The notes under the pieces were generated by a model. That model was not told where the DNA came from. It searched no databases and saw only the letters and a list, made by a program, of their open reading frames with translations. From Aromatoleum anaerobium (GTDB lineage: Bacteria > Pseudomonadota > Gammaproteobacteria > Burkholderiales > Rhodocyclaceae), in NCBI RefSeq assembly GCF_012910705.2, contig NZ_WTVG02000040.1, positions 558,001 to 622,000 of the forward strand: 64,000 nt of DNA. Direction: 5' to 3'. A program made the translations under genes and the position numbers. The stretch's first letter is position 1. Each line of letters begins with the position of its first letter. Shown here piece after piece: positions 1 to 64,000 of the stretch.

Positions 1-85
1 ACGACTATCAATCAGTATTGGCGGGCCGAGGTGCAGCCGGTGGTCCGCCGATACCCGAAATCGACGCAAGATGAGGAGACCTGAC

Positions 86-679
86 ATGCAGAATTCACCG
101 ACAGAACAGCTTCGGACCGAAAACATGGAGTGCGAATTCGTTCCACCGCTTGATCTGCCGGAGACCTGGGGGCTTGCGTGGGAACGCCAGTTGAACGCGG
201 CGCTCGCGTGGCAGGCCGCCAATGCGGACAGCGGCGCGGAAGCGAGCCCGGTGACGAATGCAACGGCGAGCGCCGGGGCGGCGGAATTCCGGCAGGTGGG
301 CGGCACGGCGTGCGCACCGACGATGCGGACGATCACCAGGATGACGACGCTGCTGGGCTCGCTGCGGGAGCGAACGCTGCAGATCCAGAGCGAGGCCGCG
401 AACGTCGCCATCGCCGAGGTGTCGCGTTCCCGTGCTCCGGCGGCGGACGGTGCGGGGAACGATGAAGCATTGCGCCCGCTCGACGCGGAAAACGCGCGGC
501 GAATCACCGAACTCATCCGCTCGTGGTTCGAAATGACCGCCGCTGCACAGGCCGAAATGGCGGTCTTGGCAGGCTTCGGCGCGACCGGCGCCCGCAACGA
601 CGCGACCGGTCCGGTGGTATTCGAGCGGCGCACCCAGGCCCGCGTGATCGACTTTCCCGACCGCCGCCGCGCGGCTTGA
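86..679 (+). CDS. Unassigned helical protein, possibly phasin-like
   Basis: I do not recognise this 197-residue protein with certainty. Its middle (about residues 95-125) and C-terminal part (about 150-175) are Ala/Glu/Arg-rich and read as amphipathic helices, like the phasin-type proteins encoded at 4193 and 14260. There is no signal peptide or membrane segment, so it should be cytoplasmic. I chose the ATG at 86 over the one at 71 because an AGGAGA ribosome site (75-80) sits about 5 bases before it and overlaps the earlier ATG. A long hairpin followed by a T-run lies just downstream (689-750), so it is probably monocistronic. A granule-associated role is an inference from composition only. 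Confidence 0.6.
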   Translation: MQNSPTEQLRTENMECEFVPPLDLPETWGLAWERQLNAALAWQAANADSGAEASPVTNATASAGAAEFRQVGGTACAPTMRTITRMTTLLGSLRERTLQIQSEAANVAIAEVSRSRAPAADGAGNDEALRPLDAENARRITELIRSWFEMTAAAQAEMAVLAGFGATGARNDATGPVVFERRTQARVIDFPDRRRAA

Positions 680-688
680 CGGTCCGGG

Positions 689-750
689 CAGGTGAGCGCC
701 CGCTGCAGGGAATCAACCCGCAGCGCGACGCTCACCTGCCTCCGTTTTTT
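689..750 (+). terminator. Rho-independent terminator after the first gene
   Basis: Ten-base inverted arms at 689-698 (CAGGTGAGCG) and 729-738 (CGCTCACCTG) are followed by six T at 745-750. The loop is long (30 bases) and the T-run starts 6 bases after the stem, so this is a plausible rather than a perfect intrinsic terminator. It lies 10 bases after the stop codon of the preceding gene. Confidence 0.5.
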
Positions 751-827
751 ACCTCGCACTCCGGTGTTATCCTCGCCCGCTCGCATGGCAATCCGTTCCG
801 GATACAACCTGCGTCCGGATTTCATTC

Positions 828-1769
828 ATGCTGCAAGTATTCACGATCACCGGCCCGGTCTTCATCGTCATCGCCCTCGGATTCGCCACCGTGCACTGGG
901 GTTTTTTCGCGAAGTCGGACACCCGCATCCTCGGCAAATTCGCGATCAACATCGCCCTGCCGGCAATGCTGTTCAAGGCGCTGACCGAGCGGCCGTTCGC
1001 GGAAATCCTCAACACCCGTTACCTGCTCGCCTACGCGCTGGGCTCGCTCGCAACCTTCGCGATCGGTGTCGCGGCGACGCACTTTTTTCGTCACAAGAGC
1101 CTGCAGCTGAGCGCCGTGCACGGCATGGGCATGTCGCTGTCGAACAGCGCCTTCATCGGCTACCCGATCGTCCTGCAGTTGCTCGGGCCGCCCGCGGCGA
1201 TCGCGCTCGCGCTGTGCTTTCTCGTCGAGAACCTGCTGATCCTGCCCCTCGCGCTGGCGCTCGCGGAGAGCGGCGGCGGCAACGGTGAAAGCGCTCTCAA
1301 GGTCTTGTCGAACACGTTTCTGCGCCTCGGGCGCAACCCGCTGATCCTCGCGATCGCTGCCGGCTTCGCGTGCGCGATGCTCGAACTGCGGCTGCCCGGG
1401 CCGGCGCTGCGGGCGATCGACCTGCTCGCGCTGGCCTCGGCCGGCATCGCGCTGTTCGTCATCGGCGGCACGCTGGTCGGGCTGAAAATCGAGGGCATGC
1501 GCGGCGACATCGCATATATCGTCGCCGGGAAGCTGCTGCTCCATCCGCTCGCAGTGTTCGTTGCAGTCATGCTCGTTCCGCCCACCGACCGCGCGCTGCA
1601 GATCGCCGCAGTGACGTTCGCATGCATGCCGATGCTGAGCATCTATCCGATCCTGGCGCAGAAGTACGGCCGCGAAGAGCTGTGCGCCGCGGCATTGATG
1701 GCCGCGACGGTCAGTGCGTTCTTCACGATCAGCGCAGTGATCTGGGTGCTGCAGGCCGGCATGGGCTGA
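828..1769 (+). CDS. AEC-family (auxin efflux carrier-like) permease
   Basis: A 313-residue integral membrane protein of the AEC/MdcF type, which export or import small organic acids and related compounds in bacteria. About ten hydrophobic helices span the whole length in two halves of five, joined by a polar linker around residues 145-160. Typical family features are the N-terminal helix with a Gly-Phe turn, the conserved Asn-Ile-Ala-Leu-Pro-Ala in helix 2 (about residues 45-50), and the Met-Pro-Met near residue 265 in the second half. The substrate cannot be told from sequence. It converges on the LysR gene with only four bases between the two stop codons, so the two are probably not co-regulated. 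The ribosome site is weak. Confidence 0.9.
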   Translation: MLQVFTITGPVFIVIALGFATVHWGFFAKSDTRILGKFAINIALPAMLFKALTERPFAEILNTRYLLAYALGSLATFAIGVAATHFFRHKSLQLSAVHGMGMSLSNSAFIGYPIVLQLLGPPAAIALALCFLVENLLILPLALALAESGGGNGESALKVLSNTFLRLGRNPLILAIAAGFACAMLELRLPGPALRAIDLLALASAGIALFVIGGTLVGLKIEGMRGDIAYIVAGKLLLHPLAVFVAVMLVPPTDRALQIAAVTFACMPMLSIYPILAQKYGREELCAAALMAATVSAFFTISAVIWVLQAGMG

Positions 1770-1773
1770 CCGC

Positions 1774-2664
1774 CTATCCGGCGATCTCTTTCAGCACGTC
1801 GAGGAACCCCGCCAGCAACGGGTTCGGGGCGCCCTCGCGGGTGGCGATGGCAAGCGAAAAATGCGCCCCCTCGTCGCGGATCGCAAGGTAGCGCACGCGT
1901 GGCAACCGCACGCACTCCAGCGGCGCCGGCAGCAGCGCGGTGCCCAGGCCCGCGGCGACCAATCCGATCTGCGTTGTCGCCTCGCGCGCCGTCTGCACGA
2001 TGCGCGGCGCAAACCCGGCGCTGCGGCACAGGCGATCGAGGACGAACGGCAGGCCCGAGCCGACGTCGGGTGGAAACGCGATGAAGCCGTCGTCGCGAAA
2101 TTCCGCGAGCGAGACTTCCCCCCGGTCTGCCCGCGGATGACCGGCGTGGACGACGAGCCGCAACGGGTCGCGCCCGATCTCGCGCGTCTGGATGCCGGCG
2201 GGCACTTCGAGGCCGCCGTGCCGCACGAAACCGACGTCGAGAACCCCGTGCAGGATCGCCGCGAACTGCTCCGTCGTGAACATCTCGTGCAACTGCAGAC
2301 CGACCTGCGGATATCGCTGGCGATAGGTGTATAGCGTGTCGGCGAGCGTCGACGTGTACGGCAGCGACGACGCGAAACCGACTTTCAGTTCGCCGGCCTC
2401 GCCGCGTCCGGCACGCCTCGCCTCCTCGACGGCCTCGCGCGACTGCTCGAGGATTTCCCGCGCATGCTCGAAAAAGCGCCGCCCCGCCTCGGTGAGCGCG
2501 ACGCGCCGCCGGCTGCGGTCGAACAGCGGCGTGCCGATTTCCGCTTCCAGGTCGCGGATCTGCATCGACAGCGGCGGCTGCCCGATATGCAGCCGCGCGG
2601 CCGCGCGCGTGAAGTTGAGCTCTTCGGCGACGGTGACGAAATAACGGAGATGGCGTAGTTCCAT
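1774..2664 (-). CDS. LysR-family transcriptional regulator
   Basis: A 296-residue LysR regulator. Residues 1-60 form the winged helix-turn-helix (starting MELRHLRYFVTVAEELNFTR), which resembles the BenM/CatM-like branch. The rest is a periplasmic-binding-protein-like effector domain with the usual LysR length. A longer reading frame exists upstream, but the ATG at 2664 gives the canonical LysR N-terminus. The gene is divergent from the MFS transporter at 2774 with 109 bases between them, the usual arrangement in which a LysR protein controls its neighbour. The inducer is unknown; export of a toxic small molecule by the MFS protein would fit but is inference. Confidence 0.93.
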   Translation of the reverse strand: MELRHLRYFVTVAEELNFTRAAARLHIGQPPLSMQIRDLEAEIGTPLFDRSRRRVALTEAGRRFFEHAREILEQSREAVEEARRAGRGEAGELKVGFASSLPYTSTLADTLYTYRQRYPQVGLQLHEMFTTEQFAAILHGVLDVGFVRHGGLEVPAGIQTREIGRDPLRLVVHAGHPRADRGEVSLAEFRDDGFIAFPPDVGSGLPFVLDRLCRSAGFAPRIVQTAREATTQIGLVAAGLGTALLPAPLECVRLPRVRYLAIRDEGAHFSLAIATREGAPNPLLAGFLDVLKEIAG

Positions 2665-2773
2665 GATCTGTTTTTTATATCGACAAGGCCAGAACAATAT
2701 ATTGGACTCGTATCATCGCGACAACCTAGCATTTGTCTGCAGAGAACAGCGCATTTGCTCGAGGAGACGACCA
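2665..2773. promoter_or_regulatory. Divergent LysR/MFS control region
   Basis: This is an AT-rich 109-bp gap in otherwise GC-rich DNA. It contains a perfect 10-bp palindrome CAATATATTG at 2695-2704, in the middle of the gap and suited to binding the LysR protein encoded to the left. A GAGGAG ribosome site at 2761-2766 serves the MFS gene. Exact -10/-35 boxes are not clear to me. Confidence 0.4.
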
Positions 2774-4033
2774 ATGACCACCCGTTACTCCATTGCCGAC
2801 GCGATCCGCGAGGATGGCCGCATCGAAGCGGGCAGCAGTGCGTTCCGCAAGGCCAACCTCGCGATGTTCGTCGGCGGCTTTGCGACGTTCGCGATGCTCT
2901 ACGCGACTCAGCCGATCCTGCCGCGTCTGGCCTCCGATTTCGCCGTCGCGCCGACCACTGCCAGCCTGTCGGTCGCCGCAGGAACGGCCGCGCTCGCGGC
3001 GATGCTGATTCCGGCGAGCGTGCTGTCGGACCGTTACGGGCGCGAGCGGGTGATGAAGGCGGCGCTGGTGCTCGGCGCGATCGTCACACTCGTCGCTGCG
3101 TTCGCCGCGGATTTCACGCAACTGCTGGTGCTGCGCGTGCTGCTCGGCGCGGTGCTCGCCGGCCTGCCCGCGGCGGCGATGGCCTATCTCGGCGAAGAGG
3201 TCGCGCCGGGCGCGCAAGGTCGCGCGATAGGACTCTATATCGCCGGTAACGCGCTCGGCGGCATGAGCGGGCGCTTTCTCGTCGCCGTGCTGACGGACTG
3301 GAGTTCGTGGCGGCTCGCCCTGGCGGCCCTCGGTTTCATCGGCGTCATCGCCGCCGCGCTGTTCTGGTACGCACTGCCGCGCTCGCACCATTTCGCACCG
3401 CGCGCCGCCGGGCTCGGCGACGTGCTCGCGGACGCCGCGGCGCTGCTCGGCGACCGGGGTATGCGCAGCCTCTTCGCGATCGCGTTCCTCATGATGGGCG
3501 CCTTCACGAGCCTCTATAACTACCTCGGTTTCCGTCTCCAGCTGGCGCCGTTCTCCCTCGGCCAGAGCGCGATCGGAGGCGTGTTCATGCTCTACCTCGT
3601 CGGCACCGCATCGTCGGCGTGGACCGGCCGGCTCGTCGACCGGGTCGGCCGGCGCACGGTACTGTGGACGATGATTCTCGCGAGCGGCTGCGGCCTCGCG
3701 CTGACGCTGTCGGGCGCCCTGCCCGCCGTCATCACCGGCGTCGCGGTGTTCACATTCGGCTATTTCGGCGCGCATACGGCGGCGAGCGGCTGGGTCGGCC
3801 GACGCGCACATGAGCGCCGCGCCCTCGCCGCGGCTCTGTACCTGTGCAGCTACTACCTTGGTGCGAGCCTGCTCGGTACGCTCTCGGGGCTGGCGTGGGA
3901 GCGGGCGGCGTGGCCGGGCGTCGTCGCGGCGCTCGCGCTGTCGATGTCGATCGCGCTGGGCGCGGCGTGGTGGTTGCGAAAGCTGCAGCCGCTCGCGGCG
4001 CCTGCCGCAACCGCGCTCAACCCCGTGTCCTAG
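2774..4033 (+). CDS. MFS transporter, YnfM-like
   Basis: A 419-residue major facilitator protein with 12 predicted membrane helices. The loop between helices 2 and 3 carries the family motif SDRYGRERVM (about residues 79-88), and the second half has a matching DRVGRRTVLW motif (about 291-300). The N-terminal pattern MLYATQPILPRLASDF is typical of the YnfM/AraJ-like drug-exporter branch. I start at the ATG at 2774 because a GAGGAG ribosome site lies eight bases upstream; a longer in-frame start inside the control region is unlikely. Substrate unknown. It is probably controlled by the divergent LysR gene. Confidence 0.92.
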   Translation: MTTRYSIADAIREDGRIEAGSSAFRKANLAMFVGGFATFAMLYATQPILPRLASDFAVAPTTASLSVAAGTAALAAMLIPASVLSDRYGRERVMKAALVLGAIVTLVAAFAADFTQLLVLRVLLGAVLAGLPAAAMAYLGEEVAPGAQGRAIGLYIAGNALGGMSGRFLVAVLTDWSSWRLALAALGFIGVIAAALFWYALPRSHHFAPRAAGLGDVLADAAALLGDRGMRSLFAIAFLMMGAFTSLYNYLGFRLQLAPFSLGQSAIGGVFMLYLVGTASSAWTGRLVDRVGRRTVLWTMILASGCGLALTLSGALPAVITGVAVFTFGYFGAHTAASGWVGRRAHERRALAAALYLCSYYLGASLLGTLSGLAWERAAWPGVVAALALSMSIALGAAWWLRKLQPLAAPAATALNPVS

Positions 4034-4192
4034 TCTTTGTTCCGGCTGCGCGACCCCGACCCCGGTCGAAACACGCGGCGGGCACCGGTCGTAACACGTT
4101 CCGCCCCCGTTTCTTGTTACTCTTAATATTCACGACGATTGCCGGGGCGCCGTCCTGGCGACGCCTCTCACTGAATGGAAGAAAACTTCACG

Positions 4193-4684
4193 ATGACTCA
4201 ACGCCGACCCCGTGGCCTGTCCGCCGATCCGATGCTCCAATGGACCAACCTCGCCGTGAGGACGATCGAGATGATGATGGCGTCCGCGCAGGTCATCGGT
4301 CACCGCACCACGCGGATGGCCGACGCCGGCTTTACGCCCAGTGCGAGGGATCAGGAGGAATTCACGCTGATGGGGCAGGAAAAATTCGAGGCGGCCGCCG
4401 AATCGGCGCAAGCGATGACGATGCACCTGATGAAACTCAACCAGCGCCTGTGGGAACAGACGTCCGCCCGGATGGTCGGCGGCGCAGCCGCGATGTGGTC
4501 CTTGGCGGGCAGCCAGACGCTGGGCCAGTCGGTCGAGCGGCAAGCCGACCTCTTCAACCTGGTTTCGGAATCGGCGCAGAGCATGTCGAAGCTCGCCGGT
4601 TCGGGCGTGACGCTCGCCCACCGCGGACTGCGGCCGATCCACGCCAAGGCGACGGCGAACGCGAAGCGCCTCGGGGGACGGTAA
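4193..4684 (+). CDS. Phasin-like polyhydroxyalkanoate granule-associated protein
   Basis: A 163-residue protein made almost wholly of amphipathic helices rich in Ala, Met and Gln. It resembles the granule-associated phasins of betaproteobacteria, which coat polyhydroxyalkanoate inclusions. There is no signal peptide. The ATG at 4193 is preferred to the one at 4175 because GGAAGA lies about ten bases before it, while nothing resembling a ribosome site precedes 4175. It converges on the mlaC-type gene. The assignment rests on overall character and on the two other phasin-like genes in this window; no synthase gene is adjacent. Confidence 0.7.
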   Translation: MTQRRPRGLSADPMLQWTNLAVRTIEMMMASAQVIGHRTTRMADAGFTPSARDQEEFTLMGQEKFEAAAESAQAMTMHLMKLNQRLWEQTSARMVGGAAAMWSLAGSQTLGQSVERQADLFNLVSESAQSMSKLAGSGVTLAHRGLRPIHAKATANAKRLGGR

Positions 4685-4717
4685 TCTCTTGACCTCTGTC
4701 AGCAGGCGGGTGAGCGA

Positions 4718-5356
4718 TCAACTCGTTCCCCCCGCCCTCGGGACGGGCGCCTGCGGGTTGCGGTTCTTCTCCTGCAGCGCCTTCAGCAACCCTTCGATAC
4801 CGCCGCTGCTGATCTCGTTGTTGAAGCTGCTGCGGTAGTTCGTCACGAGACTGACGCCGGCGACCGTGACGTCGATGACTTTCCACTCCCCTCCCTTGTC
4901 CACGAGGCGATAGTCAAGAGCGATCGGCTGCCCGCCCGGCTTGTTGATCTGGCTCTGGACGAGCACTTCCTTCGCGTCCGGCCCTTTGCGCATCGGCTTG
5001 AAAGTCACCGTCTCGTCGCTGTACTCGGTCAGCGCGTTCGCGTAAGTGCGTACCAGCAGCGTGCGGAATTCTTCGCTGAGCTGCCTGCGCTGCTCGTCAT
5101 TCGCCTGCGTCCAGTGACGCCCGAGGGCGAGCGCCGTCATGCGCGGAAAATCGAAGTGCGGCGCGATGCGGGTCTCGATCAACTCGGCCGCGCGCTTGCT
5201 ATCGCCGGAGCGGATCTGCTTGTCCTCGCGCAGGATCGTCAATACCTCTTCGGTGACATCCTTGACCAGGGCGTCCGGCGCGCTCTGTTGCGCCACGACC
5301 AGCAGTGAAGCAAGCAGCAGCAGGATGGCAAGCAGAGAACGTGCGAACGTCGGCAT
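4718..5356 (-). CDS. MlaC/Ttg2D-family phospholipid-binding protein
   Basis: A 212-residue secreted protein. A signal peptide (about residues 1-23, ending AQQ) is followed by the MlaC domain, including the region FDFPRMTALALGRHW near residue 70 and the C-terminal sequence VDKGGEWKVIDVTVAGVSLV typical of the family. MlaC carries phospholipids across the periplasm between the outer-membrane MlaA complex and the inner-membrane MlaFEDB transporter. Here it stands alone, without mlaFED, so it may be a second copy or serve another transporter. Two ATGs are adjacent; I chose 5356 because an AAGGAG site ends six bases before it. Confidence 0.85.
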   Translation of the reverse strand: MPTFARSLLAILLLLASLLVVAQQSAPDALVKDVTEEVLTILREDKQIRSGDSKRAAELIETRIAPHFDFPRMTALALGRHWTQANDEQRRQLSEEFRTLLVRTYANALTEYSDETVTFKPMRKGPDAKEVLVQSQINKPGGQPIALDYRLVDKGGEWKVIDVTVAGVSLVTNYRSSFNNEISSGGIEGLLKALQEKNRNPQAPVPRAGGTS

Positions 5357-5475
5357 CATCAACTCCTTGACATGCTGCAGATCCCGCGGCCCCGGATGTC
5401 ACTCCGGAGCACCCGAGCCCTTCAGGCGGACGACGCCGGCCGGTGTCGCCCGCCGCGCCGGGAAGGGCCTCTTCG

Positions 5476-5850
5476 TCACGGCGTCTTCTTGTTGCCGGCG
5501 TTCCACTCGTTCATCGACAGCTTGCCGTCCTGGTCGGTGTCGAGCTGGTCGAAGCGCGCCTGCAGGTCGGCCGAACGCTTGGCCTCGTCCTTGGTCACCT
5601 GACCGTCCCTGTCCCGGTCCAGTTCCATGAACATCGTCGCGTCAGCGTCCTTCGCAGTCCCGCTTCCCATCCGTTCGCCCGGCGAAGCCGGCGTCGCGGG
5701 GGTCGCGGGCGTGGTGCCGGAAGGCGTGGTCCGGCTGGGGGACGTGCCCTGGCCGCTGCCGTAGCCGCCGCTGCCCTGGGCCTGGGCTGCCGCCGCCAGC
5801 GGAACAGCCGCCGCGATGATCAAGGCCGTGAGAGTGAGTTTGCGTTTCAT
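5476..5850 (-). CDS. Secreted EF-hand protein
   Basis: A 124-residue protein with a signal peptide (residues 1-23, ending AAAAQAQG), a low-complexity Gly/Ser/Thr/Pro-rich linker (about 24-60) and two consecutive EF-hands. The calcium loops read DRDRDGQVTKDE (about residues 75-86) and DTDQDGKLSMNE (about 100-111), and both keep acidic residues at positions 1, 3, 5 and 12. It should bind calcium in the periplasm or outside the cell. The start is fixed by GGAGA six bases upstream. No partner gene is apparent; the neighbours read differently or are unrelated. Confidence 0.85.
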   Translation of the reverse strand: MKRKLTLTALIIAAAVPLAAAAQAQGSGGYGSGQGTSPSRTTPSGTTPATPATPASPGERMGSGTAKDADATMFMELDRDRDGQVTKDEAKRSADLQARFDQLDTDQDGKLSMNEWNAGNKKTP

Positions 5851-6421
5851 GGATGTCTCCTTGGGGGTGTCTGATTTGAGTGGCAACCGGTGAAACTCCG
5901 GCATTGGCGAATGAGCAAATCCGGTGCCACTTGGCGAAAACCCCGCAATGGCAAGCCTTTTGGCGGAATGCGACGTCGCTGGCGGCGCGTCCCGGGCAGC
6001 GAATCCGTCGCCGATCCGCAACAGCCCGGCGGCACTTGCGGGGCCGGTATCCGCCGCCGCCCTCCGCATCCGTTGCCAGCGTCCGCCTGGACAAGCGTGG
6101 GGGGCATGACATTGTTTTCGGCAGCCACGGGCTTGTCGTCAGTCGGCGACAACGGCACGTCGCGCGTGCCGCCCGGTTTACCGCCGCAGGGGGCGCAGCG
6201 AAAGGCTTCCGCGCTGCCCGATTGACAAAACCGGAGCCGGCTTCTAAACAGGAATAGTCAAAAAGAATAACCCCCCCCGGCCACCGCATCCGGGTGCGCG
6301 ACGACAGCGGCGACGAAGCGGAGGCGCGCGATACGTCCGGCGGGACATCGCCTCCCTCGCGACTTTCGCCCGAACGGCAGCCCGCCGTGGCCGGGCGCAG
6401 CGCACTTGCGACGGAGGCCCG
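5851..6421. other. 571-bp gap without a supported gene
   Basis: No reading frame here has a convincing ribosome site or recognisable product. Two items stand out. The first is an inverted repeat, GTGGCAACCGG at 5880-5890 facing CCGGTGCCAC at 5921-5930 with one bulged base, lying just upstream of the EF-hand gene. The second is a promoter-like pair for the CHAT gene at 6222-6250. The 160-odd bases between that promoter and the CHAT start codon hold a C-run (6270-6278) and no gene. Confidence 0.5.
6222..6250 (+). promoter_or_regulatory. Candidate sigma-70 promoter of the CHAT-hydrolase gene
   Basis: A perfect -35 box TTGACA at 6222-6227 is followed after 17 bases by a weak -10, TAAACA at 6245-6250. 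If used, transcription would start near 6257 and give a 5' leader of about 165 bases before the start codon at 6422. The -10 match is poor, so an activator or a different -10 nearby is possible. Confidence 0.35.
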
Positions 6422-9400
6422 ATGCCGAGCACATTGAAACCGGGCGAAATCCTCGTCCACCTGCCGGGCGAGGAACGTCCCGCGGGGGCGGCACGCAGCG
6501 CCCTGCCGCCTGCGCTGACAGCCGGAAGCCGGGCTGCGCTAGGCACTCCGGACCCGTTTCTCGATCGGATCGTCAGCGTCGAGGCCGCCTTCAGCCTCGT
6601 CGCGCCGGGCCGGGCCGACGGACCGGAAAGCGCCGCATCGGTCGCCGACGACCGCCTGCTCGCGCTCGAGACGGCGGACGGCGCGACGGTCTTCATCCGC
6701 GCCGACAAGCTGCGCGACGATCTCGCCCGAGTGCGTCCTGCAGCGGTGCGTGCCGACGGCTCGCTCGATCTCGCCGCGCTGCGCGACCCGGAGGCGGCTG
6801 CGCGCGGCGTGACCGACTGGATCTGGTCGCGGGTGTCGGTGCTGTCGCTGGGCAGCGACGCGATCACCGGCGCCGCGCTCGACAAGGCCGGCGAATGGCT
6901 GCGCGACTGGCTCGGCGAAGCGGCGCCGGATCTCGCGCCGTCCGGCGCCTCGTGGCTTGGCGCGAAAGCGCTGATGTGGGCGATCGAAAGCCGCCTGCCC
7001 GGCGAGCCGGGGATCTACCACTGGCGCAACGATGCCGCGCCCGCCGCTTCCGACCGCTGCGCACCCGGCGACGCGCGGCTCGCGGCCGGCGCCGACGCGC
7101 CGCTGCTGCTGTTTATCCACGGCACCGGCTCGCACACCTTCGGCAGCTTCAGCGATCTGCGCAGCGGCAGCGCCGCCGGCGACTGGGAGGCGCTGGCGCG
7201 GCGCTTCGGCGGCCGCATGTTCGGCTTCGAGCACCGGACGTTTTCCGAAAGCCCGATCGACAACGCGCTCGCGCTGGCGCGGACGCTGCCGGCGGACGCC
7301 CGGCTGTCGCTCGTCACGCATTCGCGCGGCGGCCTCGTCGGCGACCTGCTGTGCTTGGCCGGCCTCACGGATGCCGCGATCGCCGCCTATCGTCGCGATC
7401 CGCCACCGGACACGAGCGAGACGCCGCAGCAAAAGCGCCTGCGCGAGCTGGTCGCGGCGCGCGAACAGGATTCGCTGCGCGCGCTGCGCCAGGAACTCGC
7501 CGACAAGAACTTCCGCATCGAGCGCTACGTCCGCGTCGCGTGCCCGGCCCGCGGCACGTCGCTGCTGACGGACAACCTCGACGTGTTCCTGTCGGGTCTG
7601 CTGAGCCTGATGGCGAAGCTCGCCGGCGCGGCGACCGGTCCGGCCGGCGGCGCGGCGCTGTCGGCCTTCCGGCGCATCGTGCTGGAGATCGCCGCAAAAC
7701 GCATCGACCCGCGCTTTCTGCCGGGCATCGAGGCGATGCTGACCGACGCGCCGATGGCGCGGCTCCTCGCGGACGCCCAGCGCAAGCAGGGCATCGCGAT
7801 GTCGATCATCAGCGGCGACATCGAAGGCGGCAGCGTGCTCAGGCGGATCGGCGTGCTGTTCACCGACTGGATGTTCTTCGACCGCGCCGACAACGACCTC
7901 GTCATCGATACCGAGTCGATGTACGCGGGGCTGGCCGCGCGCAACGACGCCCGCTACCTGTTCGACCAGGGGGCATCGGTGCATCACTTCAGCTATTTCT
8001 CGAATCGCCTTACGCGAAGCGCGCTGCGCGACTGGCTGACCGCCGACGACCCCGCGGCGCTCGCCGCCTTCGCCCCCCTCGTCCGGCGTCACGAACCGGA
8101 TGCCGCGACCGTCCGCACTCGTGCAGCGAGGCGCGCCGCGCCGCGCCGCGACAGCCGCCCGGTCGTGATCATGCTGCCGGGGATCATGGGTTCGCACCTC
8201 GAGGTTCGCGCCGCCGACCGGTTGCCGGGTGAAGGCGACCGGGTGTGGTTCGACTTTCTCGATCTGGCGAGCGGCGGCCTGGCGAAAATCCGCTTCGACC
8301 GGCCGGACGTGCGCGAGGAAGCGCTGTTTGACATGTTCTACGGCGAGCTCGCGGAGTACCTCGCCGACAGCCACTTCGTGATCCGCTGCCCGTACGACTG
8401 GCGTCAGCCGCTGCAGGCCGCCGGCGCCTCGGCCGACCATCTCGCGGCGGTGCTGAAGCAGGCGCTCGCCGAGCACCCGAACCAGCCGGTGCGCCTGCTC
8501 GCGCACAGCCTCGGCGGCCTCGTCGCCCGCACGATGATCGCAAAGCACCCGGACCTGTGGGCGCAGCTCGTGCGGCGGCCCGGCGGCCGGCTGGTGATGC
8601 TCGGCACGCCGAACAACGGCTCGCACCTGATGGTCGAGGCGCTGCTCGGCAAGTCCGACCTGGTGCGCAAGCTCGCGCGCCTCGACCTGCGCCACGACAT
8701 GCAGCACGTGCTCGACATCGTCGCCGGCTTCCCGGGCGCGCTGCAGCTTCTGCCGCGGCCGGGCTTCGTCGACAACGGCGCGACACTGCACGCCGACTAT
8801 CTCGACGCCGCCGTGTGGCCGGCGCTCGCGCAGCACAATCGCGACCGCTGGTTCGGCGACCACCGCGTCGGCCGACCCGACGCCGACACGGTGGCGCAGG
8901 CCCGCGCGCTGTGGCAGACCACCCTCGCGGCCGGCACCGCACCGCAGCCGGTCGAGCGCGTCGTTTATGTGTTCGGCAAGGCCGGCAACACGCCCTGCGG
9001 CCTCGTGCTCGACGGCGGCCGGCTGAAAATGGTCGGCACCCCGGAGGGCGACGGCTCGGTGAGCTGGGCGTCGGGGCGGCTCGCAGGCCTGCCGGACGGG
9101 CAATGCTGGTTCATGCCGGCCGATCACGCCGGCCTGACCGGCACCGAGGAACACTTTCCGGCGATCGTCGATCTGCTGCACGCCGGCACGACCAGCCGTC
9201 TCGGCCGCCTGCCGGCCTTGCGCGGCGCGGCGGGGGCGACGCTGACGTACGACGCCCCTCCGCCGGTGCTGCCGACCGAGGAGGAACTCGCGCGCAGCAT
9301 CCTCGGCGGCAAGCCGAAACCTCCCCTTGCGGCGACGAGCCTGCAGTCGCTGCGGGTTTCGGTGGCGGCGATGGACCTGCGCTTCGCCCGCCACCCGGTC

Positions 9401-11734
9401 ATCTGCGGCCACTACATCGGCGACCCGATCGCCGGGGCCGAGGCCAGCATCGACCGTTACCTCGTCGGCGGCGCGTTGCGCCAGCGCGAACGGCTCGGCG
9501 TGTACGCCGGCGAAGTCGGGTCGAGCGCGGTCGTGCTGCAGGCCCGCGACGCCGGCGACCGGCTGCACGGCACCGGGCGCGGCGCGGTGATCGTCGGTCT
9601 CGGGCGCTTCGGTGAAGTGACGATGATGGACATCGCCGAGACGGTGCGCGCCGGCGTGCTGCGCTTCCTGCTGCACTCGCTCGATCGCCAGGACGGCGAC
9701 GCGCCGCCCGCGGACGACGCCAATACCGGGCTGACGCTCGCGAGCCTGCTGATCGGCTACAACTCGACCGCGCATATCGGCATCGAGGATTCGATCGCGA
9801 TGATCGTGCGCGGCGTCATCGCGGCGAACCGCCAGTTTGCCGACGCGATGCCGCGAACCCGGCTGCGCGTCGCGCGGCTCGAGCTGATCGAACTGTTCCT
9901 CGACACCGCGATCAGCGCCGCGCGCGCGGTGCGCGAACTGCCCGAACGCATCGCCGCCGACCTGCGTCGGCTCGAAGCCCGCGTCGAGCCGGCTGAAGAA
10001 CTGCGCGAGGGCGAAGGCGCGCGCCCGCGCCTGGCGGTGTTCGCGCGCTTCGGCTACTGGCCGCGCCTGATGGTCACCGACGCGGACCGCAGCGACGAGT
10101 CTCCGCTCGGCGGCGAAGACGACACCGGGCGCCCGTTCCCCCTTCCCGGCGGCGTGCTGCCTCCGCCCGCCCGGCCGGTCGCGACGCGGCTCAAGTACGT
10201 GTTCCTGTCCGAGCGCGCCCGCGCCGAAACCGTCGTGCAGCAACGCCAGCCCGGTCTCATCGAGGCGCTGGTGAAAAACGCGATCGGCCGCGACGAATAC
10301 AGCGCGGACCTGTCGCGCACGCTGTTCCAGCTGATGGTGCCGCTCGAATTCAAGGCCACGGCGCGCGACACCGAAAAACTCGTGCTCGTGGTCGATGGCT
10401 ACACCGCGAACCTGCCGTGGGAAATGCTGCAGGCGGACGACCAGCCGCTCGCGCTGAAGACGGCGATCGTGCGCAAGTTCGCCTCGACGCGTTACCGCCG
10501 CAACCCGATGATCCTGACGCGCAAGGTCGCGTGCGTGATCGCGAACCCCTCGACGCGCGGTTACCACGCCGCTTTCGACGATCCGGTTGCGGCCGCTCCG
10601 GCGCCGCACGCCGATCGCCTGCCCGACCTGCCCGGCGCGACGGCCGAAGGCGCGGCAATCCGCGATCTGCTCGCCGGGTGCGGCTACGCAGTCACCTACG
10701 GCGAAGGACTTGAAGCGCTCGACGTGTTCGCCCGCCTGTTCCATCAGCCGTGGCGCATCCTCGTGATCGCCGCGCACGGCGTGTTCCGCGTCGTCGCGCG
10801 CGACGGGCGTGCGCGCAGCGGCGTGGTGCTGTCCGACGGGCTGCTGCTGACGGCGGCCGAAGTCGGCCAGATGGAAATCGTGCCGGAGCTCGTGTTCCTC
10901 AATTGCTGCCACCTCGGCGCGATGAGCGTGCAACGCGAGACCGCGAACCGGCTCGCCTACAGCCTCGCGCGCGAGCTGATCGAGATCGGCGTACGCTGCG
11001 TCGTCGTCGCCGGCTGGCAGGTCAACGACGAGGCGGCGAAAGTCTTCGCGACGACTTTCTTCGACAGCTTCGTGCGTCGCTGCCAGCCGTTCGGCCCGGC
11101 GGTGTTCGCCGCGCGCCGCAGCACGTGGGAGCGCTTTCCGCAGTACAACACTTGGGGCGCCTACCAGGCGTACGGCGACCCCGAGCATGTGCTCGAGCCG
11201 TCCGCCGGGGAGACGGAGGGATGGAGCGCCGCGGCGATGGTGGTTCCGGCGGAGCTGGTGAATGCGCTCGACTGCGTCCGCGTCGCCCTCAGCCACGAGC
11301 CTCGCGACCTCGCGACGCTCGAACGCGAACTCGGTGCCCTGCTCGCACGCGGGCCGGCCGCATGGCAGGCGCTTCCCGAAGTGCAGGCGGCAATCGGCGC
11401 GGTGTATCGCGAACTCGGCCCCGCAGGGTTCGAAGCGGCGCGCGCCGCCTACTGCCGCGCGCTCGAACTGGAGGATCGCAGCGGGCGTGTTCCGCTCCGG
11501 ATCGTCGAACAGCTCGCGGAACTCGAGGTCCGTGCGGGCGAAGCGCACGGCGATGTCGCGCCGATTGACCGGACGATCGCACGCCTGCGCGGCCTCATCG
11601 CACTGTGCTCGTCCGACCGCGCACGAACGCGCAGCCCGGATGCGCAAAACGCCGTTGCACCCCATGCCGAACTGCGCCCCGCCAGCGACGCATCCCGTCC
11701 GGCAAAGGCGCGGCGATCGAAAAAGAAGAGCTGA
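6422..11734 (+). CDS. Giant dual alpha/beta-hydrolase plus CHAT protease protein
   Basis: A 1770-residue multidomain protein with no signal peptide. Order: an N-terminal region (1-220); a first alpha/beta-hydrolase with FIHGTGSHTFG near 231 and a nucleophile elbow THSRGG (Ser301); a second, LCAT-like hydrolase with LPGIMGS at 585-591, AHSLGG (Ser696) and a likely catalytic His902; an unassigned region (about 970-1110) resembling nothing I can name; a CHAT caspase-like protease (about 1255-1600) with LPWEML near 1331, catalytic His1452 in AAHG, Cys1496 in NCCHLG, and the closing AYGDP near 1583; and a helical tail. All catalytic residues look intact. It starts at the ATG after a GGAGG site. 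CHAT proteases act in bacterial defence and cell-death systems such as those activating gasdermins or pairing with type III-E CRISPR. The two lipase-like domains suggest lipid or ester targets. Actual function unknown. Confidence 0.85.
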   Translation: MPSTLKPGEILVHLPGEERPAGAARSALPPALTAGSRAALGTPDPFLDRIVSVEAAFSLVAPGRADGPESAASVADDRLLALETADGATVFIRADKLRDDLARVRPAAVRADGSLDLAALRDPEAAARGVTDWIWSRVSVLSLGSDAITGAALDKAGEWLRDWLGEAAPDLAPSGASWLGAKALMWAIESRLPGEPGIYHWRNDAAPAASDRCAPGDARLAAGADAPLLLFIHGTGSHTFGSFSDLRSGSAAGDWEALARRFGGRMFGFEHRTFSESPIDNALALARTLPADARLSLVTHSRGGLVGDLLCLAGLTDAAIAAYRRDPPPDTSETPQQKRLRELVAAREQDSLRALRQELADKNFRIERYVRVACPARGTSLLTDNLDVFLSGLLSLMAKLAGAATGPAGGAALSAFRRIVLEIAAKRIDPRFLPGIEAMLTDAPMARLLADAQRKQGIAMSIISGDIEGGSVLRRIGVLFTDWMFFDRADNDLVIDTESMYAGLAARNDARYLFDQGASVHHFSYFSNRLTRSALRDWLTADDPAALAAFAPLVRRHEPDAATVRTRAARRAAPRRDSRPVVIMLPGIMGSHLEVRAADRLPGEGDRVWFDFLDLASGGLAKIRFDRPDVREEALFDMFYGELAEYLADSHFVIRCPYDWRQPLQAAGASADHLAAVLKQALAEHPNQPVRLLAHSLGGLVARTMIAKHPDLWAQLVRRPGGRLVMLGTPNNGSHLMVEALLGKSDLVRKLARLDLRHDMQHVLDIVAGFPGALQLLPRPGFVDNGATLHADYLDAAVWPALAQHNRDRWFGDHRVGRPDADTVAQARALWQTTLAAGTAPQPVERVVYVFGKAGNTPCGLVLDGGRLKMVGTPEGDGSVSWASGRLAGLPDGQCWFMPADHAGLTGTEEHFPAIVDLLHAGTTSRLGRLPALRGAAGATLTYDAPPPVLPTEEELARSILGGKPKPPLAATSLQSLRVSVAAMDLRFARHPVICGHYIGDPIAGAEASIDRYLVGGALRQRERLGVYAGEVGSSAVVLQARDAGDRLHGTGRGAVIVGLGRFGEVTMMDIAETVRAGVLRFLLHSLDRQDGDAPPADDANTGLTLASLLIGYNSTAHIGIEDSIAMIVRGVIAANRQFADAMPRTRLRVARLELIELFLDTAISAARAVRELPERIAADLRRLEARVEPAEELREGEGARPRLAVFARFGYWPRLMVTDADRSDESPLGGEDDTGRPFPLPGGVLPPPARPVATRLKYVFLSERARAETVVQQRQPGLIEALVKNAIGRDEYSADLSRTLFQLMVPLEFKATARDTEKLVLVVDGYTANLPWEMLQADDQPLALKTAIVRKFASTRYRRNPMILTRKVACVIANPSTRGYHAAFDDPVAAAPAPHADRLPDLPGATAEGAAIRDLLAGCGYAVTYGEGLEALDVFARLFHQPWRILVIAAHGVFRVVARDGRARSGVVLSDGLLLTAAEVGQMEIVPELVFLNCCHLGAMSVQRETANRLAYSLARELIEIGVRCVVVAGWQVNDEAAKVFATTFFDSFVRRCQPFGPAVFAARRSTWERFPQYNTWGAYQAYGDPEHVLEPSAGETEGWSAAAMVVPAELVNALDCVRVALSHEPRDLATLERELGALLARGPAAWQALPEVQAAIGAVYRELGPAGFEAARAAYCRALELEDRSGRVPLRIVEQLAELEVRAGEAHGDVAPIDRTIARLRGLIALCSSDRARTRSPDAQNAVAPHAELRPASDASRPAKARRSKKKS

Positions 11735-11862
11735 GCGGGCGCACGGGTTCGCGGGAACCCCGATTGCTGTCGAGCGGCATGGCCCCGCAACGTCGCCGCA
11801 TCACGCCATCCGGCAGGGCATGACGGGGCAGCAACGGCCGGGGATCACGGAGGCACGGACAG

Positions 11863-13866
11863 ATGAATTCGGGGCGCGTACTCAGGGGCATCGGCGTGAC
11901 GGTTCTCGGCCTGATCGCGCTGATCGTGCTCGCCGCGCTGCTGTTCGACCCGAACTGGCTACGCGGCCCGATCATGCGCCAGGCGACCGAAAAAACCGGC
12001 CGTGAGCTCGTGATCAATGGCGAGCTGGACATCGACTGGGGCTGGCCGGTCACGCGCCTGAGCGCCGGCGGCGTGACGTTCGCGAATCCGCAGTGGGCCG
12101 AGGAGCCGCAGATGTTCACCGCCGAGAACATCAGCGTCGGGGTCAGTCTGCCGCAGTTGTTCAGGCGCGTCGTGATGCTGCCGGAGATCACGCTCGACCA
12201 TGTCGACGTCTTTCTCGAACAACACCCGGACGGCCGGAAAAACTGGCTGCTCGACCGGGAGCAGAAGGACGAAGGCGCGCGTGTCGGAATCGGCCGCCTC
12301 GCGCTGCACGACGGCCGCATCCGTTATGCGGATCCCGCGCAGAAGACACGCATCGACGCGACGCTGTCGACAACCGGCGACGGCGGGGCCAGCGGCGAAC
12401 GCCAGCGTGACAGTGCAGCGGGCAGCAAACCCGAAGCCGACGCACCGGTGGTCAAAGCAACCGAAGGCGGCATCCGGTTCGAGGCGAAGGGGCGATACAA
12501 GGGGCTGCCGATGAATGCACGCGGCACCGGTGGCCCGGTCCTCGCGTTGCGCGACGAGGAAACGCCTTATCCGCTCGACGCGCAGGCCCGCTTCGGCGAC
12601 ACGCTGGTGAAGGCCGAAGGGAGCATCACCAGTCTGCTGAAATTGTCGGCGATCGACCTCGATGTGGACCTTCGCGGGGCGAGCACCGCCGACCTGTATC
12701 GGCTGATCGGCATCGCGCTGCCGGAAACGCCGCCGTACCGCACTGCCGGCCATCTGATCCGCAACGGCAACATGTGGCGCTACGAGAATTTTTCGGGCGC
12801 GATCGGCAAGAGCGACATCGCCGGCACGCTGCAAGTCGCCACCGGCGGCGAACGTCCGTCGCTGCACGGCGAGCTGTCGTTCAAGCTGCTCGATTTCGCC
12901 GACCTCGGCCCGCTCGTCGGGGCGCAGGAAACCCCGGCGGAGGCCGGCGACGCCGATGCCGACACCGGGGCGCCCGCCGCGGACGGCACTGTGCTGCCCG
13001 AGACGCCGTTCCGTACCGGGCGCTGGAACAGTGTGGACGCCGACGTCAAGCTCAGGGCCGATCGCATCCGCCGCCCCGAAGCGCTGCCGATCGACAAGCT
13101 CGTGACCCGCCTGCAGATGCAGGATTCGGTGTTGACGCTCGATCCGCTCGAATTCGCCCTTGCCGGCGGGACGCTCAACGGCACTATCCGCATGAATGGC
13201 CAGAAGAAACCGCTCGAGGCGAGCGCGAGGCTTCGGGTGCGCAACCTCAAGCTCGCGGAGTTGTTCCCGACCTCCGAGCGGGCGAAACCGAGCCTCGGGG
13301 AACTCAATGGCCAGATCGACCTCAGCGGCCGGGGAAATTCCGTCGCCCGCATGCTCGGCACCGCTGACGGCAAAGCCGCGCTGATCCTGTCCGAAGGCCG
13401 GATCAGCCGTTTCATGGTGGAAGCGCTCGGACTGCATCTGTGGGACATGCTGCAGCTGAAGCTTGGCGGCGATGAACTCGTCGAGATCCGCTGTCTGATC
13501 GCCGACTTCGGCGTCACGGACGGCATCATGGAAACGAACGCGCTCGTGCTCGACACCGACATCACGCGGATCACCGGTTCGGGCACCATCGATCTGGGCG
13601 AGGAAAAACTCGACCTCACGCTGAAATCGGACACCAAGGTCACAACCCCGGTTGCGCTGCGCGGCCCGATCTACATCCGGGGGACTTTCGCCAATCCGGA
13701 GCCCTCCGTCGACACCGCCCGGGTTGCCGCGCGCGGGCTCGGCGCCGTCGCGCTGGGCCTGATCAACCCCCTGCTCGCCCTGATCCCGCTCGTCGAAACC
13801 GGCCCCGGCATGGACAGCGACTGCGGGCAGCTGATCCGCGAGGCGAAATCCCCGCCGCGCAAGTGA
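11863..13866 (+). CDS. AsmA-family protein
   Basis: A 667-residue AsmA-type protein. It has one N-terminal membrane anchor (about residues 9-30) and the family's opening pattern FDPNWLRGPIMRQATEKTGR, followed by a long periplasmic beta-rich body. The C-terminal AsmA region (about 470-620) carries GNSVARMLGTADGKA and the late repeat of short strands. AsmA-like proteins are bridge-like lipid carriers or assembly factors between the inner and outer membranes. A disordered, acidic Ala/Asp-rich insert lies near residues 360-385. The start is supported by GGAGG about ten bases upstream. It stands alone downstream of the CHAT gene with a 128-bp gap. Confidence 0.9.
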   Translation: MNSGRVLRGIGVTVLGLIALIVLAALLFDPNWLRGPIMRQATEKTGRELVINGELDIDWGWPVTRLSAGGVTFANPQWAEEPQMFTAENISVGVSLPQLFRRVVMLPEITLDHVDVFLEQHPDGRKNWLLDREQKDEGARVGIGRLALHDGRIRYADPAQKTRIDATLSTTGDGGASGERQRDSAAGSKPEADAPVVKATEGGIRFEAKGRYKGLPMNARGTGGPVLALRDEETPYPLDAQARFGDTLVKAEGSITSLLKLSAIDLDVDLRGASTADLYRLIGIALPETPPYRTAGHLIRNGNMWRYENFSGAIGKSDIAGTLQVATGGERPSLHGELSFKLLDFADLGPLVGAQETPAEAGDADADTGAPAADGTVLPETPFRTGRWNSVDADVKLRADRIRRPEALPIDKLVTRLQMQDSVLTLDPLEFALAGGTLNGTIRMNGQKKPLEASARLRVRNLKLAELFPTSERAKPSLGELNGQIDLSGRGNSVARMLGTADGKAALILSEGRISRFMVEALGLHLWDMLQLKLGGDELVEIRCLIADFGVTDGIMETNALVLDTDITRITGSGTIDLGEEKLDLTLKSDTKVTTPVALRGPIYIRGTFANPEPSVDTARVAARGLGAVALGLINPLLALIPLVETGPGMDSDCGQLIREAKSPPRK

Positions 13867-13944
13867 TCCGGCAAGCCCCACGACAGGCGGAAAAACGGGC
13901 AGCAGATTTCTACTATATTGGAACATCGCGCAAGGAGTTCGGAC

Positions 13945-14085
13945 ATGGACCTGCACCTGAGCACTGGCCCGCTGGTATCGCTGATCGCCGGCATCCTGAT
14001 CCTGATCATGCCGCGGCTGCTCAACTACATTGTCGCGATCTACCTGATCGTCATCGGCCTGATCGGGCTCTTCGGAGTGCGCTGA
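13945..14085 (+). CDS. DUF3096 small membrane protein
   Basis: A 46-residue hydrophobic protein with two membrane helices and the family pattern GPLVSLIAGILILIMPRLLN, then an Ile/Leu-rich second helix ending GLFGVR. DUF3096 proteins are short inner-membrane proteins of unknown role, common in proteobacteria. An AAGGAG site (13932-13937) lies seven bases before the ATG, supporting real translation. The gene sits between asmA and the phasin gene on the same strand. Confidence 0.85.
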   Translation: MDLHLSTGPLVSLIAGILILIMPRLLNYIVAIYLIVIGLIGLFGVR

Positions 14086-14259
14086 GCCGGGTCGTACCGG
14101 TCGAAACATCCGGTAGTGATTGAGGGATTGCTTCTCGCCACCAACGGAGGAAACTGGGCTCCTTCGCTGCCGCGTACTCCACGGCGCGACAAACGGTGAC
14201 GCAAGAAGAAGTCGGCAAGGCTCCGACGTCCGACAACGAGAATCCGGAGGGATAACACG

Positions 14260-14721
14260 ATGCCCACGAAGCACGAGCACGACGTAATCGGTGCAAACGT
14301 CGTCCAGGCGTTCCAGACGATTTCGACCCTTTATCTGACCAGCGCCCAGCGCCTGGCGGAATTGAACATGAGCACGATGCACGAAGCCATTGAAATCAGT
14401 ACATCGGCGATGCAGGAAATGGCCCGTGCCAAGAATCCCCAGGACGTCCAGTTGATGGTTTTCCAGCCGCTGCTGGAAAACGCCCAGAATTACACACGCA
14501 AGGCCTGCGACATCCTCGCCAAGACCCAGCAGGAAGCCGTCAATGCGATGATTCCGCAGTTCGCGGGCCGCAACCCGTTCGGTGACTGGAACTCCGCCTT
14601 CGAAGCCTTCAACACCGGCATGCGCCGGTTTTCGTCGCTGACCGCCGACAACCTTGCCGCGGCGACCGAAGCGACCTCGCAGGCAACCGAGGGGCGCCCG
14701 TACAGCAAGAAATCGGCGTAG
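14260..14721 (+). CDS. phaP: Phasin family protein
   Basis: A 153-residue phasin. It is all helical, with the hydrophobic/amphipathic repeat QTISTLYLTSAQRLAELNMS near residues 19-38, the conserved FQPLLENAQNYTRKACDI region (about 68-85) and an Ala/Thr-rich tail ending in Lys-Lys. Phasins coat polyhydroxyalkanoate granules and control their number and size. GGAGGG lies eight bases before the ATG, and a strong intrinsic terminator follows the stop codon. It is the clearest of the three phasin-type genes here. Confidence 0.88.
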   Translation: MPTKHEHDVIGANVVQAFQTISTLYLTSAQRLAELNMSTMHEAIEISTSAMQEMARAKNPQDVQLMVFQPLLENAQNYTRKACDILAKTQQEAVNAMIPQFAGRNPFGDWNSAFEAFNTGMRRFSSLTADNLAAATEATSQATEGRPYSKKSA

Positions 14722-14758
14722 ACGGTTCGATTCGAGTCGGTTCGAAGATGTTACGACG

Positions 14759-14782
14759 AGGCCCCGCGAGGGGCCTTTTTTG
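14759..14782 (+). terminator. Rho-independent terminator of the phasin gene
   Basis: The stem AGGCCCC / GGGGCCT with a GCGA loop is followed directly by six T. It lies 38 bases after the phasin stop codon and reads on the plus strand. Confidence 0.9.
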
Positions 14783-14826
14783 CGTCCCGCACGGGCACGA
14801 CACTCGCGCCGTGAGGAGGTGAGGCA

Positions 14827-15030
14827 TCAGTCCTTTTGCCGGGCTTCCCATTCGACGATCTGCTTTTCCGCCTCGTCCTTCGATATTCCGTAGGACTCCT
14901 GGATGCGGCCGGCCAGCTCGTCACGCCTGCCCGCAATTACATCGAGCTGATCGTCGGTGAGCTTGCCCCACTGCTGCTTGACGTTACCTTTGAACTGCTT
15001 CCAGTTGCCTTCGATGCGATCCCAGTTCAT
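14827..15030 (-). CDS. CsbD-like stress protein (YjbJ type)
   Basis: A 67-residue hydrophilic protein matching the CsbD family: it opens MNWDRIEGNWKQFKGNVKQQ, continues WGKLTDDQLDVI, and ends in a charged helix. Members are small, abundant general-stress proteins of unknown biochemical role. GAGGAG lies about eight bases before the ATG at 15030. It is convergent with the phasin gene and separated from the methyltransferase gene by 233 bp in which I see no other gene. Confidence 0.92.
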   Translation of the reverse strand: MNWDRIEGNWKQFKGNVKQQWGKLTDDQLDVIAGRRDELAGRIQESYGISKDEAEKQIVEWEARQKD

Positions 15031-15263
15031 TTCGTCACTCCTCGTCGGTGGGTGATCCTCGACCGGATTCCGCCCGAACGATGACCTCATCGGCCGGGTG
15101 GAGTCCGTGGTCGCACAGTGAGGTGGCAATCCGCGTTCCCGGGACGTGACCCCCAACAGCCACACGATCAGGAGCGGCATTCCGGCGGCGGAGAGAAACC
15201 GGACAGCGGACCGGCGCGAAGCGTGCCGAGGAGTCTGCCCCTGGCGAAATCAATCGCCGGGCG

Positions 15264-16475
15264 TCACCGCGCTGCGAGTCGCCACAGCGATGTCACTTCC
15301 GCTGCGCGCGCCCGGTGCAGCGCATCGGACGCGTCAGCGGCGCGGGGATGCTGCGGGCGGGCGTCCAGGCGTCCAACGACTTTCAGCCCCGCTTCGTCGA
15401 TCAGCGCCAGCAGTTCGATGCGCGAGCGCAGCCCGAGATGCTCGGCGAAATCCGACAGGATCAGCCACCCCTCTCCGCCCGGAGCGAGATGTGCCGCGAG
15501 CCCGCCGAGGAAGCCGCGCAACATGCGGCTGTCGGGGTCGTACACGGCGTACTCGACGGGCGAGCTCGGCCGCGCCGGCACCCACGGCGGATTACAGACG
15601 ACGAGCGGTGCGCGGCCTTCGGGAAAGAGATCGGCGTGGACGACCTCGACCTGCACGCCAAGGCCGAGCCGGGCGAGATTTTCGGCGGCGCACGCGAGGG
15701 CGCGCGGGTCCTGGTCGGTCGCGACGACATGCTCGACACCGCGGCGCGCGAGCACCGCCGCGAGCACGCCGCTGCCGGTGCCGATGTCGAAGGCGAGTGC
15801 TTCGGCGCCCGCCGGCAGCGGCGCCTGCGCGACCAGCGCGACGTATTCCCCGCGCAGCGGCGAAAACACGCCGTAATGCGGGTGGATACGTTCGCCCAGC
15901 GCCGGAATCGACACCCCCTTCTTGCGCCATTCGTGGGCGCCGATCAGGCCGAGCAGCTCGCGCAGCGACGCGACGAAAGGCTCGCCCGCAGGCCCGTAGG
16001 CTTCGGCGCACGCCTGCCGGACGTCGGGTGCACGGCGCAGCGGAATGGCGTAGTCGGCATCGAACGGCAGCAGCAGCATGCCGAGCGTGCGCGCCCGCTG
16101 CGCCTGCGCCTGGCGATGCAGATGGAACGCGTCGGTCGCGCCCGGCTCGGCCCCGGCGACGACCTTGCCCGGCTTGCCCGGCCGCCCGCCGCGGCGCTCG
16201 GTACGCCGCGCCATCGCCTGCAGCAGCTGGCGCGCGTTCTGGAAGTCCCCGCGCCACAAGATCGCCGTCCCCTCGCACGCGAGCCGGTACGCCGCATCGG
16301 CGCTCATGCGGTCGTCGGCGACGACGACGCGTTTCGGCACCGGCGCAGCGCTCTCCGAACGCCAGCGCGCCGAACGCGCCTCCCCGTCCTCGTTCCAGAC
16401 GATCGATGCGTCACCACTCACGACAGCGGAGCCCCTGCAGCGGCTGCCGATTGCCCCGGCAGCGCAGGCGAGCAC
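15264..16475 (-). CDS. Class I SAM-dependent methyltransferase, HemK/RlmG-like
   Basis: A 403-residue protein with a Rossmann methyltransferase domain in its C-terminal half. The SAM-binding motif is AFDIGTGSGVLAAVLARRG (about residues 228-246), and the catalytic-type NPPW motif follows near residue 297. That motif marks N-methyltransferases acting on glutamine, or on adenine or guanine in nucleic acid, so an rRNA or protein target is likely. The N-terminal 200 residues contain no feature I can name. I accept a GTG start at 16475 because GGGAG sits five bases before it. It is the last gene of the b561-YceI operon, 44 bases after the YceI gene, though a functional link is not evident. Confidence 0.82.
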   Translation of the reverse strand: MLACAAGAIGSRCRGSAVVSGDASIVWNEDGEARSARWRSESAAPVPKRVVVADDRMSADAAYRLACEGTAILWRGDFQNARQLLQAMARRTERRGGRPGKPGKVVAGAEPGATDAFHLHRQAQAQRARTLGMLLLPFDADYAIPLRRAPDVRQACAEAYGPAGEPFVASLRELLGLIGAHEWRKKGVSIPALGERIHPHYGVFSPLRGEYVALVAQAPLPAGAEALAFDIGTGSGVLAAVLARRGVEHVVATDQDPRALACAAENLARLGLGVQVEVVHADLFPEGRAPLVVCNPPWVPARPSSPVEYAVYDPDSRMLRGFLGGLAAHLAPGGEGWLILSDFAEHLGLRSRIELLALIDEAGLKVVGRLDARPQHPRAADASDALHRARAAEVTSLWRLAAR

Positions 16476-16519
16476 GAGGCTCCCGAATTCAGACGCACGA
16501 GCTTCTCCAATAGATTCCG

Positions 16520-17098
16520 CTAGTTCTGCACCGCTTCGACCGCAATCACCAGCTTTACTTCATCGCTGACATACGGCGCGTTGGCCCCGGCGCCGAATTC
16601 CGAACGCTTGATCATCGTCGTCGCGTTCGCGCCGCAGCCGAGCTTTTTCAGCATCGGATGCGGCATGCAGTGGAACGAGTTGACCGCGAGCGTCACCGGC
16701 TTCGTCACGCCCTTGATCGTCAGGTCGCCATCGACCGACGCGAGCTTGTCGCCGTCGAATTTTACGCCGGTCGACTTGAACGTGATCGTCGGATATTTCT
16801 CGGTGTGGAAGAACTTCTCGTCCTGGATATGGGCGTCGAAAAGCTGGGAACCGGTGTCGACCGACTTCGCGTCGATTGTGACCTCGACCGAACCGGTCTT
16901 CGCGGCCCGGTCCAGCACGATCGTGCCGGAGGTCTTGTTGAAGCGGCTCTGCTGCGTCGAGTAGCCGAAGTGGCTGTACTCGAAGCGCGGGAAGGTGTGC
17001 GAATTATCGATGCTGAAGGTTTCGGGAGCGGCCAGCGCCGGGGCGGCGACAGCGGCGGCAAACGTGGTGGCGACGGCGAGACGGACGAGCTTGTTCAT
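16520..17098 (-). CDS. YceI-family periplasmic protein (first copy)
   Basis: A 192-residue protein with a signal peptide (1-23, cleaved after ALA) and a YceI beta-barrel (lipocalin-like) domain; the opening strand reads FSIDNSHTFPRFEYSHFGY. YceI proteins bind long isoprenoid or fatty-acyl molecules, sometimes quinones, in the periplasm. It follows another YceI gene and a cytochrome b561 gene, a grouping seen widely and consistent with a role around quinones. It keeps two cysteines (in FHCMPH and LGCGAN) that the second copy lacks. Confidence 0.92.
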   Translation of the reverse strand: MNKLVRLAVATTFAAAVAAPALAAPETFSIDNSHTFPRFEYSHFGYSTQQSRFNKTSGTIVLDRAAKTGSVEVTIDAKSVDTGSQLFDAHIQDEKFFHTEKYPTITFKSTGVKFDGDKLASVDGDLTIKGVTKPVTLAVNSFHCMPHPMLKKLGCGANATTMIKRSEFGAGANAPYVSDEVKLVIAVEAVQN

Positions 17099-17163
17099 CG
17101 TTGATTTCCTTTTTTGCGTTGAGTAGTAAGAAAGAGGGTAAGAAAAACGGGACGCCGGCGACG

Positions 17164-17757
17164 TTATTTTGTGCCGGCGCTGCGGGCGACTGCATGGAAA
17201 CGGACATCGACGTCGTTGGCGACGACCGACGTGTCGGCCCAGATGCCGTCGCCAATGGCGAATTCGAGGCGCTTGAGCGTGAATCCGCCATCGAACGTCG
17301 CGGTATCACCCTGGCGGGTGACGGTGACCGGCGCCGTCAGCGGCTGCGTCTTGCCTTTCAGGCTGAGATTGCCGACGACCTCAAAGCGATTGCCGCCGAG
17401 CGGCTTGACCGCGGTGGACACGAAAGTCGCGGTCGGGTTGTCCTTGACGTTGAACCACGGTTTGCCGAGCACTTCGGAGTTGGCTTCGGACGAACCGGCA
17501 TCGATGCTCGAGAGGTCGAGTTCGAGCCGGACGCTCGATTTTGCCGGCGCCGCGGCGTCGAACACGAGGTTCGTCCTGACCTTGCCGAAATGCCCTTCGA
17601 TCGGCACGTTCATCTGCTTGAAGACGAAATCGACCCGGCTCTTGTCCGCCTGGACCTGGTTGAACACCGGCTCCGGCCCGGCGGCGAGGGCTGCGCCGGT
17701 GGCGAGCGGCAGCGCGACGGCGAGCAGTGCGGCGTTGAATGGCAGCGATGTGTTCAT
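17164..17757 (-). CDS. YceI-family periplasmic protein (second copy)
   Basis: A 197-residue secreted YceI protein: signal peptide (1-25, ending ALAAG) and a single YceI barrel with the typical strands RVDFVFKQMNVPIEGHFGKV and the late segment FAIGDGIWADTSVVANDVDV. It is clearly diverged from its neighbour, so it is an old duplication or an independent member. Only 11 bases separate it from the upstream cytochrome b561 gene, so the two are surely co-transcribed. Confidence 0.92.
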   Translation of the reverse strand: MNTSLPFNAALLAVALPLATGAALAAGPEPVFNQVQADKSRVDFVFKQMNVPIEGHFGKVRTNLVFDAAAPAKSSVRLELDLSSIDAGSSEANSEVLGKPWFNVKDNPTATFVSTAVKPLGGNRFEVVGNLSLKGKTQPLTAPVTVTRQGDTATFDGGFTLKRLEFAIGDGIWADTSVVANDVDVRFHAVARSAGTK

Positions 17758-17768
17758 GTTGATTTTCC

Positions 17769-18314
17769 TTAGCGGACCCGTTCGAGTACCGGCAGCATGC
17801 GTGACAGGGTTCTGTCCCGGTCGATGAAATGGTGCTTGAGCGCGGCGGCGACGTGCAGCCCGACCAGCCCCAGCAGCGTGTAGTTGAGGAATTCGTGGGC
17901 CGCCCTGAACAGCTCGCCCAGTTCCTTGTTCTTGCCGACGAGGTCGGGCAACGGCAGCACGCCGAGGAAGACGACGGGGAAGCCTTTCGCCGAACTCATC
18001 AGCCAGCCCGTCACCGGCACCGCGATCATCAGCGCGTACAGCAGCAGGTGCGTCGCGCGGGCGGTTTTCTGCTGCCACGTGGGCGCCGGCAATGGCACCG
18101 GCGGCGTGTGCGCAAGGCGCACGACGAGGCGCGGCAGGATCAGCAGCAGCACCGCCACGCCGAGCCACTTGTGATACGAAATGAGCTGCAGCTTCAATGG
18201 CGACAGGGGCAGCTCGTGCATATAGACGCCGAGCGGGAACGCCGCGAGCATCAGCGCGGCCATCAGCCAGTGCGCGGTGCGGGCGGGTACGGTGTAATGA
18301 GGCCGTGAAGGCAT
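17769..18314 (-). CDS. Cytochrome b561
   Basis: A 181-residue membrane protein with four helices. Histidines suited to b-type haem ligation stand in helix 1 (RTAHWLM), helix 2 (YHKWLG), helix 3 (ATHLLLY) and helix 4 (GLHVAAALKHH), as in the bacterial diheme b561 (YodB-like) group. It moves electrons between the quinone pool and periplasmic partners; the downstream YceI proteins are candidate partners. The start at 18314 is supported by AAGGAG eight bases upstream and the typical opening of the family; longer in-frame sequence upstream is not convincing. Confidence 0.92.
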   Translation of the reverse strand: MPSRPHYTVPARTAHWLMAALMLAAFPLGVYMHELPLSPLKLQLISYHKWLGVAVLLLILPRLVVRLAHTPPVPLPAPTWQQKTARATHLLLYALMIAVPVTGWLMSSAKGFPVVFLGVLPLPDLVGKNKELGELFRAAHEFLNYTLLGLVGLHVAAALKHHFIDRDRTLSRMLPVLERVR

Positions 18315-18351
18315 CGGGTTTTCTCCTTGCGTGCTGTGGGGCGCCGCGTGC

Positions 18352-19230
18352 CTACGCGCGGGGCGCGCGGAAGAATTCGGCGACAAGGCAATCGATTGAT
18401 TTCGGCGGGTGGCCGACGAGCGCGGCGAAGTCAGTGGTCGTGCGGGCGAGGCGGTTCCCGGCGATCGAGACGTACAGCGTCGCGAGCGTACGGGCAGTCG
18501 CCGCCGGCACGTCCCCGGCTTCGAACGCCTCGACAGCGGCCCCCGTGGGCACCGCTTCGTAGCGCAGCGTCTTGCCGACCGCGGCAGCGACTCGGGCAAC
18601 GAGGTCGCGGTAATCATGGGCGGTCTGCCCGGTCAGTTCATACGTCTGCTTCTCCAGCCGCGGCGCGACGGCCGCTGCGGCGATCGCCTCGGCCAGTTCG
18701 TTGCGTGACAAGTAGCTCACCTTGCCGTCCCCCGCCGGGAGCCGCAGCACACCGGTCCGCAACGCGGCGGCGAATTTCATCGGCAGGAAATCGCCATAAA
18801 GGCCGTTGCGCAGCACGGTGCAGGCGAGGCCGGATGCGGCCAGGTCGGCTTCGGCCGCGGCATGCACCCGGGCGAAGGCCGACGGCGATTTCGCGTCCGC
18901 GTCGAGGAAGCTCGTGTAGCAGACCCGACGCACGCCGGCCGCAGTGGCGGCTTCGATGGCGTTGCGATGGCGGGCGATGCACACGTCATCCGGCCCGTCG
19001 GTCGACACCAGCACCAGGCGCTCGACGCCGGCAAACGCTGCAGACAGGGTTTCACGGCGGTCGAAATTTCCGTGCCGCACCTCGATGCCGCGCGCCGCAA
19101 AGTCGGCGACACGTTCCGGGTCCCGCACGTTGACGGCAAGTTGTCCGGCACCCCCTTCGGGAAGCCGGACCGAGAGCCACTGGACAATACGCCGCCCCAA
19201 CTGCCCGCTCGCCCCCGTCACCAGAATCAC
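18352..19230 (-). CDS. NmrA-type NAD(P)H-dependent reductase (quinone reductase QOR2-like)
   Basis: A 292-residue atypical short-chain dehydrogenase. The N-terminal dinucleotide fold is VTGASGQLGRRI (about residues 4-15); NVRDPERVADF follows at the position that selects NADP(H). It lacks the usual Tyr-x-x-x-Lys catalytic pair, as in NmrA-like and YtfG (NADPH:quinone oxidoreductase 2) proteins. It probably reduces quinones, or acts as a redox sensor. The start is a GTG preceded by a strong GAGGAGGGCAGG purine stretch. It is divergent from a LysR gene, which probably regulates it. Confidence 0.85.
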   Translation of the reverse strand: MILVTGASGQLGRRIVQWLSVRLPEGGAGQLAVNVRDPERVADFAARGIEVRHGNFDRRETLSAAFAGVERLVLVSTDGPDDVCIARHRNAIEAATAAGVRRVCYTSFLDADAKSPSAFARVHAAAEADLAASGLACTVLRNGLYGDFLPMKFAAALRTGVLRLPAGDGKVSYLSRNELAEAIAAAAVAPRLEKQTYELTGQTAHDYRDLVARVAAAVGKTLRYEAVPTGAAVEAFEAGDVPAATARTLATLYVSIAGNRLARTTTDFAALVGHPPKSIDCLVAEFFRAPRA

Positions 19231-19335
19231 CCTGCCCTCCTCTCATGTCGTGAGTTTCAAGCGGCATACTTTAGGCGATTGATTAGTATCGAAACAGGCG
19301 CTATTTTCAAATTCTTTGTTGCGATCAGAAAAACA
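19231..19335. promoter_or_regulatory. Divergent LysR operator region
   Basis: The 105-bp gap between the reductase and LysR genes contains a dyad ATACT at 19266-19270 facing AGTAT at 19285-19289, separated by 14 bases. This size and AT-rich placement fit a LysR recognition site, located midway between the two start codons. Confidence 0.45.
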
Positions 19336-20256
19336 ATGGACCGTCTGCAGGCAATGGAAGTCTTCGTTCGGGTTGCCGAGGCGGGCAGTTTCACCGCCGT
19401 CGCGGATCACCTCAACGTCGCACGCTCGGCAATCACGCGGCAGATCGCGGGGCTCGAAGCGCACCTCGGCACGAAGCTCCTCGCCCGCAGCACCCGGCGC
19501 CTGAGCCTCACGTCGTCCGGCGCGGCGTACCTGGAAAAATGCCGCGAGATCCTGGCGATGGTCGAGGCGGCCGAAGGCGATCTCGCCGGCGAGAAGCGCG
19601 CGCCGCGCGGGCCGATCCGCATCAGCGTGCCGATGAGCTTCGGCATCCGCCACCTCGTGCCGCTGATTTCCGACTTCATCACGACCTACCCCGAAGTCAC
19701 TGTCGACCTCGAATTCACCGACCAGCGCGTCAACCTCATCGAAGGCGGGCTGGACTTCACGGTGCGCATCTCGCAGCAGATCGACCCGACGCTCGTCATC
19801 CGCCGCCTGAGCACCAGCGAACTCACCGTCGTCGCCGCGCCTGCGTACCTCGACCGCCACGGTCGCCCGCAGCACCCGGACGAGCTGCTCGGGCACCACT
19901 GCCTGAGCTACACGCTTGCGCCGTCATCCGGCTGGAGTTTCCGCATCGACGGCGAATACCGCACGGTTCCGGTCAAGGGACGCCTGCAGATGAACAACGG
20001 CGACGCGCTGCTCGAAGCGGCGATCCGCGGCCTCGGCATCACCAACCAGCCGACTTTCATCAGCGCGCAGGCGGTGCAGGCGGGCCTGCTCGAGGAAGTG
20101 CTGGCGGACTATTCGACCACCGAGCTGCAGATCTACGCGGTCTTCCCCGGCAGCCGCTACGTGCCGCATCGCGTGCGCGTGCTGGTCGATTACCTCGCGG
20201 AGCGGCTCGGGCCGACGCCGTACTGGACGCGCGCAGTGCCACGCGTCAGCGCCTGA
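19336..20256 (+). CDS. LysR-family transcriptional regulator
   Basis: A 306-residue LysR protein of the large DsdC/CrgA-like subgroup: helix-turn-helix at residues 1-60 (MDRLQAMEVFVRVAEAGSFT), followed by the effector-binding domain (about 90-295) with VDLEFTDQRVNLIEGGLDF. It is divergent from the NmrA-type reductase gene, a common pairing in which the regulator represses or activates an oxidoreductase. The in-frame sequence upstream of the ATG at 19336 lies within the control region and was rejected. Confidence 0.93.
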   Translation: MDRLQAMEVFVRVAEAGSFTAVADHLNVARSAITRQIAGLEAHLGTKLLARSTRRLSLTSSGAAYLEKCREILAMVEAAEGDLAGEKRAPRGPIRISVPMSFGIRHLVPLISDFITTYPEVTVDLEFTDQRVNLIEGGLDFTVRISQQIDPTLVIRRLSTSELTVVAAPAYLDRHGRPQHPDELLGHHCLSYTLAPSSGWSFRIDGEYRTVPVKGRLQMNNGDALLEAAIRGLGITNQPTFISAQAVQAGLLEEVLADYSTTELQIYAVFPGSRYVPHRVRVLVDYLAERLGPTPYWTRAVPRVSA

Positions 20257-20298
20257 GCGACTCCACCCGCGAGGGAACGCCCTGCCGCGCCGCGCAGT

Positions 20299-21021
20299 TC
20301 AGAAATTCATCCGCCACGGCAATTCGCCTTGGATGAACAGGCGCGCCTCTTCGGATGCCGGCTTCGCAAAGAAGCGCTGCACCGGCGCGTGCTCGCGCAC
20401 CCGCCCGGCGCTCATGAACACGACATCGTCGCCGAGGCGCGTCGCCTGGCCGAGATTGTGCGTCGCCATCAGGATGCGCGTGCCGTCGGTGCGGATCTCG
20501 CGCACGATGCGCTCGACTTCGGCCGTCGCCGACGGGTCGAGGCTCGCGGTCGGCTCGTCGAGCAGCAGCAGGCGCGGCGCGGTGACCCACGCGCGGGCGA
20601 GCGCGAGGCGCTGCTTCTCGCCGCCCGACAGATAGCGCGCGCTGTCGGCCTCGCGCCCGCCGAGCCCGACGCGCGCGAGCACCGCTGCGGCGCGGCGATG
20701 GCGTTCGCCGCGCCCGATGCCATGCGGCTTCAACGCGAGCGCGACGTTTTCCAGCACCGATGCACGCAGCATCATCGGATGCTGGAACACCATCGTCACG
20801 CCGAACTTCGGCGGCACCGTCCCGCCCCAGTCGATCGTCCCGCCGCAGGGCTCGATCAGTCCGCACAGCGTGCGCAGCAGCACGCTTTTCCCCGCGCCGT
20901 TCGGTCCGAGCACCAGCGTGATGCCGTCGCCGCCGAGTTCCAGATCGACGCCGTCGAGCACTGCCCGGCCGTTCGGCTGGAAACGCAGGTCGCGGATGCG
21001 CAGCGGGAACATCAAGCTCAT
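20299..21021 (-). CDS. tupC: Tungstate ABC transporter ATP-binding subunit
   Basis: A 240-residue ABC ATPase: Walker A GPNGAGKS (about residues 39-46), signature LSGGEKQR (about 134-141) and Walker B LLLLDEP (about 154-160) are all intact. It has the length of TupC and follows directly after the TupB permease, its ATG overlapping the permease stop codon (ATGA), so translation is coupled. Its place at the end of the aldehyde oxidoreductase operon, a tungsten enzyme, supports tungstate rather than another oxyanion. No binding-protein gene (tupA) is adjacent. Confidence 0.88.
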   Translation of the reverse strand: MSLMFPLRIRDLRFQPNGRAVLDGVDLELGGDGITLVLGPNGAGKSVLLRTLCGLIEPCGGTIDWGGTVPPKFGVTMVFQHPMMLRASVLENVALALKPHGIGRGERHRRAAAVLARVGLGGREADSARYLSGGEKQRLALARAWVTAPRLLLLDEPTASLDPSATAEVERIVREIRTDGTRILMATHNLGQATRLGDDVVFMSAGRVREHAPVQRFFAKPASEEARLFIQGELPWRMNF

Positions 21022-21722
21022 CCGTACCGCCGCATCGCCCAGCCGCGCATCGCAAACGCGAACGCGTTGAGCGCCAGGATCACGACGACCAGCACGACGC
21101 CGAGCGCGATCGCGAGCGGCAGGTCGCCCTTGCTCGTCTCGAGCGCGATCGTCGTCGTCATCACGCGCGTCGCGCGGTCGATGTTGCCGCCGACGATCAT
21201 CACCGCGCCGACTTCGCTCATCGCCCGGCCGAGTCCCGCGAGCACCGCGACGACGAGCGAATGGCGACAGTCGTACAGCAGCGTCGTGACGCTCTGCCAC
21301 CACGAGAACCGCATCACGCGCAATTCCTCGGCATAGCGCTGCCAGGCGTCCTCGATGACCTGGCGCGTGATCGCCGCCATCAGCGGAATGACCAGCAGGC
21401 TTTGCGCGAACACCATTGCGGCCGGCGTGTACAGCAGGCCGTAATCGCCGAGCGGGCCCGAGCGCGACAGCAGCAGATAGACGATGACGCCGACGACGAC
21501 CGACGGCGCGCCCATCAGCCCGTTCATCAGCACCGACAGCGTGTGCTTGCCGGGGAAATTGCCGATCGCCAGGCACGCCCCCAGCGGCAACCCGAACAGC
21601 ATGCCGATCAGCACCGCGCCGCCACTGACGCGCAGCGACAGCGCGACGATCTCCGCGACGCGGTCGTCGAACGTGGCGAGCAGCGAAAAAGCTTCGGAGA
21701 AGGTGGCGGCGAACAGGGACAT
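21018..21722 (-). CDS. tupB: Tungstate ABC transporter permease
   Basis: A 234-residue permease with five to six membrane helices and the ABC-permease EAA-like loop (VIEDAWQRYAEELRVMRFSW, about residues 124-143). It belongs to the TupB/ModB-type oxyanion permeases. I start at 21722 (MSLFAATFSEAF), which gives the normal TupB N-terminus; no good ribosome site precedes it, so a start slightly upstream (GTG at 21776) is possible. It lies 92 bases after the MoaD-like gene, and its stop overlaps tupC. Confidence 0.85.
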   Translation of the reverse strand: MSLFAATFSEAFSLLATFDDRVAEIVALSLRVSGGAVLIGMLFGLPLGACLAIGNFPGKHTLSVLMNGLMGAPSVVVGVIVYLLLSRSGPLGDYGLLYTPAAMVFAQSLLVIPLMAAITRQVIEDAWQRYAEELRVMRFSWWQSVTTLLYDCRHSLVVAVLAGLGRAMSEVGAVMIVGGNIDRATRVMTTTIALETSKGDLPLAIALGVVLVVVILALNAFAFAMRGWAMRRYG

Positions 21723-21814
21723 CGGCGGGAGGATAGCGGAACGGCGGCGTTTCGACAGCCGCCGCTCACTTACCACTCACTGCCTCGTCCGTCGCCCCGC
21801 CGCTCGTGGGGAAT

Positions 21815-22066
21815 TCAGCCACCGGCGATCGGTGGCCAGATCGCGATTTCGTCGCCGCCAGCAAGCCGCCGCGTCGCGCGCGCCGTCGGCGGCACGAAGT
21901 GGCCGTTGACGAGCACGAGATGGACGGCGCGTTCCGGCAGCCGGTAACGGGCGACCAGGCTCGCAATCGTGGCACCGTCCTCGACTTCGAGCTCGACGCG
22001 GTTGCCCTGCCGGCCGGGCGGCAGGTAGTCGGTCAGCGACGCGAACAGCTTGAAACCGATCTTCAT
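21815..22066 (-). CDS. MoaD/ThiS-like sulfur carrier protein
   Basis: An 83-residue ubiquitin-fold protein ending in Gly-Gly, the tail that MoaD-type sulfur carriers need for adenylation and thiocarboxylation. Its ATG overlaps the aorC stop codon (ATGA), so it is translated together with the aldehyde oxidoreductase. MoaD-like proteins donate sulfur to the dithiolene of the molybdenum/tungsten pterin cofactor; a dedicated copy inside a tungsten-enzyme operon suggests service to that cofactor. It lies before the tungstate transporter genes. A gene at this place has been called aorD in related organisms, which I recall only in outline. Confidence 0.85.
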   Translation of the reverse strand: MKIGFKLFASLTDYLPPGRQGNRVELEVEDGATIASLVARYRLPERAVHLVLVNGHFVPPTARATRRLAGGDEIAIWPPIAGG

Positions 22067-23343
22067 TGCGAACGCGCAAGTGCCATCGGTTGCTGCGAGC
22101 GCGCGATGTACGCATCGACGAACTGCAGCGGCGAACGCAACAGCCGCTTCTTCCACTCGCCCAGGCGCACCCTGCCGTGGATCAGGCCGCGCAGCGCGCC
22201 GACGTGCTCGGTGAGCCCGATCGAGGTCGCGCCGATCAGCACGTCGTCCTTGAACTGCAGGCTCAGGTAGCGGTACGCCGCTGCGTCGACGTGTTCGACG
22301 CCCGCTCCGCCGCGCTCGGGTTCCTCGCCCCACCATTGCCCGAACGACGACGAGATCAGGCCGAGCGTGTCGAGCACGTTGATCGCGAGCACGCCTTTCA
22401 GGCGCGTCTCGTGCCCGGCCATGTTGAGCGCGGCAACGCGCGCCTGGTCGGCCGCGTTCGGCTGGATCGCGGCAACGAGATGCGCGCCGGTGAAGAGGTC
22501 CGGCGCCTCGGCGACGTCACCGGCGGCGAAAATGCCGGGAACGCTGGTTTCGAGCCGGTCATCGACGAGCACGCCTTTCGCGACATGCACCGGCGTCGAT
22601 TCGAGGAACGCGATGTTCGGTGCGACGCCAGCGGCGACGATAACGAGATCGGCGACGACGACTTCGCCGGTCGACAGCGTCACGTCGAGCGGTGCGTCGT
22701 TGCTCGCACGGCAGTCGATACGGCTGACGCCGGCGTTCGTCACGACGCGCACGCCCTGGTCCTCGACCCATTTGCGGATCATGCCGCCGGCCTGCGGCGT
22801 CATCATCCGCGGCACCAGGCGGTCGCCCATCTCGACGACCGTCAGCTCGACGCCGCGTGCGGCGAGCGCTTCCATGATGATGCAGCCGATGAAGCCCGCG
22901 CCGAGCTGCAGCACGCGCGCGCCGGGCGTCGCGAAGCGGGCGATCGCACGCGCGTCCTCGAGCGTCCAGCAGGTTTGCACTTCCGGCAGGTCGATGCCGG
23001 GAATCGGCGGCCGCACCGGGTGCGAGCCGGTCGCGATCAGCAGCCGGTCCCAGGATTCGAAGTGGCCGTCATCGAACAGGATGCGGCGCCCGTCGCTGTC
23101 GAGCGACACCGCGCGGCCGCGCACCTCGTGGATGCGCAGGCGGTCGAAATGGCCGGGCGACTTTCGCAGCCATGTCCCGGACTCGTCGATGTTTCCTTCC
23201 AGCAGGTAGGGGATCGCCATGCGCGAATACGGCGGCGCGTCTTCGCTGCCGACGAGCAGGATGTCGTCGGCCGGCGCGGCGCGGCGCAGGGTTTCGGCGG
23301 CAATCACGCCCGCCGGGCCGTTGCCGAGTATCACGTGTTTCAT
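22063..23343 (-). CDS. aorC: AOR-associated FAD-dependent NAD(H) oxidoreductase subunit
   Basis: A 426-residue flavoprotein of the pyridine-nucleotide-disulfide oxidoreductase fold. The N-terminal FAD site is ILGNGPAGVIAAE (residues 5-17), the central NAD(P) site is LQLGAGFIGCIIMEAL (about 145-160), and the second FAD contact is GIFAAGDVAEAP (about 267-278). In Aromatoleum-type aldehyde oxidoreductase, AorC passes electrons between the iron-sulfur subunit and NAD+. Its position directly after the tungsten subunit gene and its length fit. GAGGA lies seven bases before the ATG. The 119-bp gap after aorB is longer than the other gaps in the operon. Confidence 0.9.
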   Translation of the reverse strand: MKHVILGNGPAGVIAAETLRRAAPADDILLVGSEDAPPYSRMAIPYLLEGNIDESGTWLRKSPGHFDRLRIHEVRGRAVSLDSDGRRILFDDGHFESWDRLLIATGSHPVRPPIPGIDLPEVQTCWTLEDARAIARFATPGARVLQLGAGFIGCIIMEALAARGVELTVVEMGDRLVPRMMTPQAGGMIRKWVEDQGVRVVTNAGVSRIDCRASNDAPLDVTLSTGEVVVADLVIVAAGVAPNIAFLESTPVHVAKGVLVDDRLETSVPGIFAAGDVAEAPDLFTGAHLVAAIQPNAADQARVAALNMAGHETRLKGVLAINVLDTLGLISSSFGQWWGEEPERGGAGVEHVDAAAYRYLSLQFKDDVLIGATSIGLTEHVGALRGLIHGRVRLGEWKKRLLRSPLQFVDAYIARSQQPMALARSQ

Positions 23344-23462
23344 CGGGGGTCCTCGTTCGCGTCGGGTAGGCGCGGCCCGTACGGGCGGCCGCGTAAGCGG
23401 GAGGCGGCGGGGCGACCCGGGCAGGACACCTCGCCGCCTGCCGCAGGCAAATCATCCTGCCG

Positions 23463-25313
23463 TCACGACAGCCCCAGCCGGGACAGCGTCTCCGGCGTCG
23501 GCGTGCCTTCCGGCGTCCAGCCGCGCACGCCGTAGTACTCGGGCAGCATCTCGGCGAGGCGATTCACCATGCCCTTTGCGGGCCCGGTCTTCGCCGGCTC
23601 GCTCGTGAGGCGCGGCGGCAGGTTGTCGTCCTGCGCGCCCAGGCCGGCCGCGTTGTTGAACTGGCGCTCCATGTTCCAGATGCGCTCGCCGACCGTGGCG
23701 AGCTTGTCCATCGACCAGTCGCCGTCGCAGGCCGCGGCGATCTGCGGCTGCACGTCGGCGAGCGTCCACGCGAACGACGTGAACACGCAGATGCCCGCCG
23801 AATCGAACACCGCCGTCGCGTCCTGGAACGCCTTGACGAGTTCGGCCTTGCCCTCGATGACGTGCGGGTCGGTCTTGACCGGCACACCGAGCACTTCGGA
23901 GGCGACCGTGTAGCCGCGCAAATGGCATGCGCCGCGGTTCGACGTCGCGTACGCGAGGCCCATGCCCTGGATGCCGCGCGAGTCGTAGGCAGGGAATTCC
24001 TGGCCCTTGACGCTCATCGACAGCTCGGGGTGACCATATTTCGCGCACAGGCGCTTCGAGCCGAGGCCGATCTCGCGCCCGAAACCTTCGCCGGTCGCGG
24101 TCATCTCGGCGAGCTTCGCCAGCGCCTCGGCCGAGCCGAATGGCGCGTCGAGGCCGAGCTGCTCCGGCGTCAGCACGCCCATCTCGTACAGCTCCATCAC
24201 CGCGCCGACCGTCGCACCGAACGAGATCGGGTCCATGCCCTGCTCGTTGCACAGCAGATTCGCGTACTGCAGCGCTTCGAGGTCGCCGACGCCGTTCGCC
24301 GCACCGAGCGCCCACGCCGCCTCGTATTCGAGCCCGCCGGAAGCGCCCCAGTATTTCGGGTTGTTCTTTACCGTGAAGTGCGTCTTGTCGATCGCCGAGA
24401 TGCGGCCGCACGCGATCGTGCAGCCGAAGCATGCGGCGTTCGTCACGAGCTGCGGCTTGCCGTCGCTCGGGCGCTTCTCGTGCATCGCCTCGGCCGAGAT
24501 CTTCGACGCGTCCTCGAACTGCACGTCGCGATGGTTGCGCGTCGGCAGCGCGCCCATCTCGTTGATGACGTTCATCAGCACCTGCGTGCCGAATTTCGGC
24601 AGGCCCTCGCTCGTCACCGGGTTGCCGGCGAGCACTTTCTTCGCCTCGCTCGTCGCCTTGATGAACCCGGGGAAGTCGCGGATGCCCGAGACGCCTTTCG
24701 TGCCGCGGATCGCGACCGCCTTGAGGTTCTTCGAACCCATCACCGCGCCGACGCCCGAACGCCCCGCCGCGCGATGGAGGTCGTTGACGATGCACGCGAA
24801 CATCACCTGGTTCTCGCCCGCACGGCCGATCGACGACACGCGGATCAACGGATCCTGGTGCTGCGCGCGGAGGGTCTCCTCGGTTTCCCAGCAGCTCCTG
24901 CCCCACAGGTGGGAAGCGTCGCGCAGTTCGGCGCGCTCGTTCTCGATGAAGAGGTACACCGGCCTCAAAGAGCGGCCTTCGAAGATCACCATGTCCCAGC
25001 CGGCGAACTTCATCTCGGCGCCGAAGAAGCCGCCGGAATTCGAACAGGCGATCGCGCCGGTCAGCGGTCCTTTCGTGACCACGGTGTAGCGCCCGCCGGT
25101 CGAGGCCATCGTGCCGGTCAAGGGGCCGGTCGCCATGATCATCTTGTTGTCGGGCGACAGCGGATCGACTTTCGGATCGGTCTCGGAGACGAGGTATTTC
25201 GTTGCCAGCCCGCGCGACCCGAGGTATTCGTCGGCCCACTGCATGTTCAGCGGCTCAGGCGTGCACGTGCCTTCGGCGAGGTTCACCCGCAGGATCTTGC
25301 GATTCCATCCCAT
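23463..25313 (-). CDS. aorB: Tungsten-dependent aldehyde:ferredoxin oxidoreductase, catalytic subunit
   Basis: A 616-residue AOR-family enzyme, the normal length. It opens MGWNRKILRVNL as in other AORs. The [4Fe-4S] ligands are C295, C298 and C302 (CFGCTIAC) plus C509 (DSAGIC). The pterin-binding region includes VKGQEFPAYDSRG (about 435-447). It oxidises aldehydes to acids, and in the Aromatoleum enzyme can also reduce acids, with a W-bis-pterin cofactor in the cytoplasm. It follows aorA by 14 bases and has GAGGAG upstream. The gene set aorA-aorB-aorC-MoaD-tupBC makes tungsten rather than molybdenum the likely metal. Its substrate range (aromatic and aliphatic aldehydes) is known for the family, not shown here. 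Confidence 0.95.
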   Translation of the reverse strand: MGWNRKILRVNLAEGTCTPEPLNMQWADEYLGSRGLATKYLVSETDPKVDPLSPDNKMIMATGPLTGTMASTGGRYTVVTKGPLTGAIACSNSGGFFGAEMKFAGWDMVIFEGRSLRPVYLFIENERAELRDASHLWGRSCWETEETLRAQHQDPLIRVSSIGRAGENQVMFACIVNDLHRAAGRSGVGAVMGSKNLKAVAIRGTKGVSGIRDFPGFIKATSEAKKVLAGNPVTSEGLPKFGTQVLMNVINEMGALPTRNHRDVQFEDASKISAEAMHEKRPSDGKPQLVTNAACFGCTIACGRISAIDKTHFTVKNNPKYWGASGGLEYEAAWALGAANGVGDLEALQYANLLCNEQGMDPISFGATVGAVMELYEMGVLTPEQLGLDAPFGSAEALAKLAEMTATGEGFGREIGLGSKRLCAKYGHPELSMSVKGQEFPAYDSRGIQGMGLAYATSNRGACHLRGYTVASEVLGVPVKTDPHVIEGKAELVKAFQDATAVFDSAGICVFTSFAWTLADVQPQIAAACDGDWSMDKLATVGERIWNMERQFNNAAGLGAQDDNLPPRLTSEPAKTGPAKGMVNRLAEMLPEYYGVRGWTPEGTPTPETLSRLGLS

Positions 25314-25327
25314 GATGTCCGCTCCTC

Positions 25328-25804
25328 TCAAGCCGCCGAGGCCGGCGTGTTGGCTTTCGCCGCCCAGGCCTGCATCCGCGCGAGGCCCGTCCAGTCGGCA
25401 TCGATGTAGGTGATCGCCGCGGTCGGGCAGGCTTTCGCGCACGCCGGATCCCCCTCGCACAGGTCGCATTTCTGCACCTTGCCGGTGTCCTGGTTGTAGT
25501 TGATCGTGCCGAACGGACAGGCGATCGTGCAGACCTTGCAGCCGACGCAGGTATCTTCGAACACCATCTTCGCGCCGGTCGTCAGGTCGAGCCGGATCGC
25601 ATCGACCGGACAGGAGTGCAGGCACCACGCTTCGGTGCACTGCGTACAGGTGTAGGGCACTTTGCGCCCCTCGTGTTCGAAGCTGAAGACCTTGATGCGC
25701 GACTTGCTGGGATTGATGACGCCGGTGTGTTCGTAAGAGCATGCCATTTCGCACTGCAGGCAGCCGGTACACTTGGCGGGGTCAATGTGAAGCGATTTCC
25801 ACAT
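25328..25804 (-). CDS. aorA: Polyferredoxin subunit of aldehyde oxidoreductase
   Basis: A 158-residue iron-sulfur protein with cysteine sets for four [4Fe-4S] clusters: CTGCLQCEMAC at residue 12 onward, CTQCTEAWCLHSCP near 53, CVGCKVCTIACP near 85, and CDLCEGDPACAKACP near 112. This is the DmsB/HycB-like pattern of electron-transfer subunits. AorA forms an electron wire between the tungsten subunit and the FAD subunit. It is the first gene of the operon, with GGAGG about nine bases before the ATG. The 242 bp upstream (25805-26046) holds no gene, so its promoter should be there. Confidence 0.93.
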   Translation of the reverse strand: MWKSLHIDPAKCTGCLQCEMACSYEHTGVINPSKSRIKVFSFEHEGRKVPYTCTQCTEAWCLHSCPVDAIRLDLTTGAKMVFEDTCVGCKVCTIACPFGTINYNQDTGKVQKCDLCEGDPACAKACPTAAITYIDADWTGLARMQAWAAKANTPASAA

Positions 25805-26046
25805 CGAGGATTTCCTCCGGGCTGTGACACGTTTTCGGGACTACGAGCATCGCCAACGGGCTGTCGACGGCCTGGCGCCGAGGGGGTCCGGCTGCGGGCG
25901 TATCCGTTCGCCGATCCGGCTTTTGCGTTCCCGAAAGTAGCACCGGGGCCGGGCCGAAGCAATCTGTTTTCCCGACGCCGCGCGCGGGACGGGACGATGT
26001 TTTCGCCGGCCTCCATTCCCACTTCGCGAGGCCCGGGGCCGGCGCT

Positions 26047-26226
26047 TCAGTCGTCCTCGTCGTCGTCATCGGGCAGCGCCGCTTCGACGCCCGCGCCGAC
26101 AACCTTGGCGCCGACTTTCACCGTCGTCGCGACGACCGACACCGCTGCGTCGGCAACGGTGAAGACGGCGCAGCCGCCGGTCAGCAGGACGGCGCCGGTC
26201 ACCACGGCCAGCACAATGGCTTTCAT
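26047..26226 (-). CDS. Small lipoprotein translationally coupled to acr3
   Basis: A 59-residue protein with a lipoprotein signal (lipobox LTGGC, Cys19), a short Ala/Val-rich body and a very acidic tail (DDDDEDD). It resembles the small lipoproteins found widely in proteobacteria with Val-Ala-Gly repeats; the role is unknown. Its ATG overlaps the acr3 stop codon, so it is translated with the arsenic genes, although a link with arsenic is not established. The acidic tail could bind metal ions; that is speculation. Confidence 0.75.
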   Translation of the reverse strand: MKAIVLAVVTGAVLLTGGCAVFTVADAAVSVVATTVKVGAKVVGAGVEAALPDDDDEDD

Positions 26227-27332
26227 GGATTGCCCCGGAAAACCGGATCCTGACTCCCGGCCCCGGCGCCCGCTTCGTACCAGCCCTTGCTCGCATTGAC
26301 CATGCGCACCAGCCACAGCATGACCGGCACCTCGATCAGCACGCCGACGACGGTCGCCAGCGCTGCCCCCGAGTCGAAGCCGTAGAGGACGATCGCGACC
26401 GCGACCGCCAGTTCGAAGAAGTTCGACGCGCCGATCATCGTTGAAGGCCCGGCCACGCGGTGCGCGACTCCGAGCCTGCGGTTCAGCCAGTAGCCGAGCG
26501 CGGCGATGAGTATTGCCTGCAGCAGGATCGGCACCGCCAGCATCGCGATGACGAGCGGCTGCTCGATGATCGCCTGCCCCTGGAACGAGAACAGCAACAC
26601 CAGCGTCGCCAGCAGCGCAACGATCGAAACCGGGCCGATGCGCTCCATCGCGTCACGGAAAGCCTGCTCCCCGCGGGTCAGCAGGCGCCGGCGCACGAAC
26701 TGCGCGATCGCCAGAGGGATGACGATATACATCACGACCGACAGGAACAGCGTCTCCCACGGCACCGGAATCGATGACACGCCCAGCAGCAGCGCGACGA
26801 TCGGTGCGAAGGCGAACACCATCACCAGGTCGTTGAGCGCGACCTGGCTGATCGTGAAGTTCGCATCGCCCCGGCACAGGTTGCTCCAGACGAAAACCAT
26901 CGCCGTGCAGGGCGCGGCGCCGAGCAGGATCAGCCCGGCGACGTAACTGTCGAGCTGTTCGGCCGGCAGCCACGGCGCGAACACATGACGGATGAAGATC
27001 CAGCCGAGCAGCGCCATCGTGAACGGCTTGACCGCCCAGTTGACGAACAGGGTCACGCCGATGCTGCGCCCCTGGGCGCGTACTTCGTGCAGTGACGCGA
27101 AGTCGATCTTCATCAGCATCGGCACGATCATCACCCAGATCAGCACCCCGACCGGGATATTGACATGCGCGATTTCGAGCCGCCCCACCGCCTGGGCGGC
27201 CGCCGGCAGGACCTGCCCCAGCACCGTGCCCGCGACGATGCACAGGAACACCCAGACGCTGAGGTAACGCTCGAATCGCCCGAGCGGAACGTCCGCCTCG
27301 TTTTTCGCCATCACTTCACCCTGCGCGGACAT
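26223..27332 (-). CDS. acr3: ACR3-family arsenite efflux transporter
   Basis: A 369-residue membrane protein with ten helices. The conserved ACR3 cysteine stands in helix 4 (GAAPCTAMVF, Cys142), with VWSNLC following; this cysteine is required for arsenite transport in studied members. ACR3 expels As(III), using the membrane potential or, here, possibly driven by the ArsA ATPase encoded just upstream. It lies 18 bases after arsA. I start at the ATG at 27332 with GGGAGG upstream; an internal Met eight codons in is an alternative. Sometimes labelled arsB. Confidence 0.93.
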   Translation of the reverse strand: MSAQGEVMAKNEADVPLGRFERYLSVWVFLCIVAGTVLGQVLPAAAQAVGRLEIAHVNIPVGVLIWVMIVPMLMKIDFASLHEVRAQGRSIGVTLFVNWAVKPFTMALLGWIFIRHVFAPWLPAEQLDSYVAGLILLGAAPCTAMVFVWSNLCRGDANFTISQVALNDLVMVFAFAPIVALLLGVSSIPVPWETLFLSVVMYIVIPLAIAQFVRRRLLTRGEQAFRDAMERIGPVSIVALLATLVLLFSFQGQAIIEQPLVIAMLAVPILLQAILIAALGYWLNRRLGVAHRVAGPSTMIGASNFFELAVAVAIVLYGFDSGAALATVVGVLIEVPVMLWLVRMVNASKGWYEAGAGAGSQDPVFRGNP

Positions 27333-27350
27333 GACGATCGCTGCCTCCCT

Positions 27351-29129
27351 TCAATTCGCATGACTTCCCGCCAGCGCCCGCAGCCTCCCGATTCCCGTCG
27401 GCTCGTCAGCCTGCATCGCGACGAGCGCGAGCCGCTTCGCGTGATGCTCGCGCACCGCCTCGATCTGCGCCCATTCCTGCCCGGCGCGCCGGCGCAGTAT
27501 CGGCGCAGCGGTCGTCGTCGCGGCCAGGCTGTTGTTGATGATCCACGCCCACGGCTCGATGCCGGCGCGGCGCAGGTCGGCCTGCAGGCTCGCGGCCTCG
27601 AGCACCGGGGTCGTCTCGGCGAGAGTCACGACCAGCACTTTCGTCTGCGCGGGGTCCTGCAGCTGCAGCATCGGCGTCGTGAATTGCGCAACGCCGCTCT
27701 TGTCCATGTGGCGCGCCACTTCGCGGTGATACGCTCCGGTCGCATCGAGCAGCAGCAGCGTGTGGCCGGTCGGCGCCGTGTCCATGATCACGAACTTGCG
27801 CCCGGCCTCGCCGATGACGCGCGAGAAGGCCTGGAACACCGCGATCTCTTCGGTGCAGGGCGAACGCAGCTCTTCTTCGAGCAGCGCCCTGCCCTGGGCG
27901 TCGAGGCTCGCGCCGCGGGTGTCGAGCACATGGCGGCGATAGCGTTCCGTCTCCGCCTGCGGATCGATGCGGCTGACGGCGAGGTTCGGCAGCGAGCCGT
28001 CGAGCGTGTCCGCGAGGTGCGCTGCCGGGTCCGACGTCGTCAGATGCACCGGGAAGCCGCGCTGCGCGAGTTCGACGGCAATCGCCGCCGCGAGCGTCGT
28101 CTTGCCGACGCCGCCCTTGCCCATCAGCATCACCAGTCCGTGACGATCCCGGGCCAGTTCATCGACGACGCTCGCCAAGTCCGGCAGTGTTGGCCGATCG
28201 TCCGGCGCAGCTGCCGGGGCCGACGCCGCCGTTGCCGCCTCGGCGTCGTCGAGCAAGGCCCGCAGCGCCGGCAGGCCGACCAGGTTGAACGGCATCAGCG
28301 GCACGCGGTCGGTCGGCAGGTCGCGCAGCCCGGCCGGCAGCTCGTCGAGCGCTGCCGCTTCGCGCCGCAGCACCGCTGCCGCCAACGCGTCATCCGCAGC
28401 CGCTTCCGCCGCCGGCAATACACCGTTGATGACGAGGAACTGCCGTGCGAGGCCGATTGCCGCGAGCTCGTCATGCGTGCGGGCGACTTCGCGCAGCGTC
28501 GAAGCCTGCGCCCGTGCGACGAGCACCAACCGCGTGCTCGCCGGGTCGGCGAGCGCGCTGACCGCCGCGCCGTACTGCTCGCGCTGCTTGTCGAGCCCGG
28601 CCAACGGGCCGAGGCAGGACGCCCCGTCGGTATTGTTCTGCAGGAAACCCGACCATGCGCCCGGCAATTGCAACAGGCGGATCGTGTGGCCGGTCGGCGC
28701 GGTGTCGAACACGATGTGGTCGAATCCGGCCGTCAATGCCGCATCCGTGAGCAGTCCGGTGAACTCGTCGAACGCCGCGATCTCGGTCGTGCACGCGCCG
28801 GACAGCTGTTCCTCGATGCTGCGCACGACGGCCTCGGACAGCACGCCGCGCACCGGACCGACGATGCGCTCCCGATAAGCCCGCGCAGCGGCCTGCGGGT
28901 CGATCTCGAGCGCCGACAGGCCGGACACGGCCGTCAGCGGTGTTATGCGGTTGCCGATCTCCTGTTCGAACACCTGCGCGACGTTCGACGCGGGGTCGGT
29001 GCTGACGAGCAGCACGCTGCGCCCGGTCCCCGCGAGATGGATCGCAGTCGCACACGCGAGCGAAGTCTTGCCGACGCCGCCCTTGCCGGTGAAAAACAGG
29101 TAGCGCGGAGGCTGGTCGAGGAAGCGCAT
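27351..29129 (-). CDS. arsA: Arsenite-stimulated ATPase
   Basis: A 592-residue double ATPase. P-loops GKGGVGKT occur at residues 15-22 and 337-344, each followed by the family DTAPTGHT signature. The As(III)/Sb(III) ligands known from the plasmid R773 enzyme are present at C113, C172 and C425. ArsA couples ATP hydrolysis to arsenite efflux through the membrane partner, here ACR3. The start at 29129 overlaps no feature except the tail of arsD, whose stop lies at 29144. An in-frame start a few codons upstream, within arsD, cannot be excluded. Confidence 0.95.
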   Translation of the reverse strand: MRFLDQPPRYLFFTGKGGVGKTSLACATAIHLAGTGRSVLLVSTDPASNVAQVFEQEIGNRITPLTAVSGLSALEIDPQAAARAYRERIVGPVRGVLSEAVVRSIEEQLSGACTTEIAAFDEFTGLLTDAALTAGFDHIVFDTAPTGHTIRLLQLPGAWSGFLQNNTDGASCLGPLAGLDKQREQYGAAVSALADPASTRLVLVARAQASTLREVARTHDELAAIGLARQFLVINGVLPAAEAAADDALAAAVLRREAAALDELPAGLRDLPTDRVPLMPFNLVGLPALRALLDDAEAATAASAPAAAPDDRPTLPDLASVVDELARDRHGLVMLMGKGGVGKTTLAAAIAVELAQRGFPVHLTTSDPAAHLADTLDGSLPNLAVSRIDPQAETERYRRHVLDTRGASLDAQGRALLEEELRSPCTEEIAVFQAFSRVIGEAGRKFVIMDTAPTGHTLLLLDATGAYHREVARHMDKSGVAQFTTPMLQLQDPAQTKVLVVTLAETTPVLEAASLQADLRRAGIEPWAWIINNSLAATTTAAPILRRRAGQEWAQIEAVREHHAKRLALVAMQADEPTGIGRLRALAGSHAN

Positions 29130-29143
29130 CACGATTCCCGCGC

Positions 29144-29503
29144 TCAGCAGCAGCGGCCGCCGCTGCAGCACTCGCTCGCCGGCAACGGCGTGAGCTTCGC
29201 CTTCGCTCCCGACCAGCGCGACAACTCGCTGCGGTTCGGGTAGCGCCCCGCGAGCGCCACTTCGCCGTCGACGAGCACCAGCGGCAGCGCGTCGGCGCCC
29301 GAACGCTCGAGGAAGCCTTTCACTACCGCGTTCCCGGCAAAAGCGAGCGGCTGCTGGGCGAGGTTGTAGCGCTCGATCGCGACGCCCTCCTGCTTCGCCC
29401 ACTCGACATCGGCGGCGAAGTTCACGAGCTGCTGGTCGACGTCGGTGCCGCACACGCCGGAACTGCAGCACAGCGCGGGATCGAAAATCTGGATCGTGGT
29501 CAT
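29144..29503 (-). CDS. arsD: Arsenic metallochaperone
   Basis: A 119-residue ArsD. The essential triad C12, C13 and C18 (ALCCSSGVC) is intact, and two further vicinal pairs, C112-C113 and C118-C119, end the protein as in the R773 homologue. ArsD hands As(III) to ArsA and raises its affinity, improving efflux at low arsenite. It sits immediately before arsA, 27 bases after arsC, inside one operon. Confidence 0.95.
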   Translation of the reverse strand: MTTIQIFDPALCCSSGVCGTDVDQQLVNFAADVEWAKQEGVAIERYNLAQQPLAFAGNAVVKGFLERSGADALPLVLVDGEVALAGRYPNRSELSRWSGAKAKLTPLPASECCSGGRCC

Positions 29504-29530
29504 GACGGATTCCTTTAAAGTTCTACGGGG

Positions 29531-30010
29531 TCAGGCAGCGATGTGCCCGATGCGCTCGAGCGCCGCGCGGAAGGCGGCCGGATCGCGTCGGGCAAGGTTT
29601 TCCGGAAGCGCGAGAAACGCTTCGATGCGGGTGCGCAGCGTGCGGTAGGCATGTTCGAAAGCGGCGTCGATCCGGGCATCGCTGCCGCTCGCCTCGGCGG
29701 GATCCTCGACGCTCCAGTGCGCGCGCTCGACCGGTCCGAGATAGGCCGGGCAGGTTTCGCTGGCTGCGCTGCCACACACGGTAATGACGATGTCGGGCGT
29801 AACCGGAAGTTCGTCCCACGACTTGCTCGACAGCCCTTCGGTGGAGATCCCTTCGCGCGCGAGCAGCGCGAGCGCGCGTGGGTGGACAGAGCCCGCGGGG
29901 CGGCTGCCGGCGCTGAGCGCTTCCAGCCCCTGCGGGGCGAGCGCGTTGAACGTGGCTTCCGCGAGAATCGAGCGGCACGAGTTGCCGGTGCACAGGAACA
30001 GCACTTTCAT
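29531..30010 (-). CDS. arsC: Arsenate reductase, low-molecular-weight phosphatase type
   Basis: A 159-residue ArsC of the LMW tyrosine-phosphatase fold. The P-loop CX5R is C7 to R13 (CTGNSCR). Two later cysteines, C79 and C87, stand where the thioredoxin-linked family (Staphylococcus type) places the C82/C89 relay pair, so reduction by thioredoxin is likely. It converts arsenate to arsenite in the cytoplasm for export. The ATG overlaps the arsR stop codon (ATGA), giving coupled translation. Confidence 0.93.
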   Translation of the reverse strand: MKVLFLCTGNSCRSILAEATFNALAPQGLEALSAGSRPAGSVHPRALALLAREGISTEGLSSKSWDELPVTPDIVITVCGSAASETCPAYLGPVERAHWSVEDPAEASGSDARIDAAFEHAYRTLRTRIEAFLALPENLARRDPAAFRAALERIGHIAA

Positions 30011-30381
30011 GTCCGGGGCTCCGTACCGGCACTGCAGCTGCCGGCGCAGTCTGCGAGCTGCGCCTCGGCATCGCATATCGCCGCGCAGCGCCCGGGGACG
30101 CCGGCGCAGCAGTTTTCCGTGAGAAAACCGATGACTTCGGCCATCAGCGAAAGATTCGCCCGGTAGCGCAGGAAGCGCCCCTCCTGCTCCACGGTGAGCA
30201 GGCCGGACTGGGTGAGCGTGCGCAGGTGGAAAGACAGGCTGCTCGGGGCGACGTCCAGTGCAGAAGCGATCTCGCCGGCGACGACACCTGTCGGCTCCGC
30301 CTTGACGAGCAGTCGAAACACATCCAGCCGCACTCCGGACGAGAGACTCTCGAACACCGCAAGGGCTGATTTCTGGTCCAT
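30007..30381 (-). CDS. arsR: ArsR-family arsenic-responsive repressor
   Basis: A 124-residue winged-helix ArsR/SmtB protein with recognition region SSLSFHLRTLTQSGLL (about 47-62). It lacks the ELCVCDL metal site in helix 3 and instead carries C-terminal cysteines C91, C92 and C99 (then C103, C112, C116). This matches the arrangement in the Acidithiobacillus-type ArsR, where C95, C96 and C102 bind As(III). It should repress the operon by binding the dyad between 30380 and 30411 and release it with arsenite. It is the first gene of the six-gene operon. Confidence 0.93.
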   Translation of the reverse strand: MDQKSALAVFESLSSGVRLDVFRLLVKAEPTGVVAGEIASALDVAPSSLSFHLRTLTQSGLLTVEQEGRFLRYRANLSLMAEVIGFLTENCCAGVPGRCAAICDAEAQLADCAGSCSAGTEPRT

Positions 30382-30439
30382 GTTTCTATATTTCCACTAT
30401 TTTCGAAACATTGTATTGCCACGAGTGGCGAGGCGTCAA
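30380..30439 (-). promoter_or_regulatory. ars operon promoter with overlapping dyad operator
   Basis: Read on the minus strand: -35 TTGACG (30439-30434), an 18-base spacer, then -10 TACAAT (30415-30410), giving a start near 30402, about 21 bases before the arsR ATG. A perfect 7-base inverted repeat ATGTTTC / GAAACAT (30411-30405 and 30386-30380) runs from the -10 box to the arsR start codon. Bound ArsR would block polymerase there. Confidence 0.75.
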
Positions 30440-30797
30440 CTCGGGGACGGGCAAACATGAAAATAGACCAGGAGCCGGATCCCTGCCCGTCCGAATCAAC
30501 GATCTCCGCTTCGCTGTGTTCGACGACTACATACTGCCAGCCAGCACGAGGCGATCAGGCGTAGCCGTTTGCCGTCGCCGCGGCAGCGGCGGCAGCGGGA
30601 GGCGCGCTGGAAGCAACCGCGACGGGACGGCCCAAAACGGGCGGAACAATGGCAGTGGATTTGATGGGACCAATCAGCCGTAAACACAACTTTTTGCCTT
30701 CCATCAGGAAATGCGGGGCAGCCAACGCGACGGCGTTCGTTCGTTCAATGCAAGTCGAATGCAGACGGACACATCCGACGGCCCGTGCAAATGCCGC
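30440..30797. other. Gap between helicase end and ars promoter
   Basis: About 360 bp without a supportable gene. Short reading frames on the plus strand (for example from 30411) lack ribosome sites and recognisable products. I see no tRNA, strong hairpin with T-run, or repeat here. Confidence 0.5.
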
Positions 30798-32864
30798 TCA
30801 TCCCCCGGTGCGCGTCCGCCCTTCTCGTCGATCGCCTCGCGAAGCCGGGCCGCGACGAACGCGCCGGGCGGGAGTCGGCGTGCGTCTCTCGTCGCGCCGC
30901 CGGCCGTGCTGGCGGGCGAGCATCTCGTCCACCGTCTCCGACATGCTGCGGGCGAGCGCCACCGCCGCTTCGGCATCGGGATAGTAATCGGGCAGGCGGT
31001 AGCCGAGCCACGCGTACGCCGAGTACTTCTTGCACGCGTCCTCGGCCGCCTGCAACGCATAGCGCATGTCGCCGACCGGTTCGATCGACAGATGCGAGCT
31101 ACGCGCCTTCGCCAGCGCCCGCGCCCAGCCCTGCCACGCCTGATTGAGCGTTTCGACCCGCGTCGACACCGGCACGAGCGACAGCGTGAAGCGGTGCTCG
31201 AGCGACAGCGGCAGGGAGTCGAGCCATTGCGCGCGCTCGGTCTGCTCGCTGAGGTCGCCGGGGAGGAAGAAATCATCGGTGAGGTCGATGTTGCGCGAGA
31301 ACAGTTCGAGCAGCCGCGCCAGCGTACGCTCCCCGGTTGCCGCGGCGATGCTCTTCACGTGCCGTAGCGAGGGGGTGACGTAGAAGCCGCGGTTCGACAA
31401 CGGGTCGGCGGGCGTGCGCATCAGGCGGGAGATGATGCGGTGGGTGTGGTCGTCGAATCCGGCCACCAGCCCCGCCTCGTGCAGGCCGAAACGCCCCGCC
31501 CGGCCGGCGATCTGGTGTGTGAGCCACGGCGCCAGGATGTCCTCGGAGATGCCGTCGAACTTCTTCGCGGCGGAGAACACGACGCGCGCGACCGGAAGAT
31601 TGAGTCCCATGCCGATCGCGTCGGTCGCGACGACGATGTCGGCCTCGCCGTCGCGAAAGCGCTGCGCCTGCGCGCGCCGGACTTCCGGCGAGAGGTTGCC
31701 GTAGATCGTCGCGACGCGAAACCCGGCTGCAGCGATGTTCGTCGCCCAGTTGAGCACGTCACGGCGCGAGAACGCGATAACAGCGTCGCCGCGGCGCAGC
31801 TGGCCGATGCTGCCCACGGCGCGCGGCGCCATCTCGAGCGGCGACTTGCGCGCGAGCGTGGTCACTTCGAGCTCGCAGCCAAGGCGCTCGGCGAGCGCCT
31901 CGACCGCCGGACGCGCCGACAGCGCACCGAGCAGATAGACCGTTTTCGCCGCCGCCCCGCACACGGCAGCGGTCCACGCGGAGCCGCGCTCGAGGTCCTC
32001 GAGCATCTGGATCTCGTCGATCACCGCGACTTCGACCGTGCGCGACGTGTCGAGCATCTCGATCGTGCTCGCGACGTGCGTCGCGCCGGGCGTGATGCGG
32101 CGCTCTTCGCCGGTCACCAGACTCACCGCGACGCCGCGGTCGGCGAGACGCTCGTAGTTCTCCAGCGCGAGCAGGCGCAGCGGCGCGAGGTACACTCCCG
32201 TCGCTGCCTGCGCGAGCGCTTCCATCGCCTGATGCGTCTTGCCGGAGTTCGTCGGCCCGAGGATTGCGACGAAGCGGCGCCGCATCATGAACGCGGTCTC
32301 GAACGACTCGGGGTAGCGGGTGAGCTTGACCGTGCCACGCGCGACTTCGGCAAGCGTCTCGGCGCGACGGCGCGACGACGCTTCGGCGAGCCGGTCCTCG
32401 ACGATGCGGAAGCGCCGGCTCGCCAGCTCCTTGCCGGTTTCGAGCGCGCGCAGGAAGCGCGCCCCGTCCAGCCCCTCGGCCTCGGCCTCGCGCAGCACAC
32501 GCGCGACAAAACGGTGCACCTCGCCTTCGAACTCGGCGACCGAAGCCTCGTTGAGCCGCTCGCGCACCAGCGCGAGATGGCGCTCGGCAGTGAGCTTGCG
32601 CCACTTCTGGACGCGGGCGAGAACGCAGCGTTCGGGCACGAGGCGGAACGGATAGCGGCGGCCGTCGGCCTCGACGTTGCCGGCGACCTCGATCGCGACC
32701 GCCCCCTCGTTGTGCACCAGCCGGGCGCCGAAGCCCTGCAGGTAGGCGTGCAACTCGCGGGCGACGTCGAGCAGCGCGTCGTCGCCTTCCGGGTCCTGCC
32801 CGGCCGGGACGATGGCTTCGGGATCGATGAAGAAGTTTTCTTCCAATTTGCTCGACTCGGTCAA
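30798..32864 (-). CDS. SUV3-like RNA helicase
   Basis: About 688 residues, a superfamily 2 helicase resembling the mitochondrial degradosome helicase SUV3. Walker A is GPTNSGKTHQAM (about residue 198), the DEAD-type box is IDEIQML (about 278), and the late motifs DIVVATDAIGMGLNLP and HQIAGRAGRFG are intact, followed by the SUV3 C-terminal region. It should unwind RNA 3' to 5', perhaps with an exonuclease. The start is uncertain: no ATG precedes the core domain. I place it at an in-frame TTG at 32864, just after the DUF3617 stop, inside an 11-bp tandem repeat. The C-terminal tail is Arg-rich. Confidence 0.85.
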   Translation of the reverse strand: MTESSKLEENFFIDPEAIVPAGQDPEGDDALLDVARELHAYLQGFGARLVHNEGAVAIEVAGNVEADGRRYPFRLVPERCVLARVQKWRKLTAERHLALVRERLNEASVAEFEGEVHRFVARVLREAEAEGLDGARFLRALETGKELASRRFRIVEDRLAEASSRRRAETLAEVARGTVKLTRYPESFETAFMMRRRFVAILGPTNSGKTHQAMEALAQAATGVYLAPLRLLALENYERLADRGVAVSLVTGEERRITPGATHVASTIEMLDTSRTVEVAVIDEIQMLEDLERGSAWTAAVCGAAAKTVYLLGALSARPAVEALAERLGCELEVTTLARKSPLEMAPRAVGSIGQLRRGDAVIAFSRRDVLNWATNIAAAGFRVATIYGNLSPEVRRAQAQRFRDGEADIVVATDAIGMGLNLPVARVVFSAAKKFDGISEDILAPWLTHQIAGRAGRFGLHEAGLVAGFDDHTHRIISRLMRTPADPLSNRGFYVTPSLRHVKSIAAATGERTLARLLELFSRNIDLTDDFFLPGDLSEQTERAQWLDSLPLSLEHRFTLSLVPVSTRVETLNQAWQGWARALAKARSSHLSIEPVGDMRYALQAAEDACKKYSAYAWLGYRLPDYYPDAEAAVALARSMSETVDEMLARQHGRRRDERRTPTPARRVRRGPASRGDRREGRTRTGG

Positions 32865-32908
32865 ATCTCGGTCAAATAACGATACAAACCGCGTGACGGC
32901 AGGCGCGC

Positions 32909-33457
32909 CTATTGCGCGGCCTGCGGCAACGCACGCTGCGGAGCCACGCATTGTGCGGAAAGCCAGCGAGCCTCGGTTTCCATCTGCATGTCGCCCTGCG
33001 GCGATCTCATATTGACGCGCGTCGTGAAGTGTTCCGGACTGCTGACCCGCGCCGCGAAGTCGCCGGTCGCTTGCGGCTGCGTGCAGGTCAGGCGTCCCGT
33101 CACGCTGTCGCCGGTCTTTGTCACGTTGCCCAGCGTGCAGTTGCCCTCGGTCTTGCCCGAGTAGATGTTGTCCTGCTTCGCCTGCTCCGGCGAAATGCAG
33201 CTGCGCACCGTCCCATCGCGGCCCAGGCTCACGCCGCGCTCCGCCATTTGCTGCTCGACCATACGCCGCATGTCCGGGGGAAGGCTCTTCAGATGCTGCT
33301 GCATCTGCGCCATCTGCGACGACATGTCGGGCAGCCCGCCAATGTTCATCCGCGTCGAGCGGAATTCCCACAGCCCGGGCCGCAGATCGGCCGCGTGCCC
33401 TGTCGCGGTCATGCACAGCGCCGAAAGGCCGAAAATCAGCGAACCTGTCCTGCTCAT
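32909..33457 (-). CDS. DUF3617 periplasmic protein
   Basis: A 182-residue secreted protein: signal peptide (1-22, ending GHA) followed by a DUF3617 domain with the family opening LRPGLWEFRSTRMNIGG and conserved cysteines in RSCISPEQ, NCTLG and LTCTQP. A Met/Gln-rich helical insert lies near residues 40-70. DUF3617 proteins are common in proteobacteria and have no known function. Its ATG overlaps the stop codon of a 34-codon upstream ORF with a good ribosome site. Confidence 0.85.
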   Translation of the reverse strand: MSRTGSLIFGLSALCMTATGHAADLRPGLWEFRSTRMNIGGLPDMSSQMAQMQQHLKSLPPDMRRMVEQQMAERGVSLGRDGTVRSCISPEQAKQDNIYSGKTEGNCTLGNVTKTGDSVTGRLTCTQPQATGDFAARVSSPEHFTTRVNMRSPQGDMQMETEARWLSAQCVAPQRALPQAAQ

Positions 33458-33558
33458 CGGCACACCGCCTTGCCAGCCATCCGCAGGATGTCGTCCCACG
33501 GTTCGCCGACAGGCGAGTCGAGGCCGCCTCTCTGCGCAAGAATGTCGATGGTCTGCAT
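33454..33558 (-). CDS. 34-residue leader ORF coupled to the DUF3617 gene
   Basis: A short frame begins at 33558 with GGGAG seven bases before the ATG and ends in a TGA that overlaps the ATG of the DUF3617 gene. The peptide starts MQTIDILAQRGG, ends AGKAVCR, and has no signal peptide or membrane segment. I do not recognise it. Good ribosome site plus stop-start overlap suggest real translation, as a coupling leader or a small protein. Confidence 0.45.
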   Translation of the reverse strand: MQTIDILAQRGGLDSPVGEPWDDILRMAGKAVCR

Positions 33559-33737
33559 GGGCTTGCTCCCTATATTGATGGTTATGCAGCGGGCTCGGGC
33601 GGGAAAACCGCGTCGTACCGTACTCTCTTTCCGAAGACGAAGAAACAGCTTGTCCTGCCGGAGCGCCGCCGCACGAATGCTGATGATAGTGCCGCCCCTC
33701 GATTTTCACCACGATGGGGCCGGCACTGGCGGGCTGT

Positions 33738-34346
33738 TCAATCGAACCACTCGTCCTCGTCGCCACCGACCGGTTCGATGACGCCGCAAGCAGCGCGCCC
33801 GCCCCCTGCGCAACCGGGGACCGGGCCGTCAGGACAATAGGTATCGGGATCGATATGCACAATGAGGGCGCTGCCGTCGCTGTCGAACACCCCGAGCGGG
33901 CCGGGCGAAAGGGTCACTCGGCTGGTGGTGGTCCTGAGCATGCCGCGACCATTCTTGACGTCGAGGTTGATCAGGTCGCCGGCGTGGAACGGGTGATTAC
34001 CGTCGGGCGACACGTGGCCGTACGGTCCCGGATCGAAATGACCACCCGCGGCGGCGCAGGTGGGGGCACACGCTCCGGTCTGATGAATATGAACGGCATG
34101 CAGGCCATCGGGCAATCCTTTCACCGAAATCTGAACATCGACGAGCTTCACTCCCTCGGGCGAGGGGCGCTCGACAAAACGCGCCGCGCCCACAATACCG
34201 GGATCGGTGCAGCCATCGATCGTGGCCGACGCCCTCAACCGCGTCACGCGATCTCCATCACGCTCCATCGAGTCGGCGGCCTGCGCTGCCGGCAACAGAC
34301 TCCCCAGTGCAACCGCAATCACCGCCGTACGGCATCCTCGGATCAT
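33738..34346 (-). CDS. sodC: Periplasmic Cu-Zn superoxide dismutase
   Basis: A 202-residue secreted SodC-like enzyme: signal peptide (1-23) and the Cu-Zn dismutase barrel. All metal ligands can be placed: His pair in AVHIHQTG, bridging His in GGHFDPG, zinc ligands in YGH and FHAGDL (His and Asp), and the last copper His in ALIVHIDPD. The C-terminal GCAGGGRAACGVI motif with its disulfide cysteine is present, then an acidic tail rich in Glu/Asp. It converts superoxide to hydrogen peroxide in the periplasm. The ATG at 34346 has AAGGAG six bases before it. Confidence 0.92.
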   Translation of the reverse strand: MIRGCRTAVIAVALGSLLPAAQAADSMERDGDRVTRLRASATIDGCTDPGIVGAARFVERPSPEGVKLVDVQISVKGLPDGLHAVHIHQTGACAPTCAAAGGHFDPGPYGHVSPDGNHPFHAGDLINLDVKNGRGMLRTTTSRVTLSPGPLGVFDSDGSALIVHIDPDTYCPDGPVPGCAGGGRAACGVIEPVGGDEDEWFD

Positions 34347-34585
34347 CACAGTCTCCTTGTTCATTGAAGGACTACCACGAAGGGACGGACCGCAGGCGTG
34401 ATGAAACCAAAGCGCCAGCGATCGCGCTGTCCAGCGAAGACGCTGTGCTCCGGCCCCCGCCTCCGGAGCCGCGCCGACACGTCCCGCCGATGCTCGCCCA
34501 CATGACGCCAGTGCGCTGACGCTAACGGCATCCCTACTGTATAGGTGCCCGGCGCGTGGTCCGATAGTTGCGATCAGGGGTTCCC

Positions 34586-35833
34586 TCATCGCATCTCGAA
34601 CAGTTCCTGGTGAAACCTCTCCTCGGCGAACCCTTTCGCGCTGAACGCCTGACGCAATGCCTGCCCGAATCCGGCTGGTCCGCAGAACCACAACCCGGCC
34701 GCTTGCCAGTCCGGCACGTGGCGACAGATTCCGTCCGCATCGAGGCGGCCGTCCCGGTCGGCAATCAGGACATGCAGCCGGACCCTTGCGCGCTCGGCCA
34801 GTTGCCGGATGCTCGCGATGAAGTTTTCGTCCGGCGCGCTGGTGCTGTAGAAAAGATCGACCGGCGGATGCGACGGTTCACTCGCCAGCCCCTGCAGACG
34901 GGCGATGAAGGGCGTGATGCCGATGCCGCCCGCCACCCAGATCTGGTGCGCCTGGTCGCCGCTGAAGTCGAAGCGGCCGTACGGCCCCTCCACTTCGGCC
35001 GGGTTCCCCACGCTGAGTATCTCCGGCAGAGTCTTCGTGTAGTCACCCAGCGCCTTGATCATGAATACCAGCCGCCCGTCCCCCTTCCACGCCGACGAAA
35101 TCGTGAAAGGATGCGGCCCCTCGCGCCGGTCGAAGGTGACGAAGGCGAACTGGCCGGCCTCATGGCCACGCCACGGGCTCTTCAGCCTGAGCCCGACTTC
35201 GAGCACCTGATTGCCCGGATGGCGCACGAGCGTCTCGATCTCGGCCGCGGCGCGATGACTGCGGCCGATTCGGCCGCGCAGGGATTTGACTGCCGCGTAG
35301 CTGCCACCCGCCATCAAGACCCCCATCACGACGCCGACGGCGGTGCCCCAGTACGGGAACGGCAGCAGGATCACGCTGTGCACCACGAGCGCCAGATACA
35401 CAACCGCGAGCACGCGGTGTATCTGGAAGAAGCGACGGTAGGGAAAGCGCTTGGTGAGCGCGATCGCAGCCGCGGCGACGAACACGTAGAACGCCCACTC
35501 GCCGATGGTTTCGGCCAGGCCGCGCTGCTCCTGGAAGAAGCGGAAGATCTCCACGCTCTGCTCCGGGCGCGGACCGCGCTGCGGACGCTCGAGCCACTTG
35601 TGCAGCCGATAGCCCTTGTCCAGCCCGCCGAGCAGCGGTTCCAGGATCACCGGTCGCAAAGCCAGCAGCATGGCGAAGCTCATCACGCCCATGGCAAGCA
35701 CGCCGGTGTAGTTGACCACCAGCTTGCGAATGGCGAAGAAACTGTCGCCCTGCAGCAGCAGCGGATCGGCCTGCCACCAGAGCAGGCTGAGCGAGATGAG
35801 GATGAAGATGAGTCCGAGCTTGATTCGTTTCAT
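34586..35833 (-). CDS. Ferric-reductase-like flavocytochrome
   Basis: A 415-residue protein: N-terminal ferric-reductase transmembrane domain (about residues 1-190, six helices, with His in YRLHKW, FFQIHR and LVVHSV suited to haem), then a cytoplasmic FAD-binding domain (HPFTISS near 243) and an NAD-binding domain (VAGGIGITPFIARLQ near 297, ending in a FCGPAGFG motif near 387). Such proteins pass electrons from NAD(P)H across the membrane to iron or oxygen. It has no ribosome site of its own, and its ATG overlaps the stop of a small ORF upstream, so coupled translation is likely. Confidence 0.88.
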   Translation of the reverse strand: MKRIKLGLIFILISLSLLWWQADPLLLQGDSFFAIRKLVVNYTGVLAMGVMSFAMLLALRPVILEPLLGGLDKGYRLHKWLERPQRGPRPEQSVEIFRFFQEQRGLAETIGEWAFYVFVAAAAIALTKRFPYRRFFQIHRVLAVVYLALVVHSVILLPFPYWGTAVGVVMGVLMAGGSYAAVKSLRGRIGRSHRAAAEIETLVRHPGNQVLEVGLRLKSPWRGHEAGQFAFVTFDRREGPHPFTISSAWKGDGRLVFMIKALGDYTKTLPEILSVGNPAEVEGPYGRFDFSGDQAHQIWVAGGIGITPFIARLQGLASEPSHPPVDLFYSTSAPDENFIASIRQLAERARVRLHVLIADRDGRLDADGICRHVPDWQAAGLWFCGPAGFGQALRQAFSAKGFAEERFHQELFEMR

Positions 35834-36036
35834 GATGAAAACTCAGGTTTGTGCAGTGACCGGGGCAGGCGCCGCCGCTGCGGGCCGGGCAGGATCATGC
35901 CCTGCGCCTGCGCCTTCTGGTGTACCGGGATGTAGGACATCGGGGTCGTCAAGCTGAAGGAGTGGCGCCACAGGATGTCCAGGGTGTCCGGATGACGCTT
36001 CGCCCCATTCAGCGGATTTCCGGCACGCCCTGCCAT
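35830..36036 (-). CDS. Possible 68-residue coupling ORF before the flavocytochrome
   Basis: This frame starts inside the last 28 bases of the preceding gene and ends with a TGA that overlaps the ATG of the ferric-reductase-like gene. The product is basic, without signal peptide, membrane helix or recognisable family. Its only support is the overlap at both ends and the lack of a ribosome site before the next gene. It could be a chance frame; an internal Met at residue 33 would give a shorter version. Confidence 0.3.
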   Translation of the reverse strand: MAGRAGNPLNGAKRHPDTLDILWRHSFSLTTPMSYIPVHQKAQAQGMILPGPQRRRLPRSLHKPEFSS

Positions 36037-36473
36037 CCTGGATGTTCGAACAGCAGCCCGTAGAGTCTCAGGTCCTGGACCACTTTCATCAGTCCGACGC
36101 GCCGCGCGTCATCGTGGCTTGCCGTGCGCATGAGATCGAGCCCGTCACGCATGTCGCCGAGCAGGAAACTCGCCTGTCTGCCCGCCGCGCGGGAAATCGC
36201 CTTGTCCGCCAGAATCGAGTCGATTTCCCTGCCCACCTCCAGCGCAAGCGCTGCGCCTTCGGCCCGCGACAAGCGCAGGTCGGGATGAGCATCGATGGAG
36301 GTGACGAGCATCGCGCGAATCACCTCCATGCGCTGCTGCAGCGGTCCGGGCGCGGCGGCACGGTCCGCGAGACGTTCGGAGCGCGCCGATTCCTCAACGT
36401 CGGCAAACGCCAAAGGAGGCGCGAAAAGCAGCGCCGAGACAAGCAGGACGGAAGTTGCGAGGCGACGGTTCAT
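36009..36473 (-). CDS. Hypothetical periplasmic protein
   Basis: A 154-residue protein with a clear signal peptide (1-24, ending PLAFA) and a helical, charged mature part rich in Arg, Asp and Leu. I do not recognise a family. Longer in-frame sequence upstream reaches into the terminator repeat and was rejected. It lies upstream of the flavocytochrome gene on the same strand and may share its transcript, so a role tied to that redox protein is possible. Confidence 0.65.
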   Translation of the reverse strand: MNRRLATSVLLVSALLFAPPLAFADVEESARSERLADRAAAPGPLQQRMEVIRAMLVTSIDAHPDLRLSRAEGAALALEVGREIDSILADKAISRAAGRQASFLLGDMRDGLDLMRTASHDDARRVGLMKVVQDLRLYGLLFEHPGWQGVPEIR

Positions 36474-36574
36474 GACAAGACCCGGTAGTTGGAAACATGT
36501 GACCGAGTCTAGATTTTGTTGCCTGAACTGAAGATGAATGAGCACCTTCTCCATGCGAGCGTCAGGACTTTGCA

Positions 36575-36657
36575 GCCTGACACAACAAAAAACCCGCAAA
36601 GCCTTGGGGCGTGCGGGTTAGGGTACTGCGTGATGCTGGTTGTTGTTCGTATCTGGT
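36575..36657. repeat. 83-bp direct repeat, distal copy (tRNA 3'-end/terminator duplicate)
   Basis: This segment matches 37124-37206 over its full 83 bp with six mismatches (about 93% identity). It contains the complete terminator hairpin and ends exactly with the ACCA of a tRNA 3' end, but no tRNA body follows. Together with the proximal copy it brackets the small coiled-coil gene. Confidence 0.85.
36586..36619 (-). terminator. Duplicated intrinsic terminator
   Basis: On the minus strand the stem AACCCGCA / TGCGGGTT is followed by a T-run. This copy is separated from any tRNA and now lies upstream of the periplasmic-protein gene, so it may shield that gene from read-through. Confidence 0.75.
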
Positions 36658-36768
36658 GAACGGGGGAAATTCGGGGTGTGGGCGTGCGTGCCCGGTGCGG
36701 AATTACGCATGGCTGAAGCTCCGTGTCGTTTGGTCCGGAGCCAGCATCCCCACGCCAGTGGGGCGGCA

Positions 36769-36796
36769 TTGCATGCCACGGCTCAGCCGCTACAAT
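36769..36796 (+). promoter_or_regulatory. Promoter of the DUF1640 gene, apparently leaderless
   Basis: -35 TTGCAT (36769-36774), a 16-base spacer and -10 TACAAT (36791-36796). Only six bases separate the -10 from the ATG at 36803, so the transcript should begin at or next to the start codon. A palindrome GGCAT-TGC-ATGCC (36765-36777) covers the -35, and a hairpin CCCCAC-GCCA-GTGGGG (36748-36763) precedes it; both are candidate operators. Confidence 0.6.
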
Positions 36797-36802
36797 GGGC
36801 GC

Positions 36803-37084
36803 ATGAGCGCGATCACCTTCGACACCTTGCGATATGCCCAACGGCTCCGTGAAGCGGGCGTACCTGCTGCCCAGGCGGAAGCGGAAGCCTCGGCGCTCGC
36901 CGACGTGTTCGCCACCGGCCTCGGTGAAGTGGCCACGCGACAAGATCTCGAGGCACTGCGTATAGCAGTGAAGAGCGACATTGACGCCCGGATCAACGAA
37001 GCGAAAAGCGACATCGTCAAATGGGTCGCAGGACTGCTGCTCGGCCAAGCTGCGCTCGTCGCCGCCCTGGTGAAGCTGCTGTAA
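36803..37084 (+). CDS. DUF1640/CCDC90-like coiled-coil protein
   Basis: A 93-residue protein: residues 1-70 form an amphipathic coiled coil (FDTLRYAQRLREAGVPAAQA, then EALADVFAT-like heptads and VATRQDLEALRIAVKSDIDA), and residues 74-93 a single C-terminal membrane helix. This is the bacterial DUF1640 layout, related to the coiled-coil regulator family CCDC90/MCUR1. Function in bacteria is unknown, but such genes are often carried near mobile or toxin loci. No ribosome site precedes the ATG, consistent with a leaderless mRNA. The gene is the only one between the two 83-bp repeats. Confidence 0.8.
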   Translation: MSAITFDTLRYAQRLREAGVPAAQAEAEASALADVFATGLGEVATRQDLEALRIAVKSDIDARINEAKSDIVKWVAGLLLGQAALVAALVKLL

Positions 37085-37123
37085 CCGTCCATCCGGTTTC
37101 ATGGCGTGCTTCTTGGTGGCACT

Positions 37124-37206
37124 GCCTGACACAAGAAAAAACCCGCAAAGCCTTGAGCCGTGCGGGTTAGGGTACTGCGTGACACTGGTTGTTCTTCGTA
37201 TCTGGT
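37124..37206. repeat. 83-bp direct repeat, tRNA-proximal copy
   Basis: This copy directly adjoins tRNA-Val: its last bases are the discriminator A and the encoded CCA end (read on the minus strand). It includes the tRNA's terminator. The other copy is at 36575-36657, 549 bp away start to start. Confidence 0.85.
37134..37168 (-). terminator. Rho-independent terminator of tRNA-Val
   Basis: Read on the minus strand, AACCCGCA pairs with TGCGGGTT across a 14-base loop and is followed by six T (with one further T after a C). It lies about 35 bases after the tRNA 3' end. Confidence 0.85.
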
Positions 37207-37278
37207 AGGTGCTGACGGGCTCGAACCGCCGACATCCGCCTTGTAAGGGCGGCGCTCTACCAACTGAGCTAAGCACCC
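37203..37278 (-). tRNA. tRNA-Val (anticodon TAC)
   Basis: On the minus strand the 76-nt gene begins GGGTGCTTAGCTCAG, has the D-arm GTTGGTAGAGC, the anticodon loop CTTACAA with anticodon TAC, and the T-arm GGTTCGAGCC. The acceptor stem pairs GGGTGCT with AGCACCT (a G-U first pair), followed by A and an encoded CCA. It lies downstream of lon on the same strand. Confidence 0.96.
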
Positions 37279-37382
37279 GTAGCCGGAGACTCGAGGAAGC
37301 CGGAGACTTTAAACCATCCTTTGCCGCTTTGCCAGTGCAATTTCGCCTTGGCCCTTCCGATGCAGCCGATCCGGGCGCGGCC

Positions 37383-37412
37383 GCGGCGCAGCGTGAAAAC
37401 CAGCTGCGCCGC
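37383..37412. repeat. Perfect 10-bp inverted repeat after lon
   Basis: GCGGCGCAGC (37383-37392) faces GCTGCGCCGC (37403-37412) with a 10-base loop, about 30 bases beyond the lon stop codon. No T-run follows on either strand, so it is either an mRNA-stabilising hairpin or a weak terminator. Confidence 0.5.
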
Positions 37413-37441
37413 GTCTTCCGTGGGCGTGAAGCGGAGCGCGC

Positions 37442-39868
37442 TCAGTGCGCTCTGGCGCTGCTCTTGCCAGCCACGCCTTCGGCAGGCTCCGCTACCGTCG
37501 CCGTCTCCTGCGCGAGTTCGGATTCGGTCAGCGGCTGCGGCTGTCGCTCGAGTGCGTGTTCGAGCACCTGGTCGATCCACCGTACCGGGATCAGCTCGAG
37601 TGTATTCTTGATGTTCTCCGGGATCTCGGCCAGATCCTTGACGTTTTCCTCAGGAATCAGCGCAACCCGGATGCCACCGCGAACCGCTGCGAGCAACTTT
37701 TCCTTCAAACCACCGATCGGCAGGACTTCACCCCGTAGCGTGATCTCTCCGGTCATCGCGACATCGCAGCGCACCGGAATGCCGGTCAGCACCGACACCA
37801 GCGCCGTGCAAATCGCCGTGCCGGCCGAAGGTCCGTCTTTTGGAATTGCGCCTTCCGGCAAATGGATGTGAATGTCGCTCTTCTGGTAGAAATCCTCATG
37901 GACGCCGAGCGAGCGAGCGCGCTTGCGCACCACCGACAACGCGGCCTGGACCGACTCCTGCATCACTTCGCCGAGCTTGCCGGTGGTCATGATCTTGCCC
38001 TTGCCGGGCAACACCACCGCCTCGACGGTCAGCAATTCGCCACCCACTTCCGTCCATGCCAGCCCGGTCACTTGCCCGACCTGGTTTTCTTTTTCCGCCA
38101 TGCCGAAGGAGTAGCGACGAACCCCGAGATACTTGTCGAGATTGCGGGCATTGACGATGATCTTGCTCGCGCGCTTGCGCAACACCAGCGATTTCACGAC
38201 TTTGCGGCATATCTTGGAGATTTCGCGTTCCAGGCTGCGCACCCCTGCCTCGCGCGTGTAATACCTGCATACATCGCGCAACGCCTCTTCCGTCACGGAC
38301 AGCTCGTCGCGCTTGAGGCCGTTGTTCTTCATCTGCTTCGGCAGCAGGTAACGCTGCGCGATGTTGACCTTTTCATCCTCGGTATAGCCGGACAGGCGGA
38401 TCACCTCCATCCGGTCGAGCAGTGCGGGGGGAATGTTCAACGTATTCGCGGTCGCCACGAACATCACGTCGGAGAGGTCGAAATCCACCTCGATGTAATG
38501 ATCCTGGAATGTGTGGTTCTGCTCGGGATCGAGCACTTCGAGCAGTGCGGAACTCGGGTCCCCGCGGAAGTCCTGACCCAGCTTGTCGACCTCGTCGAGC
38601 AGGAACAGCGGGTTCTTGACGCCGACTTTCTGCATGTTCTGCAGGATCTTGCCCGGCATCGAACCGATGTAAGTGCGACGATGGCCGCGGATTTCAGCCT
38701 CATCACGGACACCACCCAGCGCCATGCGCACGAACTTGCGGTTCGTCGCCTTCGCGATCGACTGCCCGAGCGACGTCTTGCCGACGCCCGGAGCGCCGAC
38801 GAGGCACAGGATCGGCGCCTTTACCTTGTCGACACGCTGCTGGACTGCGAGGTACTCGAGGATGCGTTCCTTGACCCGCTCCAGACCGTAGTGATCCTTG
38901 TCGAGTATCTTTTCGGCTTCCGCCAGGTCGCGACTGACGCGCGACTTCTTCTTCCACGGCAACCCGATCAGCGTCTCGATGTAATTGCGCACCACCGTCG
39001 CTTCGGCAGACATCGGTGACATCAGGCGCAGCTTCTTGAACTCCGCCTGCGCCTTGGCGAGCGCGTCCTTCGGCATGCCGGCGGACTTGATCTTGCGGTC
39101 CATCTCCTCGAGATCGGCACCTTCCTCGCCTTCGCCGAGTTCCTTCTGGATCGCCTTGACCTGCTCGTTGAGGTAGTACTCGCGCTGGCTCTTTTCCATC
39201 TGGCGCTTGACGCGGCCGCGGATGCGCTTTTCGACCTGCAGGATATCGAGTTCGGTTTCGAGCTGCGTCAGCAACCGCTCGAGCCGTTCGCCAGCGCCGA
39301 ACATTTCCAGCACTTCCTGCTTCTGCTCGAGCTTGAGCGGCAGATGCGCCGCGATCGTGTCCGCAAGCCGGCCCGGATCCTCGATGCCGGCGAGCGACGC
39401 GAGAATCTCGGGGGGGATCTTCTTGTTGAGTTTCACGTACTGGTCGAACTGCGCGACGATCGCCCTGCGCATCGCCTCGAGTTCGTTGGTGTCGGTTTCG
39501 GGCACCGGCACCGGCGTGACTTTCGCGACGAAGACACTGCGCTGGTCTTCGACCGAGTCGACGCGGCCGCGCTGCACGCCTTCCACGAGCACCTTGATCG
39601 TGCCGTCCGGAAGCTTGAGCATCTGCAGGATGTTCGCGATGCAGCCGATTTCGTACAGATCTTCGGCCGACGGTTCGTCCTTGGCGGCCGACTTCTGCGC
39701 CACCAGCAGGATACCCTTGCCCGCCTCCATCGCGTTCTCGAGAGCCTTGATCGACTTCGGACGCCCGACGAAGAGCGGGATCACCATATGGGGAAACACC
39801 ACCACGTCGCGCAACGGCAGAAGCGGCAGTTCCATTTGTTCGTTGGGGAGGTCGAGCGGGCCTGACAT
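37442..39868 (-). CDS. lon: ATP-dependent protease Lon
   Basis: An 808-residue LonA: N-terminal substrate domain (about 10-205, opening [20 protein letters not shown]), coiled middle, AAA+ module with Walker A GAPGVGKT (about 355-362) and Walker [10 protein letters not shown], then the protease domain with catalytic Ser in DGPSAGTA and the catalytic Lys about 43 residues later (GGLKEK). Lon degrades damaged and regulatory proteins. I start at [11 protein letters not shown] (39868). It is the last gene of the tig-clpP-clpX-lon cluster, a common proteobacterial order, 87 bp after clpX. A C-terminal extension of about 25 residues follows the family core. Confidence 0.97.
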
Positions 39869-39955
39869 GATTGTTGTTACCTCGATGGGACGTGTCGAGC
39901 CCACATGGGGGCCCGACCGGGAAAAATCAAGCGGCGCGCGACCGATTCGCCTGGG

Positions 39956-41224
39956 CTAGTTAGAGCCCGAAACCTTCGGCTGCTCGGCATACATCAGAAG
40001 GGGCTGAGCGCCCTCTTCGATGGTGCCTTCATCCACCACCACCTTTTCCACCCCTTCCAGCGTGGGCAGGTCATACATGATATCGAGCAAAGCCGACTCG
40101 AGAATCGAACGCAAGCCACGTGCCCCGGTCTTGCGCCGGATCGCCTTGCGAGCCACCGCATGAAGCGCCGCGGGACGAATCTCGAGGTCGACGCCTTCCA
40201 TCGAAAAAAGCTTCTGGTACTGCTTGACGAGCGCGTTTTTCGGCTCGACCAGGATCTGGATCAGCGCTTCTTCATCAAGTTCCTGCAACGTGGCGACAAC
40301 CGGCAACCGGCCCACGAATTCCGGGATCAGACCGAACTTGATGAGATCCTCGGGTTCGACCTGACGGAACGACTCCGAGACGTTCTTTCCCTCGCGACTC
40401 TTGATCTCGGCGCCGAAACCGATGCCGATCTTTTCGGTACGGTTGCGGATCACTTTTTCAAGGCCGTCGAACGCGCCGCCACAAATGAACAGGATGTTCG
40501 TCGTGTCGATCTGGATGAAATCCTGGTTGGGATGCTTGCGCCCGCCCTGGGGCGGAATCGACGCGACCGTCCCTTCGATCAGCTTCAGCAGCGCCTGCTG
40601 CACGCCTTCGCCGGAGACGTCGCGCGTGATCGACGGGTTGTCCGACTTGCGCGAAATCTTGTCGATTTCGTCGATATAGACGATGCCGTGCTGCGCCTTG
40701 TCGACGTCGTAGTCGCATTTCTGCAGCAACTTCTGGATGATGTTCTCGACGTCCTCGCCAACGTATCCGGCCTCGGTGAGCGTCGTCGCATCGGCCATGA
40801 CAAAAGGCACGTTGAGCAGGCGCGCCAGGGTCTGCGCGAGCAGCGTCTTGCCCGAACCGGTCGGGCCGATCAGCAGGATGTTGCTCTTCGACAGCTCGAC
40901 CTCTTCCTTGCGGCCGGAAAGGTGGCGCAGGCGCTTGTAATGGTTGTATACAGCGACCGACAGGTTGCGTTTGGCCTGGGTCTGTCCGATCACATACTGG
41001 TTAAGGATCTCGCAGATTTCCTGCGGGGTAGGCAACGTCGTGCGAGTCCCTTCCGCGTCGACGGTTTCGGCAATCTCGTCGCGAATGATGTCGTTGCACA
41101 GTTCGATGCACTCGTCGCAGATAAAGACCGACGGCCCCGCAATGAGTTTGCGAACCTCATGCTGGCTCTTCCCGCAAAACGAGCAGTACAGCAGCTTTTC
41201 GCCACCCGCCTTTTTATCCGTCAT
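39956..41224 (-). CDS. clpX: ClpX unfoldase subunit
   Basis: A 422-residue ClpX: N-terminal zinc finger with C-x2-C (CSFCGK, about 15-18) and C-x2-C (CDECIELC, about 37-40), Walker A GPTGSGKT (about 120-127), Walker [11 protein letters not shown], and the IGF loop (GIGFGAE) that docks onto ClpP. It unfolds tagged substrates and feeds them into ClpP. It lies 17 bases after clpP with GAGAGG before its ATG. Confidence 0.98.
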
Positions 41225-41241
41225 GGTCTTCCTCTCTTATA

Positions 41242-41880
41242 TCAACTGTCGGCGCGATTGGTCAGCACCTTGTCGACAATGCCGTACTCCACGGCATCGG
41301 TAGCCGACATGAACCGGTCCCGGTCGGTATCCTTCTCGATCTGCTCGATCGGCTGGCCGGTATGCTTGGCCAGCATCTCGTTCAGTTTCGCGCGAATGCT
41401 GAGGATCTCGCGGGCGTGGATTTCGATATCGGAAGCCTGCCCCTGGAACCCACCGAGCGGCTGATGGATCATCACGCGCGAATTGGGCAGGCAGAAGCGC
41501 TTGCCTTTCTCGCCGGCCGCGAGCAGGAACGAACCCATGCTCGCCGCCTGCCCGATGCACAAGGTGCTCACGCTCGGCTTGATGAATTGCATCGTGTCGT
41601 AGATCGCCATCCCCGCCGACACCGAACCACCCGGCGAATTGATGTAGAAATAGACATCCTTGTCCGGGTTCTCGGATTCCAGGAACAGCAGCTGCGCCAC
41701 GATCAGGTTCGCGGTCACGTCGTTGACCGGGCCGACCAGAAAGATCACCCGTTCCTTCAGCAGGCGCGAGTAGATGTCGTAAGCGCGCTCGCCCCGACCG
41801 CTTTGTTCGACCACCATCGGGACCAGTCCGAGGCCGACCGGATCCCAGTTGCTGCTTCCATGTGGCGCTGCACTGTTCAT
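41242..41880 (-). CDS. clpP: ClpP protease subunit
   Basis: A 212-residue ClpP with the catalytic serine in [10 protein letters not shown] (about residue 111), histidine in [10 protein letters not shown] (about 136) and aspartate near residue 185 (EKDTDRDRF). It forms the tetradecameric proteolytic chamber for ClpX. AAGGGG precedes the ATG. It sits 19 bases after tig and before clpX. Confidence 0.98.
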
Positions 41881-41899
41881 TGCTTTGCCCCTTGCGGCA

Positions 41900-43204
41900 T
41901 CAGGCCGCGTTACCCATCAATTCGTCGAAAGTGACCGTCTTGTCCTCAGTTTGAGTCTGGGACAGCACCCACGCAACAACGTTGTCCTCGATTACGACCG
42001 CTTCGGCCTGGCCCAGACGTTCCGGTTGAGCGTAGTACCAGCGCACCAGTTCCGCCGGATCCTCGTAACTTTGCGCCATCTCGTCGATCATCGCGCGGAC
42101 CTGCTCCGGTTTTGCGTACAGTTCCTTCGCGTTGACCAGCTCTGCCATGATGAGGCCGAGCTTCACGCGGCGAACCGCCTGGTCGGCAAACCATGCCGGC
42201 TCCACGGGGATGTCCTTGGTCTTCATGCCGCGCATTTCGAGGTCGCGCTTCGCGTTCTCGGCGAGCTGCCTCGACTCGGCCTCGACCAGCGCTTTCGGCA
42301 CCTCGATCGGATTCGCCACCAGCAGCGCCTCCATCACCTGTTCCTTGACCTTCCCCTGGATGCGACGTTTCACTTCGCGCTCCAGGTTGGCCCGGACTTC
42401 GTCACGCAGCTTCGTCACGTCACCGTCGGCAACTCCCAGCGCGCGGGCGAGATCCGCATCCACGGCGGGCAGGACCGGAGCCTCGACGCCTTTCACCGTG
42501 ATTTCGAACTCCACATTCTGGCCGGCAAGGTCGGCCGCGTGGTAATCCTCGGGGAACGTCATTTCAAAAGTCTTCGTTTCGCCGACCTTGAGACCCAGCA
42601 CGGCGCTCTCGAAATCCTTGAGCATCGAACCGGCTCCGATCACGAACGGGAAATCCTGCGCCTGTCCGCCCTCGAACAGTTCCCCGTCCTTGCGTCCCGC
42701 AAAGTCGATCACCACCCGGTCACCGTCCTGAGCGGGACGATCCGCGGCCTCGAAGGTCGTGCGCTGCTTGCGCAGCACTTCGATCGTCTTGTCGACTTCA
42801 GCGTCGCCCACCGTCAGGACCGGCCGCTCCACCTTCTGTCCCGACAAGTCACCCAACGGCACCTGTGGATAGACTTCGAACACCGCGCTGAATTCCAGTG
42901 CTCCCTCTGCTGCCGCTTCACGCGGCTCGATCCGCGGGTAGCCCGCGACGCGCAAATTCTGTTCCCGCACCTTGTCGCCGAACGCTTTTTCTATCGCTGC
43001 GCCGATCGCTTCGGAACGAGCCTGCGAGCCGTAGGTTTGCGCGACGATCTTCATCGGCACCTTGCCCGGCCGGAAACCCGGCATCTTCACGGTGCGGGCC
43101 ATCCGCTTCAGCCGAGAATCGACTTCCTTGTCGATCTCCGCCATGGGCACGGACATGTCGATGCGGCGCTCGAGCGCGCCTTGCGTTTCCTGGTTGGTCT
43201 GCAT
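41900..43204 (-). CDS. tig: Trigger factor
   Basis: A 434-residue trigger factor in the usual three parts: N-terminal ribosome-binding domain with the signature [10 protein letters not shown] (about 45-54), the FKBP-type prolyl isomerase domain (about 150-245, with [19 protein letters not shown]), and the C-terminal chaperone arms. It meets nascent chains at the ribosome exit. It is the first gene of the tig-clpP-clpX-lon cluster, and its promoter must lie in the gap to prkA. Confidence 0.97.
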
Positions 43205-43553
43205 TAAGTGATCCCTGACAAGTCAAAGTTTGCCCCGAAAATCGACTCCCGACCAGCAAGCGGCGCGATGCCGATCAAGGTGAGTTCAACGGGCATGTTA
43301 GGAGTAAAAATTTAATTCTAACACAGCCTCCGGACCTTCCTTCCAGCCGCCTTCCGGCCGCAAAATGGCACGAATAATCTTTCCCGTCAGGGTGCACATT
43401 GCATGGAACTTGCTGCGTCCATGTGCCTCTCACGGGTGACGACAGGGGCTGGAGACGCGCCGGCATGAGGGTGCCGGGCCGTTCGCCAAACGTCCAAGAG
43501 CGTCTCGACCGCTCTGTGTTTCAACTGATTCGATCATGAAGGGAGATATCCAG
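43205..43553. other. Divergent tig/prkA control region
   Basis: About 350 bp that must hold promoters for both directions. An AT-rich patch at 43301-43325, containing TAGAAT and TTAAAT on the minus strand, is the best place for the tig -10 region, but I see no convincing -35. I found no clear sigma-54 or sigma-S element before prkA. The short reading frames in the gap have no ribosome site. Confidence 0.4.
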
Positions 43554-45476
43554 ATGACCATCTTCAATGCCTATCAGGCGCGATTCGAGGCAGCCCGCGA
43601 AGAAGAGATGTCGATCCAGGAGTATCTCGAGCTGTGCAAGTCGGACCGCTCGGCATATGCCACCTCCGCGGAACGGATACTGATGGCCATCGGGGAGCCC
43701 GAACTCGTGGACACGCGCGTCGACCCGCGGCGGTCACGCATCTTTTCCAACAAGATGCTCAAGCTGTATCCGGCCTTCCGTGACTTTTACGGCATGGAAG
43801 AGGTCATCGAGCACATCGTTTCCTACTTTCGTCACGCGGCGCAGGGACTGGAAGAGAAGAAACAGATCCTGTACCTGCTCGGTCCGGTCGGCGGCGGCAA
43901 GTCGTCGCTTGCCGAAAAACTGAAGTCGCTGATCGAAAAAGTGCCGTTCTATGCGATCAAGGGATCGCCGGTGCACGAGTCGCCGCTCGGTTTGTTCGAC
44001 GTGAACGAGGACGGCCGTCTGCTGGAAGACGACTTCGGCATCCCGAGCCGCTACGTCAACACGATCATGAGCCCCTGGGCGGTCAAGCGGCTGCATGAGT
44101 TCGGTGGCGACATCACCCGCTTCCGCGTCGTCAAGCTGCGCCCGTCAGTCCTCAAACAGATCGCGGTCGCGAAGACCGAACCCGGCGACGAGAACAATCA
44201 GGACATTTCTTCACTCGTCGGCAAAATCGACATTCGCAAGCTCGAGGAATATTCGCAGGACGACCCCGACGCGTACAGCTATTCGGGTGGCCTGTGCCTC
44301 GCCAACCGCGGCCTGCTCGAATTCGTCGAGATGTTCAAGGCGCCGATCAAGGTGCTGCATCCGCTGCTGACCGCGACGCAGGAAGGCAACTACAAGGGCA
44401 CCGAGGGCTTCGGCGCGATCCCGTTCGACGGCATCGTGATGGCGCACTCGAACGAATCGGAGTGGGTGGCGTTCAAGAACAACCGCAACAACGAAGCGTT
44501 CCTCGACCGCATCTACACGGTGAAAGTGCCGTACTGCCTGCGGGTGTCGGACGAGATACACATCTACGAGAAACTGCTTACCGAGAGTTCGCTCGCGGCC
44601 GCGCCGTGCGCGCCCGACACGCTGCGGATGATGGCGCAGTTCGCGACGCTGTCGCGGCTCAAGGAGCCCGAGAACTCGAGCATCTATTCGAAGATGCGGG
44701 TGTACGATGGCGAGAACCTCAAGGACACCGACCCGAAGGCGAAGAGCTACCAGGAATACCGCGACTACGCCGGCGTGGACGAGGGAATGACGGGTCTGTC
44801 CACGCGGTTCGCGTTCAAGGCACTGTCGAAGGTGTTCAACTTCGACCACCGTGAAGTCGCGGCCAACCCGGTGCACCTGATGTATGTACTGGAACAGCAG
44901 ATCGAACAGGAGCAGTACCCGCCCGAGGTCGAGGCCCGTTACATGGGCTTCATCAAGGAATTTCTTGCCCCGCGCTACGCCGAGTTCATCGGCAAGGAGA
45001 TCCAGACCGCTTATCTCGAGAGCTATTCGGAGTACGGCCAGAATATTTTCGACCGCTACGTGACCTACGCCGACTTCTGGATCCAGGACCAGGAATTCCG
45101 CGATCCCAATACCGGCGAGATCCTCGACCGTTCGGCGCTCAACGACGAACTCGAAAAGATCGAGAAGCCGGCGGGCATCAGCAATCCGAAGGATTTCCGC
45201 AACGAGGTGGTGAACTTCGTGCTGCGCGCACGGGCCAAGAACGATGGCAAGAATCCGAGCTGGACGAGCTACGAGAAACTGCGCGCGGTCATCGAGAAGA
45301 AGATGTTCTCGAATACCGAGGAACTGCTGCCGGTCATCAGCTTCAACGCGAAGGCAAGCGGCGACGAGCAGAAGAAGCACCAGGACTTCGTCAACCGGAT
45401 GATCGAAAAGGGCTATACCGAGAAGCAGGTCCGCCTGCTGTGCGAATGGTATCTGCGGGTCCGCAAGTCGTCGTAA
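43554..45476 (+). CDS. prkA: PrkA-family serine protein kinase (YeaG-like)
   Basis: A 640-residue kinase of the YeaG/PrkA family: N-terminal AAA-like module with P-loop GPVGGGKSSL (about residues 108-117), central PrkA AAA region, and C-terminal kinase-like domain ending in a Lys/Arg-rich stretch. In enterobacteria YeaG acts with YeaH in stationary-phase and nitrogen-starvation adaptation. I start at 43554 because AAGGGAG lies eight bases before it; an ATG six codons upstream overlaps that ribosome site. It heads a three-gene operon with the YeaH- and SpoVR-type genes. Confidence 0.95.
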   Translation: MTIFNAYQARFEAAREEEMSIQEYLELCKSDRSAYATSAERILMAIGEPELVDTRVDPRRSRIFSNKMLKLYPAFRDFYGMEEVIEHIVSYFRHAAQGLEEKKQILYLLGPVGGGKSSLAEKLKSLIEKVPFYAIKGSPVHESPLGLFDVNEDGRLLEDDFGIPSRYVNTIMSPWAVKRLHEFGGDITRFRVVKLRPSVLKQIAVAKTEPGDENNQDISSLVGKIDIRKLEEYSQDDPDAYSYSGGLCLANRGLLEFVEMFKAPIKVLHPLLTATQEGNYKGTEGFGAIPFDGIVMAHSNESEWVAFKNNRNNEAFLDRIYTVKVPYCLRVSDEIHIYEKLLTESSLAAAPCAPDTLRMMAQFATLSRLKEPENSSIYSKMRVYDGENLKDTDPKAKSYQEYRDYAGVDEGMTGLSTRFAFKALSKVFNFDHREVAANPVHLMYVLEQQIEQEQYPPEVEARYMGFIKEFLAPRYAEFIGKEIQTAYLESYSEYGQNIFDRYVTYADFWIQDQEFRDPNTGEILDRSALNDELEKIEKPAGISNPKDFRNEVVNFVLRARAKNDGKNPSWTSYEKLRAVIEKKMFSNTEELLPVISFNAKASGDEQKKHQDFVNRMIEKGYTEKQVRLLCEWYLRVRKSS

Positions 45477-45530
45477 GCGACATCCCGCCCGGCGCGCACC
45501 GCCGGGCGGAGTCCAACACGGGAGGAATTC

Positions 45531-46799
45531 ATGACCCGCATCATCGATCGACGGTTTGACAGCAAGAAGAAAAGCGCGGTCAATCGCCAGCGCTTCATGC
45601 GCCGCTTCAAGCAGCAGATTCGCCGCGCGGTCAGCGATGCGATCCAGGATCGTTCGATCCGCGATCTGGACAACGGCGAACAGATATCGATCCCGTCGAA
45701 GGATCTGAGCGAACCGCAATTCCAGCACGGCCGCGGCGGCGTGTGGGAGCAGGTCTTTTCGGGCAACGATCAATTCTCGAGCGGCGACCTGATCAACCGC
45801 CCGCCGGCGGGCGGCGGCGGGGGCCGCGGCCAGGGCAAGGCCAGCAACGAGGGCGAAGGCGAGGATGACTTCGTCTTCCACCTGTCGCGCGAGGAGTTCC
45901 TCGACATTTTCTTCGACGACCTCGCGTTGCCGAACCTGATCCGCACGCAGCTGGCCAAGATCACCGACTACAAGACCCAGCGGGCCGGTTTCACCGCCGA
46001 CGGCTCGCCGGCGAACATCAACATCATCCGCTCGATGCGCGGAGCGCTGGGGCGCCGGCTGGCGCTCGGTTCCCCGTTTACGACGCGGCTGCGGGAACTG
46101 CAGAAGGAACTGGATGCAGTCATCGAGGCCTGCGGCGAAGACAGCCCGGAAGCGATCGCGCTGCGGGAGGAAATCGCCCGCGTGCGGGCGAAGATCGAGG
46201 CGATCCCGTTCATCGACAGCTTCGACCTGCGCTACAACAACCGCATCAAGGTGCCGAAGCCGACGACGCAGGCGGTGATGTTCTGCGTGATGGATGTCTC
46301 CGGCTCGATGGACGAAGAGAAGAAGGCCACCGCAAAGCGCTTCTTCATGCTGCTCTATCTGTTCCTGAATCGCACCTACGAGCACATCGAGGTGGTGTTC
46401 ATCCGTCACCACACGATCGCCAAGGAAGTGGACGAGGATGAGTTCTTTCACTCGCGCGAGTCGGGCGGCACGGTCGTGTCGAGCGCGCTCAAGCTGATGC
46501 ACGAAGTCATCGCTTCGCGTTACGCGCGCGGCAACTGGAACATCTATGGTGCCCAGGCTTCCGACGGGGACAACTGGGACAACGATTCGCCGATCTGTCG
46601 TGAGCTGCTCGACACCCAGATCCTGCCCTACTGCCAATACTTCGCGTACATCGAGATCACTCCCGGCGAACCGCAGAACCTCTGGCGCGAATACGAGAAA
46701 CTGATGGGGGCCCACAAGAACTTCGCGATGCAGAGAATCGAAGCGCCGGCCGACATCTATCCGGTATTCCGCGAACTGTTCAAGAAGACGCTTGCATGA
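45531..46799 (+). CDS. YeaH/YhbH-family protein (DUF444)
   Basis: A 422-residue DUF444 protein. It opens with the basic region TRIIDRRFDSKKKSAVNRQR, has a Gly-rich linker near residues 88-100 (PPAGGGGGRGQG), and a von Willebrand A-like half with FCVMDVSGSMDEEKK (about 248-262), in which the Asp-x-Ser-x-Ser metal site is intact. It works with PrkA/YeaG in stress adaptation in studied bacteria. GGAGG precedes the ATG, and the stop overlaps the next gene's ATG. Confidence 0.95.
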   Translation: MTRIIDRRFDSKKKSAVNRQRFMRRFKQQIRRAVSDAIQDRSIRDLDNGEQISIPSKDLSEPQFQHGRGGVWEQVFSGNDQFSSGDLINRPPAGGGGGRGQGKASNEGEGEDDFVFHLSREEFLDIFFDDLALPNLIRTQLAKITDYKTQRAGFTADGSPANINIIRSMRGALGRRLALGSPFTTRLRELQKELDAVIEACGEDSPEAIALREEIARVRAKIEAIPFIDSFDLRYNNRIKVPKPTTQAVMFCVMDVSGSMDEEKKATAKRFFMLLYLFLNRTYEHIEVVFIRHHTIAKEVDEDEFFHSRESGGTVVSSALKLMHEVIASRYARGNWNIYGAQASDGDNWDNDSPICRELLDTQILPYCQYFAYIEITPGEPQNLWREYEKLMGAHKNFAMQRIEAPADIYPVFRELFKKTLA

Positions 46800-48334
46800 A
46801 ACGTGCCGCCGTGAAAAAGCTCAAAGAGCTACCCGCGACCTCCGAATGGACGTTCGAGGCGATCGACACCTACCACACTGAAATCGCACGGGTTGCCGGC
46901 GAATTCGGCCTCGATGTATACCCGCCGCAGATCGAGCTGATCACCGCCGAGCAGATGATGGATGCCTATGCGTCCGTGGGCATGCCGGTGAATTATCACC
47001 ACTGGTCTTTCGGCAAGCACTTCCTGACGACAGAAAAGGGCTATCGGCGCGGCCAGATGGGTCTCGCGTACGAAATCGTCATCAACTCCAACCCCTGCAT
47101 CGCGTACCTGATGGAGGAGAACACGCTGACGATGCAGGCGCTGGTGATCGCCCACGCGGCTTATGGCCACAACAGCTTCTTCAAGGGCAATTACCTCTTC
47201 CGCACCTGGACCAACGCCGACGCAATCGTCGACTACCTGATCTTCGCGCGGCATTACATCGCCGAATGCGAGGAGCGCCACGGCGAGGAAGAAGTCGAAC
47301 TGCTGCTCGATTCGTGCCATGCGCTGATGAACCTGGGGGTGGACCGCTACAAGCGCCCGCCGAAACTCTCGCTGGCGAAGGAGAAACTGCGCCAGAGCGA
47401 ACGCACCGAATATCTGCAGAGCCAGGTGAACGAGTTGTGGCGGACCTTGCCGGTTCATGAAGCCAAGCCCGGCCGGGCGTCGCGGCCACGCTTCCCGCCC
47501 GAACCCGAGGAGAACCTGCTGTATTTCGTCGAGAAGCACGCGCCGCTCCTCGAACCCTGGCAGCGCGAGATCGTGCGCATCGTGCGCAAGATCGCGCAGT
47601 ACTTCTTTCCTCAACGCCAGACGCAGGTCATGAACGAAGGCTGGGCGTGCTTCTGGCACTACACGCTCCTCAACCGGCTGTACGACGAGGGGTTGCTGGC
47701 CGACAGCTTCATGCTCGAATTCCTCCAGTCGCACACCAACGTGGTGTATCAACCCGCCTATAACGAGCGCTGGTACAACGGCATCAACCCCTACGCGCTG
47801 GGTTTCATGATGTGGCAGGACATCCGCCGCATCTGTGAATCGCCGACGGAAGAGGATCGGGCCTGGTTTCCGGACATCGCCGGCAGCGACTGGCGCGAGA
47901 CCCTCGATTTCGCGATGAAGAACTTCAAGGACGAGAGCTTCGTCGCCCAGTATCTGTCCCCGAAGGTGATCCGTGATCTCCGGCTGTTTGCGATTCTCGA
48001 CGACGAGCACGAGTCCAAGCTCAAGGTGTCGGCGATACACGACGAGCGCGGTTATCGTCGCGTGCGCGAGATCCTGTCCGACCAGTACAACCTCGGCAGC
48101 CGCGAGCCGAACATCCAGGTCTGGAACGTGGATCTGCGGGGCGACCGCTCGTTGACATTGCGCCACCAGGAATACCGGCGCCGGCCCCTCGGCGGCACCA
48201 TTGACGAAGTCATGAAACACATGGCGCGACTGTGGGGGTTCACCGTACGCCTCGAGACGCAGCATGAGGACGGCAGCATCGAACTCGTGCAGGAGACGAG
48301 GATCGAGAAGCGCCGCGGTCATCCGGACAACTGA
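46796..48334 (+). CDS. SpoVR-family protein (YcgB-like)
   Basis: A 512-residue SpoVR/YcgB protein with the family sequences HWSFGKHF (about 63-70), AHAAYGHNSFFKGN (about 121-134) and the later NEGWACFWHY (about 280-289). Named for a role in Bacillus spore cortex formation, it is conserved in non-sporulating proteobacteria beside PrkA and YeaH, where its role is unknown. Its ATG overlaps the YeaH stop codon, so translation is coupled. Confidence 0.95.
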   Translation: MKRAAVKKLKELPATSEWTFEAIDTYHTEIARVAGEFGLDVYPPQIELITAEQMMDAYASVGMPVNYHHWSFGKHFLTTEKGYRRGQMGLAYEIVINSNPCIAYLMEENTLTMQALVIAHAAYGHNSFFKGNYLFRTWTNADAIVDYLIFARHYIAECEERHGEEEVELLLDSCHALMNLGVDRYKRPPKLSLAKEKLRQSERTEYLQSQVNELWRTLPVHEAKPGRASRPRFPPEPEENLLYFVEKHAPLLEPWQREIVRIVRKIAQYFFPQRQTQVMNEGWACFWHYTLLNRLYDEGLLADSFMLEFLQSHTNVVYQPAYNERWYNGINPYALGFMMWQDIRRICESPTEEDRAWFPDIAGSDWRETLDFAMKNFKDESFVAQYLSPKVIRDLRLFAILDDEHESKLKVSAIHDERGYRRVREILSDQYNLGSREPNIQVWNVDLRGDRSLTLRHQEYRRRPLGGTIDEVMKHMARLWGFTVRLETQHEDGSIELVQETRIEKRRGHPDN

Positions 48335-48480
48335 CGGGCACACGGACAGGGCCCGCTGCGAGGAGCAGAGCACGCGGCGGCCTGCCGAACCTTTGCAACG
48401 TCGCAGGAATCACCCGCCACGCATCATCGACAAATCCCCGGGCGGTAGAATCGGGTCTTTCCCTTGTCATCGGAGACCCC

Positions 48481-49986
48481 ATGTTCCAGCCGCCCAGTCC
48501 GATCTATCCGGTCGCCGGCATCCGCACCATCGAAGCGCGCGTCGCACCGCTCGCCCAGCCAACGCTGATGGAGCGGGCTGGCCGCGCGGCGGCGGAAGAA
48601 GCCGTGCGCCTGACGCAGGACCGTGCAGGACACGTGCTTATCGTGTGCGGGCCGGGTAACAACGGCGGCGACGGGCTGGTCATGGCCCGCCGGCTCCTGC
48701 AGGCCGGGCGGCCGGTGACGGTGGCGTTTGCCGAAGATCCGCGCAGTCTGCCGCCCGACGCCGCGGCGGCGTTCACCGCGTGGCGTGCGGCCGGCGGTGA
48801 AACGGTTTCGGACTTTCCCGGCGCGCCGGCGAACGGCTGGGCACTCGTCGTCGACGCGCTGTTCGGTATCGGCCTGCGCCGGCCGGTCGAAGGCCGCTAC
48901 GCGCGCTGGATCGACACGATGAACGCGCAGCAGGCACCGCGGCTCGCGATCGACATCCCGAGCGGCCTCGACGCCGACACCGGCGCAATCCTCGGCACGG
49001 TGTTCCAGGCGACCGCAACGCTGACCTTCATCGCGCTCAAGCCCGGCCTGCTCACGCTCGACGGGCCGGACTACGCCGGCACGGTGCACGTCCATCGGCT
49101 CGACATCGACCCCGCGGCCTGGCTTTCGCCGCCGGGATTCGAGATCCGCCCCGCGATGATGCGGGAGTTCATGCGGCCGCGACGGCAAAACACGCACAAA
49201 GGCAGCTATGGCGACGTCGGCATCATCGGCGGCGCACCGGGGATGACCGGCGCAGCGCTGCTCGCCGGCCGGGCAGCGCTGAAACTCGGCAGCGGGCGGG
49301 TGTATGTCGGCCTCGTCGACGATCACGCGCTCCCGGTCGACCACACCCAGCCCGAGCTGATGCTGAAGCGGCCGGAGCAGGTTCTCGAACAGGCCAGCGT
49401 CCTCGCGCTCGGACCCGGCCTGGGCACCAGCGCAACCGCTCTTGCGCTGCTCGAGGGTGCGGTCGGATCCGATCGCCCCCTGCTGCTCGATGCCGACGCG
49501 CTCAACCTGCTGGCCGACGCGCCACACCTGAAAGCGCAGGTCGCCGCACGCGAGGCCCCGACCTTGCTCACTCCCCATCCCGGCGAGGCTGGTCGACTCC
49601 TCGGCATCGGCACCGCTCACGTGCAAGCTGACCGCGTTGCCTCCGCGCTCGAACTGTCGACGCGCTTTCGCGCCGACATCGTGCTCAAGGGCGGCGGCAG
49701 CGTCCTTGCGACAACGACAGGACAATGGTTCATCAACACCACCGGCCATCCCGGCATGGCGAGCGCCGGTATGGGAGATGTGCTGACCGGCCTGATCGCC
49801 AGCCTGCTCGCCCAAGGCTGGCCCGCCCGGTCGGCGCTGCTTGCGGCGGTGCATCTGCATGGTGCGGCGGCCGATCGCCTTGCCCGCGAAGGCATCGGGC
49901 CGATCGGACTGACCGCGAGCGAAGTCGCCGAGGCCGCGCGCGGCGTATTCAACGGCTGGATCGTGAAGGCCGCCCGGGGGCGCTGA
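48481..49986 (+). CDS. nnr: Bifunctional NAD(P)H-hydrate epimerase/dehydratase
   Basis: A 501-residue fusion. Residues 1-215 are the YjeF_N epimerase domain (VCGPGNNGGDGLVMARRL about 57-74), and residues 225-495 the ribokinase-like ADP-dependent dehydratase (KGSYGDVGIIGGAPGMTGAA about 240-259; HPGMASAGMGDVLTGLIA near the C-terminus). Together they repair hydrated, inactive NADH and NADPH. The usual GGTGDVL loop reads AGMGDVL here, a conservative variant. GGAGA precedes the ATG. The gene appears to be monocistronic. Confidence 0.95.
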   Translation: MFQPPSPIYPVAGIRTIEARVAPLAQPTLMERAGRAAAEEAVRLTQDRAGHVLIVCGPGNNGGDGLVMARRLLQAGRPVTVAFAEDPRSLPPDAAAAFTAWRAAGGETVSDFPGAPANGWALVVDALFGIGLRRPVEGRYARWIDTMNAQQAPRLAIDIPSGLDADTGAILGTVFQATATLTFIALKPGLLTLDGPDYAGTVHVHRLDIDPAAWLSPPGFEIRPAMMREFMRPRRQNTHKGSYGDVGIIGGAPGMTGAALLAGRAALKLGSGRVYVGLVDDHALPVDHTQPELMLKRPEQVLEQASVLALGPGLGTSATALALLEGAVGSDRPLLLDADALNLLADAPHLKAQVAAREAPTLLTPHPGEAGRLLGIGTAHVQADRVASALELSTRFRADIVLKGGGSVLATTTGQWFINTTGHPGMASAGMGDVLTGLIASLLAQGWPARSALLAAVHLHGAAADRLAREGIGPIGLTASEVAEAARGVFNGWIVKAARGR

Positions 49987-50065
49987 AGTCAGTGCCCTTG
50001 ATGCGATGTCGGAAGCGCGCCCGGTGCACTGCTAGAATCGGCGTTCGTCCCGACCTCCGCCCTTC

Positions 50066-51316
50066 ATGCCGCAAATCAGTGTCAATCGCCTCCAGCCCGG
50101 AATATTTGTCTCGCTCTCGGGCCATGGATGGATGAAACACCCGTTCCTGCTGAACCGGTTCTGCCTTTCGAGCGAGCGGCAGATCCAGGCGATGCGCGAA
50201 ATGGGGATCGTCGCGGTCGAGTGGGACCCTGCGCGCAGTACCGTCGCCCCGCTCCCCGAATGCCCTGCCGGAAGTGCCAGCGCGCCGGAGCCGGATTTCG
50301 GTCGTGCGGCGCTGGCCGGCATGCAGGACGAAAAACGCGTGCGTCTCGAGCGGGTGCGACATCAGCGCGAAGGCTTGGCGCGTCGGGAACGGCAGTTCGA
50401 ACAGCAGACCGTCGTGGCGGGCGACATCTTCCGCTCCCTGCTCGCCCGCCCGCAGGACGCGCACCGCCACGCTTGCGCGCTGGTTGGCGGGATCGTCGAA
50501 AACCTGCTCGGTACCGAGAACATGGTCATCCATCTCGTCAGCCAGAAGAGCCGCGAAGGCGGTCTCGCCTTTCACGCGCTGAACGTGATGGGCCTTTCGC
50601 TGATGCTGGGCAAAACGCTGCGGCTGCCGGACGAGGACATGAGGCACCTCGGCCTCGGTGCCCTCCTTCACGACGTGGGCAAGCAGGACATCCCGCCGCG
50701 CATTCTGCGCAGCACTCAGCGCACGGCGCCGGAAGAGGAATTCTACCGGGCACACGTCGGCTACGGCATCAAGGCGGTCAGTGCGCTGCGCGCGTTGCCC
50801 GTGCCGGTCAGGAACATCATCGCCTGCCATCACGAGCATTGCGACGGCAGCGGATTTCCAAACCGCCTCGTGGCGGAAAGGATTCCCCGTCTCGCCCGCA
50901 TTGCAGCGATCGCGAATCGCTACGACAACCTGTGCAATCCGTTCGACCTGCGCGAAGCGAAGGCGCCGGCCGAAGCGCTGCGGCAGATGTACCGCAACGA
51001 GGCCGCCCGCTATGACCGGCAGATGGTGGAACTGTTCATCAAGACACTCGGAGTTTACCCGCCGGGGACTTTTGTCGCCTTGTCGAACGGCAGTGTCGGC
51101 ATGGTCGTCGAAACCAACGTCGCCGACCTGCTCCACCCGCTGGTGATGCTGTACGACCCGGACATTCCGCGCTCGGAGGCACTGCTGATCGACCTGCGCG
51201 ACGCCGAACTGAGCATCGAATCGGCATTGAGCGCCGCCAAGCTTCCGGTCGAAACCGTCGAATACCTCGCCCCTCGCGGTCGTCTCGACTACCTTGTCGA
51301 AGGCAGCAGGAATTAG
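50066..51316 (+). CDS. HD-GYP domain protein (probable c-di-GMP phosphodiesterase)
   Basis: A 416-residue protein: DUF3391-like N-terminal domain (1-100), then an HD-GYP domain (about 160-360) with the metal pair H202-D203 (LLHDVGKQDIP), HHE at 255-257 and D260 in HCDGSGFP. The GYP signature itself reads GFP (Phe264). Such proteins hydrolyse cyclic di-GMP in the cytoplasm and so influence motility and biofilm. No membrane segment. The ribosome site is weak, so the start could be a little different. Confidence 0.9.
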   Translation: MPQISVNRLQPGIFVSLSGHGWMKHPFLLNRFCLSSERQIQAMREMGIVAVEWDPARSTVAPLPECPAGSASAPEPDFGRAALAGMQDEKRVRLERVRHQREGLARRERQFEQQTVVAGDIFRSLLARPQDAHRHACALVGGIVENLLGTENMVIHLVSQKSREGGLAFHALNVMGLSLMLGKTLRLPDEDMRHLGLGALLHDVGKQDIPPRILRSTQRTAPEEEFYRAHVGYGIKAVSALRALPVPVRNIIACHHEHCDGSGFPNRLVAERIPRLARIAAIANRYDNLCNPFDLREAKAPAEALRQMYRNEAARYDRQMVELFIKTLGVYPPGTFVALSNGSVGMVVETNVADLLHPLVMLYDPDIPRSEALLIDLRDAELSIESALSAAKLPVETVEYLAPRGRLDYLVEGSRN

Positions 51317-51405
51317 GAAACCGGGGGACGGTAAATACCGCGCCCGTGCTTCGATCCGGAACTTCCGGGTTTCGTCTGCCCCCACAATAATCGAGCCCCC
51401 ACCCC

Positions 51406-52398
51406 ATGTCCGACACTCACCCCCATGCGCTGCGCAGCATCATGCTGCTCCTCGGTGCGCTGTTCCTGTTCGTGCTCCTCGATGCCACCGCCAAACGCCT
51501 CGCCGCGACCTACCCGGTCCCGATGCTGGTGTGGGCGCGCTACGCGCTGCACTTCCTGCTGATGGTGGTGTTCCTGGCGCCGTCGATGCGCCTGAAGCTC
51601 ATCACGACGAAGCGGCCGGGACGACAGATCGTTCGCGCCACCTGTCTGCTCGCCGTGACCTTCTTCAATATCGCCGCGCTGCAGGTGATGCCGCTGGCCG
51701 AGACGACCGCGATCGTCTTTGCCGCGCCGCTGATGGTCACGCTGATGGCCGGACCACTGCTTGGCGAACGCATCGGCCCGCTGCGCTGGGTGGCCGTCGT
51801 GACCGGTTTCATCGGCGTCCTGCTGATTGCCCGCCCCGGCGGCGCGCTGGTGGCCGAAGGCGTCGCCCTCGCCCTCGGGGCGGCCGTGAGCTACGCGGCC
51901 TACCAGATTCTGACCCGCCAGCTTTCCCCGACCGAAACCCCCGTCAACATGCTGTTCTACACGGCGCTGGTCGGCACCGGCGTCATGAGCCTCGCGCTGC
52001 CGTGGTTGTGGGAGGGCCCGATGCCCGGACCGCTCGATGCGCTGCTGATCGCCTCGCTCGGGATCTACGGCGGCTGCGGGCATTTCCTGCTGATCCGCGC
52101 GTTCCGCGACGCCCCGGCTTCGATGTTGTCGCCGATCCTGTACGTGCAGCTGCTGTGGGCGACCCTGATCGGCTGGTTCGGCTTCGGCCAACTGCCGGAT
52201 GGCTGGGGACTGGCCGGCATCCTGACGATCGGCGGCGCAGGGGTGCTGATCGCCATCGACGGTCGCCGCGCCGCGCAGCGCCGACAGGAGGCGCTTGTCA
52301 CGGCGGCCGAACCGGCGTCCGGGACAAACGAGATTCGCGCCATCGAAGGGACGGAACCGCTAGAATCCCCGCTCCACTTCGAAGGCCGACGCCAATGA
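51406..52398 (+). CDS. EamA/DMT-family transporter
   Basis: A 330-residue membrane protein with ten helices in two EamA repeats (about 10-140 and 155-290); the repeat end AETTAIVFAAPLMVTLMAGP and the mid-protein LGAAVSYAAYQILTR are typical. Drug/metabolite transporters of this class move amino acids, nucleotides or related compounds; the substrate is unknown. The C-terminal 35 residues are soluble. The stop overlaps the nadC ATG, so the two are co-translated. Confidence 0.9.
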   Translation: MSDTHPHALRSIMLLLGALFLFVLLDATAKRLAATYPVPMLVWARYALHFLLMVVFLAPSMRLKLITTKRPGRQIVRATCLLAVTFFNIAALQVMPLAETTAIVFAAPLMVTLMAGPLLGERIGPLRWVAVVTGFIGVLLIARPGGALVAEGVALALGAAVSYAAYQILTRQLSPTETPVNMLFYTALVGTGVMSLALPWLWEGPMPGPLDALLIASLGIYGGCGHFLLIRAFRDAPASMLSPILYVQLLWATLIGWFGFGQLPDGWGLAGILTIGGAGVLIAIDGRRAAQRRQEALVTAAEPASGTNEIRAIEGTEPLESPLHFEGRRQ

Positions 52399-53243
52399 AT
52401 CTGTCACAACAGCTACGCATCGAAATCCAGCGCAACGTTGCCGCCTCGCTGGCGGAAGATGTTGGCACGGGCGACCTCACCGCGCGTCTGATCCCGTGGG
52501 AAACCGACGCACGCGGCCGCGTCATCACGCGCGAGGCGGCGGTCCTGTGCGGCACCGCGTGGTTCGACGCCGCATTCGAGGTGCTGAGCCCCGCCGCCGC
52601 GGTTGTCTGGCACGTCCGCGACGGCGACCGGATCGAACCGGGCCAGGTGCTGTGCGAAGTCGTCGCAAGCGCTCGCGTGCTGCTCACCGCCGAGCGCACC
52701 GCGTTGAATTTTCTGCAGTTGCTTTCAGCGACCGCGACTGCGACGCGGCGTTTCGTCGATGCGATCGCCGGCACCCGCGCGAAGATCGTCGACACCCGCA
52801 AGACCCTGCCCGGCCTGCGCCTCGCGCAGAAATACGCCGTGACGGTCGGCGGCGGCGTGAACCACCGCGTCGGACTCTACGACGGCATCTTGGTCAAGGA
52901 AAACCACATCATCGCCGCCGGCAGCATCGCCCGCGTCATTGAGCAGGCCCAGGCGATCGCGCCGTCGAACGTGTTCATCGAGATCGAGGTCGAGACGCTC
53001 GAAGAGCTCCATGAAGCGCTCGACGCCGGTGCGAAGATGATCCTGCTCGACAACATGAGCCTCGAGACGATGCGCGAAGCCGTGCGCATCGCCGACGGGC
53101 GCGCCGAACTCGAAGCATCGGGCGGGGTGAATCTCGAAAAAGTGCGCGCGATCGCCGAAACGGGCGTGGACCGGATTTCGATCGGCAGCCTGACGAAGGA
53201 CGTCCGGGCGATCGACCTGTCGCTGCGTCACGTCGAGGAATGA
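52395..53243 (+). CDS. nadC: Nicotinate-nucleotide diphosphorylase (carboxylating)
   Basis: A 282-residue quinolinate phosphoribosyltransferase: N-terminal cap domain with EDVGTGDLTARLIP (about 20-33), the barrel with the substrate-binding DTRKTLPGLRLAQKYAV (about 135-151) and the late GVDRISIGSLTKD loop. It makes nicotinate mononucleotide from quinolinate in NAD synthesis. The ATG overlaps the stop of the DMT transporter gene (ATGA). nadA and nadB are not in the window. Confidence 0.96.
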   Translation: MNLSQQLRIEIQRNVAASLAEDVGTGDLTARLIPWETDARGRVITREAAVLCGTAWFDAAFEVLSPAAAVVWHVRDGDRIEPGQVLCEVVASARVLLTAERTALNFLQLLSATATATRRFVDAIAGTRAKIVDTRKTLPGLRLAQKYAVTVGGGVNHRVGLYDGILVKENHIIAAGSIARVIEQAQAIAPSNVFIEIEVETLEELHEALDAGAKMILLDNMSLETMREAVRIADGRAELEASGGVNLEKVRAIAETGVDRISIGSLTKDVRAIDLSLRHVEE

Positions 53244-53315
53244 GGGCCGCTTCGGGTTAGACAGATCCGGACCAGAGCAGCCGCCCTCCACACCGGGCAC
53301 GGACTGCCCAACAAG

Positions 53316-53342
53316 GGCCGCGACGGACTCCCGTTCGCGGCC
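53316..53342. terminator. Hairpin between convergent nadC and thrC
   Basis: GGCCGCGA (53316-53323) pairs with TCGCGGCC (53335-53342) around an 11-base loop, about 70 bases after nadC and just beyond the thrC stop codon. It lacks a long T-run, so a bidirectional stop function is plausible but not certain. Confidence 0.45.
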
Positions 53343-53356
53343 TCCCTCTGCCGGCG

Positions 53357-54796
53357 CTACACGCGCTCGACAATGAAGCGCTTGACCGCCTCGACATCCG
53401 GCGCCATGAGTTCGACGCGCTGCGGCAGGTTCTCGATGCCTTCGAGCTCGGCCGGACGCTCCGGCTCGCGCCCGAGCGCTTCACGGATCGTTTCGGCGAA
53501 CTTTGCCGGCAATGCGGTTTCGAGCACCAGCAACGGCACGCCCGCCGGCACGCTGCCGGCACAGTCCCAGGCGACCTTGACGCCGTCGGCGGTGTGCGTG
53601 TCGATCATCGTGCCGTATTGCTCGAACACCTTGCGGATCGTCGCCACGCGCCCCGCATGCGAACTGCAGCCGGACACGAGCGCGAAATCGCCGATGCGGG
53701 CGAAATCGGCGGACCCCGACAGGTCGAAGGCGCCGCCTGCATCCACCGCCTTCCAGAGTTCGGCGACCCGCTTCGAGTCGCGCCCGACAAGGTCGAACAC
53801 GAAGCGTTCAAAGTTCGACGCTTTGGAAATGTCCATCGACGGGCTCGACGTGACGTGTGTTTCGGCAGCCTTGCGCGGACGATAGACGCCGGTGCGGAAG
53901 AACTCGTCGAGCACGTCGTTTTCGTTTGTCGCGAGGATCAGCCGCGCGATCGGCAGCCCCATCTGGCGCGCGATGTGGCCGGCGCAGATGTTGCCGAAAT
54001 TGCCCGAGGGCACGCAGAAGGCGACCTGTTCGTCGTTCGACCGCGTCGCGGCGAAATAGCCTTTGAAGTAATAGACGATCTGCGCCGCAACGCGCGCCCA
54101 GTTGATCGAATTGACCGCGCCGATCTTGTATTTCGCCTTGAAGGCGGCGTCGTTCGAGACCGCTTTCACGATGTCCTGCGCGTCGTCGAACATGCCGGTG
54201 ACGGCGATGTTGTAGATGTTTTCGTCCTGCAGCGAATACATCTGCGCGCGCTGAAAAGCGCTCATCTTGCCGTGCGGCGACAGCATGAAGACGCGCACGG
54301 CGTGCTTGCCGCGCATCGCGTATTCGGCCGCCGAGCCGGTATCGCCGGAAGTTGCGCCGAGGATGTTGATGGTCTCGCCGCGGCGCTCCAGGACGTACTC
54401 GAACAGGTTGCCGAGCAACTGCATCGCCATGTCCTTGAACGCCAGCGTCGGGCCGTTCGACAGCTCCAGCAGGCCGAGCTTGCCGGCTTCGAGCCAATGC
54501 ACCGGCGTGATCTCGGCGGCGTCGTCGCCCGGACGCGCGAAGCGATAGATCTCGGCAGTGTAGGTCTTGTCGCAGATCGCCTTCAGGTCGGCGGCGGGAA
54601 TGTCGGTGATGAACTTCGACAGGATCGCGAGCGCGAGATCCGCATACGACAGCGAGCGCCACGCGTCGAGTTCGGCGCGCGAGATCCGCGGATAGCTTTC
54701 AGGGAGGTACAGCCCGCCATCCGGCGCAAGACCGCCGAGCAGAATGTCGCAAAACTCGGGTCGCGCGGCGTGGCCGCGAGTGGAGAGATACTTCAC
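53357..54796 (-). CDS. thrC: Threonine synthase
   Basis: A 479-residue fold-type II PLP enzyme of the longer threonine-synthase class. The PLP lysine stands in GPTLAFKDMAMQ (about residue 120), followed by the phosphate loop GATSGDTGSAAEYA (about 150). It converts O-phosphohomoserine to threonine. The start is GTG with AAGGA about eight bases upstream, giving the typical MKYLSTRG opening. hom is over 5 kb away rather than adjacent, with a chemoreceptor-like gene, an IS110 element and an aldehyde dehydrogenase between. Confidence 0.96.
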   Translation of the reverse strand: MKYLSTRGHAARPEFCDILLGGLAPDGGLYLPESYPRISRAELDAWRSLSYADLALAILSKFITDIPAADLKAICDKTYTAEIYRFARPGDDAAEITPVHWLEAGKLGLLELSNGPTLAFKDMAMQLLGNLFEYVLERRGETINILGATSGDTGSAAEYAMRGKHAVRVFMLSPHGKMSAFQRAQMYSLQDENIYNIAVTGMFDDAQDIVKAVSNDAAFKAKYKIGAVNSINWARVAAQIVYYFKGYFAATRSNDEQVAFCVPSGNFGNICAGHIARQMGLPIARLILATNENDVLDEFFRTGVYRPRKAAETHVTSSPSMDISKASNFERFVFDLVGRDSKRVAELWKAVDAGGAFDLSGSADFARIGDFALVSGCSSHAGRVATIRKVFEQYGTMIDTHTADGVKVAWDCAGSVPAGVPLLVLETALPAKFAETIREALGREPERPAELEGIENLPQRVELMAPDVEAVKRFIVERV

Positions 54797-54942
54797 GGTG
54801 GGGTCCTTCAGATGAGCAGGTTCAAATGGAACGGGCGGCGGACCGCTGCAGCGCCGGCGTACAGGCTTCCCGGCGTCACAAGGGGCGCATTATCCGCCAG
54901 CGGGCGCACCCAGTCCATGCGCGGCGGCACCGCTCACCCGGT

Positions 54943-56460
54943 TCAATCCTGCAGCAACGCGGGCGGGAAGCCGAAGCGATAGGTACCCCAGTGCCGGCCG
55001 CCGACGATGAGCGGCAGCGAAAGGTCGCACAGCACCTCGCCGGTGTCGCGCACGTAGGTCTGCAGCAGCGCGTGCCCCGTGTTGGCGAGTGCACGACGAC
55101 ATGTCGGATCGTCGTAGATGCGCTTTTGCCGGCTGAACATCAGGTCATGCTCGGGGTCGCCGTTCGGCTCCGCGGAAAAACGGCGGTTATGGACGGGCAT
55201 GTAGCAGTTGGTGTCGACCGCCGCGCAGAACGCCAGGCCGGGGAACCTTTCGAGCGCGCGCTCGTAAATATCCTGCAGCTCCTTGCCGATCGCCATGTCG
55301 TAGCTGGTGTGGAATTTGGGCGGGTGGGTGTTCGGAATCGGCTGGTAGCGCGTATCGAATATGTTCAGCGTGCGCGCCTTGTCCTCGAGGAACGCGACCA
55401 TCTCGTTGCGGCTTTCCTCGGCCACCGCCGTCAACCTGTCGTAGGCCGACTCGCCGATGCGAAAGCGCGACGACAGCGCGTGGAGGCCTTCGGTATGCTC
55501 CCGGAGGTCCCTCGAGAAGCGTTCCGATTCGAGCATCTGCGTCGACACCTGCCCCGACAGCGAGTTGATTTCGTTCACCCGCTCATGCACGGTCTCGTTG
55601 GTGTTGCGAATCTCGTGAATCGAGTGAGTGATGACTTTCATCTGCGCGCCGACCCGCTGCAATTCTCCGATCATCGCGGCAAAATTCGCCGATGACTTGT
55701 GCACCACCTGCAGTGCCCGCGCCGAATCCTCGGCAATGCCGCGCGTCTCCACTTCGGTATCGGCGACGAGACCGAGCATCTGGTCCGAGTTCTCGGTGAT
55801 GACGCCGGTCGCGACCTTGACCTTCTCCGCGAGCTTGCGGACTTCATCGGCAACCACTGCGAAACCCCGGCCCGATTCGCCGGCGCGGGCCGCTTCGATT
55901 GCCGCATTCAGGGCCAGCAGGTTGGTCTGGTCCGAAATGTGATTGATCAGCAGGCCGATGTCCCGGATCTTTGCCGAATGATTGTTCAGCTCGGCAACGA
56001 TCCGGTCGAAAGACTGCACTTTTTCGCTGATCCCGCTGATGCGTTCGGCCACGTCGAGCAGTTCCCGATAGTTGGTCTGCACCGCCTCCAGGTTGGCTGC
56101 GGTCGCGACGTCGATCTCGTCGGCGTGGGCGCTCACCCGCGAAACCGCTGCGCGAGTCGTCTGACTCGCGTCGAAAACCAACGCCGCGAGCTCACGCTGG
56201 CGGTTCGCACTGACAGTGGTCTGGTGAATGCGCAGGTTCAGTTTCGCTGCCTCGACAGCGATGCTCGAGCCTTTGCCGCGTAGCGCGGCGATCGTCTCCC
56301 GGACCTGCGCGACGAAACCGCTTCGCACCCCGGTCGCCTTCTCGCCGATATCCGGACGTTCACCACTCAGGTCCGCCAGCGAGCGCGACGTCTCGTCACG
56401 GCCTTTGCGCAGAAATGGGAACAAGGATGCAGCAAGACCGCTGCGCGGATTCGAATTCAT
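54943..56460 (-). CDS. Soluble methyl-accepting chemotaxis-like protein
   Basis: A 505-residue protein without membrane segments. The signalling domain comes first: the hairpin tip [20 protein letters not shown] (about 203-222) and [19 protein letters not shown] (about 223-241) are intact, with long coiled-coil arms on either side. The C-terminal part (about 375-505) is a small sensor-like domain with Tyr/Cys/His-rich sequence ([23 protein letters not shown]) ending YRFGF. Such cytoplasmic receptors sense internal signals, perhaps redox state or metabolites. AGGAG lies six bases before the ATG. Several codons upstream also read open but have no ribosome site. Confidence 0.87.
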
Positions 56461-56570
56461 GAAATCTCCTGGGTCCTGTTTTGGGAATGCATCGACGGCA
56501 CCGTTGTCCACTTCCGGACGTAACCGTCAATCTCCCGCTTGATCCTGTGTATCGTCCATTTCCGGGCAAC

Positions 56571-58020
56571 CTTTAACGTGAAAGAGCCCACATCCGAGAC
56601 GAGCGCGCGCCTGACCGCTGAAGGTCATGGGGTGGAAGGGCGGGTGAATCAGGCGGCTGCGCGAATGAAGCCGAAGCGAGTCAGAGCCTTGATCCAGCGT
56701 GGAGCGTTGCGTTGAACGGAAAGCGCCTCATAGTCGGTGGCTGAATCCCGGTAGTGTTCGCCACGTTTGAGCATGAAGTAGATGGTGCGCAGAATCTTGT
56801 GTGCCAAGGCGACGATGGCGCGTTTGTGGCCGCGGCGAACGATGAGCGACTGGAACTTCGACTGCAAGGCCGATTTGGTGCGGCTGGCGGCATGAGCGAA
56901 CTCGCAGAGCAGGCGTCGGACATAGAGGTTGCCCTTGCGAACGCGTCCGGATTTGCGCTTGCCCGCCGACTCATTGTTGCCCGGGCAGATGCCGACCCAG
57001 GACGTCAGCCGATCCGCGCAGCCGAATGCCTCCATATCGGTGCCAATTTCCACCAGCAGCATGGCTGCGCCGATCAGATCGACGCCGGGCAGGGTTTGCA
57101 GCAAGGCGAGCGCGTTTCGTTCGTCCTGCAGTCCATCCAGAAGTCGCGCATCGAAGCGCGCAATGCGCGCCTCGATCTCCTCGACATGGTGCATCAGTTC
57201 ATCGAGCACGAAGCGATGGCTGTCGGTCAGTTCCCCCTGCAAGGCATCGAAGATTTCCTCGCGACTGGCCTTGAGTCGCCGACTGGCGAACTTCAGCACC
57301 TCGTTCGGCGAGTGCCCTTCGATGATGGCCTTGACCATGGCGCGTGCCGACTGACCATGCAGATCGCTCACCACCACGCCCAGGCGGATGCCGCCGTCGG
57401 TCAGCACCTTGTGCAGGCGGTTCTTCTCGGAGGCCAGCAGACCCACCAGTTTCTGCCGCTGCCGCGAAATCAGACGCAACTCACGCAGCCGTGCCGGCGG
57501 CACGAACGAACCGCGCAGCAATCCGGCACGCGAGAGCGTCGCCAACCATTGCGCATCGCCGACATCGGTCTTGCGTCCGGGAACATTCTTGACGTGCCGG
57601 GCATTGACCACTTGCCCACGGATGCCCACCGCTTCCAGTGCGGCATACGGGCTCTTCCAGTAGATGCCCGTGCTCTCCATCACCACCTGATCGGGAGCAA
57701 GCGATGCCGCCCAGTCGGCCAGTGCGCGCCGATCGCGTTTGAACGCACCGAATTGCCGCTGTTCGATACGCGTCGTGCCGTCGGCCTCTTCGAGGATCGC
57801 GCAGGCCGTAATTTGCGCCTGATGCACATCCAGTCCGATGACTCGTTTGTGTAGCGCTACCAGTTCCATGCCATCTCCCGTCGAATTACACTCAACAGTG
57901 GAAGGGGGCGGGTGCCAGAACTGAAAGTGCCTGAAGGCGACAAGTCGCCGACGGCCTGTTTAACGTGCGCTCTCTATGGAAGCAATCCGGGGTACGAGTC
58001 AGTTCGGCGGGTCACGTTAG
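56571..58020 (-). mobile_element. IS110-family insertion sequence (ends approximate)
   Basis: The element is defined by its intact transposase gene (56649-57869), a short tail after it and a long untranslated stretch before it, the layout of the IS110 group. IS110 elements lack ordinary terminal inverted repeats and leave no target duplication, so the borders cannot be read directly. The 9-mer CACGTTAAA occurs on the minus strand on both sides (at 56572-56580 and near 57959-57967), and CACCCGCC..TTCCAC occurs after and before the gene as well; I used these to set rough borders. Confidence 0.55.
56649..57869 (-). CDS. IS110-family DEDD transposase (recombinase)
   Basis: A 406-residue transposase with an N-terminal RuvC-like domain bearing the DEDD residues D14 (VIGLDVHQ), E64 (VMESTGIYW), D101 and D104 (KTDVGDAQW), a coiled middle (about 160-240), and the C-terminal Transposase_20 domain with the LQTLPGVDLIGA helix-hairpin and the serine-containing CPGNNESAGKR segment (about 295-305). 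The gene appears full-length and intact. IS110 recombinases are guided by a non-coding RNA transcribed from the element's own end. GGGAG precedes the ATG. Confidence 0.95.
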   Translation of the reverse strand: MELVALHKRVIGLDVHQAQITACAILEEADGTTRIEQRQFGAFKRDRRALADWAASLAPDQVVMESTGIYWKSPYAALEAVGIRGQVVNARHVKNVPGRKTDVGDAQWLATLSRAGLLRGSFVPPARLRELRLISRQRQKLVGLLASEKNRLHKVLTDGGIRLGVVVSDLHGQSARAMVKAIIEGHSPNEVLKFASRRLKASREEIFDALQGELTDSHRFVLDELMHHVEEIEARIARFDARLLDGLQDERNALALLQTLPGVDLIGAAMLLVEIGTDMEAFGCADRLTSWVGICPGNNESAGKRKSGRVRKGNLYVRRLLCEFAHAASRTKSALQSKFQSLIVRRGHKRAIVALAHKILRTIYFMLKRGEHYRDSATDYEALSVQRNAPRWIKALTRFGFIRAAA

Positions 58021-58060
58021 CTTGCGGGGTCGAGCCGCCAAAAAATTGCGCGACCTCTTC
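57870..58060 (-). ncRNA. Candidate bridge RNA region of the IS110 element
   Basis: This stretch upstream of the transposase has no reading frame and sits where IS110-group elements encode their bridge RNA, the guide that pairs with donor and target DNA. It contains a strong short hairpin (GGCGAC / GTCGCC, 57936-57949) and several repeated GC-rich motifs. The assignment is from position and family knowledge; I could not fold it or identify the guide loops. Confidence 0.3.
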
Positions 58061-58362
58061 CCGCCTCCTTCCACCCCGAATTCTCTTTCATCATCAGGGG
58101 TGGCGGCCATCGCAATCACCGTTAGCCCGATGGAGAGGAGATCCGCGCCAAGGGCCGTTCCCCGCTCGCCGCGAGCCGGTGAGATGGAGCGAGCAGGACC
58201 GGGTCGCCGTTCCCGGGTCGCGAGCGGCCCCTATCCTGCCGCGGCCTTGCCGATCTCGGATAACACTGCGCATGCCGCGTCCCATAGGCTTCCGACCATC
58301 GCCCGCCGCCACGGCGGGTGATTTACAACAATTCGCTTCAACGCAAGCGTGAAGGAGACGAG
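58061..58362. other. Aldehyde dehydrogenase upstream region
   Basis: About 300 bp before the dehydrogenase gene with no supported ORF. It holds a reversed copy of the motif CCCGCC..TTCCACCCC (58060-58078), which also occurs on both flanks of the transposase gene. A perfect hairpin CCCGCCG-CCA-CGGCGGG (58302-58318) lies about 45 bases before the ATG. No clear sigma-70 boxes were found. Confidence 0.4.
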
Positions 58363-59787
58363 ATGCAGATTTTCGACATGATCATCAACGGCAGGCCAGT
58401 GAAGGCCGATAGCACCTTTGAAGTCATCAACCCCGCAACCGGCGAGCCCTTCGCGTGCGTACAGGCGGGTACCCCCGCCCATGTCGACCAGGCCGTCGCC
58501 GCGGCGCGCGCAGCGTTCCCGGCATGGTGCCGCACCCCGGACGCCGAGCGCCAGCGCCTGATGCACGCGCTCGGTGCGGCACTCGAAGCGAACATGCCGG
58601 AGCTGATGGAACTGGTCACGAAAGAGGCCGGCAAGCCGCTCGGCGGACTGAACGGCGTCGGGTCGGGGATGGAGGTCGGGGGCGCAATCGCGTGGACCCA
58701 CGTCACGGCCGACCTCGAACTGCCCGTCGAGGTGATCCAGGACAACGACGATGCGCGCATCGAGGTGCATCGCAAGCCGCTGGGCGTCGTCGGCTCGATC
58801 ACGCCGTGGAACTGGCCGCTGATGATCGCGATCTGGCACGTGATCCCGGCGCTGCGCGCAGGCAACACCGTCGTCATCAAGCCGTCGGGCCTGACGCCGA
58901 CCGCGACGATCCGTTTCGTCGAGCTCGCCAACGCGATCCTGCCGCCGGGCGTGCTGAACATCGTCACCGGCGAATCCGGTGTCGGCTCGGCGATCGCAAA
59001 ACACCCGGACATCAACAAGATCGTGTTCACCGGCTCGACGCCGACCGGCAAGAACATCATGCAGAACGCGGCCGGCAACCTGAAGCGGCTCACGTTGGAA
59101 CTCGGCGGCAACGACGCGGGCATCGTGCTGCCCGACGTTGATCCGAAAGCGATCGCGCCGAAGCTCTTCGGCGTCGGTTTCCACAACAATGGCCAGACCT
59201 GCGCCTGCCTCAAGCGGCTCTATGTGCACGACAGCATCTATGAAGACGTGTGCGCGGAGCTGGCGCGCATCGCCAAGGAGACGGTCGTCGGCAACGGACT
59301 GGTCGAAGGCACCGAGCTCGGACCGGTGCAGAACAAGGCGCAGATGGACTTCGTGCAGGAACTCGTCGAGGACGCGCGGGCGCAGGGCGCACGCATCCTG
59401 TCCGGCGGCAAGGCCCGGACCGGCTGCGGCTTCTTCTTCGAGCCGACCGTGATCGCGGACGCGAAGGACGGCATGCGCGTCGTCGACGAGGAGCAGTTCG
59501 GCCCGGTGCTGCCGGTGATCCGCTACTCGGACATCGAGGAAGTGATCGCGCGCGCCAACGACAACGAAAACGGGCTGGGCGGCTCGATCTGGTCGAAAGA
59601 CCGCGCGAAAGCCGCGGAGCTCGCGCTGCGCCTCGAATGCGGCACGGCGTGGGTGAACGAGCACGGCGCGGTGCAGCCCGACGCGCCCTTCGGCGGCGTC
59701 AAGCAGTCGGGGCTGGGCGTCGAGTTCGGCCGCTACGGGCTCGAGGAATACACCTCGATCCAGACGCTGAAGATCATGAAGGCCTAG
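58363..59787 (+). CDS. NAD(P)-dependent aldehyde dehydrogenase
   Basis: A 474-residue aldehyde dehydrogenase superfamily member. The cofactor site includes GSITPWNWPLM (about 147-157) and FTGSTPTGKNI (about 222-232); the catalytic glutamate is in LELGGND (about 245) and the catalytic cysteine in NNGQTCACLKR (about 279-280). Overall it is closest in style to short general aldehyde dehydrogenases. The substrate is not evident from neighbours. The ATG at 58363 has GAAGGAG before it. A good terminator follows at 59939. Confidence 0.92.
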   Translation: MQIFDMIINGRPVKADSTFEVINPATGEPFACVQAGTPAHVDQAVAAARAAFPAWCRTPDAERQRLMHALGAALEANMPELMELVTKEAGKPLGGLNGVGSGMEVGGAIAWTHVTADLELPVEVIQDNDDARIEVHRKPLGVVGSITPWNWPLMIAIWHVIPALRAGNTVVIKPSGLTPTATIRFVELANAILPPGVLNIVTGESGVGSAIAKHPDINKIVFTGSTPTGKNIMQNAAGNLKRLTLELGGNDAGIVLPDVDPKAIAPKLFGVGFHNNGQTCACLKRLYVHDSIYEDVCAELARIAKETVVGNGLVEGTELGPVQNKAQMDFVQELVEDARAQGARILSGGKARTGCGFFFEPTVIADAKDGMRVVDEEQFGPVLPVIRYSDIEEVIARANDNENGLGGSIWSKDRAKAAELALRLECGTAWVNEHGAVQPDAPFGGVKQSGLGVEFGRYGLEEYTSIQTLKIMKA

Positions 59788-59868
59788 CGGGGTTTCCGCG
59801 CCCGGCCGGGTTGGGGTGCGGCGACCGGGAATCCTCCCGGTTCCGCTTTCCCATTCGTCACATTCGCG

Positions 59869-59904
59869 CGGGTCGCTGTTGCACGGGTCGCCGCTGCACG
59901 GGTC
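59869..59904. repeat. Short tandem repeat, 15-bp unit
   Basis: About 2.4 copies of CGGGTCGCTGTTGCA (second copy CGGGTCGCCGCTGCA) lie between the aldehyde dehydrogenase and hom genes. No function is evident; the copy number may vary between strains. Confidence 0.6.
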
Positions 59905-59938
59905 CGGTCTCCTCCACCTGACCCGGGACGATCCGCTT

Positions 59939-59965
59939 GCGCCCCGGCAGCCGGGGCGCTTTTTT
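59939..59965 (+). terminator. Rho-independent terminator after the aldehyde dehydrogenase
   Basis: GCGCCCCGG-CAG-CCGGGGCGC followed by six T. It is a strong plus-strand terminator, about 150 bases after the dehydrogenase stop codon and immediately before the hom stop codon on the other strand. Confidence 0.9.
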
Positions 59966-59974
59966 GACGCGCGC

Positions 59975-61285
59975 TTACTGCAGGCTTTCCATGCGCAGGC
60001 GCGTGATCCTGCCCTGCACGACCGGCAGTGCTTCGATCTTCGCGATCGCCGCGTTGGCGTTCTTCTCGATCGTGACGTGGGTCAGCATGATGATGTCGGT
60101 CTGCGACGCGCCTTCCGGCGCTTCCTTCTGGATCATCGCTTCGATCGAGATGTCGCTGTCGGCGAGGATGCGGGTGATGTCGGCCAGCACGCCCGGTTTG
60201 TCCTCGACGCGCATGCGCAGGTAATACGAAGTCACGACTTCTTCGATCGGCAGCACCTTGAGGTCGCGCACCTGCTCGGGCTGGAAGGCGAGATGCGGCA
60301 CGCGATGCTCGGGGTCCGCGGTGTGCAGACGGGTGACGTCGACGAGGTCGGCGATCACCGCGCTGGCAGTCGGCTCGGCGCCGGCGCCCTTGCCGTAATA
60401 CAGCGTCGCGCCGACGGCGTCGCCATGGACGACGACGGCGTTCATCGCGCCCTCGACGTTCGCGATCAGGCGCTTGGCCGGAATCAGCGTCGGGTGCACG
60501 CGCAGTTCGATGCCTTCGGTACGCATGCGCGAGATGCCGAGCAGCTTGATGCGGTAGCCGAGCTGTTCGGCGTAGGCGATATCGACGCTGTCGAGGCTCG
60601 TGATGCCTTCGACGTGCGCGGCCTCGAACTGCATCGGCACGCCGAACGCGATCGCGCTCATGATCGTCGCCTTGTGCGCGGCATCGATACCTTCGATGTC
60701 GAAAGTCGGGTCGGCTTCGGCATAACCGAGCGCCTGCGCTTCTTTCAGCACGTCTGCGAACGGCAGGCCCTTGTCGCGCATCTCGGAGAGGATGAAGTTC
60801 GTCGTGCCGTTGATGATGCCGGCGACCCACTGGATGCGGTTCGCCGAAAGGCCCTCGCGCAGCGCCTTGATGATCGGGATGCCGCCGGCGACCGCGGCTT
60901 CGAACGCGACCATGACGCCCCTCGATTGCGCAGCGGCGAAGATCTCGTTGCCGTGCACCGCGAGCAGTGCCTTGTTCGCCGTGACGACGTGCTTGCCGTT
61001 CTCGATCGCTTTCAGCACCAGTTCCTTCGCGACGCCGTAGCCCCCAATCAGTTCGACGACGATGTCGATTTCCGGGTCGGCGACGACCGAGAACGCGTCA
61101 TCGGTCAGCCGCACGCCGCTGCCCGCGACGGTGCGCGCGAGCTCGAGATTCTTGTCAGCCACTGCGGTGATGCGAATCGGGCGACCGGCGCGGCGGGTGA
61201 TTTCTTCCTCGTTGCGCTTCAGAACGGTGAAGGTACCGCCGCCGACGGTACCGATGCCCAGCAGGCCAACATTGATCGGTTTCAT
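59975..61285 (-). CDS. hom: Homoserine dehydrogenase
   Basis: A 436-residue monofunctional homoserine dehydrogenase: N-terminal NAD(P) fold (GLLGIGTVGGGTFTVL, about residues 8-23), the homoserine-binding catalytic region (GIINGTTNFILSEM and later FDIEGIDAAHKATIM), and a C-terminal ACT domain (about 350-430) for feedback control. It reduces aspartate semialdehyde to homoserine for threonine and methionine. It follows the aminotransferase gene by 82 bp on the same strand. Confidence 0.97.
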   Translation of the reverse strand: MKPINVGLLGIGTVGGGTFTVLKRNEEEITRRAGRPIRITAVADKNLELARTVAGSGVRLTDDAFSVVADPEIDIVVELIGGYGVAKELVLKAIENGKHVVTANKALLAVHGNEIFAAAQSRGVMVAFEAAVAGGIPIIKALREGLSANRIQWVAGIINGTTNFILSEMRDKGLPFADVLKEAQALGYAEADPTFDIEGIDAAHKATIMSAIAFGVPMQFEAAHVEGITSLDSVDIAYAEQLGYRIKLLGISRMRTEGIELRVHPTLIPAKRLIANVEGAMNAVVVHGDAVGATLYYGKGAGAEPTASAVIADLVDVTRLHTADPEHRVPHLAFQPEQVRDLKVLPIEEVVTSYYLRMRVEDKPGVLADITRILADSDISIEAMIQKEAPEGASQTDIIMLTHVTIEKNANAAIAKIEALPVVQGRITRLRMESLQ

Positions 61286-61367
61286 AAAAGCTCGTTCGAT
61301 TGAGATTCGGTTGGAAATTTGGTTGAGTGAGCCGATTGGGTACGCCGTTGAGTCAGGCGGGCCCCGC

Positions 61368-62666
61368 TCAGGTGGCGTGCCGCTTGCGGTACTGCTCGAG
61401 AAAACGCGCGATGCGTGCGATCGCGTCGCGCAGGTCGTCCTCGTGCGGCAGGAACACGAGCCGGAAATGATCGGGGTACGGCCAGTTGAAGCCGGTGCCC
61501 TGCACGAGCAGCACGCGCTCTTCTTCGAGCAGTTCGGCGATGAAGGCCTGGTCGTCCTGGATCGGGTAAAGCTTCGGGTCGAGCTTCGGAAACATGTACA
61601 GCGTCGCTTTCGGCTTGACGCAGCTGACGCCCGGAATCGCGGTGATCAGTTCGTGGGCGAGATCGCGCTGACGGCGCATGCGCCCGCCCTCCGCGACCAG
61701 GTCGTCGATGCTCTGGTAGCCGCCGAGCGCGGTCTGGATCGCATACTGCCCGGGAACGTTCGCGCACAGGCGCATCGACGCGAGCATGTTGAGCCCCTCG
61801 ATGTAGTCCTGCGCGTGGCGCTTGTCGCCGCACACCACCATCCAGCCGGCGCGGTAGCCGCACGAGCGGTAGTTCTTCGACAGCCCGTTGAAGAGGATCG
61901 TCAGCACGTCTTCGGAGAACGAACCCATCGACCGATGCGTCGCGCCGTCGTACAGCACCTTGTCGTACACCTCGTCGGCGTAGAGGATCAGGCCGTGCTC
62001 GCGGGCGATGTCGACGATGCCCTGCAGGATGTGGTCCGGATACAGCGCACCGGTCGGGTTGTTGGGGTTGATGACGACGATCGCGCGCGTGTTCGGCGTG
62101 ATGCGGGCGCGCATGTCGTCGAGGTCGGGCAGCCAGCCGTTGGCTTCGTCGCAGAGGTAATGCACCGGCGTGCCGCCCGACAGGCTCACCGCAGCGGTCC
62201 ATAACGGGTAATCAGGCGCCGGCACGAGCACCTCGTCGCCGATGTTCAGCAGCGCGTTCATCGCCATCACGATCAGCTCGGATACGCCGTTGCCGATGTA
62301 GATGTCCTCGAGCGTCACGCCCTTGATGTGCTTTTGCTGCGTGTAGTGCATCACCGCCTTGCGCGCGGCGAAAATGCCTTTCGAGTCCGAGTAGCCGGCC
62401 GAATTCGGCAGGTTGCGGATCATGTCGAGCTGGATCTCTTCCGGCGCATCGAAGCCGAACGCGGCGAGGTTGCCGATGTTCAGCTTGATGATCTTGTGGC
62501 CTTCGTCCTCCATCTGTTTGGCCTTGGCCAGCACCGGGCCGCGGATGTCATAGCAGACGTTGGCGAGTTTCGCGGACTTGCGCACCATCCTCGCGTCGGG
62601 GGCCAGCGGGGAGGCTTGCGTTTCCGCCACCAGGGGGGCAACACGCAGTTTCGGCTCGACGCTCAT
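61368..62666 (-). CDS. Pyridoxal-phosphate aminotransferase, AlaA/AlaT-like
   Basis: A 432-residue class I aminotransferase. The PLP lysine is in GLSKNYRSCGYRAGWMV (about residue 262), with INPNNPTGALYP at about 193-204. This is the alanine (glutamate-pyruvate) aminotransferase type often found just upstream of hom in betaproteobacteria. I start at MSVEPKLRV (62666), with AAAGGA about ten bases before it; an ATG eight codons earlier is possible. It supplies nitrogen metabolism next to the aspartate-family genes. Confidence 0.92.
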   Translation of the reverse strand: MSVEPKLRVAPLVAETQASPLAPDARMVRKSAKLANVCYDIRGPVLAKAKQMEDEGHKIIKLNIGNLAAFGFDAPEEIQLDMIRNLPNSAGYSDSKGIFAARKAVMHYTQQKHIKGVTLEDIYIGNGVSELIVMAMNALLNIGDEVLVPAPDYPLWTAAVSLSGGTPVHYLCDEANGWLPDLDDMRARITPNTRAIVVINPNNPTGALYPDHILQGIVDIAREHGLILYADEVYDKVLYDGATHRSMGSFSEDVLTILFNGLSKNYRSCGYRAGWMVVCGDKRHAQDYIEGLNMLASMRLCANVPGQYAIQTALGGYQSIDDLVAEGGRMRRQRDLAHELITAIPGVSCVKPKATLYMFPKLDPKLYPIQDDQAFIAELLEEERVLLVQGTGFNWPYPDHFRLVFLPHEDDLRDAIARIARFLEQYRKRHAT

Positions 62667-62833
62667 CGCAATCCGTCCTTTCTTTCGCATGATCTGGATA
62701 CTCCGCACCACGGCAGTGGCGCGCAAGGTTTTCGCTCGCCGGGGTAGAATGCCTCGTGCCGGATCGGCGAGCCAAAGAAGCTATCTTATCCAAGCCAGCC
62801 CCCCCCGGCAATTTTGCGACCGAGCGAACCGTC

Positions 62834-63208
62834 ATGAAGCTGAATCTCGAACAGAACTCGAACCTCAACCTCTTCACCGGCTATGCCGCCGATCACGTGA
62901 TGGTCAACAAGGTGCGCCACGAGGGCAACCTCATCGTGACGAGCGAGCGGGTGCTGGTGTGGGCAGCGGCCGGATTCGACGATCTTGCCGCCGCCGACTT
63001 CGTCGCCCTGCGCGAACTCGCCCCCGAAGTGGTCCTCCTCGGCACCGGTTCGCGGTTGCGCTTTCCGTCGCCACGCGTGCTGCGCCCGCTGATCGACGCC
63101 GGCATCGGCTATGAAGTCATGGATCTGGCGGCGGCATGCCGCACCTACAATATCCTGGCCACCGAAGGTCGCGCCGTCGCAGCCGCGCTGATTTTCGACG
63201 CGCCCTGA
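62834..63208 (+). CDS. Mth938-like domain protein (NDUFAF3-type)
   Basis: A 124-residue protein of the Mth938/AAMDC fold, with the characteristic VLLGTGSRLRFPSPRVLRPLID (positions about 75-96; key residues Gly-Thr-Gly and Arg-Phe-Pro). Eukaryotic relatives assist respiratory complex I assembly; the bacterial role is unclear. The ATG at 62834 is preferred over an upstream in-frame start because the earlier sequence overlaps the likely promoter region of the divergent aminotransferase gene. Confidence 0.9.
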   Translation: MKLNLEQNSNLNLFTGYAADHVMVNKVRHEGNLIVTSERVLVWAAAGFDDLAAADFVALRELAPEVVLLGTGSRLRFPSPRVLRPLIDAGIGYEVMDLAAACRTYNILATEGRAVAAALIFDAP

Positions 63209-63292
63209 ACACCGCGCCCGCCTTCCGGCGCGCATTGTCAGCTGCAACATTTGTCCGCTACGCTGCAGCCATCCATTTTCGCTGGAGGGTCC

Positions 63293-63757
63293 ATGACCGC
63301 AAGCGCCACTTCGTCCACGCCCGACTTCAGCCTGCCCGCCACGGGCGGAACCGCCGTTGCGCTGGCAGCCCTGCGCGGCAGCAAGGTCGTGCTGTATTTC
63401 TATCCGAAGGACAGCACGCCCGGATGCACCAATGAAACAGCGGACTTCCGCGATCACTACGCGGCGTTTCGCGCCGCCGGCTGCGAAGTATTCGGCATCT
63501 CGCGCGACAGCCTCAAGTCTCACGAGAACTTCAAGGCCAAGCTCGCCCTGCCGTTCGAGCTGATCTCCGACGCCGATGAAGTCGCCTGCAACGCCTTTGG
63601 CGTCATCAAGATGAAGAACATGTACGGCAAAGAGGTGCGCGGCATCGAGCGCAGCACCTTTGTCCTCGACGCCGACGGCGCGATCCGGCGCGAATGGCGC
63701 GGCGTCAAGGTGCCCGGACACGTCCAGGAAGTGCTGGACTTCGTCACCACCCTTTAG
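63293..63757 (+). CDS. bcp: Thioredoxin-dependent peroxiredoxin (Bcp/PrxQ)
   Basis: A 154-residue peroxiredoxin with the peroxidatic cysteine in DSTPGCTNETADF (about residue 44) and the conserved FYPKD just before it. It reduces hydrogen peroxide and organic peroxides in the cytoplasm using thioredoxin. Unlike E. coli Bcp, no second cysteine stands five residues after the first; two others (in AAGCEVFG and EVACNAFG) could resolve it. GGAGGG lies five bases before the ATG. Confidence 0.95.
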   Translation: MTASATSSTPDFSLPATGGTAVALAALRGSKVVLYFYPKDSTPGCTNETADFRDHYAAFRAAGCEVFGISRDSLKSHENFKAKLALPFELISDADEVACNAFGVIKMKNMYGKEVRGIERSTFVLDADGAIRREWRGVKVPGHVQEVLDFVTTL

Positions 63758-63792
63758 ATCCGGCCGGACTCCTCCCACCTGCTCCGCACTCC

Positions 63793-64000
63793 ATGACCAA
63801 ACGCACGCTCCGCACCCAGAAGACCAAGCTGTTCGTCCTCGATACCAACGTGCTGATGCACGATCCAACGAGCCTCTATCGCTTCGAGGAACATGACATC
63901 TTCGTGCCGATCATGACGCTCGAAGAGCTCGACGCAAACAAGAAGGGGATGTCCGAAGTTGCCCGCAACGCCCGCCAGGCGAGCCGCATGATGGACGACA
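63793..64000 (+). CDS. PIN-domain PhoH-family ATPase (N-terminal part)
   Basis: The first 69 codons of a gene cut by the window edge. They begin a PIN nuclease domain: FVLDTNVLMHDP (about residues 14-25) with its metal-binding Asp17, then LEELDANKKGMSEVARNARQ (about 43-62) with a second acidic site. This N-terminus is typical of the PhoH2/YlaK class, in which a PIN domain is fused to a PhoH ATPase and acts on RNA. It follows bcp by 35 bases on the same strand. The PhoH half is not visible here. Confidence 0.8.
   Translation, partial: MTKRTLRTQKTKLFVLDTNVLMHDPTSLYRFEEHDIFVPIMTLEELDANKKGMSEVARNARQASRMMDD

Follow-up and report, generated by a model that had tools for sequence, protein, structure and literature searches.

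What does a bacterium use a single protein for that joins two lipase-type hydrolases to a CHAT protease, and does such a protein act alone? The question is raised by a gene of Aromatoleum anaerobium at positions 6422-11734 of the window, i.e., the whole stretch of 64,000 nucleotides that was analysed. The gene lies on the + strand, as do all of its parts described below. Its translation gives 1770 amino acids with no internal stops, and the codon-position GC backs this frame. An antisense ORF of 1708 amino acids (6539-11665) overlaps the gene and is presumably a shadow ORF due to the high GC content. A first-pass annotation had proposed that the protein is a proteolytically switched lipase with three potential active sites, encoded by a solo gene that would form a one-gene system.

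Domain architecture and predicted active sites

From N- to C-terminus the chain is made up of an N-terminal region, hydrolase 1 (DUF7379), hydrolase 2 (similar to lysosomal phospholipase A2 and LCAT), a domain with a leucyl-aminopeptidase-N (M17-N)/macro-like fold, the CHAT protease and a short helical tail. That two lipase-type hydrolases and a CHAT protease share one chain, as initially claimed, was borne out by the translation, Pfam and the fold matches of AlphaFold models. The motifs lie where they had been placed, with THSRGG starting at residue 299 (Ser301), LPGIMGS at 585 and AHSLGG at 694 (Ser696), and so do His902, His1452 and Cys1496. The N-terminal region (residues 1-220; 6422-7081) gave no Pfam family match, and inspection by eye revealed no apparent signal peptide.

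For comparison with homologues, 103 loci yielded 87 frames passing a full-length filter and, once identical ones were removed, 80 alignment rows. One of the rows (L017) repeats L039 in cut form, which leaves 79 distinct proteins. Residue counts refer to the 79 proteins, with fragments and split genes excluded; linker, hydropathy and tree counts refer to the 80 rows.

Hydrolase 1 (residues 225-545; 7094-8056) is matched by the DUF7379 profile with 106.3 bits against a cut-off of 33 (E 2.4e-30). Its model shows a lipase fold, closest to PlaB (6zth_C, Z 18.3, rmsd 3.5, 252 residues aligned) and a Geobacillus lipase (4fmp_A, Z 17.6). Together with Ser301, Asp492 and His522, all found in 79/79 proteins, the profile match places the domain among the DUF7379 alpha/beta-hydrolases. 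His233, which belongs to a conserved HGTGS motif, is equally invariant. A hydropathy scan detected a hydrophobic segment at residues 386-404 (7577-7633), which forms a helix (383-404) in the model. In 44 of the 80 rows, the 19-residue stretch of highest hydrophobicity has its centre at the equivalent of query positions 380-419, and this helix is possibly a lid or a membrane-contacting segment.

Hydrolase 2 (residues 578-925; 8153-9196), with Ser696, Asp877 and His902, resembles an enzyme of the LCAT/lysosomal phospholipase A2 type, as predicted from both profiles and fold. Abhydrolase_1, PGAP1 and LCAT profiles each scored slightly above their cut-offs (LCAT, 23.5 bits against 21), and sequence profile matches were found to 4x90 (3.6e-4) and 4r1d (1.8e-5). 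The model superimposes on lysosomal phospholipase A2 (4x97_A, Z 27.1, rmsd 3.3, 309 aligned), LCAT (4xwg_A, Z 25.0) and Tle4 (4r1d_A, Z 21.7). Whereas hydrolase 2 shares the fold and the sequence around the nucleophile with lysosomal phospholipase A2 and LCAT, it sits in a bacterial multidomain chain with no apparent signal peptide.

A conserved basic caspase-cleavage site between the two hydrolases was also considered and found unsupported. The K+R content of the linker is 0.120, against 0.112 for whole proteins, and the linker is dibasic in 29 of the 80 rows. Because it is neither unusually basic nor conserved, no caspase site stands out.

The region that had been left unassigned at residues 970-1110 is indeed a domain, although a longer one, at about 977-1180 (9350-9961). 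Its model matches the N-terminal domain of PepA (1gyt_A, Z 14.9, rmsd 3.1, 174 aligned) as well as macroH2A1.1 (1zr3_A, Z 14.9) and a macro domain with ADP-ribose (3gqo_A, Z 14.5), so that it can now be given a predicted Peptidase_M17_N/macro-like fold, which hints at a possible trigger. Among distant relatives, L112 matches Peptidase_M17_N at 6.3e-7 and L111 at 7.8e-4, the latter under the cut-off. An attempt to prove the assignment at the sequence level failed: Pfam returned no family for this region in the window protein and in six of seven other close-family regions, the seventh gave only an unrelated family at 0.17, and a profile of the close-family domain did not match L112. The fold and the distant relatives alone support the assignment. 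In the scheme proposed below, this domain, along with the TPR-S tail in many relatives, would probably serve for sensing or docking.

The CHAT protease (residues 1255-1595; 10184-11206) is matched by PF12770 over residues 1297-1586 with 110.6 bits against a curated cut-off of 24 (E 1.3e-31). The model places the His1452/Cys1496 dyad in a predicted caspase/separase fold, matching separase (5fc2_B, Z 22.4, rmsd 3.6, 290 aligned) and Csx29 (7y9x_B, Z 20.1). The chain ends with a helical tail (residues 1600-1770; 11219-11731), a shortened counterpart of the longer tail of relatives. The latter matches TPR-S (PF20308) in 41 of the 61 named relatives scanned (E up to 0.001), whereas the tail of the window protein gave no match.

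Conservation and constraint

Asp877, His902, His1452 and Cys1496 are each present in all 79 proteins, as are the residues of hydrolase 1, and Ser696 is kept in 75. The other four have lost this serine and retain the partner aspartate and histidine; hydrolase 2 activity is therefore not always needed. The first-pass annotation had made its proposal depend on predicted caspase and hydrolase folds and on conserved catalytic residues in homologues. The models contain these folds and the residues are conserved, which supports three intact active sites as far as predicted structures can. Of seven plasmid records with a match to each of the three enzyme parts, the three full-length relatives examined (Azotobacter, Paracoccus, Ensifer; about 31-34% identity) each have all nine checked catalytic residues.

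The ORF and these nine residues are also intact in the four species of the clade to which the window gene belongs. Point estimates of dN/dS in this clade are about 0.26-0.31 for the whole gene and well below 1 for every enzyme domain; CHAT (0.15-0.18) is the lowest or second-lowest domain in each of three comparisons, and the helical tail reaches 0.41-0.44. The sequences thus indicate that the window gene remains under constraint. The gene is present in 13 of 17 genomes of the genus and in 4 of 398 sampled genomes of the phylum. A phage collection contained no match to the window protein, and a search of IMG/VR, sensitive to close relatives only, gave no confirmed carrier contig.

The caspase partner and genomic context

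To act as a solo gene is not typical of the family. Among 73 named homologous loci, which include fragments (e.g., L083, L096 and L101-L103), 55 have a gene with a caspase domain (Peptidase C14) nearby on the same strand. It normally lies directly upstream of the large gene, and in 52 of the 55 loci the end of its frame lies no more than about 150 bases from the large frame. Zoogloea and Aromatoleum evansii are among the carriers of such a two-gene version. Both adjoining genes scanned with Pfam were Peptidase_C14, and the His and Cys motif patterns occur in one frame in 53/55. No C14 gene was found near the large gene in 18 of the 73 loci, some of which have short flanks or are fragments; the search profile was built from the C14 genes of the same loci and misses a diverged caspase (e.g., L086).

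For the window gene itself the solo description holds, since no gasdermin, STAND or Cas genes were found among the 10 neighbouring ORFs. Furthermore, no other CHAT protein was found in the host genome, where a search for a Peptidase_C14 gene found none. The window clade (G000, G005, G007 and G008) has neither a C14 neighbour nor a TPR-S match, the latter being present in nine carriers of the same genus. Because both features are usual in the family, the one-gene state looks derived, and from the sequences the system was most likely ancestrally two-gene and became one-gene secondarily in the window clade. The one-gene claim consequently fits this clade, not the family.

According to Pfam, the 10 neighbours include MlaC, EF-hand, AsmA, MFS and LysR genes as well as two that are phasin-like, one of them below cut-off. 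MlaC and AsmA flank the gene on either side in four species; of the 17 genomes in the genus, only those of the window clade have this arrangement. PADLOC-DB 2.0.0 contained no family matching the window protein at E up to 1. Around close relatives, we scanned 74 of 265 called ORFs at 27 loci, leaving out C14 genes found by profile and with no control region. PADLOC matched 77 families, the first 25 of which each occur in one member and include Cas8c, cytosine methylases, a CARF-type regulator, LmuA, Avs1a and a DRT protein; the first 25 of 126 Pfam families are mostly ordinary. Since the neighbours among the families listed appear largely ordinary apart from isolated defence matches, this context does not prove a role in defence.

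Some distant relatives do have a defence-type context. A DUF7379-CHAT gene of Ruegeria (SPO_RS20450 in Ruegeria pomeroyi) adjoins SIR2-AAA, an LCAT-M17_N-CHAT relative lies near annotated SIR2 and endonuclease genes, and TIR-like/TPR-S genes adjoin the large gene in some relatives. In Streptomyces an LCAT gene overlaps an NB-ARC-CHAT gene, a pair in which neither the His of CHAT nor the Asp and His of LCAT could be aligned. An LCAT-trypsin fusion was also found, and the LCAT-type triad is intact in L109, a distant relative with another protease, and in L112, with a much reduced chain. On this sequence evidence, lipase and protease appear to stay together while other modules get swapped.

Possible function and alternatives

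A proteolysis-linked lipase, as first proposed, is still the best reading in view of the folds and conserved sites, and what had to be revised is its one-gene form, in favour of an ancestral two-gene system. We see an even chance that the protein is a caspase/CHAT-gated intracellular phospholipase serving as a suicide or defence effector. It would be cytoplasmic, with the two lipase-fold domains as a membrane-attacking output, CHAT as the switch of this phospholipase output, and the M17-N/macro-like domain, plus the TPR-S tail in many relatives, for sensing or docking. A trigger would unleash CHAT, which would cleave either the window-type protein itself or the neighbouring caspase, and the caspase would then cleave the window-type protein. 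In an abortive-infection or stress-suicide response of this kind, the freed lipases would break down the membrane lipids of the cell itself. Ancestrally, the large protein most probably worked with the caspase encoded directly upstream; the one-gene version of the window clade would be triggered via CHAT alone or by a protein encoded elsewhere. The cleavage, lipid substrate, membrane damage, trigger and defence role in this scheme are what we infer.

The lipid-related neighbours, their conserved order in four species and the mostly ordinary surroundings of relatives among the families listed would also suit a housekeeping lipid or storage-granule enzyme, with hydrolases that remodel membrane lipid or polyhydroxyalkanoate and a CHAT domain that keeps the enzyme in check by proteolysis under stress. 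Several carriers are polymer-storing sludge bacteria, which would agree with this. We nevertheless consider it rather unlikely: the MlaC/AsmA context is limited to the window clade, the distribution is patchy, unlike that of a housekeeping gene, and relatives show linkage to caspase, TIR-like, SIR2 and STAND genes. A polyhydroxyalkanoate role deduced from the phasin-like flanks was ranked lower, as the MlaC/AsmA flanks occur in only four species of the genus. The low dN/dS of the CHAT domain and its invariant dyad, as opposed to the loss of Ser696 in four proteins that keep Asp and His, could instead mean that CHAT is the output, acting in trans (e.g., on the neighbouring caspase), with the hydrolases as sensors or regulators whose lipase folds bind a lipid or acyl ligand. 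SAVED-CHAT targets a caspase-like protein and forms a CHAT-caspase pair with it. It sets off a proteolytic cascade, as described in PMC11229360. On the other hand, the hydrolase 1 triad is as invariant as the CHAT dyad and LCAT-type triads are intact in L109 and L112, and we regard this arrangement as quite unlikely.

Loss of the caspase, with none found in the genome, and of a recognisable TPR-S tail, together with the higher dN/dS of the tail, might indicate a decaying remnant on its way out. The intact ORF and nine catalytic residues in four species and the overall dN/dS make this highly improbable. The resemblance of hydrolase 2 to Tle4 in fold and sequence profile raises the idea of an antibacterial toxin exported by a type VI or other secretion system, as Tle4 is. 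This is the least probable alternative weighed here, as none of the 10 Pfam-scanned neighbour ORFs is a recognisable secretion gene, a simple exported toxin would hardly be expected to carry a large CHAT and macro-like module, and the caspase linkage would be left unexplained.

If the protein is a caspase/CHAT-gated phospholipase, bacteria pair caspase-type proteases not just with pore formers but also with phospholipases in the same chain, and caspase-controlled membrane death would have a second route, an enzymatic one, that can be tested. More tentatively, and with less confidence than in the gating itself, it could be a lipolytic counterpart of pyroptosis, in which a cascade of CHAT and the neighbouring caspase frees two built-in phospholipases instead of a gasdermin pore. 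The macro-like domain and TPR-S tail would read an ADP-ribose- or nucleotide-type signal, and in the window clade the cascade would have collapsed into one self-sufficient protein. In bacterial and fungal gasdermin systems a caspase-like, CHAT or other protease adjoins the gasdermin (PMC9612521, PMC12881547). Both these systems and the window family would thus encode a caspase-like/CHAT protease with a membrane-attacking executioner, the candidates in the latter being two lipases in the protease chain, with no gasdermin among the 10 neighbours.

SAVED-CHAT of type III CRISPR/CBASS (PMC11229360) couples CHAT to a sensing domain, a coupling only likely in the window protein, and starts a proteolytic cascade, here proposed. 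In contrast, the window protein has no SAVED match and no CRISPR gene in the scanned neighbourhood, and carries an M17-N/macro-like fold and built-in lipases instead. Craspase TPR-CHAT (Csx29, type III-E CRISPR) has the same protease fold and helical repeats joined to CHAT; the window protein has its helical tail after CHAT rather than before, two fused lipases and no Cas7-11, other Cas or CRISPR gene among the 10 neighbours. Predicted conflict systems such as MoxR-vWA/VMAP share with the window family a recurring pair of caspase and neighbouring alpha/beta-hydrolase genes, as described in PMC7159879, the main text of which never uses the words 'CHAT' and 'lipase'; no MoxR or vWA appeared among the 10 window neighbours or the first 25 of the 126 families around relatives. 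Open-access literature yielded no paper describing a lipase-lipase-CHAT family, and the papers searched do not mention DUF7379.

The genus offers a natural experiment, with close species that have and lack the caspase partner and TPR-S tail. The reduced relatives DUF7379-CHAT (Ruegeria) and LCAT-M17_N-CHAT (Rhizobium) are small enough for reconstitution.

Predicted architecture and active sites

The open reading frame at 6422-11734 (+) encodes 1770 residues and has the codon-position pattern of a real gene on that strand. It is spanned by an antisense open frame of 1708 aa (6539-11665, -), which automatic annotation could call and which is most likely a GC-rich shadow. The gene is single-copy, and a genome search found no other CHAT domain. 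Its nearest named relatives are from A. buckelii (89% identity) and other Aromatoleum (about 70%); in the phylum it is uncommon, occurring in 4 of 398 sampled genomes, the window's included (E ≤1e-30). Pfam recognized DUF7379 and CHAT in the protein, with Abhydrolase_1, PGAP1 and LCAT slightly above their cut-offs, while a PADLOC scan of the protein gave no match. The motif positions reported in the first-pass annotation proved exact.

Two AlphaFold models, each built from the window protein with 61 relatives, were used to compare folds (pLDDT 85.1 for residues 1-955 and 82.9 for 945-1770). In the models, hydrolase 1 (residues 226-570, approximate limits) resembles PlaB (Z 18.3, 252 aligned) as well as Geobacillus lipases (Z about 17). 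For hydrolase 2, residues 578-921, the matching structures include lysosomal phospholipase A2 (Z 27.1, rmsd 3.3, 309 aligned), LCAT (Z 25.0) and Tle4, a type VI effector (Z 21.7). The CHAT part, at about 1210-1595, matches separase (Z 22.4, 290 aligned), and a match to Csx29 starts at residue 1206 (Z 20.1). The region around 970-1110, previously left unassigned, corresponds to a longer segment (about 977-1180) that matches both the leucyl aminopeptidase N-terminal domain (PepA, Z 14.9, 174 aligned) and macro domains, among them macroH2A1.1 (Z 14.9) and one with bound ADP-ribose (Z 14.5). Its predicted fold is therefore that of macro/M17-N domains. The sequences support this less strongly: Pfam gave no M17-N or macro match for this region in the window protein and its close relatives, and neither did a profile comparison identify the window's domain as Peptidase_M17_N. 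In distant relatives Peptidase_M17_N does precede CHAT (6.3e-7 in locus L112; 7.8e-4, below cut-off, in L111).

To count active-site residues, 103 loci were reduced to 80 aligned full-length rows, representing 79 distinct proteins (window included) because one row is a cut copy of another. Ser301, Asp492 and His522 of hydrolase 1, His233 of its HGTGS motif, Asp877 and His902 of hydrolase 2, and the CHAT residues His1452 and Cys1496 are each present in 79/79. Ser696 of hydrolase 2 is found in 75/79, with three Gly and one Cys in the others. All nine residues are retained in three plasmid relatives (Azotobacter, Paracoccus yeei and Ensifer). Asp492 and Asp877 are putative triad members, chosen by conservation and by the ND/GDG contexts of related lipases. 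A hydrophobic helix of hydrolase 1, at residues 386-404 (7577-7633), is a possible lid or membrane anchor; in 44 of the 80 rows the most hydrophobic 19-residue stretch lies near this position.

Neighbouring genes and rearranged relatives

In 55 of 73 named homologous loci the large gene has close by, on its own strand, a gene recognized by a Peptidase_C14 (caspase-domain) profile, which was built from the C14 genes of these same loci; in 52 of the 55 the frame of the C14 gene ends no more than about 150 bases from the large frame. In L076 it is downstream, and in L094 and L100, where the large gene is split, it is further off. Both of the two genes scanned with Pfam are Peptidase_C14 (3.9e-27 and 3.9e-24); we presume that they are metacaspase-like from a DSCHSG motif. 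The 18 loci lacking a match include fragments and short flanks (e.g., L083, L102 and L103) and also L086, from a Chromatiales MAG, where the region 1842-5388 (+), upstream of the large gene and further from it, holds a diverged caspase missed by the count profile (Peptidase_C14 7.8e-9) and, by eye, a metallo-beta-lactamase-like gene. In Azoarcus sp. L1K30 the C14 gene is directly preceded by a gene for a second CHAT protein (locus L045, 5970-8984, +), in which Asn aligns with the catalytic His, suggesting a pseudoprotease. The caspase and lipase-CHAT pair of a Desulfobacterales genome groups with Pseudomonadota sequences near Zoogloeaceae, pointing to horizontal transfer.

A profile made from a TIR-like/TPR-S gene gave matches, some weak, in the flanks of 16 of the 73 loci. 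Nine Accumulibacter loci have such a match downstream of the large gene, at ≤60 bases in five. In L069 a short gene directly upstream resembles the C-terminal part of the TIR-like/TPR-S protein; it had no Pfam family match and may be SLOG-like. The tail of the large protein itself matches TPR-S (E ≤0.001) in 41 of 61 named relatives; the same scan gave no match for the window's tail.

A plasmid search matched 13 records, nine of which were inspected. On a Ruegeria pomeroyi megaplasmid (locus L117, 4851-10748, +) 36 bases separate a DUF7379-CHAT fusion from the SIR2-AAA gene that follows it, making a compact system in a cultured strain. Rhizobium leguminosarum has LCAT-M17_N-CHAT near genes annotated as SIR2 and endonuclease. 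A further version, CHAT-TPR-S, lies between two annotated TIR genes, the scanned one being TIR-nSTAND1-WD40. On a Streptomyces plasmid (locus L114, 763-6251, +) an NB-ARC-CHAT gene and a gene for an LCAT-type hydrolase overlap by 4 bases, as a split STAND-protease-lipase arrangement; the CHAT His and the counterparts of Asp877 and His902 are unaligned in this pair. A Qingshengfaniella plasmid carries a fusion of an LCAT-like lipase with a trypsin-like protease (locus L109, 5836-8358, +), the lipase type being unchanged and the protease different. The Azotobacter copy adjoins restriction-modification, Fic, recombinase and IS genes, and the inspected copy of Paracoccus yeei sits among transport and sugar genes.

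A candidate protease-gated phospholipase

The strongest argument that lipase and protease act together is that the two pair repeatedly with swapped partners. The protein is probably best read as a candidate phospholipase that is gated by its protease and attacks membranes of the cell itself. The phospholipase would be the output, gated by the protease; the macro-like domain, with TPR-S where present, could do the sensing or docking, and the caspase could be an upstream activator or a downstream relay. Three observations count against this reading: no caspase cleavage site stood out when sought, most of the matches listed for genes around the close relatives are ordinary, and 4 of 79 proteins do without Ser696.

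Published work offers parallels, including SAVED-CHAT, in which a CHAT protease starts a proteolytic cascade (PMC11229360), predicted conflict systems with a caspase and a neighbouring alpha/beta-hydrolase (PMC7159879), a fungal gasdermin activated by a TPR-bearing CHAT protease (PMC12881547), and bacterial gasdermins activated by caspase-like proteases (PMC9612521). The domains are known, as is the theme of a caspase-type protease with a membrane-attacking effector; among the open-access matches listed, none was found to describe a two-lipase/macro-like/CHAT/TPR-S protein encoded beside a caspase.

Caspase and tail loss within the genus

The large gene occurs in 13 of 17 genomes of the genus and adjoins a C14 gene in eight of these carriers. 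The other five, the four species of the window clade and genome G014, have no C14 match anywhere in the genome. The first-pass description of a solo gene holds for the window but not for most named relatives, which have the caspase gene close by. TPR-S is present in nine genus carriers and in none of the window clade.

In a quick tree search (80 rows, SH-aLRT support only), the window clade was fully supported. The G014 protein grouped with the clade that bears the caspase, which Cognatazoarcus, lying outside, has as well. This requires two changes in the genus; a pair of losses and a loss plus a regain would be equally short histories. When the tree is taken as a whole, the caspase label requires 12 changes, versus 21.7 for shuffled labels, with 0 of 500 shuffles as low. 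The tail need not be lost with the caspase, since G014 keeps TPR-S and four Thiotrichaceae-clade proteins with no caspase nearby retain long tails.

Judged by dN/dS (NG86 point estimates against three species of the window clade), the window gene does not look like a decaying one. Overall values were 0.26-0.31, with 0.28-0.37 for the N-region, 0.22-0.41 for the hydrolases, 0.12-0.20 for the macro-like domain, 0.15-0.18 for CHAT and 0.41-0.44 for the tail. All four species of the clade retain the MlaC and AsmA flanks. Together with these genes, Phasin_2-like genes on both sides of the large gene (4175-4684, +, 21.5 bits, below cut-off; 14260-14721, +, 47.7 bits) form a lipid or storage-polymer neighbourhood.
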